Origin: Hyphomicrobiales bacterium
GTDB taxonomy: Bacteria; Pseudomonadota; Alphaproteobacteria; Rhizobiales; RI-29
Assembly: GCA_016125495.1 (NCBI GenBank)
Contig: WGLQ01000002.1
Location: 90,969 to 154,968 of the forward strand
Reading direction: 5' to 3'
DNA length: 64,000 bases
The notes under the pieces are model-generated. The model worked only from the letters and a program-made list of their open reading frames with translations. It ran no database searches and was not told the origin of the DNA. A program made the position numbers and the translations under genes. Position 1 is the first letter of the stretch, and each line of letters opens with the position of its first letter. Shown one piece after another: positions 1-64,000 of the stretch.

Positions 1-524
1 AGTTCGCCATCGATGCGCGCGCGGCTCCAGCCCGGGTTGCGGTTGGCGTTCGGAAAGCAGCTCTCGGTGGTCAGCAGTGTGCCTTCGCCGTCGACGGAAA
101 TGCCGCCGCCTTCCGCGATGAGGTCGGAGGAGACGAGGGGGCATCCGACGTACTCGGCCATCGCGGCGGCGATCCTGTCGTCGGCATCGAAGGGATGGTA
201 TTTCCGGCCCCAGGCATTGAAACGGAAATTCGCGGCGGCAAGGCGCTCGCCATCGGTGAGGAAGATCGCGCCACAGTCGCGGACCCAGCTGTCGTCCACC
301 GGGAATTCCACGACCTCGACATCGCCGCCGAGGGCGCTTTTCGCCTCGGCAGCGAGGCGCGGCGGGGCGATCATGCGGACGGGCTCGAAGCGGGCGATGG
401 CGTGCGCGACGGCGGCATAGCCGCGCTTGGTCTCGGCGAGGCGGTCGCCCCAGACCTCCTCGCGGCAGGGCCAGATCATCCAGGTGGCGGCGTGGGGGGC
501 CCATTCGGCCGGCATGCGCAGCAT
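1..524 (-). CDS. aguA: Agmatine deiminase, N-terminal part (cut by window edge)
   Basis: Hydrolyses agmatine to N-carbamoylputrescine and ammonia in the cytoplasm. The reverse-strand reading starts MLRMPAEWAPHAATWMIWP, followed by VDDSWVRDCG near residue 90 and AEGGGISVDGEGTLLTTE near residue 145; these are the typical blocks of the agmatine deiminase / peptidylarginine-deiminase-like fold. About 174 codons are visible; the C-terminal half, including the expected catalytic cysteine, lies beyond position 1. The ATG at 524 follows AAGGAGAAG at a good distance. It begins 27 bases after the stop of the N-carbamoylputrescine amidase gene, so the two consecutive pathway enzymes are probably co-transcribed. 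Identity is strong from motif and partner gene. Confidence 0.9.
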   Translation of the reverse strand, partial: MLRMPAEWAPHAATWMIWPCREEVWGDRLAETKRGYAAVAHAIARFEPVRMIAPPRLAAEAKSALGGDVEVVEFPVDDSWVRDCGAIFLTDGERLAAANFRFNAWGRKYHPFDADDRIAAAMAEYVGCPLVSSDLIAEGGGISVDGEGTLLTTESCFPNANRNPGWSRARIDGE

Positions 525-551
525 GGGTTCTTCTCCTTTTCCTCGGCGAGG

Positions 552-1436
552 TCAGGCGGACGGGTGGCGGCGGCGACCGTCCATGGTGGCGAGCGGGGCA
601 TAAAGGTCCGGCCGGCGGTCGCGGAAAACGCCCCACTCGACGCGATAGCGGGCAATGTCCTCGAGATCGAAGGTGGCGAGGGCGACGCCCTCCTCGGCGC
701 GATCCAGATCGGCGACGACGGCGCCGGTGTGGTCGGCGATGAAGGAGGTGCCGTAGAATGTGACCTCGGTGCGCCCTTCGCGCTCGGTGCCGACGCGATT
801 GGAGGCAACGAGCGGCATGATGTTGGCGCCGGCGTGGCCCTGCATGACGCGGCGCCAGTGGCCGGAGGAATCGAGGGTCGGGTCGGTCGGCTCGCTGCCA
901 ATGGCGGTCGGAAAGAGGAGTATCTCGGCGCCTAGGAGGGCGAGGCTGCGGGCCGTTTCGGGAAACCACTGGTCCCAGCAGATGCCGATGCCGAGCGTGC
1001 CGAAGCGGGTGTGGGCGACGCCAAAGCCCGTGTCGCCGGGGCTGAAGTAGTATTTTTCCTCATAGCCCGGATTATGGGGGATATGGCTCTTGCGGTAGTG
1101 GGAGACGATGCTGCCGTCGGCGTCGATGACGACGAGCGAGTTGAAGCGCGTGTTGCCGGCGGCTTCGAAGAACGAGAGCGGAAGGACGACGCCCAGTTCG
1201 CGAGCGAGAGAGGAAAACCGTTCGACCAGTGGGTTGCCGCCCAGCGGCCGGGCGAGGGCGAAGTGACGTGCATGCTCCTCGATGCAGAAGTATGGCGTCT
1301 CGAACAATTCCTGGAGCAGAACGATGCCAGCGCCCCGCCGCGCGGCCTCGCGCACATGGGCCTCCGCCCTGGCGAGATTGTCCTCGATGTCCCAGCTGCA
1401 AGCCATCTGGGTTGCCGCGACGGTTACCGTGCGCAT
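552..1436 (-). CDS. aguB: N-carbamoylputrescine amidase
   Basis: A 294-residue nitrilase-superfamily hydrolase that converts N-carbamoylputrescine to putrescine, CO2 and ammonia. The Glu-Lys-Cys triad is visible: E43 in LLQELFETPYFC, K116 in HYRKSHIPHNPGY and C153 in GIGICWDQWFPE. These surrounding blocks are characteristic of the AguB branch rather than of general amidases, and the length is normal for it. It lies directly upstream of aguA and 71 bases downstream of the malonyl-CoA synthetase gene on the same strand. The pair gives an arginine-decarboxylase-type route to putrescine; the decarboxylase is not in the window. Confidence 0.93.
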   Translation of the reverse strand: MRTVTVAATQMACSWDIEDNLARAEAHVREAARRGAGIVLLQELFETPYFCIEEHARHFALARPLGGNPLVERFSSLARELGVVLPLSFFEAAGNTRFNSLVVIDADGSIVSHYRKSHIPHNPGYEEKYYFSPGDTGFGVAHTRFGTLGIGICWDQWFPETARSLALLGAEILLFPTAIGSEPTDPTLDSSGHWRRVMQGHAGANIMPLVASNRVGTEREGRTEVTFYGTSFIADHTGAVVADLDRAEEGVALATFDLEDIARYRVEWGVFRDRRPDLYAPLATMDGRRRHPSA

Positions 1437-1507
1437 GGGGTCCTACCTCGTTCCGCCCGGACCGATGCCGGGCTCAGCGCAATGCTTGCGACAGGGCGGC
1501 GACGGAT

Positions 1508-3067
1508 TCAAGCCCGCGCGCGATCACTGCCGGCGGGCCGGCCGATGAAGTGGTCCGCGAACTCGTCGCGCAGGTCCTTCTTGGTCACCTTGCCCATGGC
1601 ATTGCGCGGGAGGGCGGGTCGGATCACGACGTGCTTGGGCTGCTTGAAGCGGGCGAGGCGACCGGAGATCCCGGCCATCACGGCCTGCGGTGTCACCGCG
1701 GCGCCCGCCTTCGGCACGACGACAGCGACCACGGCCTCGCCGAAATCGGGATGCGGCACTCCGACGACGGCGCTCTCGGCAACGCCTTCGATGTCGTCGA
1801 TCGCTGCTTCGACCTCCTTGGGATAGACGTTGAAGCCGCCCGATATGATCAGGTCCTTGGCGCGCCCGACGATCGAAAGGTAACCATCGCCATCGACGAC
1901 GCCGACATCGCCGGTGATGAAATAGCCGTCGGGGCGGAATTCCTCAGCGGTCTTTTCAGGATTGCGCCAGTATCCGGCAAAGACGTTGGGCCCCGCGACC
2001 TCGATCACGCCGACGGCGCCGGGGGCGAGGACTTCGCCGGTCTGCGGGTCCGCGATGCGGATGGAAACACCGGGAAGGGGAAAGCCAACGCTGCCCGGCC
2101 GGCGTTCACCATCGTACGGGTTGGAGGCGTTCATGCTGGTTTCGGTCATGCCGTAGCGTTCGAGGATGCGATGCCCGGTGCGTGCCTCGAAGCGTGCGTG
2201 GGTCTCGGCGAGGAGAGGCGCGCTGCCGGAAACGAAGAGCCGCATGTGGGCGACCAGTTCGCGGGTAAATCGCGGCTCGTCGAGGAGGCGTGTGTAGAAC
2301 GTCGGCACGCCCATCATGGCCGTCGAGGTGGGGAGCGCCCCGAGAACGCAGTCGATGTCGAAGGAATGGAGAAAATTCAAGGCGCCGCCTGCGAGCAAGG
2401 TCACGTTCGTTGCAACGAAGAGGCCGTGGGTGTGGAAGATCGGCAGGGCGTGGAGGAGAACGTCGTTGGCGGTGAAGCGCCAATGCTGCTGCAGGGTACG
2501 GCTGTTGGAAAGGAGGTTGTCGTGGGTCAGCATCGCGCCCTTGGAGCGGCCGGTCGTTCCGGACGTATAAAGGAGGGCGGCGATATCGCCCGGGGCCCGA
2601 GGCTTCGTCTCGAACGTCGTGGGGGCGGCGAGGCCGGCATCGGCGAGCGTGCCGGCGCTCTCTGCCTCGCTCCGCCAGACGCCCAGGGTCTCGAGGCGGA
2701 TGCCGCGGGAGGCGGCGAGGGGCGCCATGCGTTCATGGTGAGCAGGATCGCATACGAAGACGGCCGGCTCCGCGTCGGAAAGGAAATAGTCGATCTCGGC
2801 CGGCGTATAGGCGTTGTTGAGTGGCAGGAAGACGGCGCCGGCGCGTACGGCGCCGAGGTAGAGCATGAGCGCTTCGATCGACTTCGGCGCCTGGACCGCC
2901 ACCCGGTCTCCGGGTTGAACGCCACGTTCGACCAATACGTTGGCGAAACGGGCCGAGACGTCGAGGACGTCCTGGTAGGAGTAGTGCCGGCCATCGGGCA
3001 GGCGTGCGAAGAGGCGGTCCGACTGGAAACCTCGGGTCAGACCATCGAAGAGGACATTGCCCGCCAT
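1508..3067 (-). CDS. matB: Malonyl-CoA synthetase (MatB-like acyl-CoA ligase)
   Basis: A 519-residue AMP-forming acyl-CoA ligase. It has the phosphate-binding loop YTSGTTGRSKG (about residues 167-177), the core motif ERYGMTET (303-310), the hinge GRAKD (about 401-405) and a C-terminal lysine in NAMGKVTKK (K493). The stretch after the core motif, NPYDGERRPGSVGFPLPG, including its arginine, matches known malonyl-CoA synthetases more closely than general fatty-acid or acetyl-CoA ligases. It would activate free malonate to malonyl-CoA in the cytosol. It sits 54 bases after an S9 peptidase gene and before aguB on the same strand, with no clear metabolic link to either. The family is certain; malonate specificity is inferred from motif resemblance. 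Confidence 0.85.
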   Translation of the reverse strand: MAGNVLFDGLTRGFQSDRLFARLPDGRHYSYQDVLDVSARFANVLVERGVQPGDRVAVQAPKSIEALMLYLGAVRAGAVFLPLNNAYTPAEIDYFLSDAEPAVFVCDPAHHERMAPLAASRGIRLETLGVWRSEAESAGTLADAGLAAPTTFETKPRAPGDIAALLYTSGTTGRSKGAMLTHDNLLSNSRTLQQHWRFTANDVLLHALPIFHTHGLFVATNVTLLAGGALNFLHSFDIDCVLGALPTSTAMMGVPTFYTRLLDEPRFTRELVAHMRLFVSGSAPLLAETHARFEARTGHRILERYGMTETSMNASNPYDGERRPGSVGFPLPGVSIRIADPQTGEVLAPGAVGVIEVAGPNVFAGYWRNPEKTAEEFRPDGYFITGDVGVVDGDGYLSIVGRAKDLIISGGFNVYPKEVEAAIDDIEGVAESAVVGVPHPDFGEAVVAVVVPKAGAAVTPQAVMAGISGRLARFKQPKHVVIRPALPRNAMGKVTKKDLRDEFADHFIGRPAGSDRARA

Positions 3068-3121
3068 CGCTGCAGGAACTCCATGTATTCGGGTTGCGGA
3101 CGAGCTGCCCGGCGGGACTCG

Positions 3122-5155
3122 TCAGGTGGTCGGGGCGAGGTTCATGACCTCGCGGTAGAAGGCGAGTTCGGCTTGGAGCGCAGCGACGATGGTCTCGCGG
3201 CGCCGGAAGCCATGGCCCTCGCCGGGAAAGAGATGGAAATCGGCGCGCACGCCCCGGGAGCGCAGGGCGCCGACCATCGCCTGGCTCTGCTCGGGCGGAA
3301 CCACGTTATCTTCCGCGCCCTGCAGGAGCAACACGGGCGAGCGGATGCGATCGACCCGATGCAGCGGTGAGCGCTCGTCGAATACCGGGTCGGCATCGTT
3401 CTTGGCTCCGAGCAGGCGGTAGAGGTATCCGGCTTCGAACTTGTGGGTGGTCGCCTGGAGGCGGGCGAGATCGGCGATGCCGTAGCAACTGACGCCGGCG
3501 GCGAAAAGGTCGCTGGCGGCGAGCGTGGCAAGGACAGTGTATCCGCCCGCGCTGCCGCCGTAGAGCGCAATCCGTGCGGGATCGGCGAGTCCGGCGGTGG
3601 CGAGGTGGCGGGCCGCGGCGATCGTGTCGGCGACGTCGCGGATGCCCCACGCGCCGTCGAGGCGGCGGCGGTAGTCGCGCCCGAAGCCGGTCGTGCCGGA
3701 ATAGGCGAGGTCGAGGAGAAGAAAGCCGCGGCTCGTCCAGAACTGGACTCGCGGCTTGAAGCCGCGATCGAGGCTGCCGGTCGGCCCGCCATGCAGCGTG
3801 ATGATGGCCGGCGGAAGTGGATTGCCGCGGGGGGCGCGGTGGGTGTCGCTCGCGGGCCGATAGAGCACGCCGTGCAATGGTTCGCCGCTATCGTCGTGGA
3901 ATTCGATGGAGCGGCCGACCGAGATGCCGTCGCCGAGGGCCTCGAGATCGCTCCTTGCGGGCCAGACGCGGTGCGGTCGCACATTCGGCCGGATGACGGT
4001 GATGGCGGGGGTGTCCCTGTCACTCGCCGCGATCACGGCGATGTCGCCGCCCGGAAGCGCAACGAGGCTCGAAAAGCCGGCAAGGTCGCCGGCGATGCGG
4101 CGCGGCGGGGTGGCCGGGCCGGCGCGCACGAGGTGTTCGCGTCCCTCGTGGGAGGCGGTCACGAAGGCGACCCGTTCATCGCCGCCCGTCAGGCAGTAGC
4201 TGCGCGCGCCGAGGCCCCAGAGTGGTTGGAAGAGGTCGCCCGGACCGGTGTCCAGGGGCGGCAAGTGGCCATCACGCCAACGCATCAGGCGACCCGATCC
4301 CGGTCCGTCGGTGATGTAATGGAGGGTTCCATCGGGCGACCAATCCGGTTCCGTGACCGCTTCGCCTGCGCCGCCCGCGATTTGACTCGGGGGCTCAAGC
4401 CGACCATCGCCCGCGACCTCTGCGAGCGAGAGGCGGGCGGCGTCCCAGGGCATGTCCGGGAGCGACCAGGACAGCCAGGCGAGGCGGCCTCCATCGGGAC
4501 TGAGGCGGGGAAAGGCGAAAAAATCGGTGTCGGCGACCAGCACGACGAGGTCGGCGACCGTCGCGGGCGTTTCGCCCTGGTCGGTGGCGAGTCCGAGCAG
4601 GTGAGTGGGGTGCCGGCGGTGCGGCGCCAGTGGAACAGCGACGATGGCGGCAGTCGGGTGCTCGTGCGGCGAGTTGCCATCGGGGGGCGCGTCGGGTGAT
4701 GCGGAGCCGGCCCCATTCGCGGCGGGCGAAGCGACTTCAGCCACCGCGATCAAGCGGTTACGCTGGCGGTCGAGGCAAAGGTCGGCAAAGCGCCAACCGG
4801 GCGCATCCGTGATACGAACGACGGTGCCAGCGGCGGTGCGGTGGTGGATGTCCTGATTGGCATCCTCGATGAAATAGAAGCCGCCGGCGCCGTCGCACAG
4901 GAAGGCCACGCCGCCGTACTCGTGGACGCGCGTGCGTGCGCTGTGTTCGACCGCAAGCACCTCTTCGGGCGGGCACGAGCCATCGAGCGGGGCGCGCATG
5001 ACGGTGCCGCGACCGCCTTGCGAGGGGCGCGCCTCCGTCCAGTAAAGGTGCGCCCCATCGCAATCGAGCGAGCCGAAGCGGATCGACTGGGTGGCGACGT
5101 GGTCGGGCGTGATTGGAGACGGCCAGAGGCCATGGGGGAGCGGGAGCCGGGTCAT
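3122..5155 (-). CDS. Prolyl oligopeptidase family (S9) serine peptidase
   Basis: A 677-residue protein with an N-terminal beta-propeller-like half and a C-terminal alpha/beta-hydrolase half. The catalytic region shows an oxyanion HGGPTGS motif, the nucleophile in GGSAGGYT (about S535), an aspartate in LLQGAEDNVVPPEQ (about D616) and a histidine in GEGHGFRR (about H648). This arrangement fits dipeptidyl aminopeptidase / acylaminoacyl peptidase-like enzymes, which cleave short peptides. No signal peptide is evident, so it is probably cytoplasmic. It is the first gene of the leftward group that continues into the malonyl-CoA synthetase gene and diverges from gltB. The exact peptide substrate cannot be read from sequence. 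Confidence 0.88.
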   Translation of the reverse strand: MTRLPLPHGLWPSPITPDHVATQSIRFGSLDCDGAHLYWTEARPSQGGRGTVMRAPLDGSCPPEEVLAVEHSARTRVHEYGGVAFLCDGAGGFYFIEDANQDIHHRTAAGTVVRITDAPGWRFADLCLDRQRNRLIAVAEVASPAANGAGSASPDAPPDGNSPHEHPTAAIVAVPLAPHRRHPTHLLGLATDQGETPATVADLVVLVADTDFFAFPRLSPDGGRLAWLSWSLPDMPWDAARLSLAEVAGDGRLEPPSQIAGGAGEAVTEPDWSPDGTLHYITDGPGSGRLMRWRDGHLPPLDTGPGDLFQPLWGLGARSYCLTGGDERVAFVTASHEGREHLVRAGPATPPRRIAGDLAGFSSLVALPGGDIAVIAASDRDTPAITVIRPNVRPHRVWPARSDLEALGDGISVGRSIEFHDDSGEPLHGVLYRPASDTHRAPRGNPLPPAIITLHGGPTGSLDRGFKPRVQFWTSRGFLLLDLAYSGTTGFGRDYRRRLDGAWGIRDVADTIAAARHLATAGLADPARIALYGGSAGGYTVLATLAASDLFAAGVSCYGIADLARLQATTHKFEAGYLYRLLGAKNDADPVFDERSPLHRVDRIRSPVLLLQGAEDNVVPPEQSQAMVGALRSRGVRADFHLFPGEGHGFRRRETIVAALQAELAFYREVMNLAPTT

Positions 5156-5546
5156 GGCGACAAGGTGCCGAGGTGGGCGGCCGCGTCAAGTGTCGCGACG
5201 ATGAACGGCAACGGGCACGCGAGCCCGGCAGCATTGTTGCGACATGGGGGGCGCCGCGATTTCGATTGTTGCAAACGTTCGCCGATTATGGCAACTTCCC
5301 GTAGATAGGTCAGCCATGCTGTCCTAATATATGATCGGCGCACTCGCGCAATCCATTGCAGCGGAACGGCTTTCGACCACCGGCGACGGTGCGGGTAGGG
5401 CCGCTTCGGTGCGCGAATGTTCCTTTGCTCGACCGTGCCGCTCGAGGCGTACCGCGAGCACGGCGATGGAACGCCGGTCCATGATGTTCTGGTGGGGCCC
5501 CGCCGAGAAGGCGCGGCCGGCACTGCGAAGGGCAAGGAGAGGGATC
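5156..5546. other. Intergenic region between divergent S9 peptidase and gltB
   Basis: This 391-base stretch must hold promoters for both flanking genes. A TAATAT box lies at 5325-5330 on the + strand, but I see no convincing -35 partner. An open frame runs upstream of gltB from 5331, in frame with it. Its arginine-rich translation and the strong ribosome binding site before 5547 argue that it is leader rather than coding. No RNA gene or repeat is recognised. Confidence 0.4.
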
Positions 5547-10310
<4,764 letters not shown>

Positions 10311-10385
10311 GTCGCCCGGGGAGGGATTCGAGCGCCGGACGGGGGCCACGAGTTCTCGGTCGGACCACGAGGCCAGGAGAGGGAG

Positions 10386-10886
10386 TTGGCACACAACATT
10401 CTCGGATTCGTCGCGCGCCGCGAATTGTTGTCGCGCCACCAAAGCCTTGCCTACGGGGCTGTCGTTGCGCCGCTCGCGCTCGGGTTGGCCCTGCTCGTCA
10501 AGGCCGGATGGTCGTTCGATCCGCCGGACACGCCGGGCAGCGGACTTCTCGGGATCGGCGCCAGGATAGGGAGTGAGGAAGCGGTGGTTCTGGTGGCGAC
10601 GGCATATTTCGGTGGCCAGGGCGAGCAGGGGGCGGCGGTGTGGTCGCCGGATCGACAACTGGCGTTCGGCGTTTCAAAGGGAGCGATCAATGCGGGGCTC
10701 GCCCATCTCGGTGTCGGGACGGAGAGCGGGGTCGACGCGTTCGATCGGGTGGGCCTCGGCTGGTATCGCCGCAACTCCGACTGGGTCGCATACGCCAAGA
10801 AGGGCAAGGCGGACTGGGAAACGGCAGCCGGGCCGGCCGCGGCCGAGGCCTTCTCGGCCTTTCGCGATCAGGGACCAGCGACATGA
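10386..10886 (+). CDS. Small conserved-looking protein of unknown function, one membrane segment
   Basis: A 166-residue protein that I do not recognise. It starts with TTG at 10386 behind AGGAGA. A hydrophobic stretch at about residues 24-43 (AVVAPLALGLALLVKAGW) could be one membrane helix. The rest is soluble, with VATAYFGGQGEQGAAVWSPD and several tryptophans and tyrosines toward the end. It lies between gltB and gltD, and its TGA overlaps the ATG of the following glutathione transferase gene (ATGA), which supports translation and coupling. No function can be assigned; a link to glutamate synthase is suggested only by position. Confidence 0.7.
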   Translation: MAHNILGFVARRELLSRHQSLAYGAVVAPLALGLALLVKAGWSFDPPDTPGSGLLGIGARIGSEEAVVLVATAYFGGQGEQGAAVWSPDRQLAFGVSKGAINAGLAHLGVGTESGVDAFDRVGLGWYRRNSDWVAYAKKGKADWETAAGPAAAEAFSAFRDQGPAT

Positions 10887-11470
10887 TGCGGATCTTCGGA
10901 GACCGTAATTCGGGCAACTGCCTCAAGGTGAAGTGGACCGCCGATCACCTGGGGCTCGACTACACCTGGGTCGACGTCGATGTCATGAAGGGCGAAAGCC
11001 GCACGCCCGCCTATCTGGCGCGGTTCAGCCAGGGGCAGGTGCCGGCAGTCGTGCTCGACGATGGGCGCTGTCTTGCCCAGTCCAATGGGATCATGCGCTT
11101 TTTGGCCCGCGGCTCGGGGCTGCTGCCGGACGATCCCTTCGCGCAGGCCAAGGTCGACGAATGGCTGTTCTGGGAGCAGAATTCGCACGAATTCTTCGTT
11201 GCGGGCGCGCGCTTCCAGAGGGTTTACCTCGGCAAGCCGGCAGCCGAAGTCGAGCCATGGCGGATGGAGCGGGGCAACCGCGCGCTGGATCAGATGGAAA
11301 AGGAACTGACGGGGCGGGAATGGTTCGCTGCCGGCCGCCTGACCATCGCCGACATCGCGCTCCTGACCTATACGCGGGTAGCCCAAGAGGGCGGTTTCGA
11401 TCTCGCCGGCCGGCCGGCGGTACGGCAATGGATCGCGCGCTGCGAGAGCGCGCTTGGCGTCGAGCTCTGA
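10883..11470 (+). CDS. Glutathione S-transferase family protein
   Basis: A 195-residue protein with the two-domain GST layout. An N-terminal thioredoxin-like domain (about 1-78) ends in the motif [10 protein letters not shown], which resembles the glutathione-contacting loop. A helical C-terminal domain follows, with [13 protein letters not shown] near residue 155, the N-capping-box region typical of GSTs. The start ATG overlaps the stop of the preceding gene by four bases (ATGA), and gltD follows after 14 bases, so it sits inside the glutamate synthase transcription unit. The substrate is unknown. It could act in redox protection or detoxification; its location between the two GOGAT subunit genes is unusual. 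Confidence 0.88.
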
Positions 11471-11484
11471 GGGGAGCGAATTTG

Positions 11485-12909
11485 ATGGGCAAGCCCACGG
11501 GATTTCTGGAGTTCGAACGCAAGGATCGCGGCTACCGGCCGGTGGAGGAGCGTGTCCGCCATTTCCGGGAGTTCGTCACGGCCCTCGGTGAGGCGGAGAC
11601 CAAAAAGCAGGCCGCGCGCTGCATGGATTGCGGTATCCCGTACTGCCACAACGGCTGTCCGGTGAACAATCAGATCCCAGACTGGAACGATCTCGTCTAC
11701 CGGGGAGAGTGGGAGACGGCCCTGTCCAACCTCCATTCCACGAACAATTTTCCCGAAGTCACCGGTCGCGTCTGCCCGGCGCCGTGCGAGGCGAGCTGCA
11801 CGCTCAATATTCCGGACACGCCCGTCACCATCAAGTCGATCGAGTGCGCGATCGCGGACCGCGGCTTCGATGAAGGCTGGATCCAGCCGCAGCCGCCGAC
11901 CGAGCGGACCGGACGCAAGGTGGCCGTCGTCGGTTCGGGCCCGGCGGGGCTGGCTGCCGCGCAACAGCTCGCGCGGGCCGGCCACGAGGTGCACGTCTTC
12001 GAGAAGAACGCCAAACCCGGCGGCCTGCTGCGCTACGGCATCCCGGACTTCAAGATGGAAAAGCACATCGTCGACCGGCGCATCGCGCAGATGGAGGCCG
12101 AAGGTGTCGTCTTTCATTGCAATGCGGCGGTCGGGAAGGATTTGACGAGCCGCCAGCTCCTGGACACGCATGATGCCGTCTTGCTCGCCTGCGGTTCGGA
12201 GGAACCGCGGGAGCTGGCCATCCCCGGGCGGGAGCTCGTCGGCATCTATCGGGCCATGGATTATCTTCCTCAGCAGAACCGACGCAACGGGGGCGAGCCG
12301 GTCGATCGCACCCTCGGTACGCTCGAAACCGCCGGCGGGAGGCACGTCGTGGTGATCGGGGGCGGGGATACGGGGTCCGACTGCATCGGCACGGCGTTCC
12401 GGCAGGGTGCCATCTCGGTGACGCAGCTCGAGATCATGCCGGAGCCGCCGGCAAAGGAGAACAAGGGGCTGACCTGGCCGCACTGGCCGCTCCGGATGCG
12501 TACCTCCTCGAGCCAGGCCGAGGGAGCAGCGCGGGAATTCTCCGTCACCACGAAGCGCTTCGAGGGATTGAATGGGCGGGTGACGCAACTCGTCTGCGCA
12601 CGTTGCGACGAGAAATTCCAGGAGATCGAGGGCAGCGAGTTCGTGCTGCCGGCCGACCTCGTGCTGCTCGCCATGGGCTTCGTCCATCCGGTGGCGGCGG
12701 GGCCGATCACGGAATTCGGGCTCGCGCTCGATGGGCGGCGCAACGTCAAGGCGGACGATCGCAGCTATCGCACCTCACATGAAAAGGTGTTCGTTGCCGG
12801 GGATATGCGGCGCGGCCAGTCGCTCGTCGTCTGGGCGATCCGCGAGGGTCGGCAGGCGGCGCATGCCATCGACAAGGCGCTGATGGGGGCGAGCGTGCTG
12901 CCGCGCTAG
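11485..12909 (+). CDS. gltD: Glutamate synthase (NADPH) small subunit
   Basis: The beta subunit of GOGAT, 474 residues, which passes electrons from NADPH through FAD to the large subunit. An N-terminal cysteine set for iron-sulfur clusters is present: C46, C49, C54 and C58 in the block beginning [14 protein letters not shown], then C97, C101 and C105. A first dinucleotide fold [14 protein letters not shown] (FAD) and a second [13 protein letters not shown] (NADPH) follow. The ATG at 11485 has GGGGAGCGA upstream. It closes the rightward gltB group. All expected motifs and the length match the family, so no specialised variant is suggested. Confidence 0.96.
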
Positions 12910-13032
12910 ACGGTGGGGGACGGTCGGGAGGATTTCGGTAAACATGATCCACCGACGCCGACCATGGCTAACCGGATGGCAAGCCCCGCGGTATCATAGG
13001 TCTTCGGTCGCGATCCGTCATAGGAGAGAACC

Positions 13033-13392
13033 GTGAGCCGCCAGTCCCCGTTTCCCCGCGTTCGAGCCAGCGAGCACACCGTCACGAAAAACGACAAGGT
13101 GCGCAAGGCCCTCGCCGGACATGGCGACAACGGGAGGGCCGTGCGCCACGTCCTGCATTTCCTCTTTCACGACGACGATGCGACCTTCACGGAGGCCGCG
13201 ATGGCGGAGGAATTGCGGGGGCTCGGCTTCGAGGTCGACCTTGCGAAATGCAGGAATGGCGTCATCGCGGAGGAATACCGTGAGGTCGCCTCGACCGATT
13301 TCGACGAAACGACCGAGGCCCTTTCGCAATTCGCCCGCGCGCGAGGATGGCAATACGACGGCTTCGAGTGCGCCGTCGAGATCGCGGACTGA
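13033..13392 (+). CDS. RraB-like regulator of ribonuclease E
   Basis: A 119-residue protein read from a GTG at 13033 behind TAGGAGAG. It contains VRHVLHFLFHDD and AAMAEELRGLGFEVDLA, resembling the RraB (RNase E inhibitor B) domain, a small fold that binds RNase E and modulates its activity. It then has an acidic C-terminal half with DFDETTEALSQFARARGWQYDGFEC, also typical of the fold. It stands alone between gltD and the converging choline-sulfatase remnant. The assignment rests on pattern resemblance to a short family. Confidence 0.72.
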   Translation: MSRQSPFPRVRASEHTVTKNDKVRKALAGHGDNGRAVRHVLHFLFHDDDATFTEAAMAEELRGLGFEVDLAKCRNGVIAEEYREVASTDFDETTEALSQFARARGWQYDGFECAVEIAD

Positions 13393-13427
13393 AGCGGCGG
13401 GCCGGGGCGGGGGGCGCGGAACTTCAG

Positions 13428-14900
13428 CTAGACGCGAACATACCGCCCCGCCGTGTCGGATTCGACCTTATAGTCCCACGCTGTTCCATTGGTCGCCATG
13501 GCAGCGTTGACGACTTGCTTTTGGGCGAGCCGGGACCATATATCCCTTTCGATGGCGTCGAGATCGAATTGGCCCTTGGTGATCAGCGCATCGAGTTCGC
13601 GCTCGACATCTGCAACGCTCGGATCGCCGGCGCGATTGTTCCACTCGCCCGGATCCTCGAGCATGTCGAACAATTGCGGCGCGGAGCGATGGCAATAAAG
13701 GTATTTCCAGCGCCCCTTCCGCACCATGAAGCTCGGGCGCATGATGCCTTCACCATGGTACTCGGAGATGACCGGGACCTCGTCCAGTGGATCGCCAAGC
13801 AGCGCCGGCATCAGTGAGCGTCCGTCCAGCGGGCGCGCGGGCGCAGCCCCTACGAGGTCGATGAGGGTCGCGGGGAGATCGATCAGTGAAACGGGAGTTT
13901 CGACCGTGCGATGACCCGCGCCCGGGAAATCGATGATCAGTGGAATGCGCGCGGACCACTCGTAGAGGCTGCGCTTCTGGATCAGTCCCTTCTCGCCGAG
14001 CATTTCGCCGTGATCGGACGTCAGGATGACGATCGTGTTCCGCCTCAGTCCCTTTTCTTCCAGCACCGCGAGCAGTTCGCCCAACTTGTCGTCGACGTAG
14101 TGCGCGAGCGCCGCAAAGCCGCGGCGCATGGCGATCAGATGGCGCGGGTCCCGGATGCTCTTGCGGTCGAGCCCGTACCAGCGGATGAATGCCCGGTCGA
14201 AGTCCGAATATCTCTCATCCATGTCGCCGGGATAGTTCGGCAAGGGCAGATCGGCGTCCTTGTAGATCTCCCAATAGGCGCGAGGCACGATGTACGGCGG
14301 ATGCGGATTCGTGAATGACACCGTCAGCATGAAGGGGCGGTCAGGTGCGTGACGCAAGTATTCGAGCGCCCGAAAATGCGTCTCCTCGTCGTACTGCAAC
14401 TCCTTGCTCCAGCCCGGACCGATATTCTCCGCTTGGTACTGGGGCGCGAAGTCGAATGCCATTGCCTCCGGATCGTTCTCGGGCAGGAGCGGATACGACC
14501 AGATGAAGCCAGAGGGATAAATATCTGTGTTCAGGCGTCGTCAGAACCCGTGCAACTGGTCGGCGCCGACGAAATGCATCTTGCCCGAGAGCACCGTGTC
14601 GTAGCCCGCGTTGGTGAGGTAGTGGGCGAAGGTCGGTATGAAGCTGTGATATGGATCGCCGTTGTCGTAGCAGCCCGTGGTGGAGGTGTAGAGTCCGGTC
14701 ATCAGGCAGGAGCGGGCCGGGACGCAGATCGGACTCGGCGTGTAGGCCGTCGTGAAATTCACGGCGCGCTCCGCAAGGGCCTTCATGTGGCGGGTTCGTG
14801 CGATCGGATAGCCGCACGCCTCCAGCATGAAAGGCGTCATCTGGTCCGCCATGACGAGGAGGATATTCGGTCGATCGTTGCCCACGGGGCTCTCCATCAT
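13428..14900 (-). pseudogene. betC: Choline-sulfatase-like gene interrupted by one in-frame TGA
   Basis: Two reading segments in one frame (14900 to 14544, then 14540 to 13428) form a sulfatase of about 490 residues, close to the usual choline-sulfatase length. The N-terminal part has NILLVMADQM and the formylglycine site C59-V-P-A-R63 in SPICVPARSCLMTG. The later part has TSDHGEMLGEKGL and a choline-sulfatase-type end with a TAWDY motif. The break is a TGA at 14541-14543 directly after QLHGF; reading resumes with RRLNTDIYP, where intact enzymes continue with a glutamate. No base shift is needed. An active enzyme would release choline from choline-O-sulfate. It may be a recent pseudogene, a sequencing error, or rely on readthrough; only 119 residues are made otherwise. 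Confidence 0.82.
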
Positions 14901-15030
14901 TGGCTCTGGTCCGCTCGCATCGAAGCCGCGCAGCCAGTCGAGACGCGATATCTGCGTCTTCTAGAGGGTGTCCGAGATGATGGATAGCGGTTGGCGCGCA
15001 ACAGGGCGATGGTCGCCGATCTCCAGCAAC

Positions 15031-16434
15031 TCAGCCGGAAGGCTGGCGGGCAACGGTCGAGGAACCGGAGGGGGGCGGCCACGAGAAATCGTCGGCGCGT
15101 CCGGGCTTGGAAGGCAGCCGCTCGCCCTTCACCAGAACCTTGTAATAGGGCGTCTGGGTGATCGGCACGCGGCGGCCGCGCGTCTGGGTCCATTCCTCCT
15201 CGGGCGTGATCTGGCCGATGAGCGTCGCGCCGGTCGCGAGATTGAACTCGAGCGGGCCGGAGGCGGCGGGTGCGGCGGCGCCGGAACGGCGACGGATATG
15301 CTGGACGACGGCGGTCGGAATCGCGGGGCGGGGCAGTTCGATCTCCAGCTCGCGGCGGCTCGCGGTGATGTCGCCGCTGGCGATCGCGGCGCCGAGATCG
15401 GGGGTAATCGTCAGGACGACCTTGGAGGTGTCGTCCTTGTACTCGATGAGTTCGCCGAGCGGCAGGCGCTGGCTGATCGGGCCCTCCGTGAGACGCTGGC
15501 CGACGGCTTCGGGCGTCGCCGAGAAGTTCGGCCGCCGGCGCTCGGAGATGCGCTGCTGCTCCTCCTCGTCGCCGGCGAGAGGCACGTCCTGTTGCGTGCG
15601 GGCCGTTGCGATGTCGCGCTGGATGGACTTGGCGACGAAGTGGGCGAGGGTGCCGTAACCGCTCGCGGTGAAATGGATGCCGTCCTTGTCGCGCAGCCGG
15701 CGGACGCGACCTTCCATGTCGGGGCCGTAGTCGGTGTAGCCGCCTTCCTGGTCGGCGGAGGCGGCCCAGGTGTCGATGTAGCGCAGTCCGCGGCGCGCGG
15801 CGCGCTCACGGAAGATGAGATTGAGGGTGCTCGCGATCTCGACGCGCTCACGGCCGCGAACGATCGGCAGGCCGACCCAATAGACGGCCGCTTTCTCGGT
15901 GGCGAGCCGCTCCAGCATGGCATCGACGCGCGTGGTGTAGGCTGCGATCCACTCGTCGGAACCCGGTTTCAGGCGTTTGCCGTCCACGCGAATCTGTCGC
16001 CAGTCGCTGACGCCGAACAGGACGATCGCGATCTGGAAGTCGCTGTCGGCGACGGCCTTACGGGTGACGGACAGCGCGTCGAGGGCGCCGCCGGCGGTGA
16101 GCCCGACGCCCCAGGCGGTTTTGCCGAGCAATTGGATGCCGCCGTCCTTTTCCAACTCGCCTCGCAGGCCGCCCGTGAGGCCCTCGGCGAGCGAATCGCC
16201 GATCACCATGACGCGGTAGCGGCCATCCGGCGGGAATGGGGTGACATAGCTCGAGCTGAACTGGGCGGCGGCGGGATGGGTGACGGCAGCGAGCCCGAGG
16301 GTGACAACGACCGGAACGAGCAGAAAGCCGAAGGCTGCGCGCAACACTTGCCGGCTTCGTGCGACCGCTCGCCAGAAGGTGCGATGCCAAGCGGCTGGTC
16401 CGGTGATGCGGACACTGGGGTTCCGGTCAGCCAT
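15031..16434 (-). CDS. SGNH/GDSL hydrolase, DUF459-type, membrane-anchored or exported
   Basis: About 467 residues. The start at 16434 overlaps the end of the transglycosylase gene by eight bases, indicating coupling; a longer opening to 16629 lies mostly inside that gene. A hydrophobic segment at about 33-55 ending AAAQ looks like a signal peptide or anchor. VMVIGDSLAEGL holds the GDSL serine (S81), LFGVSDWRQI fits block III and DGIHFTASGYGT carries the Asp-His pair. The C-terminal third is a proline- and arginine-rich tail of unknown role. This family often sits near peptidoglycan or polysaccharide genes in rhizobia-like bacteria and may deacetylate envelope glycans; the substrate is not known. 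Confidence 0.85.
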   Translation of the reverse strand: MADRNPSVRITGPAAWHRTFWRAVARSRQVLRAAFGFLLVPVVVTLGLAAVTHPAAAQFSSSYVTPFPPDGRYRVMVIGDSLAEGLTGGLRGELEKDGGIQLLGKTAWGVGLTAGGALDALSVTRKAVADSDFQIAIVLFGVSDWRQIRVDGKRLKPGSDEWIAAYTTRVDAMLERLATEKAAVYWVGLPIVRGRERVEIASTLNLIFRERAARRGLRYIDTWAASADQEGGYTDYGPDMEGRVRRLRDKDGIHFTASGYGTLAHFVAKSIQRDIATARTQQDVPLAGDEEEQQRISERRRPNFSATPEAVGQRLTEGPISQRLPLGELIEYKDDTSKVVLTITPDLGAAIASGDITASRRELEIELPRPAIPTAVVQHIRRRSGAAAPAASGPLEFNLATGATLIGQITPEEEWTQTRGRRVPITQTPYYKVLVKGERLPSKPGRADDFSWPPPSGSSTVARQPSG

Positions 16435-17755
16435 CGCTCGGCGTGCTCCCATCCTTGCTCGTCGTCTCGCGCAGTCGTTGCAGAAGCTCGGCTGTCGGAT
16501 GGCCATCCGCCGGAAGACCGATCGTCTGCTGGAAGCGCCGCAACGCCTCGCGCGTCGCCGGCCCGATGATACCATCGATTCCGCCAGTAGAGTGGCCGCG
16601 CGCAACGAGAAGCGACTGCAGTTCCTCACGCTCCTCGCGTTTCAGTGGACGATCGCCGGTCGGCCACGGGCGCGCGAAGGGCGGGCCGCCCGCGAGCCGG
16701 TCGGCGAGATGTCCGATGGCGAGCGCGTAGGACGTCGACTGATTGTAGCGCAGGATGGCGCGGAAATTGGAAAAGACGAGGAATGCCGGTCCGCTGGCGC
16801 CAGCCGGTACCAGAACCGTGCCCTCGGCCGGCAGACCGGTGAGTGCGCCTCCTCCGAGACGGACGACGCCGAGCCCGGACCATTCGGAAAGCGAGCGCGG
16901 AGCGCGCAGGCCCGTCAGCGCGTAGTCGAAGCCTTCGGGCAGGGCGACCTCGATGCCCCATGGTTCGCCCGTCTGCCAGCCCGAGGCCACGAGGTAGTTG
17001 GCGGTCGAGGCGAGGGCGTCGGCGTGCGAGCCCCAGAGATCGCGGCGGCCGTCGCCGTCGAAGTCGACGGCGTGCGAGAGGAATGTGGTCGGGATGAACT
17101 GGGTATGGCCCATGGCGCCGGCCCACGAGCCGACCATGGCGGCTGGAGTGACATCGCCGGCTTCGAGAATCTCGAGGGCTGCGACGAGTTGGCGGCGTCC
17201 GTAGTCGGCCCGCCGGCCGCCGCGCAGTGCCAGCGTTGCCAGCGAGCGCACCACTGAACGCGTGCCGGCGCTGCGGCCATAGCCGGACTCGAGGCCCCAG
17301 ATAGCAACGAGCGTCTGACGCGGAACGCCGTGGCGGGCCTCGATGGCCGCGAGCACCGTGGCCTCGCCCGCGAGCTTCTCGCCGCCGTTGGCGATGCGGG
17401 TTTCGGAGACGGCCAAGGCAAGGTAGTCGGCGACGCTGCGGGAGTGTTCGGGTTGGTTTTCAAGGAGATCGACGATGGTTGGGTCAATCGTGAGACCGGC
17501 GGTCGCCGTTGCGAAAGTGGTCCGCGAGACGCCTTTGGCCTCGGCCTCGGTCGCCAGCTCCGAGAGCAGGCTTGCGAGTTCGCTGGCCTCGTCCGTCGTG
17601 CTCGCTTGGCCACCGGGGGAGGATACGACCATCGGACTCGCCTTGCGTTCGGGGAGCGGGGGGCGGGCGGATGCCTCGAGCGACGGCGCGAGGACCATCG
17701 TGGCGACGCCGACCAGGAGCGACGACAGCCGCCGACGCCGGGTATGGCGGGGCAT
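16427..17755 (-). CDS. Lytic murein transglycosylase, MltB-type, with peptidoglycan-binding domain
   Basis: From the chosen ATG at 17755 (GAGG upstream) the protein has 442 residues and begins with a basic, then hydrophobic stretch (RRRRLSSLLVGVATMVLAP), a plausible signal peptide. In-frame starts at 17812 and 17908 are possible. The catalytic glutamate lies in WGLESGYG, followed by GAMGHTQFIPTTF and DGDGRRDLWGSHADALASTANYL, the hallmark blocks of MltB-like enzymes. A C-terminal peptidoglycan-binding repeat ends with GGIDGIIGPATREALRRFQ. It cleaves the glycan backbone of murein in the periplasm to 1,6-anhydro products. Its end overlaps the SGNH hydrolase gene, so the two envelope enzymes are probably made together. 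Confidence 0.92.
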   Translation of the reverse strand: MPRHTRRRRLSSLLVGVATMVLAPSLEASARPPLPERKASPMVVSSPGGQASTTDEASELASLLSELATEAEAKGVSRTTFATATAGLTIDPTIVDLLENQPEHSRSVADYLALAVSETRIANGGEKLAGEATVLAAIEARHGVPRQTLVAIWGLESGYGRSAGTRSVVRSLATLALRGGRRADYGRRQLVAALEILEAGDVTPAAMVGSWAGAMGHTQFIPTTFLSHAVDFDGDGRRDLWGSHADALASTANYLVASGWQTGEPWGIEVALPEGFDYALTGLRAPRSLSEWSGLGVVRLGGGALTGLPAEGTVLVPAGASGPAFLVFSNFRAILRYNQSTSYALAIGHLADRLAGGPPFARPWPTGDRPLKREEREELQSLLVARGHSTGGIDGIIGPATREALRRFQQTIGLPADGHPTAELLQRLRETTSKDGSTPSDG

Positions 17756-18138
17756 CGCGCGGCCTCGGACCAGCCGCAAGACGGAACGCGCATGGCGGAA
17801 CGGCGCTACCATGTCGGGGCGGGTCCCCTTCGGGTTGATCGCGCCGTCCGGTCCCGTGGTGTCGGACGGGCTTGCCGGTCGGCCCGGTGCCAGTTTCGTC
17901 AATGGCATCGAACTCGCCCGTCATACTAACATGTTCGGGACCGGTGGTGGGAGGGGGTGACCCCGGGCCGGTCGGCGATGCCAGAAGAGAGCCAGAATCG
18001 TAATGGTCTGGTAATGATGATGGTCGATCGCATGGAGTTGCGCGATTGCATGGCCCCGACCATGCACGATCTCGTGTGCATCCTCGGTGGACCAGCGTGG
18101 TCCGCCGTGACGCGGCCAACCGAACGAGGCGACCGGCG

Positions 18139-19065
18139 ATGAAGCGCATACGCAAGGCGGTTTTTCCCGTGGCGGGGCTCGGCACCCGCTTCCTGCCAGC
18201 CACGAAGGCAATGCCCAAGGAGATGCTGACGGTCGTCGACCGGCCGGTGATCCAGCACGTCGTCGACGAGGCGCGCGAGGCCGGGATCGAGCATTTCATC
18301 TTCGTGACCGGGCGCAACAAGCACGTGATCGAGGATCATTTCGACCGCTCGGTCGAACTCGAGATGACGCTTCGCGAGAAGGCCAAGCTCGCCGAGATCA
18401 ACATGCTCGAGGAACTCATGCCGGGCGCCGGCCAGACGAGTTTCACGCGCCAGCAGGCGCCACTCGGCCTCGGGCACGCGGTGTGGTGCGCCCGCGACCT
18501 CGTCGGTGACGAGCCGTTCGCGCTGCTGCTGCCCGACATGATCGTCAAGACCGAGGGCAAGAGTTGCCTCGCGCAGATGATGGACGTCTATCACGATGTC
18601 GGCGGTGGCAACGTCGTCGGCGTCGAGCGCGTCGATGCCAAAGAGGCACACAAATTCGGCATCGTCGGCATCGCGGATGGGCCGGGGCCCGTCTGGCCGG
18701 TGCGCAACATGGTCGAAAAGCCGAAGCCTGGAACCGCGCCGTCCAACCTCTACATCATGGGGCGCTACATCCTGCAGCCCGAAATCTTCGGCATCCTCGC
18801 GAGCCAGGAGCGTGGCGCGGGCGACGAAATCCAGCTGACGGACGCCATGCTCAAGCTGCTCGCCAGCCAGTCGTTCGTTGCTTTCGAGCACGACGGACAG
18901 ACGTTCGATTGCGGTTCCAAGCTCGGCTTCCTGCTCGCCAACGTGGCGCTCGCGCTCGAGGATGGTGCGCTCGCCGGTCCCTTCAGCCAAGGCATCCGGG
19001 ACATCCTCGATGGGAGCGGAAAGGCCAAGACCGCGCGCCCGGCGCTGGTGAGGCGCGCGGTCTGA
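18139..19065 (+). CDS. galU: UTP-glucose-1-phosphate uridylyltransferase
   Basis: A 308-residue nucleotidyltransferase that makes UDP-glucose. The N-terminal [20 protein letters not shown] is the GalU signature, with the catalytic lysines in that block and in NMVEKPKP. The ATG at 18139 follows GAGGCGACCGGCG. It diverges from the transglycosylase gene and converges on the outer-membrane barrel gene. UDP-glucose feeds periplasmic glucans, exopolysaccharide and lipopolysaccharide, which fits the envelope genes around it. Length and motifs are normal. Confidence 0.96.
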
Positions 19066-19081
19066 GGCAGCGTACCCGAGG

Positions 19082-21031
19082 CTAGGGGGCGACGCGCATT
19101 CCGAGGCGGACCGAGGAAACGTCGTAGTCGCGATCCGGGAGCGAGCTTTGAAAGCTCGTGTGCTCGAGGCGTGCGGTGACGGTGAGGCCACGGCGCAGGA
19201 AGTACTCGGCGGCAACGAAGGCCGCCAGCTCGCTTTCCTCGATGTCGACGCCCTCGTAGTCCTGCGTTCCATAGGCCAGGCCCGCCGTTGCCAGGAAATA
19301 GCGGCGGAAAGCGTGCTCGATCTCGAGCGCGTAGGCGGTCGTGCGCGAGCCCGGCGAGCCGGCGAGTGTGGTCGGCTCGAGTTCACTGGCGCCGCGCAAG
19401 CGGACCGTGGTGAGCGCGGAGGGAAGCCAGGTGAGGCTGGCATCGACGACGATGCCGTCGAGTTGGCCGAAGCTGGCCTCGTCGGGGCGGATTCGGCCAT
19501 AGCCGACGGCGGCGCGACCGGTCAGAACGGCGCGGCTCAATTCGCCTTCGATCCCCGCAACGAGCCGCTCGCGGCGATGATCACGCGTAAAGCCGTCGTC
19601 GAAGGTGGCGAGGGCATAGTCGCGATCATTGCTCTCTCCCTCGACGAAGAGCGAGAGGCCAGGCTTCAGGTTCAGGGCCGCCCGGGCACCGCCGACAACC
19701 TCGAGATAGTCCCGCTCGTTGCCGGTGGCCGGCACGCCGCCCGCGGTCACGAGGGCATCGTCGAAGCGCTCGAGGCCGGCCCGCAGTCCGACGTCGAGTC
19801 GGTTGAAGCGCCGGTCGAGCGCCAGCGAGGCGGCAAAGGTTTCGATGTTCGGACGCTCGCCGGCACCCGTTGCGCCGCTCTCGAGCTCTCCGCGGGCCTC
19901 CTGCTGCAGTTCGTAGCGGAGTTCGCCAGTGAGGGCGGTGTCCTCGCGGATGTCGATCCGGGCGCGGGCGATGGCCCGAAGCGCGCGGTCGTCCTCCTCG
20001 GGAAAGCCGGCATGGAAGGTTGCGAGCCCCTCGACGTCGACCTCGAGCGCGTGGCGGCGCCAGTCGCTCGTGATGGTGAAGGCAGGGCGCAATTCGAGCG
20101 CGGTGTCGGCATCGGCCGTGCCGGAGCTTGCGCGCACGTTGTCGGTCGCGAGTCCGGACGCCTCGAGGCTCGGCCGCAGAACGAACGAACCGTAGCGCCA
20201 GCCGAGTGGCGCAAAGGGGCGATCCTCCTCGAGGCCAGCGTTACGAGCGTCGCGTTCGTCGAGTGCGGGCTGGTCGGTGGTGAGCGCGGGTAGGCGTTCG
20301 GGCTCGCCGAAGGCGTGGCGCGCGGGAAGGACCGCCAGGGGACCCGCCTCCCGACGCAGACCGTCGTCGAGGCCGGTTGCCGACTCGATCGGGCGAATGG
20401 CGCCGTCACGCGTCAACGGGGCACCAAAGCCGTCGGGGCTGGGGCGCGGCGGCTGATCGGCTTCGTAGCTCGCAAGATCACCATCGAGTGGAGCGGTGGG
20501 CTCGACCGGCTCGCCGAGACCGTCCTCGGGGGCCGGCGGCACCATGTTCTCGAGCCCCAGGCGCGGATCGCTGCCATCGCCGAGATTGGCGGCGTCATCG
20601 CCGTCCTCCTCGAATTCGTCCAATGCATCGGCGTCGCTCCGTGGGGCGCCGGTCTCTGCGTCCCGACCCGAACGTGCGGGATCGAGGCTGCCGAACGAGC
20701 TGCGCAGTCCGGCGTTGTCGAAGCCGAGCGGGGCCGGCTCGCCGACATCCGTTGCGGCGTCTGGATTGCCCTCTAGGGTTCGCCGCGCCGGGCCCGAGGA
20801 CGGGACGAGCGGGTCCAGCGAGCCGGTGAGGCCCGATGTTCCGGATTCCGCCTGCGATCCGAACTGGCCCGCCGTTTCGGCGCGCGTGCTCGTGCGCGTC
20901 TGTGCGCTCGCCGGTTGTGTTTCAAGCGCGAGCAGAACCAGCAGCGCCGTGACGAGACGGCAGACAAAGTGGGTGGCGGAGCGCACCGGGCAACCTCTTG
21001 GCAATCGGCGCCGGCTCGGCAGCCGGTCCAA
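19082..21031 (-). CDS. Outer-membrane beta-barrel protein with acidic N-terminal linker
   Basis: A 649-residue protein with a signal peptide (hydrophobic VTALLVLLALETQPASAQ near residues 27-44). About 200 residues of low-complexity sequence rich in Asp, Glu, Pro and Gly follow. The C-terminal 370 residues show alternating hydrophobic and polar strands with recurrent aromatic residues, such as LEVDVEGLATFHAGF, LTGELRYELQQ and VTARLEHTSFQ. The end reads YDVSSVRLGMRVAP, an outer-membrane-like terminus. This is the pattern of rhizobial outer-membrane beta-barrel proteins that often lie by galU. Its cargo or role is unknown. It converges on galU with only 16 bases between stops. Confidence 0.78.
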   Translation of the reverse strand: MDRLPSRRRLPRGCPVRSATHFVCRLVTALLVLLALETQPASAQTRTSTRAETAGQFGSQAESGTSGLTGSLDPLVPSSGPARRTLEGNPDAATDVGEPAPLGFDNAGLRSSFGSLDPARSGRDAETGAPRSDADALDEFEEDGDDAANLGDGSDPRLGLENMVPPAPEDGLGEPVEPTAPLDGDLASYEADQPPRPSPDGFGAPLTRDGAIRPIESATGLDDGLRREAGPLAVLPARHAFGEPERLPALTTDQPALDERDARNAGLEEDRPFAPLGWRYGSFVLRPSLEASGLATDNVRASSGTADADTALELRPAFTITSDWRRHALEVDVEGLATFHAGFPEEDDRALRAIARARIDIREDTALTGELRYELQQEARGELESGATGAGERPNIETFAASLALDRRFNRLDVGLRAGLERFDDALVTAGGVPATGNERDYLEVVGGARAALNLKPGLSLFVEGESNDRDYALATFDDGFTRDHRRERLVAGIEGELSRAVLTGRAAVGYGRIRPDEASFGQLDGIVVDASLTWLPSALTTVRLRGASELEPTTLAGSPGSRTTAYALEIEHAFRRYFLATAGLAYGTQDYEGVDIEESELAAFVAAEYFLRRGLTVTARLEHTSFQSSLPDRDYDVSSVRLGMRVAP

Positions 21032-21282
21032 TGCGCACCCTAGACGGTCATGGCTTTCGGCTTGGTAAACGAAAGCTTTTCCTGTGTGTCGCGGTGGAAC
21101 ACCGCAGAGAGCGTGGGTGCCGGGGGGCTGGCGAATCGTTGCGTGGATGCGATGGTCCGGCTAAGGCTTCACCAGCGCAGTCGCTGCGTGCGAGCCTCGG
21201 TTGGCGGCGGATCCGCCGGCCGAAACCGAGCACGGGACGAAGCGACATGGTGGTGAGCGCGATGAGAAGGGGTCAGCAGATC

Positions 21283-22275
21283 ATGCGAGCCGAGCCCTCC
21301 GTGCCCCCGGCGCAGCCGGCCATTGCCAGCGCCCTGCACACACTGACCTGCGAGGCGAACGGACTGGAGAGCCTCAAACGGGCGCTCGAGAACGGTCTGG
21401 CCGAGCCGTTCACCAGGGCGGTCACGCTGGTGCAAGCGGCCAAGGGGCGGGTGATCCTAACGGGCATAGGCAAGTCCGGGCATGTCGGCCAGAAGATTGC
21501 CGCGACGCTCGCTTCGACCGGCACGCCCGCCTATTTCGTGCATCCGAGCGAGGCGAGCCACGGCGATCTCGGGATGATCACGGTCGACGACGTGGTGATC
21601 GCGCTTTCGTGGTCCGGAGAGACGGCCGAACTCAAGAACATCATCAATTACACTCGGCGGTTCTCGGTGCCGCTGGTCGCGATCACGGCGCATCCGGAAT
21701 CCACTCTCGCCAAGTCGTCGGAGATCGTGCTGGCACTTCCGAAGGCGGACGAAGCCTGTCCGCACGGCCTCGCGCCGACGACCTCCACGGTGATGCAACT
21801 CGCGGTGGGCGATTGCCTCGCGGTCGCGCTGCTCGAAGGGCGTGGTTTCACGGCCCAGGACTTCAAGGTCTTCCATCCGGGAGGGCAGCTCGGTGCCAGC
21901 CTCAAGTTCGTCAGCGATGTCATGCATCGGGGCGAGCGACTGCCGCTCGTGACGGCCGAGACGATGATGCCCGAGGCTCTGTTGGCCATGACCGAAAAGA
22001 GCTTCGGCTGCCTCGGCATCGTCGATGGCGCGGGCCGCCTCGCCGGCATCTTCACGGACGGTGACCTGCGCCGACACATGGGGCCGACGTTGTTCGAGAA
22101 GGCGGTCGGGTCAGTGATGACGCGGCGACCGAAGACCGTGCGCCCGGACGTGCTCGCCTCGCAAGCGCTCGAGATCATCAACTCCTCGAGCATCACGGCA
22201 CTGTTCGTCGTCGAGGACGGCCGGCCCGTCGGCATCGTCCACATCCACGACCTGCTGCGGATCGGGGTTGCCTGA
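21283..22275 (+). CDS. kdsD: Arabinose-5-phosphate isomerase
   Basis: Interconverts ribulose 5-phosphate and arabinose 5-phosphate, the first step of Kdo synthesis for lipopolysaccharide. From 21283 the protein has 330 residues, close to the E. coli enzyme; starts at 21247 and 21262 are also possible and the ribosome binding sites do not decide clearly. An SIS domain comes first (ILTGIGKSGHVGQKIAATLAS, SHGDLGMI, ALSWSGETAELKNII, PKADEACPHGLAPTTSTV). Two CBS domains follow (about residues 200-330), holding FTDGDLRR and VGIVHIHDLLR. It diverges from the outer-membrane barrel gene. Identity is secure at family level; sugar-phosphate isomerases of this fold are close to one another. Confidence 0.92.
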   Translation: MRAEPSVPPAQPAIASALHTLTCEANGLESLKRALENGLAEPFTRAVTLVQAAKGRVILTGIGKSGHVGQKIAATLASTGTPAYFVHPSEASHGDLGMITVDDVVIALSWSGETAELKNIINYTRRFSVPLVAITAHPESTLAKSSEIVLALPKADEACPHGLAPTTSTVMQLAVGDCLAVALLEGRGFTAQDFKVFHPGGQLGASLKFVSDVMHRGERLPLVTAETMMPEALLAMTEKSFGCLGIVDGAGRLAGIFTDGDLRRHMGPTLFEKAVGSVMTRRPKTVRPDVLASQALEIINSSSITALFVVEDGRPVGIVHIHDLLRIGVA

Positions 22276-22363
22276 GAGCGCAGGGCGCGCGGAACCGCAG
22301 CCTGCGATCATCGAAGACCGAGGCGCGCTCGCCGGGCGTTTCTCTCGGACTTTCCTGCGGGGC

Positions 22364-22852
22364 TCAGCCGAAGGTTCCCGCATGAGGAAGACCGCTCGGC
22401 GTATCATTGCCGACCGGCTCGACGAGAAGGACGTTGCCGCGTGCGCCCTTGACGGTGACGACCGTCCCGAGCGGCAACTCGGGTCCTTCGACGGCCCAGA
22501 CCGTATCGCCGACCTTCATCCGGCCACGGCCGTTCTGAATGGCGTCACTCAACGTGAAGTTGTGTCCAATGTATTGCTTGGCGCGCACGTTCAAGGTTTC
22601 GGCCTCCGCTGTTCTGCTGGTCCGGTTCACGAAGAGTCGGGCGAGTAGGACGGTGAGAATCGAGGACACGATGAAGATCGTGAGCTGGCCCGCCAGCCCC
22701 AGATCGAACGCGATCGCGGCACCGCCGGCGATGGCCGCCGCAAGACCAAACCATACGAGAAACACACCAGGCACCACCGTCTCTAGAATGAACAAGACGG
22801 CGGCAAGCAGAAGCCAATTCCAAGGACCAAGCTGAACGAAATAGTCGAGCAT
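22364..22852 (-). CDS. NfeD family membrane protein
   Basis: From the ATG at 22852, which has GGGGGAG upstream, the protein has 162 residues; an open frame extends to 22948. Hydrophobic segments WNWLLLAAVLFILETVVPGV, FLVWFGLAAAIAGGAAI and LTIFIVSSILTVLLARLF form a membrane part. A soluble beta-barrel domain follows with GDTVWAVEGPELPLGTVVTV, the OB-fold typical of NfeD proteins. NfeD proteins usually act with a stomatin/SPFH partner in membrane quality control. No such partner gene is adjacent here; the neighbours are kdsD (convergent) and hemH. Confidence 0.85.
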   Translation of the reverse strand: MLDYFVQLGPWNWLLLAAVLFILETVVPGVFLVWFGLAAAIAGGAAIAFDLGLAGQLTIFIVSSILTVLLARLFVNRTSRTAEAETLNVRAKQYIGHNFTLSDAIQNGRGRMKVGDTVWAVEGPELPLGTVVTVKGARGNVLLVEPVGNDTPSGLPHAGTFG

Positions 22853-23017
22853 ATCCCGAACGCTCCCCCAAGGCGGCGCAAGCCATGACACTTCGGTGAC
22901 TTGGCGACCACCACCCGGACGGTTCCCAAGCAACGAAGCACGGGCCAAGTTATAGAAAGTGTTCGCTTTGCTGGCTACTCGATAATTGGTTGCGGAGCGG
23001 AGCGGCGTCGTGGCCGG

Positions 23018-24115
23018 TCACGGGCGTGGCGGTGGAAGCCAGCCGGCGAGTTCGCGTCTCGTGACGTGCTCGATCACGTCCATTCCGAGATCTCCGTCGT
23101 TGAGGCAGGCGATGTGCGCGAACCTCTCGCCGCCGTGCTCGTGGAAGATCTCCTGGCCACCCACGGCGATTTCCTCGAGTGTCTCGAGGCAGTCCGAAAC
23201 GAACCCCGGGTTGAACACCGCGATCCGCCGGACCCCCTCGCGGGCCAGCCGTTCGATGGTCTCGTCCGTATAGGGCTGAAGCCATTCTTCGGGGCCGAAG
23301 CGCGACTGGAAGGTGGTGATGAGGCGCCCCTTCGGCCAGCCGAGCCGTTCGGTGAGCAGGCGCGACGTCTTCATGCAGTGGCAGTGGTAGGGGTCGCCCT
23401 GCTGGAAGTACGACAGTGGGATGCCGTGATAGGAAGCGATCACGGCCTCGGGTTCCCAGTCGAGAGCCGAGAGATGCGTCTCGATGGAGCGGGCGAGGGC
23501 ATCGATGTAGACGGGATCGTCGTGGTAGGGCGGAACGGTGCGCACGGCCGGTTGCCAGCGCATCCGTTTGAGAGCGTCGAAAGCCTTGTCGTTCACGGTT
23601 GCCGTCGTCGCGGCGGCGTATTGGGGATAGAGCGGGAACCACAGGATGCGCTCGCAGCCGGCGGCCCGCAGCGCTTCGAGGCGATCGGGGATAGAGGGTG
23701 AGCCGTAGCGCATCGCCCAGTCGACGACGAGATCACCGGGTGCATCGGGTCCATTGGCGGCTCCGAGACGCCCGGCGAGCCGGTTCGCCTGGTTGCGCGT
23801 GTAGGTGCGCAGCCAGCTCTCGTCGCGCTCGCGGTTCCAGATCGCCTCGTAGGCCTTGCCGACCTTGCCCGGCCGACGCATCAGGACGATGCCGTGGAGG
23901 ATCGGAAGCCAGATCGCGCGCGGCCATTCGATCACGCGCTTGTCGGTCAGGAACTCGCGAAGGTAGCGGCGCATCGACCAGTAGTCGGTGGCGTCCGGTG
24001 TCCCGAGATTGACGAGCAGCACGCCGACGCGTCCGAAGCGGACCGGTGGATGGTCGGGCGGAAGAAAGGCCGATCGCTCGGCGAGAGCGGTAGCATTCTG
24101 GGACAAGATGTTCAT
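23018..24115 (-). CDS. hemH: Ferrochelatase
   Basis: A 365-residue enzyme that inserts Fe(II) into protoporphyrin IX, the last step of haem synthesis. The start at 24115 follows GAGGAGAGCG; an open frame to 24337 is rejected. GVLLVNLGTPDA opens the fold. ASYHGIPLSYFQQGDPY holds the catalytic histidine (about H230), and FNPGFVSDCLETLEEI holds the metal-pathway glutamate (about E311). A cysteine-rich spot, HCHCMKTS at about 244-251, is in the region where some ferrochelatases differ. The enzyme is usually membrane-associated. It is flanked by a small membrane protein gene upstream and NfeD downstream on the same strand. Confidence 0.95.
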   Translation of the reverse strand: MNILSQNATALAERSAFLPPDHPPVRFGRVGVLLVNLGTPDATDYWSMRRYLREFLTDKRVIEWPRAIWLPILHGIVLMRRPGKVGKAYEAIWNRERDESWLRTYTRNQANRLAGRLGAANGPDAPGDLVVDWAMRYGSPSIPDRLEALRAAGCERILWFPLYPQYAAATTATVNDKAFDALKRMRWQPAVRTVPPYHDDPVYIDALARSIETHLSALDWEPEAVIASYHGIPLSYFQQGDPYHCHCMKTSRLLTERLGWPKGRLITTFQSRFGPEEWLQPYTDETIERLAREGVRRIAVFNPGFVSDCLETLEEIAVGGQEIFHEHGGERFAHIACLNDGDLGMDVIEHVTRRELAGWLPPPRP

Positions 24116-24275
24116 CGCTCTCCTCGTGGCATTGGCAGGGTTGCTACCCATGCCGGTGGCGAATGGATCACCGGCCGAGCCGCCCCGGTGCTTGGCGAGG
24201 CAAGCGCCGGGGTCAGGAGCCGCGCTGCTCTGGTAAAGGCGTGCGGACCGGGCAAACCACTCGCGCGCGGTAAGC

Positions 24276-24560
24276 TCAACGGGCCCGACGCCACACCATG
24301 ACGAGTGCGACCGCCGAGAGCGCGAGCGTTCCGGCAACGAGACCGCCGCCGAGCGGGATCAGCACCGACCCGATCGCGGTCGCGACCTCGTGGCTGATGA
24401 GGTGCGTTCCGCGGACGATGGCCGTGGCGACGCCGAGGCCCATGATCGAGGCGGCCGCGATCGCGGCGGCGACCAGCAGGCGCTCGAGGCTCGCGAACGG
24501 TGTCCGGCGCCAGGCGCGCAGGCTCTCGGATTGCGTCTCCTTCCAGGCGGTGGCGTCCAT
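24276..24560 (-). CDS. Small two-helix membrane protein of unknown function
   Basis: A 94-residue protein with a good ribosome binding site (GAGGAGCAG) before the ATG at 24560. Two hydrophobic segments are clear: LLVAAAIAAASIMGLGVATAIV (about 29-50) and IGSVLIPLGGGLVAGTLALSAVALVMVW (about 63-90). The N-terminus is polar. I recognise no family. It lies 160 bases upstream of hemH on the same strand, but without evidence for a shared role. The ribosome binding site and the clean helix pattern are the reasons to call it real. Confidence 0.6.
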   Translation of the reverse strand: MDATAWKETQSESLRAWRRTPFASLERLLVAAAIAAASIMGLGVATAIVRGTHLISHEVATAIGSVLIPLGGGLVAGTLALSAVALVMVWRRAR

Positions 24561-24698
24561 TCTGCTCCTCGTCGTTCAGCGGCGGGCGGGCCTTCGGACC
24601 GGCCGAGCGTGCTCCGCGCCATCTACAGGTAGCCGATCCGAGGGTCCTTTCAAACCGTCACGCGGGCGGTTGGCGCCAGCGGGCCGAGGCAATGGCAC

Positions 24699-24727
24699 TC
24701 GACAAGGGCGGTTGCGGTCGCTATAGA
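24699..24727 (+). promoter_or_regulatory. Sigma-70-type promoter for tRNA-Phe
   Basis: A -35 box TCGACA (24699-24704) and a -10 box TATAGA (24722-24727) are separated by exactly 17 bases. Transcription would begin near 24734, about 43 bases before the tRNA. No other gene follows on this strand, so the tRNA is the natural target. Confidence 0.55.
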
Positions 24728-24776
24728 GCTTTGCCCGGCGCCTGGACGGCCCTTGTGGACGCTCCCGGCCGCGTGC

Positions 24777-24852
<76 letters not shown>

Positions 24853-24944
24853 TCGCCCCGCTTTCCGGCCTGGAGATGTGGGCAGCCGCCTCGGTCCGAG
24901 GACAGCCCCCCGCACGTCTTGGAGCCCGAATTCGGCCGGCCCGA

Positions 24945-26075
24945 TCACGGTCGCGGCGGGATCAGCACGAACTTGCCGACATGCGCCTTGGCGAGGAATT
25001 CGCGCTGGGCATCCGCGATCTTGGCGAGCGGAAAGGTCTTGGCCAGGAGCGGCCGGATTTCGCCGCGCTCGATATAGCCGACGAGGTTCGCAAAGACAGG
25101 CTCGTCCCAGGCAGTGCATCCGATCAGAGTCAAATCCCTGAGGTAGAAGGTGCGCATGTCGAGTTCGACGCGCGGGCCGGCAATGGCGCCCGACGAGGCG
25201 TAGCGTCCACCGCGTTTGAGGACCGCGAGGAGGCCGCCGAAACCGCCCCCGGCGACATTGTCCACGACGACGTCGACGGTGTCGTTACCGAGCAGGGCGA
25301 GCGGATCGTCGGTGCGATCGAGGACACGGTCGGCACCGATCGCACGCACATCGGCATGCTTGGCCTGCCCGGCCACCGCGACGACGTTTGCGCCGCGACG
25401 CTTTGCGAGCTGGACGACCGCAGAGCCGACCCCACCCGAAGCGCCGGTGACGAGCACGGTTTCGCCCGCCCGGACCCCGGCCCGGTGCAACATGTTCTCG
25501 GCTGTGCCGTAAGCGCAGGGGATCGTTCCGAGCTCGGCGTCACTCCAGTCGCACTCGAGCGTGAAAACCTCGCTTGCCGGCACCTTGACGTATTGCGCGA
25601 AGGCCCCGTCGAAGTCCGAGCCCATCCAGATGTTGTCCATGGAGGCGAAGCCGCGGGCGCGCATGCAGGCCCGCACCAGGGCGCGGCGGCCGATGAGTGA
25701 CGTGTCCCCACCTGGAGCGACGGCGACGACGCGCCCGCAGCAGTCGGTGCCCTGGATGAAGGGAAAGGGCGTCGGCGCATTCCACCCGCCATCGGTCATG
25801 GCCGTGGCCTCGGCCTCCTGCGCCGCGGCGGCGTCAGCCGTGTCCGCTCCCACGCTCGCCGAGTACCAGCCGATCCGGGTGTTGATCTCCGTGTTGTTGA
25901 CGCCAGCGGCGAGCACCTCGAGCAGGACCTCGCCCGGGGCGGGTTTCGGCACGGGAACCGCGCGGTAGGAGAGCCGGTCGTAGCCGCCGTTGCCGGTGGT
26001 GACGACGGCCATCATGGTGGTCTCGCCCGGCACCGGATCGAAGCGGTCGCTGGAGCGCGGTGGGCCGTCGGTCAT
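24945..26075 (-). CDS. Medium-chain dehydrogenase/reductase, quinone-reductase-like
   Basis: A 376-residue oxidoreductase from the ATG at 26075 (an upstream in-frame ATG at 26129 is less likely). The N-terminal catalytic domain has GEVLLEVLAAGVNNTEINTR and GTDCCGRVVAVAPG, where zinc-dependent relatives have a GHE motif, so a zinc-free quinone-reductase-like enzyme is more likely. The coenzyme fold has LVTGASGGVGSAVVQLAKRR. It would use NAD(P)H to reduce an enone, quinone or aldehyde. The start diverges from the 2-oxoglutarate oxygenase gene at 26286. The substrate is unknown. Confidence 0.85.
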   Translation of the reverse strand: MTDGPPRSSDRFDPVPGETTMMAVVTTGNGGYDRLSYRAVPVPKPAPGEVLLEVLAAGVNNTEINTRIGWYSASVGADTADAAAAQEAEATAMTDGGWNAPTPFPFIQGTDCCGRVVAVAPGGDTSLIGRRALVRACMRARGFASMDNIWMGSDFDGAFAQYVKVPASEVFTLECDWSDAELGTIPCAYGTAENMLHRAGVRAGETVLVTGASGGVGSAVVQLAKRRGANVVAVAGQAKHADVRAIGADRVLDRTDDPLALLGNDTVDVVVDNVAGGGFGGLLAVLKRGGRYASSGAIAGPRVELDMRTFYLRDLTLIGCTAWDEPVFANLVGYIERGEIRPLLAKTFPLAKIADAQREFLAKAHVGKFVLIPPRP

Positions 26076-26285
26076 GGCGCAATCCCATATCGAGCGAATT
26101 CTGTGCGTTGCCGCGAATTCTGGGGCCAAGTCTAGGATCGATGACGGCGCCTGTCACCGTCGCGGATCGTCGAGCGACGTGTTCGCGGGCCGCAGGGATA
26201 CGCGGGACATGTCGCAGACCGGCAAGCACGCGTTCCGGAAACCGGGCATGGTGAGAGCTCCGGCAGCTCAAGGCGGAGACGTCCA

Positions 26286-27128
26286 ATGTCCTTCGACGCG
26301 CGCAATCTGATCGATCTCGGGCGCTATCCCATCGATGTCGAGGGGCCAGCGCGGGACGCCCTGGTGGCTGAGGCCCGTTCCGCGCTCGCGGTGCGCGGCT
26401 GTGCCGTGTTCAAGGGCTTCCTCTCAGGGGCGGGCATCACGGCGCTCGCCGCCGAGGCGGATGGTGTCTCGGACCGCGGTCACCGCTCCTTCAACCGCAC
26501 CAATCCCTATTTCACCAAGGACGACCCGAGCCTTCCGCCCGATGATCCGCGCCGCGCGTTCTTCGAGCGCTCGAACAATTTCATCGCCGCGGACAATTTC
26601 GCCAAGACCGGCGCGCTGCGCGCGGTGCACGATTTTCCCGCCTTCGATCCGTTCATCCGCGATTGCCTCGGTGAGCCGCACTTTCATCGCTATGCGGACC
26701 CGCTCGCCGACGTGATCGTGAACATGGCCGAGGCCGGCGGTGGCTTTCCCTGGCACTTCGATACCAACAACTTCACGGTGACGCTCGCCATCCAGAACGC
26801 CGAGGAGGGAGGCGCGTTCGAGTATGCTCCGCACATTCGAAGCGATGGGGAGAATTTTTCCGAGGTTCGCCGCGTGCTCGACGGCACGTCCGACCGGGTC
26901 GTGAGGCTCGAGTTGCAGCCGGGTGACCTGCAGATCTTCCGAGGCCGATATTCACTTCACCGGGTCGCGCCGCTCGCCGGACCGACCCCGCGGTATGTCG
27001 CTATTTTCTCCTATGTCGAGGAGCCCGACATGGTGGGTGCGCCGGAGCGCGCGATCCAGCTCTATGGTCGCGCCCTGGCGATCCACTACGAACGCGCGGG
27101 CCGGCGTGCCGACACGCTCATCGACTGA
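26286..27128 (+). CDS. Fe(II)/2-oxoglutarate-dependent oxygenase-like protein
   Basis: A 280-residue protein with the facial triad of this superfamily: H157 and D159 in FPWHFDTNNFTVT and H225 in GRYSLHRVAPL, followed by R236 in TPRY as a candidate 2-oxoglutarate anchor. Because the aspartate is present, a hydroxylase or demethylase is expected rather than a radical halogenase, which carries HxG. Relatives act on amino acids and small amines. It points toward the end of the leftward amine operon, with 65 bases between stops, so it may complement that pathway from its own promoter. The ATG at 26286 follows CAAGGCGGAGACGTCCA. Exact reaction and substrate are not readable. Confidence 0.75.
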   Translation: MSFDARNLIDLGRYPIDVEGPARDALVAEARSALAVRGCAVFKGFLSGAGITALAAEADGVSDRGHRSFNRTNPYFTKDDPSLPPDDPRRAFFERSNNFIAADNFAKTGALRAVHDFPAFDPFIRDCLGEPHFHRYADPLADVIVNMAEAGGGFPWHFDTNNFTVTLAIQNAEEGGAFEYAPHIRSDGENFSEVRRVLDGTSDRVVRLELQPGDLQIFRGRYSLHRVAPLAGPTPRYVAIFSYVEEPDMVGAPERAIQLYGRALAIHYERAGRRADTLID

Positions 27129-27193
27129 GGCCGCGAGAGGATCGAATTGGGGGCCGGTTGCGCCCCTTCGCGACCCCTCGGCGGCGCCAGCCC

Positions 27194-28141
27194 TCAGGCC
27201 GAGGTCGGTCCGGTTCGCACGGCTGCCACGTGATCGGCGAAATCGGGCCTCGCCATCAGCGACTTGCAGCGCTCGAAGCGGTTCATCGAGTAGGCCCAGA
27301 AATCATCCACCGGGTTCTGGTTGGCGTGCTGGATGAGGCCCCACAGGGTCCACAGCAGATCACACATGGCCTTGTAGATGACGATGCGCCCGCGCTCGTC
27401 GGCGCGTGGCGCGCCGCCGAAATAGGCCCGGATCATCTCTTCGTCCTGCGCCTCGTCGAACCCAGCCTCGACGGAGAGGTCGCCGAGATCCCACATCGGA
27501 TCGTTCATGCCGGAATACTCCCAGTCGACGATCCACATGCGGTCCCCGGTATCGAGGAAGTTTTCACAGAGCGGATCGCAATGACAGGCGACGAGCGGCA
27601 GAGGATGCGCCGCCAGTGCCGCGCGCACGTCCTCGGCCTCGGCCAGCACGTCGTGATAGCCCTCCGGCAGGTCGACCGTCTTGCCGGAAAGGATGTTCAG
27701 ATACCCGTCGATCATGGAGTACAATTCGAAGCGGAACTTGAACGTGACGCCCGCGTCGTGGAGCTGGCGGAAGGCGCGCCCGGCGCGGCTGGGCGAGCCC
27801 TGGCGCTGCTTGAAGAGCGCCGGCGTCATGGTCGCCGCGCCCCCGACGAATTCGGTCACCATCAGCCCGCTCGCCGGTTCGACGTACACGAGGCGCGGAC
27901 CGACGCCGGCACGGGCCGCCTCGCGCGCGGCATGTGCCTCGTTCTCGCGGTTGATGTATTCTTCCGTTCCCTTGCCGGGGAGGCGAAGGCACCAGGCATC
28001 CAGTCCCCGCGAGATCCGGAACACCATGTTGGTGAGGCCGCCCAGCCGCTCGATCGTGAAGGAGGAGGGATCGCGCCCGGCGAAGTCCGGCACCTGGGCA
28101 AGGGCGCGGCGCGCCATCGCCAAATCGCTGTCGTCAGCCAT
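27194..28141 (-). CDS. Choline/ethanolamine-kinase-like phosphotransferase (first of two)
   Basis: A 315-residue protein of the aminoglycoside/choline kinase fold. The start at 28141 follows GGGAGGACGAGAC. LGGLTNMVFRIS is the nucleotide-loop region. ACHCDPLCENFLDTGDRMWIVDWEYSGMNDP contains, across two parts, the catalytic HxD...N and the metal-binding D-W-E. This pattern is typical of bacterial choline/ethanolamine kinases of the LicA kind. It is the last gene of the leftward operon, 14 bases after the FAD/GcvT dehydrogenase gene. It would phosphorylate an amino alcohol in the cytoplasm; choline is the obvious guess but is inferred only from fold and the betaine-type transporter in the same operon. 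Confidence 0.85.
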   Translation of the reverse strand: MADDSDLAMARRALAQVPDFAGRDPSSFTIERLGGLTNMVFRISRGLDAWCLRLPGKGTEEYINRENEAHAAREAARAGVGPRLVYVEPASGLMVTEFVGGAATMTPALFKQRQGSPSRAGRAFRQLHDAGVTFKFRFELYSMIDGYLNILSGKTVDLPEGYHDVLAEAEDVRAALAAHPLPLVACHCDPLCENFLDTGDRMWIVDWEYSGMNDPMWDLGDLSVEAGFDEAQDEEMIRAYFGGAPRADERGRIVIYKAMCDLLWTLWGLIQHANQNPVDDFWAYSMNRFERCKSLMARPDFADHVAAVRTGPTSA

Positions 28142-28155
28142 GTCTCGTCCTCCCG

Positions 28156-30579
28156 TCATGCTTTCAGCCGTGTCATGTGCGGATCATAAAGGCAGCGCGG
28201 ACCGCGCGTTGCCGCATGGCTCTGCCCGAAGGCCTCGATCGCGAAGCCGCTTTCGACGTCGAGCTCAGCCGGCAGGTAACCGAAGGCGATCGTGCGGCCG
28301 AGCGTGTGGCCGTAGCCGCAGGAGGTCGTCGCGCCGACGACCTCCCCGCCAACCATGATCGGCTCGCCGCCATGCAGCGGTACGAAACCCTCCATGGTGA
28401 AAGTGACGAGCCGGCGCCGCACGCCCTCCTCGTGGATGCGGGTCAGTGCCTCGCGGCCGGTGAACGGCCCCTTGTCGAGAGCCACGCAGAATCCGAGGCC
28501 AGCCTCGTAGGGGTTCGTCTCCGGTCCGATATCGGCGGACCAATAGAGATAGCCCTTTTCCAACCGGCAGCTCTCGATGGCGCGATAGCCGGCATTCGTG
28601 ATTCCGTGCGCGGCGCCGGCCTGAAGCAGTGCCTCGTAGAGATGGCCGGCGAACTCGGGGCTCACATAGAGTTCGTAGCCGAGTTCGCCGACATAGCCGA
28701 TGCGCACGGCGAGTGCCTCGGCATTCGCCAGCTCGAGCCGGCGCACGGCGAGGAAGGGAAATGCATCATTGGAGACATCGGCATCTGTCAGTTCCTGGAG
28801 CACGTGGCGCGCGGCGGGACCGCAGAGATTGATGGTGGCGAGCGCCGCGGTGACCTCGCGCATGGCAACGGAGCCGTTAGCGGGCAACTGGCGGGCGATC
28901 CAGCCGGCATCGTGCGGGCCGAAACCGGAGCCGGTCACCACGAGGAAATCGCCCGCGTCGCGGTGGACGATCGTCAGGTCCGCCTCGATGCCACCGTGGT
29001 CGTTGCAGAGCTGGGTGTAGACGGCGCGTCCAGGCGGACCGGAGAGATCATTTGCGGCAATCGCCTGAAGTGCCGCCTGCGCACCGGGTCCAGTGATCTC
29101 GAATTTGGCAAAGGAGCTCTGGTCGATCAGCGCGCAGCGCGTTCGTATCGCCTCGTGCTCGCGCGCGACCGCGGCGAACCAGCCCGGCCTCTCCTCGAAG
29201 CTCGGGCGCTCGGTGGCTTGGAGCCCCGGTACGGCGAACCAGTTCGGTCGCTCCCAGCCGAACTTCGATCCATAGACGGCGCCTACCGCCTTCAGCGGCT
29301 CGTAGAGGGGCGAGCGGCGCAGGCCGCGCCCGGACCGCGCCTCCTCGCCCGGCCAGTGGATCTGATAATAGGCTCCGTATGCCTCGATGGCGCGCGCTTC
29401 GAGATAGCGCGATTGGGCCTGGACGCCGGTGAAACGGCGCACGTCGAAGGTCCACAGATCCATGCCCGGGTCGCCCTCGAGGATCCAGTTGGCCATCGCC
29501 TGGCCGGCGCCTCCGGAAGCTGCGATGCCGGCCGTGAAGCCGCAGGCGACGAAGCAATTGTCGAGTTCGGGCGCCAATCCCATGATCGGTTCGCCATCGG
29601 CCGAGACGGGGATCGGTCCATTGATCACCGTCTGGATGCCGATCTCCCCGAGGATCGGCAGGCGCTCGGCGGCAGGCAGGGCGAACAATTCGAGCCGATC
29701 CATGTCCGCGGCGAACAGCTCGCGCCCGAAGTCGAAAGGTGGGCGGCCGCGCCAGCAGCCCTTGGTGCCGGCCTCCCAGCCGCCGATCGCGAACGAGCCG
29801 GTGTCGGGTTTGAGATAGAAATTGTTGTCGGGATCGCGCAGCGTGGTCAGATCCGCCGGCAGGTCGAGCCGCTTTTCGGTGAGGAAATACTGGTGCTCGA
29901 CCACCCCGGCGGCTAGCGGAACGCCGGCCATCTCGCCGACGCGCTTGGCCCAGAGACCGGCGCAGTTGACGAGAATCTCACAGCCGATGTTGCCGGAATT
30001 GGTCACCACGCCGACGACGCGCCGGCCATCGCGGACGATATCCTCGACGCGCACGCCCTCTTGGATGCGCGCGCCGTAGCGGCGGGCGGCCTTGGCGTAG
30101 GCCTGGGTCAGCGAATAGGGGTCCACATATCCATCACCGGGGATGAATGCGGCCCCTTCGATGCCCTGCCGGTCGATGTAGGGAAACATGGCGGCCGCCT
30201 CGTCGGCGGAGAGGGCATGGCACTCGACGCCGAAGCTCTTGGCCTGCGTCATCGAGCGACGGATTTCACTCCAGCGCGCCGGACTGCCGGCGAGCCGCAG
30301 CGAGCCGACCTTCTTCCAATCGATGCGCGCATCGGCCTCCGCTTCCAACCGATCGAACACGGCAACGGAGTTCTGCATCAACCGGGTGAGGTTGCGCTTG
30401 CCGCGCAGCTGCCCGACCAGGCCCGCCGCATGCCAAGTGCAGCCATGGGTCAGCTGCGCCTTCTCGAGAAGCAGCACCTCGCGCTCGCCGGCCCGCGCCA
30501 GATGGTATGCGACGGAGGTGCCGATCGCGCCTCCGCCGACGACGACGATGCGACTGTAGCGATCCGCGGCAAAAGTCAT
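28156..30579 (-). CDS. FAD-dependent dehydrogenase fused to GcvT domain, dimethylglycine/sarcosine type (first)
   Basis: An 807-residue two-part enzyme. The N-terminal half binds FAD (VVVGGGAIGTSVAYHLARAG at about 13-32), and TWHAAGLVGQL holds H50, the residue that carries covalent FAD in dimethylglycine dehydrogenase. The C-terminal half (from about 430) is an aminomethyltransferase-like domain with SSFAKFEITGPGAQ, YVGELGYELYVSPE and LEKGYLYWSADIGPETNPYE, which in relatives passes the methylene group to tetrahydrofolate. It would remove an N-methyl group oxidatively. It starts eight bases after the second, similar enzyme, and together they could act on successive methyl groups. The precise substrate among dimethylglycine, sarcosine or others is open. 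Confidence 0.88.
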   Translation of the reverse strand: MTFAADRYSRIVVVGGGAIGTSVAYHLARAGEREVLLLEKAQLTHGCTWHAAGLVGQLRGKRNLTRLMQNSVAVFDRLEAEADARIDWKKVGSLRLAGSPARWSEIRRSMTQAKSFGVECHALSADEAAAMFPYIDRQGIEGAAFIPGDGYVDPYSLTQAYAKAARRYGARIQEGVRVEDIVRDGRRVVGVVTNSGNIGCEILVNCAGLWAKRVGEMAGVPLAAGVVEHQYFLTEKRLDLPADLTTLRDPDNNFYLKPDTGSFAIGGWEAGTKGCWRGRPPFDFGRELFAADMDRLELFALPAAERLPILGEIGIQTVINGPIPVSADGEPIMGLAPELDNCFVACGFTAGIAASGGAGQAMANWILEGDPGMDLWTFDVRRFTGVQAQSRYLEARAIEAYGAYYQIHWPGEEARSGRGLRRSPLYEPLKAVGAVYGSKFGWERPNWFAVPGLQATERPSFEERPGWFAAVAREHEAIRTRCALIDQSSFAKFEITGPGAQAALQAIAANDLSGPPGRAVYTQLCNDHGGIEADLTIVHRDAGDFLVVTGSGFGPHDAGWIARQLPANGSVAMREVTAALATINLCGPAARHVLQELTDADVSNDAFPFLAVRRLELANAEALAVRIGYVGELGYELYVSPEFAGHLYEALLQAGAAHGITNAGYRAIESCRLEKGYLYWSADIGPETNPYEAGLGFCVALDKGPFTGREALTRIHEEGVRRRLVTFTMEGFVPLHGGEPIMVGGEVVGATTSCGYGHTLGRTIAFGYLPAELDVESGFAIEAFGQSHAATRGPRCLYDPHMTRLKA

Positions 30580-30587
30580 GGCACACC

Positions 30588-33029
30588 TCAAGCTTTGACG
30601 CGGGCTGCACGGGGATCGTAAAGCGGCTCCAGGTGAATCCGTGCCGGCACGTGCTCGTTGGCGACGATCAACTCGTAGCGTCCGGCGGCGAGATAGTCGT
30701 CGTCGACGCCGCCGGCGTTGCGCACGTAGCCGTAACCGATCGGCCTGCCGATCGTGTAGCCGTAGCCGCCGCTCGTCAGATAGCCGGCGAAGACGCCGTC
30801 CCGCAGTATGGTCTCGCGCCCCAGCAGCACGACCCGATCGTCCTCGGTGGTGAAGCAGGCGAGCTTTTTCTTCAGCGGCGTGTTGACCGCCCGCTCCGCC
30901 GCCGCGCGGCCGATGAAATCGACCGCATGGTCGAGCTTGACCGCCCAGCTGAGCCCGGCCTCGTAGGGCGAGTCGTTGGGTGTGATGTCCGAGCCCCAGG
31001 CCCGATAGCCCTTCTCGAGGCGCAGCGACTCGAGCGCCCGATAGCCGACCGGCGCGATGCCGTAGCGCTCACCGGCCGCCATCAGGGCATCGAAAACCTC
31101 TCCCGTCGCCGCGAGCGGCACATGGAGTTCCCACCCGAGTTCGCCGACATAGGTGATGCGCAGGGCGCGCACCTGATGCCCGGCGATCTCCAGTGCGCGG
31201 GCATGGCCGAAGGGGAATGCGCCATTGCCGCAGTCGGTGGCCGTGACCGCCTGGAGAACGTCGCGGGCGCGCGGCCCCATCAGCGACAGCGTGCCGAATT
31301 CTTCCGTCACGTCGTGCAGCGTGGCGTCGAGCCCCGGTGCCACATGATCGGCGATCCAAGCGCTGTCGTGGGTGCGAAAGCCCGTTCCGGTGACGATGTA
31401 GAACAGATGGTCGGCGAGCCTGGCGACGGTGAGATCGCACTCGATGCCGCCGCGCGAGTTGAGCAACTGGGTGTATGTCAGCCGCCCGACCGGGCGCGAA
31501 ACGAGATTGGCGCAGATCCGCTCGAGGGCCTCGCCGGCATCGCGCCCGCGCATCTCGAACTTGGCGAAGGACGACTGGTCAAAAATGCCAACGGCCTCGC
31601 GCACCAGCCGGTGTTCCTTGCCGACCGCTTCGAACCAGTTCTGCCGGCCCATTGAATAAACATCCTCGGCGGGCATGCCGGGCGGAGCGAACCAGTTCGG
31701 CCGTTCCCAACCGAGTTTGGAGCCGAACACGGCGCGGTGACGCTCGAGGCGCGAATAGAGCGGCGAGACGATGCGCGGGCGGCCGCTTTTATACTCTTCA
31801 TGCGGGAAGCCGATGGTGTAGTGCTTGCCATAGGCCTCCAGCGTGCGCTCGCAGACCCAGGCGCGATCCCGGTGCAGGCCCGAGAAGCGGCGGATGTCGA
31901 CGCTCCAGAGGTCCATCGGTGCCTCGCCCGACATCACCCATTCGGCGAGGACCCAACCGGCGCCGCCGCCGCTGGCGATGCCGAAGGCGTTGAAGCCGGC
32001 GCCGACGAACATGTTGGCGCATTCCGGCGCCACACCGAGGATGAAATTGCCATCGGGGGTGAAGCTCTCCGGCCCGTTGATCATCTGTTTGACGCCGGCC
32101 GTCGCCAGCGCCGGGACGCGGGCCACGGCCTGCTCCATGTGCTGCTCGAAATGATCCCAGTCGTCCTCGAAGAGCTGGAATTGCCAGTTCCCGGGCACAT
32201 CGCCAGTCGTCCAGGCGATCGGGTTCTGCTCGTAGCCGCCCATGACCAGCCCGCCGACCTCCTCCTTGAAATAGGTGAAACGGTCGGGATCGCGCACGGT
32301 CGGCGTCTGCGGTGTCAGTCCTGCGATCGCCTCGGTAACGATGTACTGGTGCTTGACCGGCTGCAGCGGCACGTTGATGCCGGCCATGGCGCCGAGCTGG
32401 CGTGCCCACTGGCCGGCGCAGTTGACGACCTTGTCGCAGGTGACGCGCCCACTCGTCGTCTCCACGGCGGTAATCCGAGGGCCATCCATGACGAAACCAG
32501 TGACGCGGGTCTCCTCGAAGATGCGTGCGCCATGCATGCGCGCGCCGCGGGCCAGTGACTGGGTGATGTCCGACGGGCTCGCCTGACCGTCGGTCGGCAG
32601 GAAGGTGGCGCCGACCAGATCCGACACATCCATCAGCGGCCACATGGCCGCGACCTCGCCCGGTGCGAGCAGATGCATTTCCATGCCGAAGCTGCGCGCA
32701 GTGGTGGCGAGCCGGCGGTACTCGGTCCAGCGGTCCGCATTGCAGGCGAGCCTGAGGCAGCCGGTCATCCGCCAGCCGGTCTCGAGCCCGGTCTCACCTG
32801 CGAGGCGCTTGTAGAGGTCGACGGAGTATTTCAGCACCTGGGTGATGCCTGCCGAGGAGCGCAATTGCCCGACGAGGCCGGCAGCATGCCAGGTCGAGCC
32901 GCTGGTCAGCTTGCCTTGCTCGATGAGCACGACATCGGCCTTGTGGTCGCGCGCCAGATGATAGGCGGTGGAGCAGCCGATGATGCCGCCGCCGATGATG
33001 ACGACTTGTGCGTGGCTTGGCAGTGACAT
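30588..33029 (-). CDS. FAD-dependent dehydrogenase fused to GcvT domain, dimethylglycine/sarcosine type (second)
   Basis: An 813-residue paralogue of the neighbouring enzyme with the same layout: FAD fold VVIIGGGIIGCSTAYHLA (about 9-25), flavin-linking region STWHAAGLVGQL with H48, and a C-terminal GcvT-like half containing SSFAKFEMRG, YVGELGWELHV, LEKGYRAWGSDITPNDSPYE and GYTIGRPIGYGYV. The two proteins differ along their whole length, so the duplication is old and the substrates have probably diverged. It starts with ATG at 33029, three bases after the stop of the second kinase-like gene, in a tightly spaced operon. Oxidative N-demethylation coupled to tetrahydrofolate is expected. Confidence 0.88.
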   Translation of the reverse strand: MSLPSHAQVVIIGGGIIGCSTAYHLARDHKADVVLIEQGKLTSGSTWHAAGLVGQLRSSAGITQVLKYSVDLYKRLAGETGLETGWRMTGCLRLACNADRWTEYRRLATTARSFGMEMHLLAPGEVAAMWPLMDVSDLVGATFLPTDGQASPSDITQSLARGARMHGARIFEETRVTGFVMDGPRITAVETTSGRVTCDKVVNCAGQWARQLGAMAGINVPLQPVKHQYIVTEAIAGLTPQTPTVRDPDRFTYFKEEVGGLVMGGYEQNPIAWTTGDVPGNWQFQLFEDDWDHFEQHMEQAVARVPALATAGVKQMINGPESFTPDGNFILGVAPECANMFVGAGFNAFGIASGGGAGWVLAEWVMSGEAPMDLWSVDIRRFSGLHRDRAWVCERTLEAYGKHYTIGFPHEEYKSGRPRIVSPLYSRLERHRAVFGSKLGWERPNWFAPPGMPAEDVYSMGRQNWFEAVGKEHRLVREAVGIFDQSSFAKFEMRGRDAGEALERICANLVSRPVGRLTYTQLLNSRGGIECDLTVARLADHLFYIVTGTGFRTHDSAWIADHVAPGLDATLHDVTEEFGTLSLMGPRARDVLQAVTATDCGNGAFPFGHARALEIAGHQVRALRITYVGELGWELHVPLAATGEVFDALMAAGERYGIAPVGYRALESLRLEKGYRAWGSDITPNDSPYEAGLSWAVKLDHAVDFIGRAAAERAVNTPLKKKLACFTTEDDRVVLLGRETILRDGVFAGYLTSGGYGYTIGRPIGYGYVRNAGGVDDDYLAAGRYELIVANEHVPARIHLEPLYDPRAARVKA

Positions 33030-33032
33030 GGT

Positions 33033-33917
33033 TCAGGCCATCCCATAACGCGACCGGTAGGCGTCGAGGGCGACGTCGAGGCGGTCGAGGTTTTCCTTGG
33101 TGTAGGCGACATAGTCGACGCCGGGCGCTTCCAGGTGGATCTCCGAGACCATGGCCCACATGGATTCGCGCAGCAGCGAGGCACACTGCATGGCGGCATG
33201 GCTGCGCATGAGCGCGGCGTCCGGCGACCGGCCGAAATAAGCCGCGAGCAGCGCTTCGGATTCCTCGGCCGCGAATTGCGCGTTGGAGGCGATGCCGGCG
33301 AGATCGAACATCGCCGTGGAGAAGCCGGCATATTCGAAATCGATCAACCAGATTCGCTCGCCGTCGTCGATGAAATTGGCCGGAAGGAAATCGTTGTGGC
33401 CGAAGACGATCGGCAGCGGCACCTGCACCCTCTCCAAGCGTTCGGCGAGGTCGAGGAAGCCCGGCAGCCGCTCGGCATGGCGGCTCCTGGCGGCGCGCAA
33501 AGAGCGGGCATAGTCGCGGATGACGTGGAACACCCAGAACATGAAGCCGGGCCCGCTGACGTGGCGCGGCATTTCGGTATGGAAGCGGCGTACCAGCGCG
33601 GCGATGCGCGCGATGTTGGCGCCAACGTCCCGAGGACCATAAGTGTGGCCCTCGATGAAGCGTGAGACCATGACGCCCGGTCCGGCATGCACCAGCTCGG
33701 GCGCGAAGCCCGCCTCGTGGGCCGCGCGCGTCGTCATCACCTCCCGTTCGCGCGAGACGTGGTGGAAGGGAAAGTCGCGCCCGAAGCGCACGACGTATTT
33801 TTCCGCTCCATCGCGGACGATGAAGCTTTCGTTGGAGAGGCCGCCCTCGAGCAGCTGCCACTCGAGCGGCCCTTTCCAGATCCCGAGACCGCCGATGCGT
33901 GCGCCGGGTTCGCTCAT
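33033..33917 (-). CDS. Choline/ethanolamine-kinase-like phosphotransferase (second)
   Basis: A 294-residue protein of the same fold as the protein ending the operon, but clearly distinct in sequence. The start at 33917 follows GGGAGTTGAAC. LLEGGLSNESFIV is the nucleotide loop, FGHNDFLPANFIDDGE holds the catalytic H-N-D...N, and IWLIDFEYAGF holds the D-F-E metal site. It sits between the permease gene (gap two bases) and the FAD/GcvT dehydrogenase gene (gap three bases), so it is co-transcribed with uptake and oxidation functions. A kinase that traps an imported amino alcohol as its phosphate is the simplest reading. The substrate is inferred, not shown. Confidence 0.85.
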   Translation of the reverse strand: MSEPGARIGGLGIWKGPLEWQLLEGGLSNESFIVRDGAEKYVVRFGRDFPFHHVSREREVMTTRAAHEAGFAPELVHAGPGVMVSRFIEGHTYGPRDVGANIARIAALVRRFHTEMPRHVSGPGFMFWVFHVIRDYARSLRAARSRHAERLPGFLDLAERLERVQVPLPIVFGHNDFLPANFIDDGERIWLIDFEYAGFSTAMFDLAGIASNAQFAAEESEALLAAYFGRSPDAALMRSHAAMQCASLLRESMWAMVSEIHLEAPGVDYVAYTKENLDRLDVALDAYRSRYGMA

Positions 33918-33919
33918 GT

Positions 33920-35977
33920 TCAACTCCCTTGGCCGACGAGACCGAGCCGACGGCGCAGGCGCAGCGATCCTGCCGTGATCAACCGGTCGGCAATGATGGC
34001 GATGAAGGCGACGGCGAGGCCCGCCACGAGACCGCGCCCGGTATCCGCCTTGGTCAGCGCGATATAAACCTCCTGGCCGAGGTCCCGCGTCCCAACGAGG
34101 GCGGTGATGACCAGCATCGACAGCGCCAACATGATGGTCTGGTTGATGCCGAGCAGAATCTCGGGGAGCGCGAGCTTGAGCTTGATCTTGGTCAGCAGCT
34201 GCCAGGGCGTGCAGCCGGCGACGGTGCCCGCCTCGATGAGCTGCGGATCGACCCGCTTGAGGCCATGCACCGTATAGCGGATGGCGGGGGCGATGGCGTA
34301 GGCGACGACGGCGATCATCGCCGTGAAGTCGCCCACGCGAAACAGCATCACGGCCGGCATCAGATAGACGAACGACGGCAGGGTCTGGAGTGTGTCGATG
34401 ACGACGAGCACCACCTTCCAGGCACGCTCGCGATCGGCGACGGCAATGGCCACCGGGATGCCGATCAGGCAGGCGATCACCACCGAGATGCCACAGAGAT
34501 AGACAGTGATCATCGCCTTGTCCCACTGGCCGGTGGCGGCAATGAGAAAACTGAGGCCGCCGCTCAGCAACGCCAGACGCCAGCCACCGAGCGCGTAGCC
34601 GGCCAGCGCCAGTAGCCCCACCACCCCCGCCCAGGGTAGCGACAACAGGAAGCGCTTGAGCGGCACCAGGACGTTGAGCAAGAGCGCCGTCTTGATCGCC
34701 TCGAGCTGGTCGAAGAAGTTGACGTTGATCCAGCCCACGACCTCCGACCAGAAACTGCCGGTCGAGATCCGGGCGGCTTCGGGATAGCTCTGCAGTGCGC
34801 CGACGGCGAGCCCGCCGAGACCGGTCACCAGCACCAGGGCGAGAGCGGCGGACGTGTAGGGATGGCGCCGGACGATGGCTGGCGCGGCGCTCGCTGTCTC
34901 CTCGGGTTGGGCATGGCTGCGGGTCTTGGTCGCGAAGGCCTGGGAGAGGCGGTCGAGGACGATGGCCAGCGCGACGATGGCCAAGCCGGCCTCCAGTCCG
35001 CGGCCGATGTCGAGGCGGCGGAGCGCTGAAAGGACCTCGAAGCCGAGACCTCCGGCGCCGATCATCGAGGCGATGATCACCATGTTGAGCGAGAGCATGA
35101 TGACCTGATTGACGCCGACCATCAGGCCGGGCATCGCCGAAGGCAGCAGCACTCGCCACATCATCTGGCGGCGCGTACAGCCGACCATGTGGCCGAGATC
35201 ACTGAACTCCGACGGCACGCTGCGAAGCGCGAGCAGGGTGATCCGCGTCATCGGTGGCAGGGCATAGATGATCGTCGCCACGACCGCCGCTGTCGGTCCG
35301 AAGCCGAACATGAACAGGATCGGGACCAGATACGCGAACACCGGAATGGTCTGCATCAGGTCGAGCAGTGGCATCAGGATGCGCTCGAACAAGGCCGAGC
35401 GGTAACCGCCGATACCGAGCAGGAGGCCGCACACCACGCCGATCGGCACGGCGATGAGGATCGAGGCCAGGGTGACCATGGCATTGTCCCACTGGCCGAA
35501 CACGGCGAGGAATGCCATGCAGCCAGCCGCCAGCGCGGCCAGACGCACACCTCCGGCATAGTGGCCGATCAGGGCGAAGATGCCGATCACCGCGATCCAG
35601 CTCAGGGGCGGTAGAATCTGCACCGCGTCCGAGCCCTGGCCGGAAAGAAATCCGGTCGAGAGCAGGCTCAGCACGAGGGTGTAGGGCAGCTCCACCAGCC
35701 AGGCGATCGAGCGTGTCAGATCGGTGAAGCTGAAGAGGCCGAAGCTGGCCTCCTCGACGAGCCATTTCATGGCGTCGCCGATCCAACGGTCGAGGGGGAT
35801 GCGCCATTCGCGCGGCATCTTGAAAGCCCAGCCCGCATAGGGTTTGCCGTAGAGCCAGAGTAGCAAGAAGGTGATGCCGGCAGCCGCCCACAGGGCGTGC
35901 CGCGGCGTGAGGCGCAGGCCCGCGACCATCGGCATCGATGTTCGAGGCGGGACATGGCTGGCGGCCGGTTCGCTCAT
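33920..35977 (-). CDS. Glycine betaine/proline-type ABC transporter permease, two permease units fused
   Basis: A 685-residue inner-membrane protein made of two tandem ProW-like permeases. Each half has an N-terminal helix, several further helices and a cytoplasmic loop: PPMTRITLLALRSVP with LGHMVGCTRRQMMWRVLLPS in the first half, and YTVHGLKRVDPQLIEAGTVAGC followed by LPEILLGINQTIMLALSM in the second. A normal permease of this family has about 280-400 residues and works as a dimer, so here both subunits come from one chain. The start overlaps the ATPase stop by four bases. It forms the channel of the importer with the ATPase and binding protein encoded upstream. Confidence 0.93.
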   Translation of the reverse strand: MSEPAASHVPPRTSMPMVAGLRLTPRHALWAAAGITFLLLWLYGKPYAGWAFKMPREWRIPLDRWIGDAMKWLVEEASFGLFSFTDLTRSIAWLVELPYTLVLSLLSTGFLSGQGSDAVQILPPLSWIAVIGIFALIGHYAGGVRLAALAAGCMAFLAVFGQWDNAMVTLASILIAVPIGVVCGLLLGIGGYRSALFERILMPLLDLMQTIPVFAYLVPILFMFGFGPTAAVVATIIYALPPMTRITLLALRSVPSEFSDLGHMVGCTRRQMMWRVLLPSAMPGLMVGVNQVIMLSLNMVIIASMIGAGGLGFEVLSALRRLDIGRGLEAGLAIVALAIVLDRLSQAFATKTRSHAQPEETASAAPAIVRRHPYTSAALALVLVTGLGGLAVGALQSYPEAARISTGSFWSEVVGWINVNFFDQLEAIKTALLLNVLVPLKRFLLSLPWAGVVGLLALAGYALGGWRLALLSGGLSFLIAATGQWDKAMITVYLCGISVVIACLIGIPVAIAVADRERAWKVVLVVIDTLQTLPSFVYLMPAVMLFRVGDFTAMIAVVAYAIAPAIRYTVHGLKRVDPQLIEAGTVAGCTPWQLLTKIKLKLALPEILLGINQTIMLALSMLVITALVGTRDLGQEVYIALTKADTGRGLVAGLAVAFIAIIADRLITAGSLRLRRRLGLVGQGS

Positions 35978-37086
35978 CTCGCATCGGCCCGCATCAGGAT
36001 ATCGATCACGTCGCCCCGCCGAAGCCAGCCGATCGTGGTGCCGTCGGGACCGAGAACGGCCAGCGTCTCGACGCCATCGACGAAGCGGGCGGCGGCCTCG
36101 GCCACGGTGCTGTCGGCGCTGATGGCGTGGATCGCCTTTGCGGAAGCGCCGTCTTTTCCCTCCTCAGAGGTCGGCTCACGCATGATCGAGCGCACGCGTA
36201 CAACCTTGGCCTTGGAGACCTCACGCGTGAACTCAGCAACGTAGCCGGTGGCCGGATTGACGACCAGTTCCTCGGGTGTGCCGACCTGGACGACCGCGCC
36301 GTCCTTCATGATGGCGATGCGGTCGGCCAGCCGGATCGCCTCGTCGAAATCGTGGGTGATGAAGACGATCGTCTTCTGCAAAACCGATTGCAGGCGGATG
36401 AATTCGTCCTGCATCTCCCGGCGGATGAGCGGATCGAGCGCCGAAAACGGCTCGTCTAGGAACCACAGTTCCGGACGCACCGGCAGCGAGCGGGCGATGC
36501 CGACGCGTTGCTGCTGGCCGCCCGAGAGTGCGCGTGGAAAGAACGCCTCGCGGCCGGCGAGGCCGACCAGTTCGATCACCTCGCGGGCACGTTTTTCCCG
36601 CTCGGCCCGCGCCACCCCCTGCACCTCCAGGGGAAAGGCGACGTTGCCGAGCACGGTCAAGTGCGGCAGCAGCGCGAAATGCTGGAACACCATGCCCATC
36701 TGGTGGCGGCGGATTTCGATCATCCGCCGCGGGCTGGCGGCCAGGAGATTTTCTCCATTCAAGAGGATCTCGCCACTGGTCGGCTCGATCAGCCGCGACA
36801 TGCAGCGCACCAGGGTCGACTTGCCAGATCCCGAGAGCCCCATGATGACGAAGATTTCGCCCGTGTGGATGTCGATGCTGACGTCGCGCACCGCGCCGAT
36901 CAGCGAGGCGGCGGCGAGGTCGGCATCGCCGGGTCTGCCGCCATGGCGGGCGATGACTTCCGCCCCACCGTGGCCGAACAGCTTCCAGACGCGACGGCAG
37001 GACAGCTTCACGTCGCGCGGCGGAGGCGCGGTTCGCACCGCCTGTCTCGAAGCCCTGCCGCCCTTGCCGTCGTCGAGTTCAGTCAC
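35974..37086 (-). CDS. Glycine betaine/proline-type ABC transporter ATPase with CBS domain
   Basis: About 370 residues from a GTG at 37086 that follows TTGAGGTCGATGAC. The frame stays open to 37329, but that upstream part is Arg/Pro/Ser-rich and contains a strong hairpin, so a long form is less likely. Walker A is GLSGSGKST (about 83-91), the signature is LSGGQQQRVGIARS, and Walker B runs LWFLDEPFSALD. VWKLFG near the N-terminus is a ProV-family trait. A C-terminal CBS region (about 290-365, ending RRGDVIDILMRADAR) resembles that of OpuA/ProV, which senses ionic strength in relatives. It energises import through the fused permease. Confidence 0.9.
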   Translation of the reverse strand: MTELDDGKGGRASRQAVRTAPPPRDVKLSCRRVWKLFGHGGAEVIARHGGRPGDADLAAASLIGAVRDVSIDIHTGEIFVIMGLSGSGKSTLVRCMSRLIEPTSGEILLNGENLLAASPRRMIEIRRHQMGMVFQHFALLPHLTVLGNVAFPLEVQGVARAEREKRAREVIELVGLAGREAFFPRALSGGQQQRVGIARSLPVRPELWFLDEPFSALDPLIRREMQDEFIRLQSVLQKTIVFITHDFDEAIRLADRIAIMKDGAVVQVGTPEELVVNPATGYVAEFTREVSKAKVVRVRSIMREPTSEEGKDGASAKAIHAISADSTVAEAAARFVDGVETLAVLGPDGTTIGWLRRGDVIDILMRADAR

Positions 37087-37233
37087 GTCATCGACCTCAA
37101 TCGCGGGCGTGGTGGAGCAGGAGCCAGAGACGTCGGCGGGAGCATCGGCGACGAGCCGCTCGCGTAGCGTCGTCCGCGAGCGGGCCGGTTCGTCTCGACG
37201 GGACCAGCCGGACGAAAACCCGACAGACGAGGA

Positions 37234-37252
37234 CCCGGGTGGGTCACCCGGG
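37234..37252. promoter_or_regulatory. Strong hairpin between binding-protein gene and ATPase gene
   Basis: CCCGGGTG and CACCCGGG form a perfect 8-base stem around a GGT loop. It lies 96 bases after the stop of the binding-protein gene within its leftward transcript. There is no immediate T-run, so it is more likely an mRNA-stabilising or partial attenuating hairpin than a full terminator. Such structures raise binding protein over membrane components in other ABC operons. Confidence 0.6.
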
Positions 37253-37347
37253 CCGCGGGGCATTGCCCGCGGCGCCGGAGGGAGTGAAAGCGCGGCCCGT
37301 TCCTGCGGCAGCCGTGGCCGCCGGAACACCGGGACGAACCCCCGCTG

Positions 37348-38310
37348 CTATTTGATCCAAGCGGACCAGCGGGCCTCGTTGGCGGCGATCCACTCGGCCA
37401 CGACATCGTCGACCTTCTTGCCGTAGAGGTCGGCCGCGGCGACCATCGCGCCCATCTCGTCATTGCTGACGTTGAAGGCCATGATCGCCTTGTGGGCGCC
37501 CGGCCACTTGTCCCGCACGCCGGACCAAGCCACCTTCCAGATCGGCCCGCGCGGCTTGCCGCAGTCGTACTTCTCGCTCGTATTGCCGCCCCATCCGGCA
37601 TCGCTGTAGCACTCGGGCGTGTACGTGGGGAAATCGACCCAGGCGCCCTTGTACTTCACCGGCGCCCAGTGTGGAGCATAAACCCAGAGCATGATCGGGG
37701 CCTTGCGCTGGTAGGCGCTTTCGAGCTCGGCGAACAGGGCCGCGTCGGTTCCCGCGTGTACGACCTCGAACGGCAGATCGAGCGCCACGACGCGCTCGTC
37801 GTCATATCCGCCCCAGGTGACCGGACCACCGAGATATCGTCCCTTCGGCGCTGTCTCCGCGGTCGAGAACGCCTCGGCGCAGGCCTCGTCCTTCAGGGCC
37901 TCCCAGTTCGGCAGACCAGGGCACTTCTCCTTCATGTACTCGGGGAACCACCATTCCTCGATGGCCTGCATCCCGGTCTCGCCCAGGTTCTCGACATTGC
38001 CGGTCCCCGTGGCCTCGTCCATGGCGTCGCGTCCAGTCGTCTCCCAGATCTCCATGGCAACGTGCAGATCACCGGTCTTGAGCCCGGCGAACTGCGCGAT
38101 GTAGTCGGCCTGCACATACTCGATATTGTAGCCGGCCTTCTTCAACACCTCGCCCATGATCTTGGTGGTGATGAACTGACCGGTCCAATCGTGCAGCGTC
38201 AACTTGATGGGGTCTCTCGATTCGGCCTCGGCGCCAGCCGCCATCGGCACCAGCGCGAGACCGGCGGCAAAGGCCGCCATGGCAATACTGTCTCGAACCA
38301 CTCTCGGCAT
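37348..38310 (-). CDS. Glycine betaine-type ABC transporter substrate-binding protein
   Basis: A 320-residue periplasmic protein with a signal peptide (about residues 1-27, hydrophobic AMAAFAAGLALVPMAAGAEA). It has the OpuAC/ProX fold with several aromatic blocks suited to hold a quaternary ammonium group: LHDWTGQFITT, MEIWETTGRD, EEWWFPEYM, VTWGGYDDER and MLWVYAPHWAP. The ATG at 38310 follows GAGGAGGATTATATTT. It is the first gene of the leftward operon with ATPase, fused permease, kinases and dehydrogenases, and it diverges from the DeoR-type regulator. It binds a betaine-like or choline-like solute; which one is unknown. Confidence 0.92.
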   Translation of the reverse strand: MPRVVRDSIAMAAFAAGLALVPMAAGAEAESRDPIKLTLHDWTGQFITTKIMGEVLKKAGYNIEYVQADYIAQFAGLKTGDLHVAMEIWETTGRDAMDEATGTGNVENLGETGMQAIEEWWFPEYMKEKCPGLPNWEALKDEACAEAFSTAETAPKGRYLGGPVTWGGYDDERVVALDLPFEVVHAGTDAALFAELESAYQRKAPIMLWVYAPHWAPVKYKGAWVDFPTYTPECYSDAGWGGNTSEKYDCGKPRGPIWKVAWSGVRDKWPGAHKAIMAFNVSNDEMGAMVAAADLYGKKVDDVVAEWIAANEARWSAWIK

Positions 38311-38406
38311 AAATATAATCCTCCTCCCGACCCGGTCCGCTGGCCGCCTCGAAGGTGGCAGCTTGTCGCCAGGTTAGTCGACAGATTGCGAGCCGGGGTC
38401 GATCGT

Positions 38407-38412
38407 TGTCAA
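38407..38412 (-). promoter_or_regulatory. Possible -35 box for the binding-protein operon
   Basis: On the minus strand a perfect TTGACA lies here, about 97 bases before the start of the binding-protein gene. The best -10 at 17-18 bases is weak (GCAATC or CAATCT at 38383-38389), so this is tentative. Confidence 0.35.
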
Positions 38413-38472
38413 TAGTGCGCGAGGCATATCCGAGGCATTGATCGCCACAACGGCAGGACAGACGTTGTATTT

Positions 38473-38509
38473 TGTGGTTTTATGAGCTTAAGTGTCGAGG
38501 AAAACCACA
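38473..38509. promoter_or_regulatory. Inverted repeat, likely operator of the DeoR-type regulator
   Basis: TGTGGTTTT (38473-38481) and AAAACCACA (38501-38509) are perfect reverse complements with 19 bases between them, 21 bases before the regulator's ATG. A related half-site CCACAA lies at 38445-38450. The position in the divergent promoter region suggests control of both the regulator and the leftward operon. Confidence 0.6.
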
Positions 38510-38530
38510 CAAGCCGGACGGATTTCCCAC

Positions 38531-39295
38531 ATGGAGTGGAGCGACCGCCAGACCCGGATCCTCGCCGCCTTGCGTCAGCATGGCGCCATCCGGATCGCCG
38601 ACCTCGCTAGCGATCTCGATGTCTCGCTGGAAACCGTGCGCCGAGACATCCGCCCGCTCGACGAAGCCGGCGAACTGATCAAACTGCACGGTCAGGTGCG
38701 TCTTCCGGCCGGCCTTGCCGAGGTCCCGTTCGAGCGCCGCATGCGCGAGAATGCGGAGGAAAAGCGCGTTATCGCCCGCCATGTCGCTGCCGGGATCGCC
38801 GACGGGGACAGCATCATGCTCGATACCGGCACGACCACGAGCCTGCTGGCAAGGGCGCTGCTCGGCAAGCGCGGGCTCACCATCGTCACCAATTCTTCGG
38901 ACGTCGCGCGCACGCTGGCCACCGTCAACGGCAACAAGGTCTACATGGCCGGCGGAGAATTGCACGGCGACAACGGCGCCGCCTTCGGGCGATGGGCGAT
39001 CGATTTCGTGGCGCGCTTTCGTGTGCGCTTCGCCATCATCTCTATCGGTGCGGTCGATGCCGGTGTCGGGCCGATGGACTTCCATCTCGAGGAGGCCGAG
39101 TTCGCGCGCACCGTGCTGCAATGCGGCGAGCAGCGCCTCATCATTACAGATCACACGAAGTTCGCGCGGCCGGCGCTCGTCAAGGTTTGTGATTTCAGTG
39201 ACTTCGATCGCCTGGTGTGCGACCGTCCGCCACCGCCGGAGATCGCGGATCGACTGAAGCAGGCGGGCACGGAAGTGGAACTGGCCAGGCTTTGA
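38531..39295 (+). CDS. DeoR/GlpR-family transcriptional regulator
   Basis: A 254-residue repressor-type protein. The ATG at 38531 is preferred; an in-frame GTG at 38492 would place the inverted repeat inside the coding region. A DeoR-type helix-turn-helix is at the N-terminus (RQTRILAALRQHGAIRIADL and DVSLETVRRDIRPLDEAG). A sugar-phosphate-isomerase-like sensor domain follows, with IMLDTGTTTSLLARAL, LTIVTNSSDVARTLA and VYMAGGELHGDNGAAFG. Members sense phosphorylated metabolites, which would suit an operon encoding two kinases. It is divergent from the binding-protein operon, and the dimethylformamidase-like gene follows after 43 bases. Confidence 0.92.
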   Translation: MEWSDRQTRILAALRQHGAIRIADLASDLDVSLETVRRDIRPLDEAGELIKLHGQVRLPAGLAEVPFERRMRENAEEKRVIARHVAAGIADGDSIMLDTGTTTSLLARALLGKRGLTIVTNSSDVARTLATVNGNKVYMAGGELHGDNGAAFGRWAIDFVARFRVRFAIISIGAVDAGVGPMDFHLEEAEFARTVLQCGEQRLIITDHTKFARPALVKVCDFSDFDRLVCDRPPPPEIADRLKQAGTEVELARL

Positions 39296-39338
39296 GCAAT
39301 CGATCGCGGCCCGGCCGTCGGCCACGTGGTTTTCGCGG

Positions 39339-41120
39339 GTGGCGGCACCGGGCGGGTGTGTTCGGTGTCGGTCGGGGGAAGCGAGCAGCGCTCTGCGACG
39401 GCTCTCGCGTGTAGGGGAGGGTGCAAAGACGTCGTCCGGTGAACCGAAGGCCGGCGGGACCGGCGGGGGAGGTGCAACCGCCGGCAAACGCGGGGCGACG
39501 ACACGAGGTCTCTGGCCCTCGTCGATCCTCGAGAACTTCCACGAGCGGGCGTCGAACGATCCGGGTGAGCCGCAGCTCTGGTGCTATACCGACCGCTGGA
39601 GCGCGGCGCCAGGCGATGCAGTCGGGCTCCACGTGTCGACGACACTCGATGCCTACGATCTGGAAATCTGGCGCGACGGGGCTCTGCGCGAGGACGTGCT
39701 CACCGTGCGCGGCCTCGCGGGCCGCTTTCATCCGACGCCCGAGGACTGCTCGGTCTCCGGCTGCCGCTGGCCGAAGGCGCTCGACATCGAGATCCCGAAC
39801 GCCGGCGGGACGAGCGGATGGCGCTCGGGGGGATATGTGATCCGGGTGAGCGGGCGAACCGCCGACGGGCGGCTCCTCGAGCACCATCACCTCATCATCG
39901 TGCGGGCGACGCCGGGCCATGAGGGCCGCCTTCTGCTGGTTGCCGCCACGGGCACCTGGCTCGCCTACAACGACTGGGGCGGCTCGAACCACTACGAAGG
40001 CATCACGGGGCCGGACCGCAACCGTTTTTCACCGCGTGTTTCGATGCTGCGGCCATTTTCGCGCGGGTTCGTCGTGCTGCCGGATGGCGCACCGCGGGTG
40101 CCCTTGCGCACGCCGCCGGTCATGGGAGCGGCGCTCCGCCATCCGCACATGGAGTGGGCGTACGCGAACGGCTATTCGAAGAAATATACCTCCGCCGGGT
40201 GGGCGAGCTACGACCGGCACTTCGCGCGATGGGCGGAGGCGGCGGGCTACGACATCGACGTCTGCGCCCTGCACGATCTCGGCGCCGATCCCGGCATTCT
40301 CTCGCGCTACAGGCTCGCCGTCTTCGTCGGACACGACGAATACTGGTCGAAGGAAATGCGCGATGCGGTGGATGCCTTCATCGAGGCCGGCGGCCGGGCG
40401 GCACGGTTCGCCGGCAATTTCCTTTGGCAGACGCGCATCGAGGACGGCGGCACGACCCAGGTCTGCTACAAGTACCGAGCGCGCGAGGAGGATCCGCTCT
40501 ATCGCGATCCGGCGACGCGGACGCTGACGACCACGGCGTGGGAGGCAATCGAGGTCGGGCGGCCGGGGGCGCTCACGTTCGGAGTCAACGCGCTGCGAGG
40601 AATTTATGTCGGGTGGGGAGGAGCGGCGCCGCGCCATGCCGGCGGCTTCACGGTCTATCGCTCCTCGCACTGGTCGCTCGAGGGAACCGATCTCTACTAC
40701 GGGGATGTCTTCGGTGGAGCCTCGCGCATCTTCGGCTACGAGGTGGACGGCCTCAGCTACGGTGTTCGCAACGGGCTGCCCTACGCCACGGGCGAGGATG
40801 GTGCTCCAGAAGGAATCGAAATCGTAGCCATGGGTGTCGCGGTCTGTGCGGAAGAAAATCACGGCTATCGCGGCGTCGATCATTTCCTCGGCGAAGAGGA
40901 CCTCGAGTTCGCGGCGAGCGCGGTGCACGGCAATGCGACGCCGGAGACGATGGACCTCATGCGCTATGGCTCGGGCATGATGGTCTCCATGCGCAAGGGA
41001 CGAGGGGAGGTTTTCACGGCGGGCACGTGCGAATGGGTGGCCGGCCTCATCGATCGTGACCCGTTCGTCGAGCGCATCACGCGCAACGTGCTGGACCGCT
41101 TCCTCGTGCCGACGGATTGA
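39339..41120 (+). CDS. N,N-dimethylformamidase large-subunit-like protein
   Basis: A 593-residue protein resembling the large (beta) subunit of N,N-dimethylformamidase, which hydrolyses dimethylformamide to dimethylamine and formate. Recognisable blocks are LWCYTDRWSAAPGD, LLLVAATGTWLAYNDWGG, LAVFVGHDEYWSKEMRDAVD and FAGNFLWQTR. The only usual start before the conserved part is GTG at 39339, giving a Gly/Ser-rich leader of about 60 residues; a less usual start closer to the domain is possible. Classical enzymes also have a small subunit, and I see none nearby. It lies downstream of the DeoR-type regulator on the same strand. Hydrolysis of an N-methylated amide is an inference. Confidence 0.78.
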   Translation: MAAPGGCVRCRSGEASSALRRLSRVGEGAKTSSGEPKAGGTGGGGATAGKRGATTRGLWPSSILENFHERASNDPGEPQLWCYTDRWSAAPGDAVGLHVSTTLDAYDLEIWRDGALREDVLTVRGLAGRFHPTPEDCSVSGCRWPKALDIEIPNAGGTSGWRSGGYVIRVSGRTADGRLLEHHHLIIVRATPGHEGRLLLVAATGTWLAYNDWGGSNHYEGITGPDRNRFSPRVSMLRPFSRGFVVLPDGAPRVPLRTPPVMGAALRHPHMEWAYANGYSKKYTSAGWASYDRHFARWAEAAGYDIDVCALHDLGADPGILSRYRLAVFVGHDEYWSKEMRDAVDAFIEAGGRAARFAGNFLWQTRIEDGGTTQVCYKYRAREEDPLYRDPATRTLTTTAWEAIEVGRPGALTFGVNALRGIYVGWGGAAPRHAGGFTVYRSSHWSLEGTDLYYGDVFGGASRIFGYEVDGLSYGVRNGLPYATGEDGAPEGIEIVAMGVAVCAEENHGYRGVDHFLGEEDLEFAASAVHGNATPETMDLMRYGSGMMVSMRKGRGEVFTAGTCEWVAGLIDRDPFVERITRNVLDRFLVPTD

Positions 41121-41246
41121 GGCAAGGCGCCGATCTTGCGCGACAGTGTGAAGTGGGGGGGTGCGGGTCGGCGATTGTGGTGCGATGTGCGCGCCGCTTC
41201 GGCTCTTGCCATTCGACCGTGCTGGCGCTCCGGGCCAACATCGCGC

Positions 41247-41275
41247 TTGACTTACGTTATAACGTAACATTAAAA
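41247..41275 (+). promoter_or_regulatory. Promoter with palindromic Zur-like operator in its spacer
   Basis: A -35 box TTGACT (41247-41252) and a -10 box TTAAAA (41270-41275) are 17 bases apart. The spacer is occupied by the perfect 16-base palindrome TTACGTTATAACGTAA (41252-41267), whose GTTATAAC core resembles zinc-uptake-regulator sites. A repressor bound here would block RNA polymerase. The DUF1826 gene starts 59 bases downstream. Confidence 0.68.
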
Positions 41276-41333
41276 CAACCCAGCCAGTTCGTCCCACCAC
41301 CGCGTGGCGGCGTTCAACAGGGAGCGAGCCGTG

Positions 41334-42029
41334 ATGGGGCAGATCGAAGCAATTTCCAATATCGGTGCGGCCCCCGCCGCCGGACAGCAGGAGCCGACCT
41401 TACGGGGCACACGGTCCGGGTCGAGGATCCTGGCGGCGCCATCGGCGGGGGTTCTGATGCGCTGGCACGAACCCGACGTTGCGATGGCGCTCTGGCGGCG
41501 TAGCCTTCCGTCCGACGTCGCGTCGCGTCTCGATCGGCTTACGCCGCACGAACTGCCCGCCTTTCGGGTCGCGGGAAACCCGGCCCATATCACGGCACAA
41601 TTCGACGAGGCCATTCGTGGCTCCAGGCTGTTGGACGACACGCTTGCAAGAGCGCTGGAGGTCGACATGGCCGGGCTCGTGCTGCTCTTTGCCGTGGCGA
41701 CCGGGGCGGAGCATATGGAGGTGCGGTGCGAAGCGGTGCTGGATGACGCATGCCGCAGGTTCCATGTCGATGTCACCCGGGCTCGGCTCGTGACGACCTA
41801 TCTTGGACCCGGAACGCAATGGGTCGGCAGCGCGGAGGCGCCGGAAGCGCTCTGGCGTCAGGAGCGGTATCGGGGTCCGATCTGCGAGATGCCGCGGTTC
41901 GCGGTCGGGCTCTTTTCCGGCTCGCAATTACGAGAGGAGGCGCTCGTACACCGCTCACCTCCGATCCGCGGTACCGGGCAATTCCGTCTGTTCTTCTGCA
42001 TCAGCGAAGTCGGTGAACCACTGGTCTGA
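41334..42029 (+). CDS. DUF1826 family protein
   Basis: A 231-residue protein starting at ATG 41334 behind AGGGAGCGAGCC. It contains MRWHEPDVAMALWRRSLP, FRVAGNPAHITAQFDEA and a middle DMAGLVLLFAVATGAEHMEVR. The second half has FHVDVTRARLVTTYLGPGTQWV and GTGQFRLFFCIS, the pattern of DUF1826 proteins. That family is often found among zinc-limitation genes beside COG0523 GTPases. The palindrome in its promoter fits zinc-responsive control. The molecular function is unknown; the HxD...P..G-like core hints at a cupin or 2OG-like fold, which is only a guess. Confidence 0.75.
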   Translation: MGQIEAISNIGAAPAAGQQEPTLRGTRSGSRILAAPSAGVLMRWHEPDVAMALWRRSLPSDVASRLDRLTPHELPAFRVAGNPAHITAQFDEAIRGSRLLDDTLARALEVDMAGLVLLFAVATGAEHMEVRCEAVLDDACRRFHVDVTRARLVTTYLGPGTQWVGSAEAPEALWRQERYRGPICEMPRFAVGLFSGSQLREEALVHRSPPIRGTGQFRLFFCISEVGEPLV

Positions 42030-42045
42030 TGCGCTCTCGCGCACT

Positions 42046-43182
42046 CTAGCGCTGCTGCACTGGGAAATGCGCCGCGGCACGAAAGGAGGCGGGGAGCGGA
42101 ATTCCTGGCTCGCCGCCCGTCATCTCCTCGACGAGCGCGGCGGCGACGACGTGGGCGATGGCGAGGGAAATCTTATAGCCGCCGGTCGCGGCCCAGATAC
42201 GTGCTTCGGGCTCGAGCGGCCCGACGAGGGGATTGCCGGTGGATGAGCGGGGGCGCGCGCCCGACCAGGTGGCGACAAGGGGGGCCTCGGCGAGCCCGGT
42301 GACGAGACCGCGGGCACGGGCAAGGAGCGCCGAAAGCGCATGTGAAGGTTCACCTTCCGGCGGCGGCGCGCCGTCTGCGGTGCTGCCGACTGCGACGCGT
42401 CCCTGTGTTTGTGGAACGACATAGAGCCCGTCGTCGCAAATCACGGGCGCCGCCGGCTGCAGGCTCGCGGCAACGAGGGCGACGGTCCCCCAGACGGGCG
42501 CACCGAGTGCGGGTGTGCCAAGCCGCTCGAGGAGGGGGTAGGACTGCCAGCCGCCCGCGACGACGAGCCGGCCGCAGGAAACGGCGGAAACGGCAGGGGA
42601 GCCCCGGAGTCGTCCAGTGGCGGTGTCGAAATCCTGAAATTCCTCTCCCTCGAGCAGAGTGACGCGACCGGCGAGTGCGGTGCGCAGCGCTTCGACGTAA
42701 GCCGGGGCGGAAAGGCGCGCCGAGAGGGTATCGTGGGCGATGCCGAGCGGGCAACTCGCGGGGTCGAGCAGGTCCCGCCGGGCGTCGGGTGGCAGAATCG
42801 AGAAGGAAAAACCGGTCTCGTCGGTGCGCCAGATCTCGCCGAAGCGTGCTTCGGCCCGGCGCATGCGAGCGAGGAAACCAGCTCGGCGGATCGGTACGAG
42901 CCGCCCGTGGCGGTGGTAGCCGATGGCGAGGCCGGTTTCGGCCTCGAGCGAGCCGAGGTGGGACGGCAGGCTGGTCAGGGCAGCGAATTGGAAGGCCTTG
43001 CGCTCGCTCGGAGCATCGGGAATATGGGGCAGCAGGGCGCCGAGTGGCGTCGCGCTCGCGCCCGCCCCGCAGCGGTGGCGCTCGATGAGGACGACGGATT
43101 GGCCCGCACGGACCGCGGCGAGGGCGACATTGAGCCCCATCACGCCGCCGCCGACTACGGCGATGTCATAGGCGCGAACCAT
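42046..43182 (-). CDS. FAD-dependent oxidoreductase, DAO type (possible MnmC oxidase half)
   Basis: A 378-residue protein from the ATG at 43182 (GGGGAG upstream). It has the FAD fold IAVVGGGVMGLNVALAAVRAG, then GASATPLGALLPH, which resembles the GxSGN..G.lyP block of the MnmC C-terminal oxidase, and a C-terminal WAATGGYKISLAIAHVVAAAL that closes the flavin site. It is divergent from mnmD with 96 bases between starts. In E. coli the same two activities are one fused protein that finishes mnm5U at the wobble base of certain tRNAs. The pairing suggests a split MnmC system, but a general glycine or D-amino-acid oxidase cannot be excluded. Confidence 0.72.
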   Translation of the reverse strand: MVRAYDIAVVGGGVMGLNVALAAVRAGQSVVLIERHRCGAGASATPLGALLPHIPDAPSERKAFQFAALTSLPSHLGSLEAETGLAIGYHRHGRLVPIRRAGFLARMRRAEARFGEIWRTDETGFSFSILPPDARRDLLDPASCPLGIAHDTLSARLSAPAYVEALRTALAGRVTLLEGEEFQDFDTATGRLRGSPAVSAVSCGRLVVAGGWQSYPLLERLGTPALGAPVWGTVALVAASLQPAAPVICDDGLYVVPQTQGRVAVGSTADGAPPPEGEPSHALSALLARARGLVTGLAEAPLVATWSGARPRSSTGNPLVGPLEPEARIWAATGGYKISLAIAHVVAAALVEEMTGGEPGIPLPASFRAAAHFPVQQR

Positions 43183-43278
43183 CCAACTCCCCGAGGTCGC
43201 TCGGGCATTTGCCCGTCGGTGTGGACCTGCCACACTCCGGGGCTGTCGGACAACCTGGCGTGCGGGAGTGAGAGAGCG

Positions 43279-44016
43279 ATGTCGGAAGGGGCGCGATTGC
43301 CTTGTGCCGGCGTGGAGGCGAGCGAACGGGTCACCTGGTCCGCTGGCGGTGTCCCCCTCTCGCCTCGCTTCGGGGAGGCCTATCATTCGGTGGCGGGGGG
43401 CCTCGGGCAGGCTCGCGCGGTTTTCCTCGGCGGCAACCGCTTGCCGGAGCGCTGGCGAGGGCGGGAGCATTTCGTCATCGGCGAGCTCGGTTTCGGGACC
43501 GGGCTCAACCTGCTCGCGACGGCGCTCGCTGCCGAGTGCGATCCGGCCTGTCCGGCGCGGCTCGATTTCGTTTCATTCGAGCATCATCCCGTTGCCGGCG
43601 ATGCCATCGTTCGCGCGGCGGCACCCTGGCCGGAACTGGCCGACCATGCTCGCTCGCTCGCCAGCCAGTGGCCGCAGGCGCCGGCCGGGACTGTCGGTGC
43701 CGTTGTCGGCAAGGTCCGCCTCGAGGTGGTGATCGGCGATGCGCGCGAGACGCTCGCCGCCAAGCCGCTCGTTGCCGATGCCTGGTATCTCGATGGCTTC
43801 AGCCCGGCACGCAACCCGCAGATGTGGGGTGCGGACCTCATGCGGCTCGTGCATGATCGGACAGCGCCCGGTGGCACGTTCGCCACCTATACTGCGGCCG
43901 GTGCCGTTCGCCGCAATCTCGCGGCCGCCGGGTTCGCTGTTGAGCGCGTCGCGGGCTTCGGCGGCAAGCGCGAACGGCTCGAAGGGCGTCGCGATAGGAG
44001 TAGCGAGGGCGCGTGA
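43279..44016 (+). CDS. mnmD: tRNA 5-methylaminomethyl-2-thiouridine methyltransferase (MnmD)
   Basis: A 245-residue protein from ATG 43279 (GGGAGTGAGAGAG upstream). It matches the N-terminal methyltransferase half of MnmC: SPRFGEAYHS, then the SAM-binding GELGFGTGLNLLAT (about 68-81), and YLDGFSPARNPQMWG. GGTFATYTAAGAVRRNLAAAGF near the end is also typical. It methylates the aminomethyl group on U34 of tRNAs using S-adenosylmethionine. It stands alone, without the fused oxidase domain; the divergent FAD oxidase gene may supply that function. Confidence 0.9.
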   Translation: MSEGARLPCAGVEASERVTWSAGGVPLSPRFGEAYHSVAGGLGQARAVFLGGNRLPERWRGREHFVIGELGFGTGLNLLATALAAECDPACPARLDFVSFEHHPVAGDAIVRAAAPWPELADHARSLASQWPQAPAGTVGAVVGKVRLEVVIGDARETLAAKPLVADAWYLDGFSPARNPQMWGADLMRLVHDRTAPGGTFATYTAAGAVRRNLAAAGFAVERVAGFGGKRERLEGRRDRSSEGA

Positions 44017-44055
44017 GGGCCGCACCCTGTTCAGCCGTCGGTCCCAATCGCGGTG

Positions 44056-44086
44056 GCCGGGCGGGCCGCACGCGCGGCCGCCCGGC
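44056..44086. terminator. Large GC hairpin between convergent mnmD and hsp20
   Basis: GCCGGGCGGGCCGC and GCGGCCGCCCGGC pair over about 13 bases with one bulged G and an ACGC loop. It lies in the 92-base gap between two converging genes. No T-run follows, so it could act on both strands as a bidirectional terminator or block readthrough by structure alone. Confidence 0.5.
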
Positions 44087-44108
44087 TATTGGTGTTGCCT
44101 TGCTGGGA

Positions 44109-44555
44109 TCAGCCCTCGATCGCCTTGGGCGTGCTCGCCGCGCCGATCGCGATGGTGCGCGGCTTCATGGCCTCCGGAACCTCGCGAACGAGGTCGATGT
44201 GCAGGAGGCCGTCTTCGAGGTCGGCACTGCGCACTTCCACATGGTCGGCGAGCTGGAAGCGACGCTCGAAGGCGCGCTCGGCAATGCCGCGATGCAGATA
44301 CTGCGCGGTCGTAGCTTCCTCCGCCTTGCGGCCGCGTACGGTCAGGCCATTCTCCTTGACCTCGATCGACAGTTCGTCACGCCGAAAGCCGGCGACGGCC
44401 ATCGTAATGCGGTACGCGCTCTCGCCGGTGCGCTCGATGTTGTAAGGCGGGTAGCCGAGGTCGGCCTCGCGGCCGGCAATGCCGTCCATCAGGCTGAAGA
44501 GACGGTCGAAGCCAACGGTCGAGCGATAAAGCGGGCTGAGATCGGTATGTCTCAT
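44109..44555 (-). CDS. Small heat-shock protein, Hsp20 family
   Basis: A 148-residue chaperone that holds unfolding proteins. The alpha-crystallin domain spans about residues 40-130: YNIERTGESAYRITMAVAGF, ELSIEVKENGLTVRGRK and HIDLVREVPEAMKP with the C-terminal tail. The N-terminus MRHTDLSPLYRSTVGFDRLF is typical of rhizobial HspA/IbpA-like proteins. The ATG at 44555 has GGAGGAT upstream, part of a ROSE-like hairpin. A heat-shock sigma-factor-like promoter is further upstream. Confidence 0.94.
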   Translation of the reverse strand: MRHTDLSPLYRSTVGFDRLFSLMDGIAGREADLGYPPYNIERTGESAYRITMAVAGFRRDELSIEVKENGLTVRGRKAEEATTAQYLHRGIAERAFERRFQLADHVEVRSADLEDGLLHIDLVREVPEAMKPRTIAIGAASTPKAIEG

Positions 44556-44640
44556 CACACATCCTCCATTTGAAGCGATATGATGTCGGTCCCCCCGGAG
44601 GGCGGAACCTCGAAGCGTGCAGCCATGATATGGCCTGCAC
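44556..44640 (-). ncRNA. ROSE-type RNA thermometer in the hsp20 leader
   Basis: On the minus strand the leader folds into successive hairpins. The first is GCAGGCCAT/ATGGCTGC (44619-44638), and the second GGTTCC...GGGACC (44588-44609). The last, ATCGCTTCAAATGGAGGAT (44561-44579), traps the ribosome binding site GGAGG. In it ATC pairs with GAT and CTTC with GGAG, leaving one G bulged; the UCGCU box and the bulged G are the conserved features of ROSE elements. Heating would open it and allow translation of the small heat-shock protein. Confidence 0.8.
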
Positions 44641-44648
44641 AGCAACGG

Positions 44649-44676
44649 ATTTGGGATATCGGGACAGAGTTTCAAG
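44649..44676 (-). promoter_or_regulatory. Heat-shock (RpoH) promoter for hsp20
   Basis: On the minus strand CTTGAAA (-35, CTTG core at 44673-44676) is followed after 17 bases by CCCAAAT (44649-44655), close to the alphaproteobacterial RpoH pattern CTTG-N17-CYTATNT. It lies just upstream of the thermometer. Confidence 0.6.
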
Positions 44677-44742
44677 ACCTCTTGCCCGGGCGAGCGAAGC
44701 GGTCCACTCGGAGCGTCGGCAACAGCGTGGGAGGACGTGGGG

Positions 44743-45705
44743 ATGGAGCTGGTCGCGCTGGCGAAGAACCCGGTGCCGAGCGGCGCCCATGTGGCGATGC
44801 TGACGGCGGACGACGGCGTGCAGCTGCGCACGGCGCGCTGGGAGGCGAGCAGGGGCCCGAGGCGTGGCACGGTCTGTCTGTTCGGCGGCCGAACGGAATA
44901 CATCGAGAAGTATTTCGAGGTGGTCGCGGACCTCAGGCGCCGGGGCTTTGCCGTCGCGACCATGGATTGGCGCGGGCAGGGCGGCTCCGACCGTCTGCTG
45001 CCCAACCGCCACAAGGGACACGTGCGCGACTTCAAGGAGTACGACCGCGATGTCGTGCGGTTCATGCGCGACGTCGTGCTGCCGGATTGCCCGCCTCCCT
45101 ACATCGCACTCGCGCATTCCATGGGTGGCAATGTCCTCCTCAGGGCGGCACGCACGCCCGGCACCTGGTTCGAGCGCATGGTCCTCTGTGCGCCGATGGT
45201 GCGGCTCGCGCGCGAGGGGCTGGGGCTGCCGTCGGCCGTCGCGCGCACCGCTGCCGAGAGCACCGCGACGGCGGGCCTCGGCTGGCTCTACGTGCCGGGC
45301 GGAACCGATGCGGGCTGGGAGAGCCAGCCGTTCGAGGGCAACGTGCTGACCTCGAGCCGCGATCGCTACGAGCGCAATCAGGCGATCGTCAAGGCCGAAC
45401 CGCGCCTGTCGCTCGGGGCGCCGACGTTCGGATGGATGCGTGCGGCCCTGCGTTCGATGGCGCTGGTTTCGTCGGCACGGTTCGCGAGTGAAGTGTATGT
45501 GCCGATCCTGTTCGTTGCCGCAGGTGACGACGCCGTGGTCGATTCACGGGCGATCGAGCAGATCGCGGTCCGGATCAAGATGGCGACCTACGTGCTCATC
45601 CCCGGTGCTCGCCACGAGGTCCTGCAGGAGGCCGAAGACATCCGGCGCCAGTTCTGGGCGGCGTTCGATGCCTACGTCGGGATCATCGACGAGGGCGGGG
45701 CCTAG
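44743..45705 (+). CDS. Alpha/beta hydrolase, lysophospholipase / monoglyceride-lipase type
   Basis: A 320-residue hydrolase starting at ATG 44743 behind GGAGG. The nucleophile motif is LAHSMGGNVLLRAA (Ser near residue 134). DWRGQGGSDR and GRTEYIEKYFEVV fit the PldB/monoacylglycerol lipase group, and the late ILFVAAGDDAVVD and PGARHEVLQE supply the Asp and His. It probably splits fatty-acid esters such as lysophospholipids in the cytoplasm. It diverges from the hsp20 leader and converges on the ATP synthase operon. Substrate inferred by family only. Confidence 0.86.
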   Translation: MELVALAKNPVPSGAHVAMLTADDGVQLRTARWEASRGPRRGTVCLFGGRTEYIEKYFEVVADLRRRGFAVATMDWRGQGGSDRLLPNRHKGHVRDFKEYDRDVVRFMRDVVLPDCPPPYIALAHSMGGNVLLRAARTPGTWFERMVLCAPMVRLAREGLGLPSAVARTAAESTATAGLGWLYVPGGTDAGWESQPFEGNVLTSSRDRYERNQAIVKAEPRLSLGAPTFGWMRAALRSMALVSSARFASEVYVPILFVAAGDDAVVDSRAIEQIAVRIKMATYVLIPGARHEVLQEAEDIRRQFWAAFDAYVGIIDEGGA

Positions 45706-45799
45706 CACAGGTGGCGGCGGCCCCGGTCGGCGATGCCGAACGGGGCGCTGCGACGGTGGGAGCGAGGTGGTTTACCTGCGAACCGGGTGCCGAGCGCAC

Positions 45800-46282
45800 T
45801 CAGTTCAGTTTGCCCTTCAGTTCGGCGATGCCGCGGGCAATCAGCTCGGAGCCGCCGGCGCCCGTGCCGACGCGACTGGCGATCAGCTCGCGTGCCGTCG
45901 CGATGGCGACCTCGGCGGCAGCGCTGCGAACCTCGTTCGTCGCCTGCTCCTCGGCGCGGGCGATCTTGTCCTCGGCCATGCGGGTGCGGCGCTCGAGCTG
46001 TTCGGCGAGATTGCGGCGCGTCTCCTCGGCGTAGAGTTCGGCCTCCTGGCGGGCCTGGGCGATGATGGCCTCGGCCTCGCGGGTTGCCTCCTCGCGCTTG
46101 TGCTGGAATTCCGTCAACGCGCTCTGCGCTTCCTCCTTCAGCCGGCGGGCGGCCTCGAGCTCATCGCGGATGCGATCCGCCCGGTCGTCCAGCGCCTTGG
46201 TCACCATCGCTGGAACCTTGAGGTAGACCAGCAGCAGGATGAACAGGCCGAATGATACGGCCACCCATTCGTCCGCACCCAT
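45800..46282 (-). CDS. atpF: ATP synthase F0 subunit b
   Basis: A 160-residue peripheral-stalk subunit: one N-terminal membrane helix (VAVSFGLFILLLVYLKVPA), then a long charged coiled coil rich in Glu, Arg and Ala. The ATG at 46282 follows GCGGAGAGTAAA; an open frame to 46378 overlaps the b' gene and is rejected. With b' it forms the heterodimeric stator linking F0 to F1 in alphaproteobacteria. It is the last gene of the atpIBEGF operon. Confidence 0.94.
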   Translation of the reverse strand: MGADEWVAVSFGLFILLLVYLKVPAMVTKALDDRADRIRDELEAARRLKEEAQSALTEFQHKREEATREAEAIIAQARQEAELYAEETRRNLAEQLERRTRMAEDKIARAEEQATNEVRSAAAEVAIATARELIASRVGTGAGGSELIARGIAELKGKLN

Positions 46283-46340
46283 TTTACTCTCCGCGTTCCG
46301 TTGTGGGCCGCCGCGCCGCGCACGGGGCCGGATAGGGTTG

Positions 46341-46829
46341 TCAGCGGCGCGGTGTGTTGCGCGCCGCGGCGGTGGCAAGCTCGCTGTCGCTCGGGCTCGC
46401 GCCGATCAGCCGCTCGACGATGGCGCCGGCCGTTTCCGAGCCGATACGCGTCACTTCGCTGAGGGCGGCCGCCTTGGTGGCCTGGATGCGCGCCTCGGCG
46501 GCCGTGAGCCGTTCGTCGAGCTGGCGCTCGGTCTCCTGGCGTTCGCGCTCGACATCTGCGGTCAGCCGCTCGCGGTTGTCCTGGGCGATGACGTGGGCCT
46601 TGCCACGTGCCTCGGCGAGCGCTTGCTCGTAGGCGGTGATGGCCTGCTCGGTCTCGCCCTTGAGGCGCTCGGCCTCGTCGAGATCGCGCTGAATGCGGTC
46701 TCGGCGCTGCTCCAGCACATCCGCGATGCGCGGCAGGGCGAGGCGCGCCATGACGAGATAGAAGGTGATGAAGACGATCGCGAGCCAGATGACCTGGGGA
46801 GCGTAATCGGGGATGTTGAACTGTGGCAT
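46341..46829 (-). CDS. atpG: ATP synthase F0 subunit b'
   Basis: A 162-residue second b-type subunit. MPQFNIPDYAPQVIWLAIVF is the typical b' start, with the membrane helix at about 12-32, followed by a coiled coil (RRDRIQRDLDEAERLKGETE). It lies 58 bases before atpF and 289 bases after atpE. A separate b' alongside b is normal in photosynthetic bacteria and alphaproteobacteria. The ribosome binding site before 46829 is weak (AGGCC). Confidence 0.93.
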   Translation of the reverse strand: MPQFNIPDYAPQVIWLAIVFITFYLVMARLALPRIADVLEQRRDRIQRDLDEAERLKGETEQAITAYEQALAEARGKAHVIAQDNRERLTADVERERQETERQLDERLTAAEARIQATKAAALSEVTRIGSETAGAIVERLIGASPSDSELATAAARNTPRR

Positions 46830-47118
46830 CGTGCTTGGCCTGCGCTCTCGAGTTCGTGCCTCATGCGTCGCGAACGCGCTGCGGCGTCCGGCTGATTCGC
46901 GGGAGCATTGGTGCCGCGGCAACCGTCGGAGCGGTGGCCCCGAGGTCTCGAACGGCGCCCCTGCGCAATCGGCACACTGGGACGACGCCCGACCGGACCG
47001 TTACCGGCCCGGACTTTCGGATGCGGTGGGCGCGTCACCGTGAACCGACCGGCAATGCAGTGGTGGAGGGGCGCTGCGGGAAGGTGACCGCGTCCGCCCC
47101 GTCCGGTCTGGCACTCGA

Positions 47119-47346
47119 TCAGAACGCAAAGAGGATGATGAACGCGATCACGAGACCGAAGAGGCCCGTCGCCTCGGCGAGGGCGAAGCCGAGGAGCAGG
47201 TTCGGGAACTGGCCCGGCGCGGCCGACGGGTTGCGCAGGGCGCCCGACAGGTAGCTGCCGAAAATGTTGCCGATGCCGAGACCGGCGCCGACCAGGGCGA
47301 TGGAGGCGAGGCCCGCACCGATCATCTTTGCTGCTTCGACGTCCAT
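47119..47346 (-). CDS. atpE: ATP synthase F0 subunit c
   Basis: A 75-residue two-helix proteolipid that forms the rotor ring. Helix one carries GAGLGIGNIFGSYLSGALRN with the polar loop RNP, and helix two carries the proton-binding glutamate E58 in FALAEATGLFGLVIAF. Glutamate rather than aspartate is normal for this group. The ATG at 47346 follows GAAGGAGAACACA, a strong site that fits the need for many copies. It is preceded in the transcript by two strong hairpins. Confidence 0.97.
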   Translation of the reverse strand: MDVEAAKMIGAGLASIALVGAGLGIGNIFGSYLSGALRNPSAAPGQFPNLLLGFALAEATGLFGLVIAFIILFAF

Positions 47347-47408
47347 TGTGTTCTCCTTCGTTCACTATCCAGGGGCCCGATCGCGTCGGGCGTTCTGCGG
47401 TTCGGCCG

Positions 47409-47470
47409 CCGGGCGCGTGCCCGGAGACCGGGTGGCGAGGCTCGGTGCGTGGCGCAACGCGCCACGCACC
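47409..47470. promoter_or_regulatory. Two hairpins in the atpB-atpE intergenic gap
   Basis: GGTGCGTGGCGC (47444-47455) and GCGCCACGCACC (47459-47470) form a perfect 12-base stem around AAC. CCGGGC/GCCCGG (47409-47424) forms a second 6-base stem with loop GCGT. Both lie in the transcript between the a- and c-subunit genes, where they could protect or separately process the atpE message. Confidence 0.6.
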
Positions 47471-47474
47471 GGGG

Positions 47475-48233
47475 TCAGTGATGCATGTGAAGTGCGTCGT
47501 TGAGGTAGATGCACGTCAGGATGGCAAAGACATAGGCCTGCAAGAACGCCACCAGGAATTCGAGACCGGTGAACGCAACCATGAAGGCCAACGGGGCCCA
47601 ACCGCCAAGGAAGCCGAGGCCGACGACGAAAGCGCCGAACACCTTGAGCATGGTGTGGCCGGCCAGCATGTTGGCGAAGAGGCGGACCGAAAGGCTCACC
47701 GGACGGGTCAGATAGGAAATGACCTCGATCACGATCAGAAGCGGGATCAGCACGACGGGCGCGCCCGACGGCACGAAGAACTTCAGGAAGCCGACGCCGT
47801 GTTTGACGAAGCCGACGATGGTCACCCCGATGAAAACGACCGCGGCAAGGGCGAACGTGACAATGATGTGGCTCGTCACCGTGAAAGAGTAGGGGATCAT
47901 GCCGAGCAGGTTGCAGGCCAGCACGAACATGAACAGTGAAAAGACGAAGGGGAAAAACTTCATCCCTTCGGTTCCCACGTTCTCCCGGATCATGTTGGCG
48001 ACGAACTCGTAGGAGAGTTCGGCGACGGACTGGAGACGTGTCGGCACGAGCGCGCGCCCCTGCATGGACAGCGTGAGCAGAGCCGTCGTCACTACCGCGG
48101 CAATTACCATCCAGAGCGCGGAGTTCGTGAACGAGGCATCGAGCCCGAACAGCTCGAATTCGAACAGGCGCTTGATCTCGAACTGGTGCATCGGGTCGAT
48201 GCCCGTGCCGCTCCCATGCTCCTGGCTCGCCAC
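47475..48233 (-). CDS. atpB: ATP synthase F0 subunit a
   Basis: A 252-residue membrane subunit that forms the proton half-channels. The essential arginine is R184 in SLSVRLFANMLAGH, and the last helix AFLQAYVFAILTCIYLNDAL is typical. Multiple hydrophobic helices span the rest. It is followed by the hairpin gap and atpE, and preceded by atpI with 13 bases between. Length and motifs are normal. Confidence 0.97.
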   Translation of the reverse strand: MASQEHGSGTGIDPMHQFEIKRLFEFELFGLDASFTNSALWMVIAAVVTTALLTLSMQGRALVPTRLQSVAELSYEFVANMIRENVGTEGMKFFPFVFSLFMFVLACNLLGMIPYSFTVTSHIIVTFALAAVVFIGVTIVGFVKHGVGFLKFFVPSGAPVVLIPLLIVIEVISYLTRPVSLSVRLFANMLAGHTMLKVFGAFVVGLGFLGGWAPLAFMVAFTGLEFLVAFLQAYVFAILTCIYLNDALHMHH

Positions 48234-48246
48234 GCCTCAGCTCCCC

Positions 48247-48645
48247 TCAATCGCCCTCGTCGGCCCGTGCGGTTCGCCCCGAACCCGGAGGTGTGCCCGC
48301 TGCCGTCGCTTCCGCCACCATCAGGCGGTAGGTCCGCATCACGTTCCGCGCGCCAGCGGCCAAGCCGAGCGCGCCGAACAACAACAAAAATGCGGGTCTG
48401 GTGCCCGCCCAGTCGTCGATGAACCAGCCGATTGCGCCGCCGACGACCACGGCCGCAATGAAGTCGATCGCCAAGCGGAGGGCGTACCCGATGGACCTGC
48501 CACGTGTCGGATCGACGCGTGGATTGTGATGCGCACGCGCGTCACCGATCCGCTCGCCCAGATCCTCGAGATCGCGCTTCAGGCGGTCCCGATCCTCAGG
48601 GCTGACTTGTCCGGCGCGTCGCTGCTCGTCGTTCCGACCGGTCAT
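48247..48645 (-). CDS. atpI: AtpI-type assembly protein of ATP synthase
   Basis: A 132-residue protein with a charged N-terminal part (RLKRDLEDLGERIGDARAHH) and two membrane helices (LAIDFIAAVVVGGAIGWFID and PAFLLLFGALGLAAGA). AtpI helps assemble the c-ring and is the usual first gene of alphaproteobacterial F0 operons. The start at 48645 is chosen because an upstream ATG at 48714 falls inside the promoter. Confidence 0.88.
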   Translation of the reverse strand: MTGRNDEQRRAGQVSPEDRDRLKRDLEDLGERIGDARAHHNPRVDPTRGRSIGYALRLAIDFIAAVVVGGAIGWFIDDWAGTRPAFLLLFGALGLAAGARNVMRTYRLMVAEATAAGTPPGSGRTARADEGD

Positions 48646-48695
48646 GGAAACGCCCACTGCATGCGGCCGTTCCCCGCCCCCTCCTGCTCGCGCGC

Positions 48696-48724
48696 AATCT
48701 AGATTTGCGGCCATACCGTGTCAA
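48696..48724 (-). promoter_or_regulatory. Sigma-70-type promoter of the atpIBEGF operon
   Basis: On the minus strand a perfect TTGACA (48719-48724) is followed after exactly 17 bases by TAGATT (48696-48701). Transcription would begin about 45 bases before the atpI start. It is the best promoter match seen in the window. Confidence 0.75.
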
Positions 48725-48836
48725 GGACGGTCGGTTGAAATCAACCTCATGAAAACAAACGGTTTTTCTTGGGCGCACCAAAAGTCGAGCGGGGCGACGG
48801 CGGGTTCGGAGCGGAAAGCTGGAAAAGCGGCGTCGA

Positions 48837-51800
48837 TCAGCTCGCCTGGCGCAGCGCCGCGGCACGTGAGAAATCGACGGAAACCAATTGACTGACCCCC
48901 TTCTCGAGCATCGTCACACCGTAGAGGCGATCCATCCGCGACATCGTCATCGGATGGTGTGTGATGACGAGAAATCGCGTGTCGGTGCGCTTGGCCATGT
49001 CCTCGAGGAGCCGGCAGAAGCGCCCGACATTGGCGTCGTCGAGTGGCGCATCGACCTCGTCCAGCACGCAGATCGGTGAAGGGTTGGTCAGGAACACCGC
49101 GAAGATCAGTGCCATGGCCGTCAAGGCCTGCTCGCCGCCCGACAGCAGCGAGAGTGTCGCTGGCTTCTTGCCCGGGGGACGGGCGATGAGTTCGAGACCG
49201 CCTTCGAGCGGGTCATCGCCTTCGATGAGCTGCAGGTCGGCGGTGCCGCCGTCGAAAAGGGTCGTGAAGAGCTGCCTGAACGAGGCGTTGACGGCCTCGA
49301 ACGCCTCCAGCAGGCGGCGGCGGCCCTCGCGATTGAGCTTTTGGATCGCCTGGCGCAATTTCGCGATCGCCTCGACGAGGTCGGCGCGCTCGCCCTCGAG
49401 ACGGTCGTGCTCGACGCTAAGCTCGTCGAGTTCCGTCTCGGCGCGCAAGTTGACGCCCCCGAGCCTTTCACGATCGCCGCGCAGGCGCTCCAATTGGTGG
49501 GCGGTCTCCTCGGGAGTGGGAACGGACCGGTTCGCCTCGCCATCGGCAGGGTCACCGTAGCCGGCGAGCGCGAGACACGCTTCAGGGGTTACGTCGAGGG
49601 CGTTGCGGATGGCGAGCGAATGCTCGGCGCGGCGGTTGCGGGCTGCCTCGAGGCGCGCCTCGGCGCGGCCGCGCTCCTCGAGGGCGGCGTTCATGGCCTG
49701 CTGCAGTGCCTTGAGTGCCTCCGCGCACGATCGGCAGGTGCCTTCTGCACGGGCGAGGGCATCGGCGGCGGCGGCGCGCTCGTTCTCGGCGCCGGCGCGC
49801 GACGCCAGAAGGCGGATACGGCGCTCTTCGATCTCGCCCGGCATGCCTGCGAGGCGGCCTTCCTCCTCGCCGAGATTCGCGAGGCGACGGGCGAGTTCTT
49901 CGATTTGGACGACCGCGCGTTCGGCGCGGTTCGCGGTTTGGGTGACCTCGCGATCGACGGCGGCGTTGCGCTCGGTGACGAGGGCGAGTTCGCGCTCGAG
50001 GCTGCGGACCAGGGCCTCGGCTTCGGTCCACTGCCGGCGCCGCTCCTGGGCGTCGAGCATGGCGGCGGCGCGTTGGTCGCGAACGGCCGAAAGGCCACCT
50101 TCGTCGGCGACGAGGGCGCGCTCACTGGCAAGGTGACGCTCGAGTTCGTCGATGCGTTCGCCGAGCGGGGCGATGGCGGTCGCCGCGGCGGCGAGGCGGT
50201 CGTCGAGCCGCGCGATGGCGGTCTCGAGCGCGCGGGCGCGCTCCTCGGCCGCGCGCAGTGTCGTTTCGCCGCCGCGGCGCTCTACGTCGCGGGTCGCGGA
50301 TTCGGCCCGGGCCGCGTCGGCCTCTCGAATGGCATCCGCGAGGGCGGCGGACAAGCGTGCGGCGGTCGCCTCACGCTCGGCGAGTTCCGACTCGAGACTG
50401 GCCAGGCGATTGCGCTCGATGAGGCGGACGGTCGCCGCGCTCGGTGCCTCGGAACGGGCACGCAGTCCGTCCCAACGCCATAGAGCGCCGGCGGGAGAGA
50501 CGAGCCGTTGCCCCGCACGAAGGGCCGGCGCGAGCCGGTCACCGGTCGCTTCGTCCGCGACGATGCCGATCTGAGCCAGCCGACGGTGCAGTTCGCGCGG
50601 CGCCTCGACGTAACCGCGGAGCGGCTCGGCTCCCTCCGGGAGGGGTGGATCGGAGCGGCTCGCGGTCTCGCTCGCGGGATCGTCGGTCCATTGGACCGGA
50701 GCACCGGCCTCGAGACTCGCGACGAGATCGTCGCCAAGTGCAGAGCCGAGTGCTTTCTCGTAACCGGGCGCCACCGTCACGAGATCGAGAACTGGCCTGG
50801 GGCTGGCCGTGTCGTCGAGCGCCGATGCGGCGACGAATTGGCGCAGGGCCTTGACCTCCGAGGCGAGCGTGGCGGCAGCCAATCTGGCTTCGGCATCGCG
50901 TTCGCGGGCGGCGTCGCGCCGGTCGGACGTCGCGGCGGCCACTCGGTGGGCGACCTCGGCAGCCTCGATCGCGGCGACGAGGGCCTTGCGCGCCGCCTCG
51001 GTGGCGGCCGCGGCGGCATGGGGATCGCCGAGCGCCGCGCGCTCGCTTGTCAGCCCATCGCGGTCGCGCGTCAGGCCCGCCTGCTGGCGGCGCGCCTGTT
51101 CGAGTGCCGATTCGGCCGAGCTGATGGAACTCTCGATGCGGCGGCGCTCGGCGGTCGCCTCGGCGAGGCGGGCATTCAGCGTCTCGAGTGCAGCATCGGC
51201 CGAAAGGCTCGCCTCGCGGGCCGAAGCCGACGCGGTGCGGGCTGGGCCGACACCTTCTCCGAGGCGGGCCAGTGCGCCATTCAGACGCTCCTTCTCCTCG
51301 GCCAGCCGTTCGGCGTGGTGATGGGCCTCGATGCGAGCCTCCTCGGCACGCTGACGGTCGGCATGGCATTGCGCGATCCGGCCTTGAACCTCGTCGAGCC
51401 GGGCGCGGGCGTCCGCCTCCTCGCGGGCGATCCCCTCGACCTCGATCTGAAGGCGTTGGAGGACCGCGGCGCGCACCATTTCCTGCTGGCGAAGCGGGCC
51501 GAGCGCTTCGTTGAGGCGCTCGAGCTCGGTCCGTCCAGCCGTTTCGGCGGCGCTGGCGCGTCCGACCTCGGCGAGAACCGCGCGCAGGCCGGTCTCGGCA
51601 TCCTCGACGGCCCGCTCGGCGGCGAGCCAAGAATAGTGGAACTGCAGGGCCTCGAGGCGCTTGATCTCCTCGCTCAGCTCGCGATAGCGGCGTGCCTGTC
51701 GCGCCTGGCGCTTCAGTCCGTTCATTTGTGTCGTGAACTGGCCGAGAATGTCGTCCACACGCGCGAGGTTGGCCTCGGTCGCCTCGAGGCGCAACTCGGC

Positions 51801-52337
51801 TTCGCGCCGGCGGCTGTGTAGTCCGGCAATGCCGGCAGCGTCCTCGAGGATGCGCCGACGCTGCTCCGGCTTGGCGTTGACGATCTCGCCGATCTGACCC
51901 TGGCGGACGAGTGCGTTGGACCGCGCGCCGGTTGCAGCGTCCTCGAACAGCAGGCGGACATCGCGCGCCCGCGTGTCGCGGCCGTTTATGCGGTAGGCCG
52001 AGCCGGCGCTGCGCTCAATGCGCCGCGAAATCTCGATGAGGTCGCTGTCGTTGAAGGCGGCAGGGGCGGTGCGCCCGGCATTGTCGATGGTGACGACGAC
52101 CTCGGCCATGTTGCGGGCCGGCCGGCGATCGGTGCCGGAAAAGATCACGTCGTCCATGAGGGCGGCGCGCATGCTCTTGTGGGAGGTCTCGCCCATGACC
52201 CACCGCAGCGCCTCGAGGAGGTTCGATTTGCCGCAGCCGTTCGGGCCGACGACACCCGTGAGGCCAGGCGCGATCACCAGCTCCGCGGGGTCGACGAACG
52301 ACTTGAAGCCCTGCAACCTCAGTCGCGTGATCTGCAA
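48837..52337 (-). CDS. smc: Chromosome segregation protein SMC
   Basis: A 1166-residue structural-maintenance-of-chromosomes ATPase that compacts and segregates DNA with ScpA/ScpB. A TTG at 52337 behind GGAGGATCGCA gives the canonical N-terminus (M)QITRLRLQGFKSF; the frame remains open upstream. Walker A is GPNGCGKSN (31-39). Long coiled coils flank a hinge near residues 510-640 (GYEKALGSALGDDL). The C-terminal head has LSGGEQALTAMALIFA and Walker B with PICVLDEVDAPLDDAN. The next genes downstream in the same direction belong to atpI; upstream are the DsbA-like genes. Composition shows strong Arg/Glu/Ala coiled-coil bias. Confidence 0.97.
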   Translation of the reverse strand: MQITRLRLQGFKSFVDPAELVIAPGLTGVVGPNGCGKSNLLEALRWVMGETSHKSMRAALMDDVIFSGTDRRPARNMAEVVVTIDNAGRTAPAAFNDSDLIEISRRIERSAGSAYRINGRDTRARDVRLLFEDAATGARSNALVRQGQIGEIVNAKPEQRRRILEDAAGIAGLHSRRREAELRLEATEANLARVDDILGQFTTQMNGLKRQARQARRYRELSEEIKRLEALQFHYSWLAAERAVEDAETGLRAVLAEVGRASAAETAGRTELERLNEALGPLRQQEMVRAAVLQRLQIEVEGIAREEADARARLDEVQGRIAQCHADRQRAEEARIEAHHHAERLAEEKERLNGALARLGEGVGPARTASASAREASLSADAALETLNARLAEATAERRRIESSISSAESALEQARRQQAGLTRDRDGLTSERAALGDPHAAAAATEAARKALVAAIEAAEVAHRVAAATSDRRDAARERDAEARLAAATLASEVKALRQFVAASALDDTASPRPVLDLVTVAPGYEKALGSALGDDLVASLEAGAPVQWTDDPASETASRSDPPLPEGAEPLRGYVEAPRELHRRLAQIGIVADEATGDRLAPALRAGQRLVSPAGALWRWDGLRARSEAPSAATVRLIERNRLASLESELAEREATAARLSAALADAIREADAARAESATRDVERRGGETTLRAAEERARALETAIARLDDRLAAAATAIAPLGERIDELERHLASERALVADEGGLSAVRDQRAAAMLDAQERRRQWTEAEALVRSLERELALVTERNAAVDREVTQTANRAERAVVQIEELARRLANLGEEEGRLAGMPGEIEERRIRLLASRAGAENERAAAADALARAEGTCRSCAEALKALQQAMNAALEERGRAEARLEAARNRRAEHSLAIRNALDVTPEACLALAGYGDPADGEANRSVPTPEETAHQLERLRGDRERLGGVNLRAETELDELSVEHDRLEGERADLVEAIAKLRQAIQKLNREGRRRLLEAFEAVNASFRQLFTTLFDGGTADLQLIEGDDPLEGGLELIARPPGKKPATLSLLSGGEQALTAMALIFAVFLTNPSPICVLDEVDAPLDDANVGRFCRLLEDMAKRTDTRFLVITHHPMTMSRMDRLYGVTMLEKGVSQLVSVDFSRAAALRQAS

Positions 52338-52492
52338 TGCGATCCTCCGGGACGGCCCGTTCACCACGCGGCTGGCGAGCGTTCAAGATCCTATTGCACA
52401 ACAGATTCGGGGGCTACTCAAGGCCGATCGGCACCGCCGCAGCCGCCGGGGACGGGGTGGCGGTGCCCCGGTTCGGCACCCTCCAACGGTCT

Positions 52493-53299
52493 TTACCCCG
52501 ACGAAGCGGCAACTCGGGCCGCCAACAGTGGGTCGATGCGAGAGCGCAGTTCTTCGATGGTCGGAACGGTGCGGAACTGCTCGGCCCCGATGAAGAACGT
52601 CGGCGTGCCGATCACGCCGAGGCGGCGGCCGTGCTCCTTGACCCAGTTGATCGCCGCGATCGTCTTTTGATCGGTGAGGCAGGCGTCGAACTCGGCCCGC
52701 GTCATGCCCACCTCACGCGCCACCGCGAAGATCGCGTCGAGCCGGACCTCCTGGGAGACCCAGCGGGATTGATTGGCGAGGAAATGCTCGAAGAGCCGGT
52801 ACGTGCGCTCTCCCCCCGCGCAGCGCGCGACGAGCCAAGCATTGCCGGAGCTGCGGCCGATGGGGAATTCGCGCAGGATGTAGTGCACCTTACCGGTGTC
52901 CACGTAGGCGCGCTTGAAGGCGGGCCATGTCTGCTGGTGGAAGGCCCGGCAATGCGGGCATGTGAGCGATGCGTACTCGACGAGCGTCACGGGGGCGTCG
53001 CTGCGGCCGAGGGTGATCTCGCCCAGCGGGCCGGCGGTCATGACGTCCGCGACGGTTGGCTCCGCGATGCGGTCCGGCCGCCCGGAAAAGGACGCCGTCG
53101 GAGTTGCGTCCCGACCGAGGGGGGCGGCGACCAGCGCGGTCTCGACCGGAGCGGCGGTGGCGCCGAGCGTGCCGGTTTCACCACCCGGCCGGCAGCCGCC
53201 GAGGGCAAGCAACGCGGCAACGAGCGCCATGGCCGGAGCGAGCGTATGGCGCCCGGAGCGGCCCGGTGCTCCGGATAGGCCCGATGCGCCGAATTCCAT
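52493..53299 (-). CDS. DsbA-like thiol-disulfide oxidoreductase, lipoprotein
   Basis: A 268-residue protein with a lipobox (ALLALGGC, cysteine about 36), so it is probably anchored to a membrane facing the periplasm. A thioredoxin-fold domain follows with the redox centre C114-P-H-C117 in VEYASLTCPHCRAFH and the cis-proline region GVIGTPTFFIGAEQF. It is closely related in layout to the next gene upstream, which carries CGHC. It would oxidise or isomerise protein disulfides, or feed a cytochrome-maturation or copper-handling step. The start at 53299 is supported by GGAGC. Confidence 0.86.
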   Translation of the reverse strand: MEFGASGLSGAPGRSGRHTLAPAMALVAALLALGGCRPGGETGTLGATAAPVETALVAAPLGRDATPTASFSGRPDRIAEPTVADVMTAGPLGEITLGRSDAPVTLVEYASLTCPHCRAFHQQTWPAFKRAYVDTGKVHYILREFPIGRSSGNAWLVARCAGGERTYRLFEHFLANQSRWVSQEVRLDAIFAVAREVGMTRAEFDACLTDQKTIAAINWVKEHGRRLGVIGTPTFFIGAEQFRTVPTIEELRSRIDPLLAARVAASSG

Positions 53300-53442
53300 C
53301 ACGTGTGGCTCCACGGCTTTCGTCTGGCCGGGCGGCATAAGCTACCCTGACTGGCGCGACGAATGGCATCCAATGGGAGCCGCGCGGGCGCCTCCTCGCT
53401 CACAGGTGAAGCAATCGGCGAGGCTGGGCAAGGGGTCGGCGC

Positions 53443-54246
53443 CTAACTGTCGAGGAAGGGCGCCATGACCTCTTCGATCTCCTGCAGGCTGTGGCCGCCC
53501 AACAACTTGATGCCGTTGATGAACAGGGTCGGGGTCGAATCGACACCGAAGGTGTCGCGCGCCCGGTTCTGGATCCACTTGATGTCGTCGAGGAGCTTTT
53601 GATCGCGCAAGCATCCCTCGAAGACTTCACGGGTCATCCCGGCCTGCTTGGCGTAACCGAAGAGGGCATCCACGCGCTGGTCGCCGGGAACGAAGGCCCA
53701 CGTGTCCTGCTGCTTGAAGAGAACGTCGAGGAAGGGAAAAAAGGCGTCAGGCGAGCGAGCCGCGACGCAGCGCGCCAGCATGGCAGCGGCGGCCGAGTAG
53801 TTGTTGAGCGGAAACTCGCGGAAAATGAAGCGGACCTTGCCGGTGTCGATGTACTTCGACTTCAGTTCCGGGTGCACCGTGCGGTGGAAATTGCCGCAAT
53901 GACCACACGTCATCGAAGCGTATTCGATGATGGTGACAGGGGCTTCGGCGGCGCCGATGGCCATGTCGGCGAGTTCGCCCGTCTGGAGCATGTCGGCCAG
54001 CTCGAACTTCGGGGCATCGGCAAGGCGCTGGGCGTGCGCGGGCCCGCTGCCACCGAAGAGGCCGACCGACAACCCTGAGCCGGTGGCGAGTGTCAGTGCG
54101 CCGAGACACGAGCCGAAGCCAGCCAGGACATCCCGCTTGGTCACCGCGCCGTCGCGACCGGGGATCGCACCACGAGTTGTCAAATCGTCCACCGTCCACT
54201 CCATCATGGCTCGAGCGAGCGCCGCAGGGGGGCGCCCCGTCGTCAT
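53443..54246 (-). CDS. DsbA-like thiol-disulfide oxidoreductase, exported
   Basis: A 267-residue paralogue of the preceding protein with redox centre C114-G-H-C117 in IEYASMTCGHCGNFH and TPTLFINGIKLLGGHSLQEIE. The N-terminus contains TKRDVLAGFGSCLGALTLATG, a signal-peptide-like region with a KR pair that could route it through Tat; ATG choices at 54246, 54207 and 54204 are all possible. It lies 143 bases upstream of the lipoprotein form on the same strand, so the two periplasmic oxidoreductases may be made together. Their order beside smc is common in related bacteria. Confidence 0.86.
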   Translation of the reverse strand: MTTGRPPAALARAMMEWTVDDLTTRGAIPGRDGAVTKRDVLAGFGSCLGALTLATGSGLSVGLFGGSGPAHAQRLADAPKFELADMLQTGELADMAIGAAEAPVTIIEYASMTCGHCGNFHRTVHPELKSKYIDTGKVRFIFREFPLNNYSAAAAMLARCVAARSPDAFFPFLDVLFKQQDTWAFVPGDQRVDALFGYAKQAGMTREVFEGCLRDQKLLDDIKWIQNRARDTFGVDSTPTLFINGIKLLGGHSLQEIEEVMAPFLDS

Positions 54247-54353
54247 CGGTATATAGTCATAATTCAGCCAAGGGGCACCAGTGTGGCGCGGCCTGTGTGG
54301 CCGCGCTCAAAAGCCCGTTATCCGGCAGTTTCGGGCGGACCGTCCGCCGGACG

Positions 54354-55067
54354 TCAGCTCAGCCGCCGTGCGACGCCGGCGGCGAGCCGGCCGAGGGCGC
54401 TTTCGAGGCGGGCATCGCCGGCCTCCGAAGGGGCTGTGCCCGCCCCTGCCTGCGGCGTCTGGCGCACGAAGCCGAGGCGGTGGGACGGTGGCTCGCTCGG
54501 CAGGCGGCTGGTGTCGAAGCGCGGTGCCCGGCTCGATGGCGCTGGTGCCGTCAGCACTTGGCGCGGACCGCCCGAGTGCGGCTTGGGCATGAAGCGCGCG
54601 ACCACCGGGGCCTGGAGAATCTTCAGGTCGGTGACAGCGCGATAGCCGAAATGGGTGTTGATCCGCTCGAGGATCTGCGGTTTGCGGTGCTGGATTTCGA
54701 GGGCGCGGGCGCCGTCGACGCGCAACACGAGGGTCGCCCCCCGCTGGCCGGCCGCGCGATCACTCTCCAGCGTGGGCTCGGCGAGCGCGGCTTCCGCCAT
54801 GCGCGGCCAGGTGAGGCGCTCGGGGTTGGTAAAGGCGGACAACTCGTCGCCGGCGATCTCGGGCCAATCGGTGATCAGGCTCGCGGCGTGGAAGCCATAT
54901 TTCTCGAATGCCTTACGGGCGACGGCCGGCACGAATGCCCCGACCGCGGTCGGCTGGGCCGGTGCGAAAGCGCGGCGTTTGCCTGCGGCGGCTCCGAATC
55001 CCTCGGCTTCCTCGTCTGGCGCCCGCCTCGTCTCGGAGGGCGTCGACTTGCGACGATGTTGCGTCAT
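54354..55067 (-). CDS. DUF721 / DciA-like protein
   Basis: A 237-residue protein with a central DUF721 region: RKAFEKYGFHAASLITDWPEIAGDELSAFTNPERLTWP, written here in parts, then a basic ARALEIQHRKPQILERINTHFGY. DciA proteins load the replicative helicase in bacteria that lack DnaC. The C-terminal third is Pro/Ser/Arg-rich and probably disordered. It sits between mutY (divergent) and the DsbA-like genes, the usual place in this group. The DciA role is inferred by family. Confidence 0.82.
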   Translation of the reverse strand: MTQHRRKSTPSETRRAPDEEAEGFGAAAGKRRAFAPAQPTAVGAFVPAVARKAFEKYGFHAASLITDWPEIAGDELSAFTNPERLTWPRMAEAALAEPTLESDRAAGQRGATLVLRVDGARALEIQHRKPQILERINTHFGYRAVTDLKILQAPVVARFMPKPHSGGPRQVLTAPAPSSRAPRFDTSRLPSEPPSHRLGFVRQTPQAGAGTAPSEAGDARLESALGRLAAGVARRLS

Positions 55068-55306
55068 GCGAATCCCCGATCATCCGCGAACGGTGGCCAT
55101 ATCCGTGACCAGACCGTCGGCGGAGCCCCACCCCAACACGGAACGCAACATGACAACCCGAGGCCGTCCGAAGGTGGCCTGTAGGCCTTCCCGACGGAAG
55201 TGGCCTCCCGGACCATTCCCCACTTTGCTCACCGTGCCTCGAAGGACACAGGCGTGGTGGCGACGATGGTCTGGCGCGCTTTCGCGAATCACCCCTCCAA
55301 ACTAGC

Positions 55307-56470
55307 ATGAGCGGCGAATCGCGTGCGAGACGGGCGGGAGCGCAAGCTGTGGACGCTGTTGCGGAAATGGCACGATCACCAAGCGACGAGACCATTGCAG
55401 GGGCGGTCGCGGACCTGCTCAGGGTCTGGTATCGAGAATCGCGACGCGATCTGCCGTGGCGAATGGAGCCCGGCGTACTCGGCGATCCCTACCGTGTCTG
55501 GCTGTCGGAAGTCATGCTGCAGCAGACGACGGTCAAAGCCGCGCTACCGTACTTTCAACGCTTCGTCGCGCGCTGGCCGACGGTCGGAGCACTGGCCGCG
55601 GCGCCGCGAGAGGAGGTGCTCGCGCACTGGGCGGGCCTCGGCTATTACTCGCGCGCCAACAATCTACATGCGTGCGCCAGGTTGGTTGTGGAAAAGCACG
55701 GTGGGCGCTTTCCAGAGAGCGAATCCGAGCTGAACGAGCTGCCCGGCGTCGGCCCCTACACGGCGGCGGCGATCGCCGCGATGGCCTTCGGCAAGTGCGC
55801 GACGCCGGTCGACGGGAACATCGAACGGGTCGTCGCGCGCCTCTTTGCCGTCGATCGGCCGCTGCCGGGTGCCAAGGATGTGCTGCGCGATCTCGCCCGG
55901 CGTCTGACGCCTGCGACCGGAGCCGGCGATTTCGCCCAGGCGATGATGGATCTCGGGGCCGGCGTCTGCACGCCGCGCCGGCCGTCCTGCATGATTTGCC
56001 CGCTCGAGGGTGTCTGCAGGGCGCGCGCCCTGGGACGACAGAGCGAGTTGCCGGCCCGGGCGGTGAAGGTCGAGCGACCGGTGCGCCGGGGGGCCGCTTT
56101 CGTCGCCTTACGCGAGGACGGTCATGTGCTCCTGCGGCGGCGGCCGCAGGGCGGGCTGCTCTCCGGCATGATGGAGGTGCCTTGCACCGAGTGGACGGAG
56201 GAGCCCCTTGATCGGCGCCAGGTGCTGCGCACCGTGCCGGTGCGTGCGCAGTGGTGGGCGGTGCCCGGGCAGGTCATCCACACCTTCACGCACTTCCGTC
56301 TGGAACTCGCGGTTTACCGCGCTGTCGTGCCGGCCGACGCGCAGTTGACGCTTTGGGCCGGGCAGGAACGTTGCAGCTGGGTGGCGCGGGGCGACCTCGC
56401 GGGCGAGGCATTGCCGAGTGTCATGCGCAAGGCCCTCGCCTTCGGTCTCGAGGAGGCGGGCGACGATTGA
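55307..56470 (+). CDS. mutY: A/G-specific adenine glycosylase
   Basis: A 387-residue base-excision repair enzyme that removes adenine opposite 8-oxoguanine. The catalytic glutamate is in SEVMLQQT (about E68), the helix-hairpin-helix is ELPGVGPYTAAAI, and the catalytic aspartate lies in PVDGNIERV. The iron-sulfur cysteines follow the C-x6-C-x2-C-x5-C spacing in CTPRRPSCMICPLEGVC. A C-terminal NUDIX-like domain reads the oxidised base (LRRRPQGGLLSGMMEVP, HTFTHFRLEL). The first ATG is used; an alternative ATG at 55367 is possible. Diverges from the DciA-like gene and converges on ccrM. Confidence 0.95.
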   Translation: MSGESRARRAGAQAVDAVAEMARSPSDETIAGAVADLLRVWYRESRRDLPWRMEPGVLGDPYRVWLSEVMLQQTTVKAALPYFQRFVARWPTVGALAAAPREEVLAHWAGLGYYSRANNLHACARLVVEKHGGRFPESESELNELPGVGPYTAAAIAAMAFGKCATPVDGNIERVVARLFAVDRPLPGAKDVLRDLARRLTPATGAGDFAQAMMDLGAGVCTPRRPSCMICPLEGVCRARALGRQSELPARAVKVERPVRRGAAFVALREDGHVLLRRRPQGGLLSGMMEVPCTEWTEEPLDRRQVLRTVPVRAQWWAVPGQVIHTFTHFRLELAVYRAVVPADAQLTLWAGQERCSWVARGDLAGEALPSVMRKALAFGLEEAGDD

Positions 56471-56503
56471 GGCCCGACCTCGGCTCTCGGACACGGCGGC
56501 GCA

Positions 56504-57745
<1,242 letters not shown>

Positions 57746-57852
57746 CTAGCCAAGTCCGCGCCGCTTTGGCCAGCATTCCCGACGCGCTGGTCATCAGAGA
57801 CTGGGGCGCGGGACTAGTCGTGCGAGCGTGCGAGACGTTGGACGGTCGCCAC

Positions 57853-58731
57853 TCAGTGCGGCGCATGGGACATCGTGCCGTTCGAAATGACGCAGGTCTC
57901 ACCGACATGGGCGACGAACAGGATTCGGTCCGGGCGATCGCGCCACACATTGATAGCGAGCGTGTCGCCTGGGTGGACCGGGGCTGAAAAGCGAAGACCG
58001 AATGTGATGAGGCGAGACGGCTCGTCGTTGCAGACATGGGCGAGCAACTCTCGGGCGCAGATCCCGAGGGTGCACAGGCCGTGCAGGATGGGCGCGCCGA
58101 AGCCGCCGAGCCGGGCTGCGCCCGGATCGATATGGAGCGCGTTGAGGTCACCGGAGAGGCGATAGATGTGGGCCTGGTTCGGGGCGACCGTCGTGGTGAG
58201 TTCGAAATCGGGTAGGCGGGCCGGCACCGGGTGGCGGGCAAAGGCCGTCTCGCCGCTGCCCTCGAAGGGCGGGATGTCGCCGAGCACAGCGAAGCCCCGG
58301 CGGTATGAGCCGTTGACCATGCGCACGAGGGGGGTGCCGTCGCGGTCCAACACCTCGGTCTCAGTTTCGAGCAGGCAATTGGTTTGGCCCCGCGGGACGA
58401 GGGCGGTGAGGCGCGAGCGCACGAGGACGCTGCCGGCCGCCGGCATTGGAGCGAGGAACGTGATGTGACGTTCAGCATCGAGGTCGAGGGGTCCGATCGA
58501 GGGCGGGACGTGCGCCGGATCGAGCCGCAGGCCCCGGCCGCCCCAACGGATGGGGAAGGTCGGAAAGACCGCGAATTGCGGGTGCCGCTCATGGATGAAG
58601 CGAAGGGCGATCGAGCCGATGCCGACGGCGTAGAGCAGGACGTCGCGCTGGTCGTAGGTGATTTCGAGCGGTTCGGACCACGGGCCGGGGCGCCCATCGG
58701 GGAGCGCGGAGCGAGCATCATAGGTCGGCAT
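57853..58731 (-). CDS. MaoC-like acyl dehydratase / hydratase
   Basis: A 292-residue protein with two hot-dog-fold halves. ATG 58731 follows GGGAGATCCC. The second half has the hydratase motif: YRLSGDLNALHIDPGAARLG, then GAPILHGLCTLGICAREL, with the Asp and His of the R-hydratase active site. It would add water to an enoyl-CoA or take part in a short acyl-CoA path. It sits between ccrM and rnhB on the same strand, with 209 bases before ccrM. Two-domain length fits the eukaryote-like or bacterial enoyl-CoA hydratase 2 group. Confidence 0.85.
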   Translation of the reverse strand: MPTYDARSALPDGRPGPWSEPLEITYDQRDVLLYAVGIGSIALRFIHERHPQFAVFPTFPIRWGGRGLRLDPAHVPPSIGPLDLDAERHITFLAPMPAAGSVLVRSRLTALVPRGQTNCLLETETEVLDRDGTPLVRMVNGSYRRGFAVLGDIPPFEGSGETAFARHPVPARLPDFELTTTVAPNQAHIYRLSGDLNALHIDPGAARLGGFGAPILHGLCTLGICARELLAHVCNDEPSRLITFGLRFSAPVHPGDTLAINVWRDRPDRILFVAHVGETCVISNGTMSHAPH

Positions 58732-58796
58732 GGGATCTCCCGGGTGGTGTGGCTTGGAGGCTCGCGCCACGAGGAGCGTGCGCGTCGGTCGTGCTC

Positions 58797-59573
58797 TCAG
58801 TCATGCCGGTTCCAAGGGGCGGCGGACGGAGCGCAGAGGCGGCGCACCGGGGCAAAGCTGCGGCGATGGTGCGGGGTCGGGCCGAGGCGGGCAAGGGCCT
58901 CGAGGTGGGCCGAGGTCCCGTAACCCATGTTGCTTTCCCAGCCGTAGCCCGGATGGCGGCGGGCAAGATCGGTCATCAAAGCGTCCCGCACGGTCTTTGC
59001 GATGATGGAGGCGGCTGCGATGGCGGCCATCCGCGCATCGCCGTCCACCACCGGCAGAGCGCACTCGACGCGACGGGCGAGGCCGGGCGGCAGCCGATTG
59101 CCGTCGACGAGGACGAGGGTGGGGATGGGGGGTGCTCGAAGCGAATGCGGGTTCCTGGCTCGGGCGGTGGGCCCATCGAGCAGATCGGTGAGCGCGCCCT
59201 CCATCGCCAGCATGGTCGCCTCGAGGATATTGACGCGGTCGATGGTCGCGACGTCGACGATGGCGATGCCAACGCTGGCGCTTTCGCGGATGGCGAGGGA
59301 CAGGCGCTCGCGCGCGGCGGGCGAGAGGCGCTTCGAATCGTCTATGCCCGTGCAGTCGGTGCGTGCGCCGAGACGGACCGCTGCGGCCACGACCGGCCCG
59401 GCGAGCGGTCCGCGACCAGCTTCGTCGATGCCGACGATCGCGGGGGCGGGCTTGCGCGCGGCGATCGCTTCCAGCGCCTGGTGCCCGCTGACCTCAACCG
59501 GCCGGCTGCTCCCGGCGAGTTCGGCAACGATTTCGGCAAGGCTCGCTGCCAGTCTCGGTTGCCTCGGCTTCAT
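58797..59573 (-). CDS. rnhB: Ribonuclease HII
   Basis: A 258-residue nuclease that cleaves RNA in RNA-DNA hybrids and single ribonucleotides in DNA. The first acidic pair is D50-E51 in IVGIDEAGRGPLAGPVVAAAV; LVDGNRLPPGL gives a further acidic residue, and AASIIAKTVRDALM is typical. A GWESNMGYGTSAHLEAL block ends the core. The N-terminal 45 residues extend beyond the shortest forms, as is common in this group. It lies between the MaoC-like and radical SAM genes on the same strand. Confidence 0.94.
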   Translation of the reverse strand: MKPRQPRLAASLAEIVAELAGSSRPVEVSGHQALEAIAARKPAPAIVGIDEAGRGPLAGPVVAAAVRLGARTDCTGIDDSKRLSPAARERLSLAIRESASVGIAIVDVATIDRVNILEATMLAMEGALTDLLDGPTARARNPHSLRAPPIPTLVLVDGNRLPPGLARRVECALPVVDGDARMAAIAAASIIAKTVRDALMTDLARRHPGYGWESNMGYGTSAHLEALARLGPTPHHRRSFAPVRRLCAPSAAPWNRHD

Positions 59574-59615
59574 CTCGGATCGCGCGCTCCTTCGTGGTCC
59601 ACTCGGCGAAGGTCG

Positions 59616-60731
59616 TCAGAAAAGGCGCAATTGCGCCTCGCCCGGCGCGTCGGGGCGCACGAAAAGGTCGGTGCGCAGGATCCGACGATCGGCGTTGAGG
59701 CCGAACCTGCGGCAGGCGAGACGAAAGCGCATGCCGATCTGCTCGGCGAAGGGGCCGCGGCCCCGCTGACGCACACCCCACTCGGACTCATAGTCGCGCC
59801 CACCCCTCATCGACTGCATCAGGTGGATGACACGAGCGGCCCGGTCCGGGAAGCTCTCCGTCAGCCATTCCCGGAACAGCGTCGCGATCTCGAGGGGCAG
59901 ACGCAAGAGGACGTAACCGGCTTCGCTCGCACCAGCCTCGGCGGCCTTCTCGAGAATGGCCTCGATCTCGTGGTCGGTGAGGCCTGGCACGATCGGGGCG
60001 ACCATGACCGAGGTCGGCACCCCCGCTTCCGCGAGCCGGGCGATGGCCTCGAGCCGGCGGCCCGGGGTTGCCGCGCGGGGCTCCATCGATCGCGCGGTGC
60101 GCCGGTCGAGCGTGGTGACGGAGATCGCCACCTTGACCAGATCGCGCTTGGCCATGCGCGAAAGGATGTCGAGATCGCGGAGCACGAGGGCCGACTTGGT
60201 GACGATGCCGACGGGATGGTGGGCCGCTTCGAGTACCTCGAGGATGCGCCGCGTCAGGCCCCGCTCGCGATCGACCGGCTGGTAGGGGTCGGTCACGGTG
60301 CCGAGCGCGATGGTCATGGGCCGATAACCTTTGGCCGAGAGTTCGCGGGTCAGCACTTCGGGCGCATCGACCTTGGCCGTCAGACGGGTTTCGAAGTCGA
60401 GGCCCGGCGAGAGGCCGAGGTAGGCATGGGGCGGGCGCGCATAGCAGTAGATGCAGCCGTGCTCGCAGCCCCGATAGGGATTGATGGACTGTGAGAAGCT
60501 GATGTCGGGGCTGTCGTTTCGCGTTATGACGGAGCGCGCTTTTTCCTCCTTTACGACGGTGGTCAGCGGCTCGAGTTCGGCGAGCGATTGCCAGCCGTCG
60601 TCGAACTGCTCGCGCCGCTCGCTCTCGAAGCGCCCGCTTGCGTTGCTGACGGCACCACGGCCGCGACGACGCGGCCCGGCGATCACGGCGCCGTCGCCGC
60701 TTGGGAAATCGTCGGGCTGTTCCTCGTGCAT
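59616..60731 (-). CDS. Radical SAM protein, PA0069 family
   Basis: A 371-residue protein with the radical SAM cluster C89-x3-C93-x2-C96 in GCEHGCIYCYARP, preceded by FSQSINPYRG. The sequence GTVTDPYQPVDRERGLTRR and LEVLEAAHHPVGIVTKS match the SplB-like group called PA0069. It generates a 5'-deoxyadenosyl radical for an unknown reaction. The start is placed at ATG 60731 (an open frame to 60767 exists). It heads a leftward group with rnhB and diverges from the glycosyltransferase pair. Confidence 0.88.
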   Translation of the reverse strand: MHEEQPDDFPSGDGAVIAGPRRRGRGAVSNASGRFESERREQFDDGWQSLAELEPLTTVVKEEKARSVITRNDSPDISFSQSINPYRGCEHGCIYCYARPPHAYLGLSPGLDFETRLTAKVDAPEVLTRELSAKGYRPMTIALGTVTDPYQPVDRERGLTRRILEVLEAAHHPVGIVTKSALVLRDLDILSRMAKRDLVKVAISVTTLDRRTARSMEPRAATPGRRLEAIARLAEAGVPTSVMVAPIVPGLTDHEIEAILEKAAEAGASEAGYVLLRLPLEIATLFREWLTESFPDRAARVIHLMQSMRGGRDYESEWGVRQRGRGPFAEQIGMRFRLACRRFGLNADRRILRTDLFVRPDAPGEAQLRLF

Positions 60732-60967
60732 GGTCGCCGCCGCTCCACTCGCGCGGCACCGACGCAATCATCGGAGCCGGTCCGCCGATCGAATCTTAGT
60801 CAACCGAAACGAACATATCAAGAACATAAAACGATCGAAGCACGCGCCCGAGATCATCGTGACTGCGACTTGCCGGCGGAACGAACCGCCTGTAACGATC
60901 GGCGGGGCCAAATTTCCGGGTGCGCGACTTCAGCCACGGGCACCCGGGCGCTCGCGCGCGAGGGGGC

Positions 60968-61672
60968 ATGATCTCGGTCGTCATTCCAACGCTCAACGCG
61001 GCCCGCACGCTGCCCCACACGCTCGCATCGCTGGTGCCGGGCATGGTGGAGGGCATCGTCAAGGAGGTGGTGGTCGTCGACGGCGGCTCGAGCGACGCGA
61101 CACTCGCGATCGTCGAGGAGGCGGGCGCGCGGCTCGTTGCCTCGGCGCGTGGCCGGGGAACGCAGCTCGCGGTAGGGGCCGAGGCCGCGCGCGGCGATTG
61201 GCTGCTTTTCATCCACGCCGACACCGTGCTCGAAGAAGGATGGGTGCGGGAGGTGCGCGGGCTCGTCGAGAGCGAGCGTGTGCGATGTGCCAGCGGGAGT
61301 GCGAATGCGCGGGCGGCGGCCTTTCGCTTCGCGCTCGACGATCATGGCGCCGGGCCGAGGGTGCTCGAGCAACTCGTCGGCTGGCGCTGCGCGCTGCTCG
61401 GTCTGCCTTACGGGGATCAGGGCCTGCTCGTGCATCGCCAGCGCTACGAGAATGCCGGAGGGTTTCGCGACATCCCGCTGATGGAGGATGTCGACCTCGT
61501 CGGCCGGCTCGGTCGCGGGAGCATCGTCATGCTGCGGACGCGTGCGGTGACGAGCGCCGAGCGCTTTCGCCGGAGCGGCTACGTCAAGCGCTCGGCCCGC
61601 AATCTCTTCTGCCTCACGCTTTTTTATCTCCGCGTGCCGCCGCGCATGCTCGCAAGGCTCTACGGCTCGTGA
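60968..61672 (+). CDS. Family 2 glycosyltransferase, TIGR04283-like
   Basis: A 234-residue GT-A enzyme beginning MISVVIPTLNAARTLPHTLA behind GAGGGGGC. VVVDGGSSDATLAI is the nucleotide-sugar region and LLFIHADTVLEEGW holds the HAD variant of the DxD metal site. It ends with an acidic-to-hydrophobic tail. The paired downstream gene overlaps by GTGA. Enzymes of this type are called rSAM/selenodomain-associated transferase 2 and occur with the arsenosugar path. That is a name-level link, as no selenodomain radical SAM gene is adjacent. Confidence 0.83.
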   Translation: MISVVIPTLNAARTLPHTLASLVPGMVEGIVKEVVVVDGGSSDATLAIVEEAGARLVASARGRGTQLAVGAEAARGDWLLFIHADTVLEEGWVREVRGLVESERVRCASGSANARAAAFRFALDDHGAGPRVLEQLVGWRCALLGLPYGDQGLLVHRQRYENAGGFRDIPLMEDVDLVGRLGRGSIVMLRTRAVTSAERFRRSGYVKRSARNLFCLTLFYLRVPPRMLARLYGS

Positions 61673-62409
61673 GGCATGTGCCGAAGCGGGGCGTGAATGC
61701 GGTGCGCCATGGCGCCGACAACGGGCGTGTTCCGGCGACCGTCATCGTCATGGCCAAGCTGCCGCGGGTCGGGCGGGTGAAGACGCGGCTCGGGCGCGCG
61801 ATCGGACGCGGGCGGGCAACCCAGCTCTATCGCCATATGGTGGCGGGGCTGGTCGCGCGCATCGGGCGTGACCCCCGGTTCCGTGTGGTGCTGGCGGTGA
61901 GCCCAGACAATGCCCTGGCCGACCGGTTCTGGCCATGCCACCTCGCACGCACGGCACAGGGCGCCGGTGACCTCGGCGTGCGCATGCAGCGTCTCCTCGA
62001 GCGGGCGTTGGCCGGGGAGGAGGCCGGGCGTCCGGGCGGGGCGACGATCCTGATCGGCACCGATCTGCCGGCGGTCGATGCGCCGGTACTGGCGACGGCA
62101 TTCGCCCGCCTCAAGGGAGCCGATGCCGTCCTCGGGCCGGCCGAGGACGGGGGCTTCTGGCTGGTCGGCTGGCGGGGCGGACGCGCGATGCCCGATCTGT
62201 TCGAGGGGGTCACCTGGTCGGTGTCCTCGACGCTCGCCGAGACCAAGGCCAATCTCGAAGGCCGGCGGGTGGCTCACGCCGCGACGCTCGGGGATCTCGA
62301 TACGCGCGCGGATCTCGATCGGCTCGGGCGGCTGATCGGCCGGCGGGTTCTGCCGGCCGCAGGGCGCGGTGGCGCCAGCGTGCCACCGCGCCCGATCGGT
62401 GTGATCTAG
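61669..62409 (+). CDS. DUF2064 nucleotidyl/glycosyltransferase-like protein, TIGR04282-like
   Basis: A 246-residue protein that reads from a GTG overlapping the previous stop as GTGA; a start at the later ATG of MAKLPRVGRVKTRLG is possible. The block PRVGRVKTRLGRAIG and the later ILIGTDLPAVDAP and LGPAEDGGFWLVGW are the signature of the CofC-like transferase 1 of the rSAM/selenodomain group. It is always found beside the TIGR04283-like partner, as here, so both probably act in one sugar or nucleotide transfer route. Its end overlaps the next, convergent gene by four bases. Confidence 0.83.
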   Translation: MRHVPKRGVNAVRHGADNGRVPATVIVMAKLPRVGRVKTRLGRAIGRGRATQLYRHMVAGLVARIGRDPRFRVVLAVSPDNALADRFWPCHLARTAQGAGDLGVRMQRLLERALAGEEAGRPGGATILIGTDLPAVDAPVLATAFARLKGADAVLGPAEDGGFWLVGWRGGRAMPDLFEGVTWSVSSTLAETKANLEGRRVAHAATLGDLDTRADLDRLGRLIGRRVLPAAGRGGASVPPRPIGVI

Positions 62410-63392
62410 AGGTTGAGTTGATAGGTGGCCGCAGCCCAGCGGTAGCTTGCACCCTGGCGCTCGACGTAGCCGACCGCGGGGAACGGCATATGGTAGCCCG
62501 CTGACAGCAGCTTGTCGGTCGCCGCCATGTCGAGGATGCGCTTGCGGCTGGCGACGGCCCGCTCCTTGTCCATGTCGAAGCGGACGTGCCAGTCCGGGCG
62601 CTCCAGCGAGGCCACGTAGTGGTTGCAGGCATCACCCCAGAGCAGCATGCCCTTGCCTTCGCTCTCGAGGCGGAAGGCCATGTGTCCGGGCGTGTGGCCG
62701 CTGGCATCGACGCTCGAGATGCCGGTGACGACATCGTCGCCGGGTTTGAGGAAGGTGAACTTTTCGGCGAGCGGGACGACATTCGACTGCACGAGCTTGC
62801 CGACTCGCTCGGTCGGGCCACTGGCGCGCTCGGCCGGCGACCAGAAGTCGTATTCAGCGGCCGCGGTCACGTAGCGGGCGTTGGGAAACAGCGGCTTACC
62901 GTCTTCCATCAAACCGCCGATGTGGTCCGGGTGCATGTGTGTGATGGCGACGACGTCGACGTCGGCGGGTGCGATGCCGGCCTCGGCGAAGCGGGCCGCG
63001 AGCAGGCCGGCGTTGGGTCGGCGGCCGACACCGTTACCGGCGTCGAACATGACGAGCGCTGCGCCAGTATTGACGACCACGGGTGTGAAACCGATCTCCA
63101 GTTTGGTCGCCGGAAGAAAGCGCTCCTCGACGAGCGCCGCGACCTCGGACTGCGAAACGTTCTCTCCGAAAATCGGATGGGGGCCGTCGAGCTGAATGGC
63201 GCCGTCGAAGATCGTCGTGACCTCGAAAGCGCCGAGCTTGAAGCGGCGGAAGGTGGGCGCTGCCGGGCCCAGCATCGGGGCCTTGGCGGTGGCGGGGGTC
63301 GGTGCCGTCAGGGTCGCGAGCGCCGGTAGTGTGGCGGCGGCTCCGGCGGCGAGAACGAATTGGCGGCGATCGAGGGAGGTCAACCGGGTCAT
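62406..63392 (-). CDS. Metallo-beta-lactamase-fold hydrolase, Tat-exported
   Basis: A 328-residue protein from ATG 63392 (AAGGAGTTCGCG upstream). A twin-arginine signal (DRRQFVLAAGAAATLPALA) leads it to the periplasm. The metal site is H152-x-H154-x-D156-H157 in THMHPDHIGG, with a later GHTPGHMAF and WGDACNHY for further ligands. The family splits esters, thioesters or lactones. Its stop overlaps the convergent transferase gene by four bases. The substrate is unknown. Confidence 0.88.
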   Translation of the reverse strand: MTRLTSLDRRQFVLAAGAAATLPALATLTAPTPATAKAPMLGPAAPTFRRFKLGAFEVTTIFDGAIQLDGPHPIFGENVSQSEVAALVEERFLPATKLEIGFTPVVVNTGAALVMFDAGNGVGRRPNAGLLAARFAEAGIAPADVDVVAITHMHPDHIGGLMEDGKPLFPNARYVTAAAEYDFWSPAERASGPTERVGKLVQSNVVPLAEKFTFLKPGDDVVTGISSVDASGHTPGHMAFRLESEGKGMLLWGDACNHYVASLERPDWHVRFDMDKERAVASRKRILDMAATDKLLSAGYHMPFPAVGYVERQGASYRWAAATYQLNL

Positions 63393-63845
63393 CGCGAACT
63401 CCTTGGGTGCTTTGCTGGATGCTGTCGGGGCTCGATGGTGTCGGGTGCTGGTGGGTGCTTCGAGCGCACCTCGGTGTGCTTTGGTGTTGCTTTGCGATTT
63501 CTTCAAGGTCGCGTCGAGGTCGTCCGGGTCCGGCGAGCGCGAGGCGGTGGCGAGAGTGCCGCGCGGGCTGCAGGAGCCGACCGATAGAGAGCCGAAGACG
63601 AGCCGGTCGGCAACGCCCATGGCGCACCTCCGTGCCACCTCACCAAGAGTTGAGCGGGCGCCCGCGCGACAGGGGGTGCGCGCTCGAGGAACAGCGAACG
63701 GCGTTCCGCTCAAACTTTTCTGGCTGTTCCAGAAGATTTTTGAAGAACTCTGCTCTAAGATGCGGCCATCACGCACACGGGCGGCAACTCGAGACGCTGT
63801 CACACACCACGGCGGACGGTGTCGAAACATCAACGGGAGTTTGCG
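63393..63845. other. Intergenic region before the caspase-like gene
   Basis: A 453-base gap between diverging genes. A weak hairpin TTCTGG/CCAGAA (63718-63734) is followed by GATTTTTG on the + strand and looks terminator-like, but no gene ends there. A second GGAAC/GTTCC pair lies just before it. Short open frames on both strands show Arg/Ser-rich translations and are not called. No RNA gene is seen. Confidence 0.35.
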
Positions 63846-64000
63846 ATGCTCAGTTTGAGACGAATTGTCGGTATCGCGGCAGCGATGCTCGCGGCGCTGA
63901 CGGCGCCGACCCTGGCCAACGCCAAGGAACGACATGCCATCATCATCGCCAACAAGGATTACACGCACGCGGCCGGCGTCGATTTCGCGATGCGCGATGC
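63846..64000 (+). CDS. Secreted caspase-like (peptidase C14) protein, N-terminal part (cut by window edge)
   Basis: About 51 residues are visible from ATG 63846. A signal peptide (basic LRRIV then AAAMLAALTAPTLANA) is followed by KERHAIIIANKDYTHAAGV and DFAMRDA. This is the usual opening of the bacterial caspase-like p20 domain (a VIGN.Y...L..A..DA pattern, with the conserved acidic residue near its end). The His-Cys catalytic pair would lie further right. It would be a periplasmic or extracellular protease. The call is from the first part only. Confidence 0.6.
   Translation, partial: MLSLRRIVGIAAAMLAALTAPTLANAKERHAIIIANKDYTHAAGVDFAMRD

Follow-up and report, generated by a model that had tools for sequence, protein, structure and literature searches.

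A probable ROSE-type RNA thermometer behind an RpoH-type promoter at a small heat-shock gene of a Hyphomicrobiales bacterium

Our analysis points to a ROSE-type RNA thermometer in the leader of hsp20, a gene carried on the window, that is, the whole 64,000-nucleotide stretch of a Hyphomicrobiales genome that was analyzed. It is very probable that the leader of this alphaproteobacterial small heat-shock gene is a thermometer of this class, preceded by a promoter of the RpoH (sigma-32) type. The evidence consists of the sequence parts themselves, their conservation and covariation in related leaders, and the presence of rpoH in the genome. The assignment to ROSE rests on the gene, the hairpins, and the motif, with a score below the curated Rfam figure, and the heat response is a prediction. 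At normal temperature, the last hairpin would pair the Shine-Dalgarno (SD) sequence with AUC-G-CUUC and translation would be low. Heat would then open this imperfect helix at the bulged G and let ribosomes bind, while RpoH would increase transcription of hsp20. That this is an ordinary case of a known class is well supported, and double control by ROSE and RpoH has already been published for rhizobia. It adds a well-supported candidate thermometer in a bacterium that shares its order with the genomes compared, and whose family lacks members among the 60 relatives searched.

The gene immediately 3' of the leader is of the kind expected next to a ROSE-type thermometer. Its product matches PF00011 at 71.9 bits in a Pfam search (cut-off 20.8, E = 5e-20), and its place in its own genome is C2:135080-135523. 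The same genome has one rpoH gene above the curated cut-off (369 bits versus 323.1), along with a second match below it, at 85.8 bits. A divergent alpha/beta hydrolase gene (44737-45705, forward strand, PF12146) lies on the other side of the intergenic region that holds the hsp20 promoter. Farther along, the list of open reading frames reads as frames resembling ATP synthase membrane subunits (45800-48714, reverse strand) and a long SMC-like frame (48837-52367).

Table 1. Features of the hsp20 locus, in positions of the window.
Feature	Coordinates	Strand	Basis or detail
-35 element CTTGAA of RpoH-type promoter	44671..44676	-	Pattern search
-10 element CCCAAAT, spacer 15	44649..44655	-	Match to RpoH1 consensus
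Hairpin I, GUGCAG-G-CC-loop-GG-CUGCAC, bulged G 44634	44617..44640	-	Folding; stem search in relatives
Hairpin II, GGUUCC...GGGACC	44588..44609	-	Folding; helix covaries in 30 relatives
Hairpin III, proposed thermosensing hairpin	44553..44585	-	44585-44556 in ROSE register; to 44553, including start codon, in shifted register
UCGCU anti-Shine-Dalgarno motif, bulged G 44576	44574..44578	-	Motif U(U/C)GCU of PMC3669281
Shine-Dalgarno GGAGGA	44562..44567	-	Reading and folding
hsp20, small heat-shock protein CDS	44112..44555	-	Pfam PF00011; ATG 44555-44553; stop codon 44109-44111

For comparison, we assembled 110 leaders, comprising the window's own (L004), 29 from genomes of its order, and 80 that were the best of 588 relatives; the 29 came from the best 30 places of a search, the window's being among those 30. 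An RpoH-like promoter had been proposed in a sequence-only reading of this DNA, and CTTGAA-N15-CCCAAAT was indeed found, in a pattern that is kept in the related leaders. Specifically, the strict form CTTGAA-N14-17-CCYANAT is present in 55 of the 110 leaders (0.02 expected), and CTTG-N17/18-CCNANNT in 93, against 0.54 expected from mononucleotide shuffling. The sequence of L017 is too short to contain the promoter; of the other 92 pattern-bearing leaders, 80 have A as the last -35 base, 61 have a 16-base spacer, and 31 a 15-base one, the search pattern itself fixing the remaining limits of these tallies. The strict form occurs once in the 64-kb window, where 0.02 occurrences would be expected, and once in the entire genome, at hsp20, a genome-wide count that a mirrored control pattern equals. 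PMC4843759 quotes the RpoH1 consensus as CTTGAA-N15-16-CCTATAT, with which the pattern of the 110 leaders is consistent. The -10 element of the window agrees with CCTATAT at five of seven positions, as expected for an alphaproteobacterial RpoH promoter. Another candidate -10 element, CCGATAT with a spacer of 8, was dropped in favor of CCCAAAT on the grounds of spacing and conservation. Transcription of hsp20 would start at approximately 44643, and we infer that the promoter depends on RpoH.

Between the -10 element and hsp20 lies a leader of approximately 90 bases carrying hairpins I, II, and III (Table 1). The sequence-only reading had counted three leader hairpins plus a last one; the last hairpin, with its bulged G opposite the ribosome binding site, holds up, but the main hairpins number three in total. 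This falls within the two to four hairpins of ROSE elements, with the SD in the 3'-most, given in PMC3669281 and PMC4166951. In hairpin III, AUC (44579-44577) can pair with GAU (44563-44561) and CUUC (44575-44572) with GGAG (44567-44564), leaving G44576 bulged. The pairing can form exactly as had been claimed, and cmscan against the Rfam ROSE model gives a matching register. UCGCU opposite GGAGGA is an instance of the imperfect pairing between U(U/C)GCU and the SD that is expected of ROSE, with a shifted register competing in short segments. As for hairpin I, the Rfam ROSE consensus has an unpaired G at the position equivalent to its bulged G. The folding energy of the leader is -44.7 kcal/mol versus a mean of -33.2 kcal/mol for dinucleotide shuffles (z = -3.34), and 1 of 200 shuffles was as good. 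A fourU thermometer, in which four uridines pair with AGGA, was rejected on inspection because the anti-SD strand is AUCGCUUC.

These parts recur across the related leaders. U(U/C)GCU followed within 1 to 12 bases by GGAG or AGGA is present in 109 of the 110, compared with 0.96 expected in shuffled leaders and 7.8 when the final 17 bases are left unshuffled; the sole exception, L087, has UUGCU but an AAGG site. The design of hairpin I (six pairs, a bulged G, and CC-loop-GG) was sought from -150 to -40, taking the best stem of this kind in each leader. It is perfect in 84 of the 110 leaders (0.95 in shuffles, with a maximum of 2 over 20 sets) and, with one mismatch permitted, present in 92 versus 7.0 in shuffles. 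The perfect cases include 38 distinct left arms; six of these 84 leaders (L017, L035, L039, L091, L103, and L106) have the stem at a position closer to the gene, where it could be hairpin II. As a side observation, two loci titled Oceanospirillales and Parendozoicomonas (L098 and L107), which we take to be Gammaproteobacteria, have an hsp20 near the window's group and a leader with UUGCU, perhaps reflecting a horizontally transferred gene.

The helices of hairpins II and III covary. In 30 leaders that excluded the window's and were hand-picked from 83 nonredundant ones, with a bias toward those that are window-like, 91.1% of the cells in these two hairpins were paired, and double-sided changes accounted for 27 cells and involved 9 of the 16 pairs. 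Among 500 shuffled alignments, none was as high on four of five measures, and 3 were on the fifth. Sliding the structure by 1 to 3 columns left 36 to 57% paired, although the tested structure had been written from the consensus of the 30 leaders and was therefore favored over the slid versions. Left unaided, RNAalifold returned 12 pairs in the same leaders, including the helix with the bulged G. Taken together, the conservation of both leader and promoter in the 110 leaders and the covariation of the hairpins support the combined reading of a ROSE-type leader with an RpoH-like promoter.

A covariance model built from the same 30 leaders, without the window's, recognized the hsp20 site. The hsp20 site scored 69.3 bits (E = 6.8e-14), with some of those bits added by coding bases, since the model spans to 44547; the runner-up in the window scored 16.5 bits, and the runner-up in the genome scored 19.5 bits among the 150 of 4,804 first-look candidates that were scored. 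When the model was run on 87 loci, 79 of them orthologs outside the training set, 70 of these 79 matched at E <= 0.01, some being near copies of training leaders. The nine misses were L027, L031, L065, L067, L087, L091, L093, L103, and L106. Six of these still match at the correct place, with E-values between 0.025 and 2.9, and the record titles of four name Caulobacter or Phenylobacterium. The other two Hsp20 genes of the genome (L001 and L003) had no match at E <= 10, and on inspection the L003 stretch had no U(U/C)GCU-SD arrangement; the stretch covered at L001 falls within its reading frame.

The curated Rfam model gave a different picture. A covariance search with the ROSE model had been suggested as a check on the sequence-only reading, with a poor score to speak against it, and with RF00435 the score is poor. 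The model aligns to 44640-44550 on the correct strand and in the correct register, scoring 15.1 bits (gathering 45) with an E-value of 5.7 over 4,227 families; at gathering threshold, the entire window returned tRNA only. On the other side, none of 18 orthologous loci reaches any gathering score, and the ortholog model, built without the window, gives 69.3 bits. The gathering score is a curator's figure, not a biological criterion, and no such score was reached by any of 20 loci, namely the 18 orthologs, the window's included, and the two other hsp20 genes. When the threshold was relaxed, ROSE matches appeared in 3 of 15 loci (L006 with 27.5 bits and L010 with 26.2 bits to ROSE, L091 with 24.3 bits to ROSE_3), and the window's locus was absent from the matches listed. 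Elsewhere in three of four genomes, RF00435 exceeded 45 bits, with 69.1 in a Bradyrhizobium, 60.6 in an Ensifer, and 57.6 in another Bradyrhizobium; the first of these elements, on inspection, precedes an apparent small heat-shock gene. Finding elements in three genomes but no orthologous locus at gathering, the Rfam model looks narrow for the hsp20 group. Since 0 of 18 orthologous loci reach a gathering score, a model built from hsp20-group leaders would improve annotation. No RF00435 match at E <= 1 was found in the window's genome or in 14 control genomes. Scoring in the window's genome covered 150 of the 306 first-look candidates, so the absence of the hsp20 site from the matches there means little. 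Two further matches were regarded as chance, one to ROSE on contig 21 of the same genome (21.2 bits, searched at E <= 10), which on inspection lies among unrelated reading frames, and one to whalefall-1 over part of the leader (11.4 bits, E = 3.2, gathering 37; lax threshold, 44500-44760), which has a better E-value than ROSE.

Temperature folding of the leader, which had also been suggested as a check, predicted no opening of the SD. For the leader with coding sequence to 44500, ViennaRNA gave an SD whose unpaired fraction went from 5% at 20°C through 13% at 42°C to 21% at 60°C, and a start codon that became slightly less free on heating (23 to 34% unpaired). In that segment, the ROSE register with G44576 bulged was best at 20 to 37°C and a shifted register was best from 42°C, the latter pairing CUUC with GAGG and extending the lower stem to 44553 across the start codon. 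Which register prevails varies with the segment folded. When the segment stops at a position from 44553 to 44540, the shifted register is favored at 25, 37, and 42°C, and in the isolated hairpin III at 37°C it has -12.1 versus -10.2 kcal/mol for the ROSE register; once the fold takes in coding sequence as far as 44530 or 44520, the ROSE register has the minimum energy at 25 and 37°C. In silico deletion of the bulged G made the unshifted register best, at -14.0 kcal/mol (isolated hairpin, 37°C). The SD of the isolated hairpin went from 21% unpaired at 25°C to 16% at 60°C, and the median across the 110 leaders was 26% at 25°C, 32% at 42°C, and 45% at 60°C, with no clear switch. In short segments, the last hairpin of the window is the fifth most stable of the 110 (-12.1, median -7.6) and its start codon the second least accessible (0.04, median 0.49). 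To our knowledge, standard energy rules do not include the noncanonical pairs reported for ROSE. On account of these rules, we judged the temperature folding, which covered the window's leader and its relatives, to be uninformative as proof of melting; by family resemblance, hairpin III of the window would be expected to melt.

An argument can be made that heat control is transcriptional only, acting through the RpoH promoter, and that the hairpins serve, for example, mRNA stability, with the last one not melting physiologically. The folding at 20 to 60°C, which predicts no melting, is in line with this, as are the rank of the last hairpin in stability and that of the start codon in inaccessibility. 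Nevertheless, the energy model gives no clear melting across the 110-leader group either, and 109 of the 110 leaders carry, opposite the SD, the U(U/C)GCU motif that marks the tested thermometers of PMC3669281; we consider a purely transcriptional response improbable. Still less probable is that the conserved dyads are DNA repressor sites, as was originally supposed for ROSE, rather than an RNA device. The conserved block does sit between promoter and gene, and inverted repeats could act as operators. Yet in stems of hairpin I type, 38 different left arms each meet a right arm that pairs with them, which indicates that pairing is kept, not sequence; hairpins II and III contain G-U pairs and double changes; and the operator idea was abandoned for Bradyrhizobium japonicum ROSE, according to PMC4166951. 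We give hardly any credence to a chance resemblance within a GC-rich leader. Such a resemblance would be compatible with an Rfam score under gathering and with the better E-value of another family over the same stretch, but the match to the ortholog model built without the window speaks strongly against it, as does the conservation of motif, promoter, and hairpin I stem across 110 leaders.

The ROSE-type thermometer behind an RpoH-type promoter thus remains our preferred reading. A bolder extension, tentative and in our view rather doubtful, is that the hsp20-group leaders form a broad alphaproteobacterial ROSE subfamily missed by the current Rfam, with bulged Gs in both hairpins I and III, and that the last hairpin of the window switches between two registers, one locking the start codon and setting a different opening temperature. 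The two competing registers of hairpin III offer a simple test of stem layout versus opening temperature.

Among known systems, the short ROSE-like thermometers of Pseudomonas ibpA resemble the window in having U(U/C)GCU paired with the SD and in sigma-32 control. Going by PMC3669281, they differ in having two hairpins rather than three and a start codon predicted to be unpaired, whereas that of the window is partly paired. More widely, ROSE-like elements with U(U/C)GCU opposite the SD have been predicted more than 40 times in alpha- and gammaproteobacteria (PMC3669281 and PMC4166951). Class A genes of Mesorhizobium loti and Sinorhizobium meliloti have a gene and a leader of the same kind as the window's (PMC3989490 and PMC2873474); the window differs in that none of the relatives searched shares the family of its genome and in that its element is a predicted one. 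In PMC3989490, all four named class A genes of M. loti have a ROSE element, one of which, hspH, showed no heat increase in the published array; by analogy, this would count against the ROSE reading of the window. For S. meliloti, ROSE-bearing genes are reported there to be RpoH-dependent (see also PMC2873474), and an RpoH promoter is reported for Agrobacterium tumefaciens hspL in PMC2885654. With respect to the RF00435 ROSE family itself, the window differs in its score (15.1 bits versus a gathering score of 45), in its shorter hairpin II, and in a last stem that can reach over the start codon. It shares with that family the small heat-shock leader, a hairpin I with an unpaired G, a hairpin II, and a last hairpin in which UYGCU and an unpaired G lie opposite the SD.
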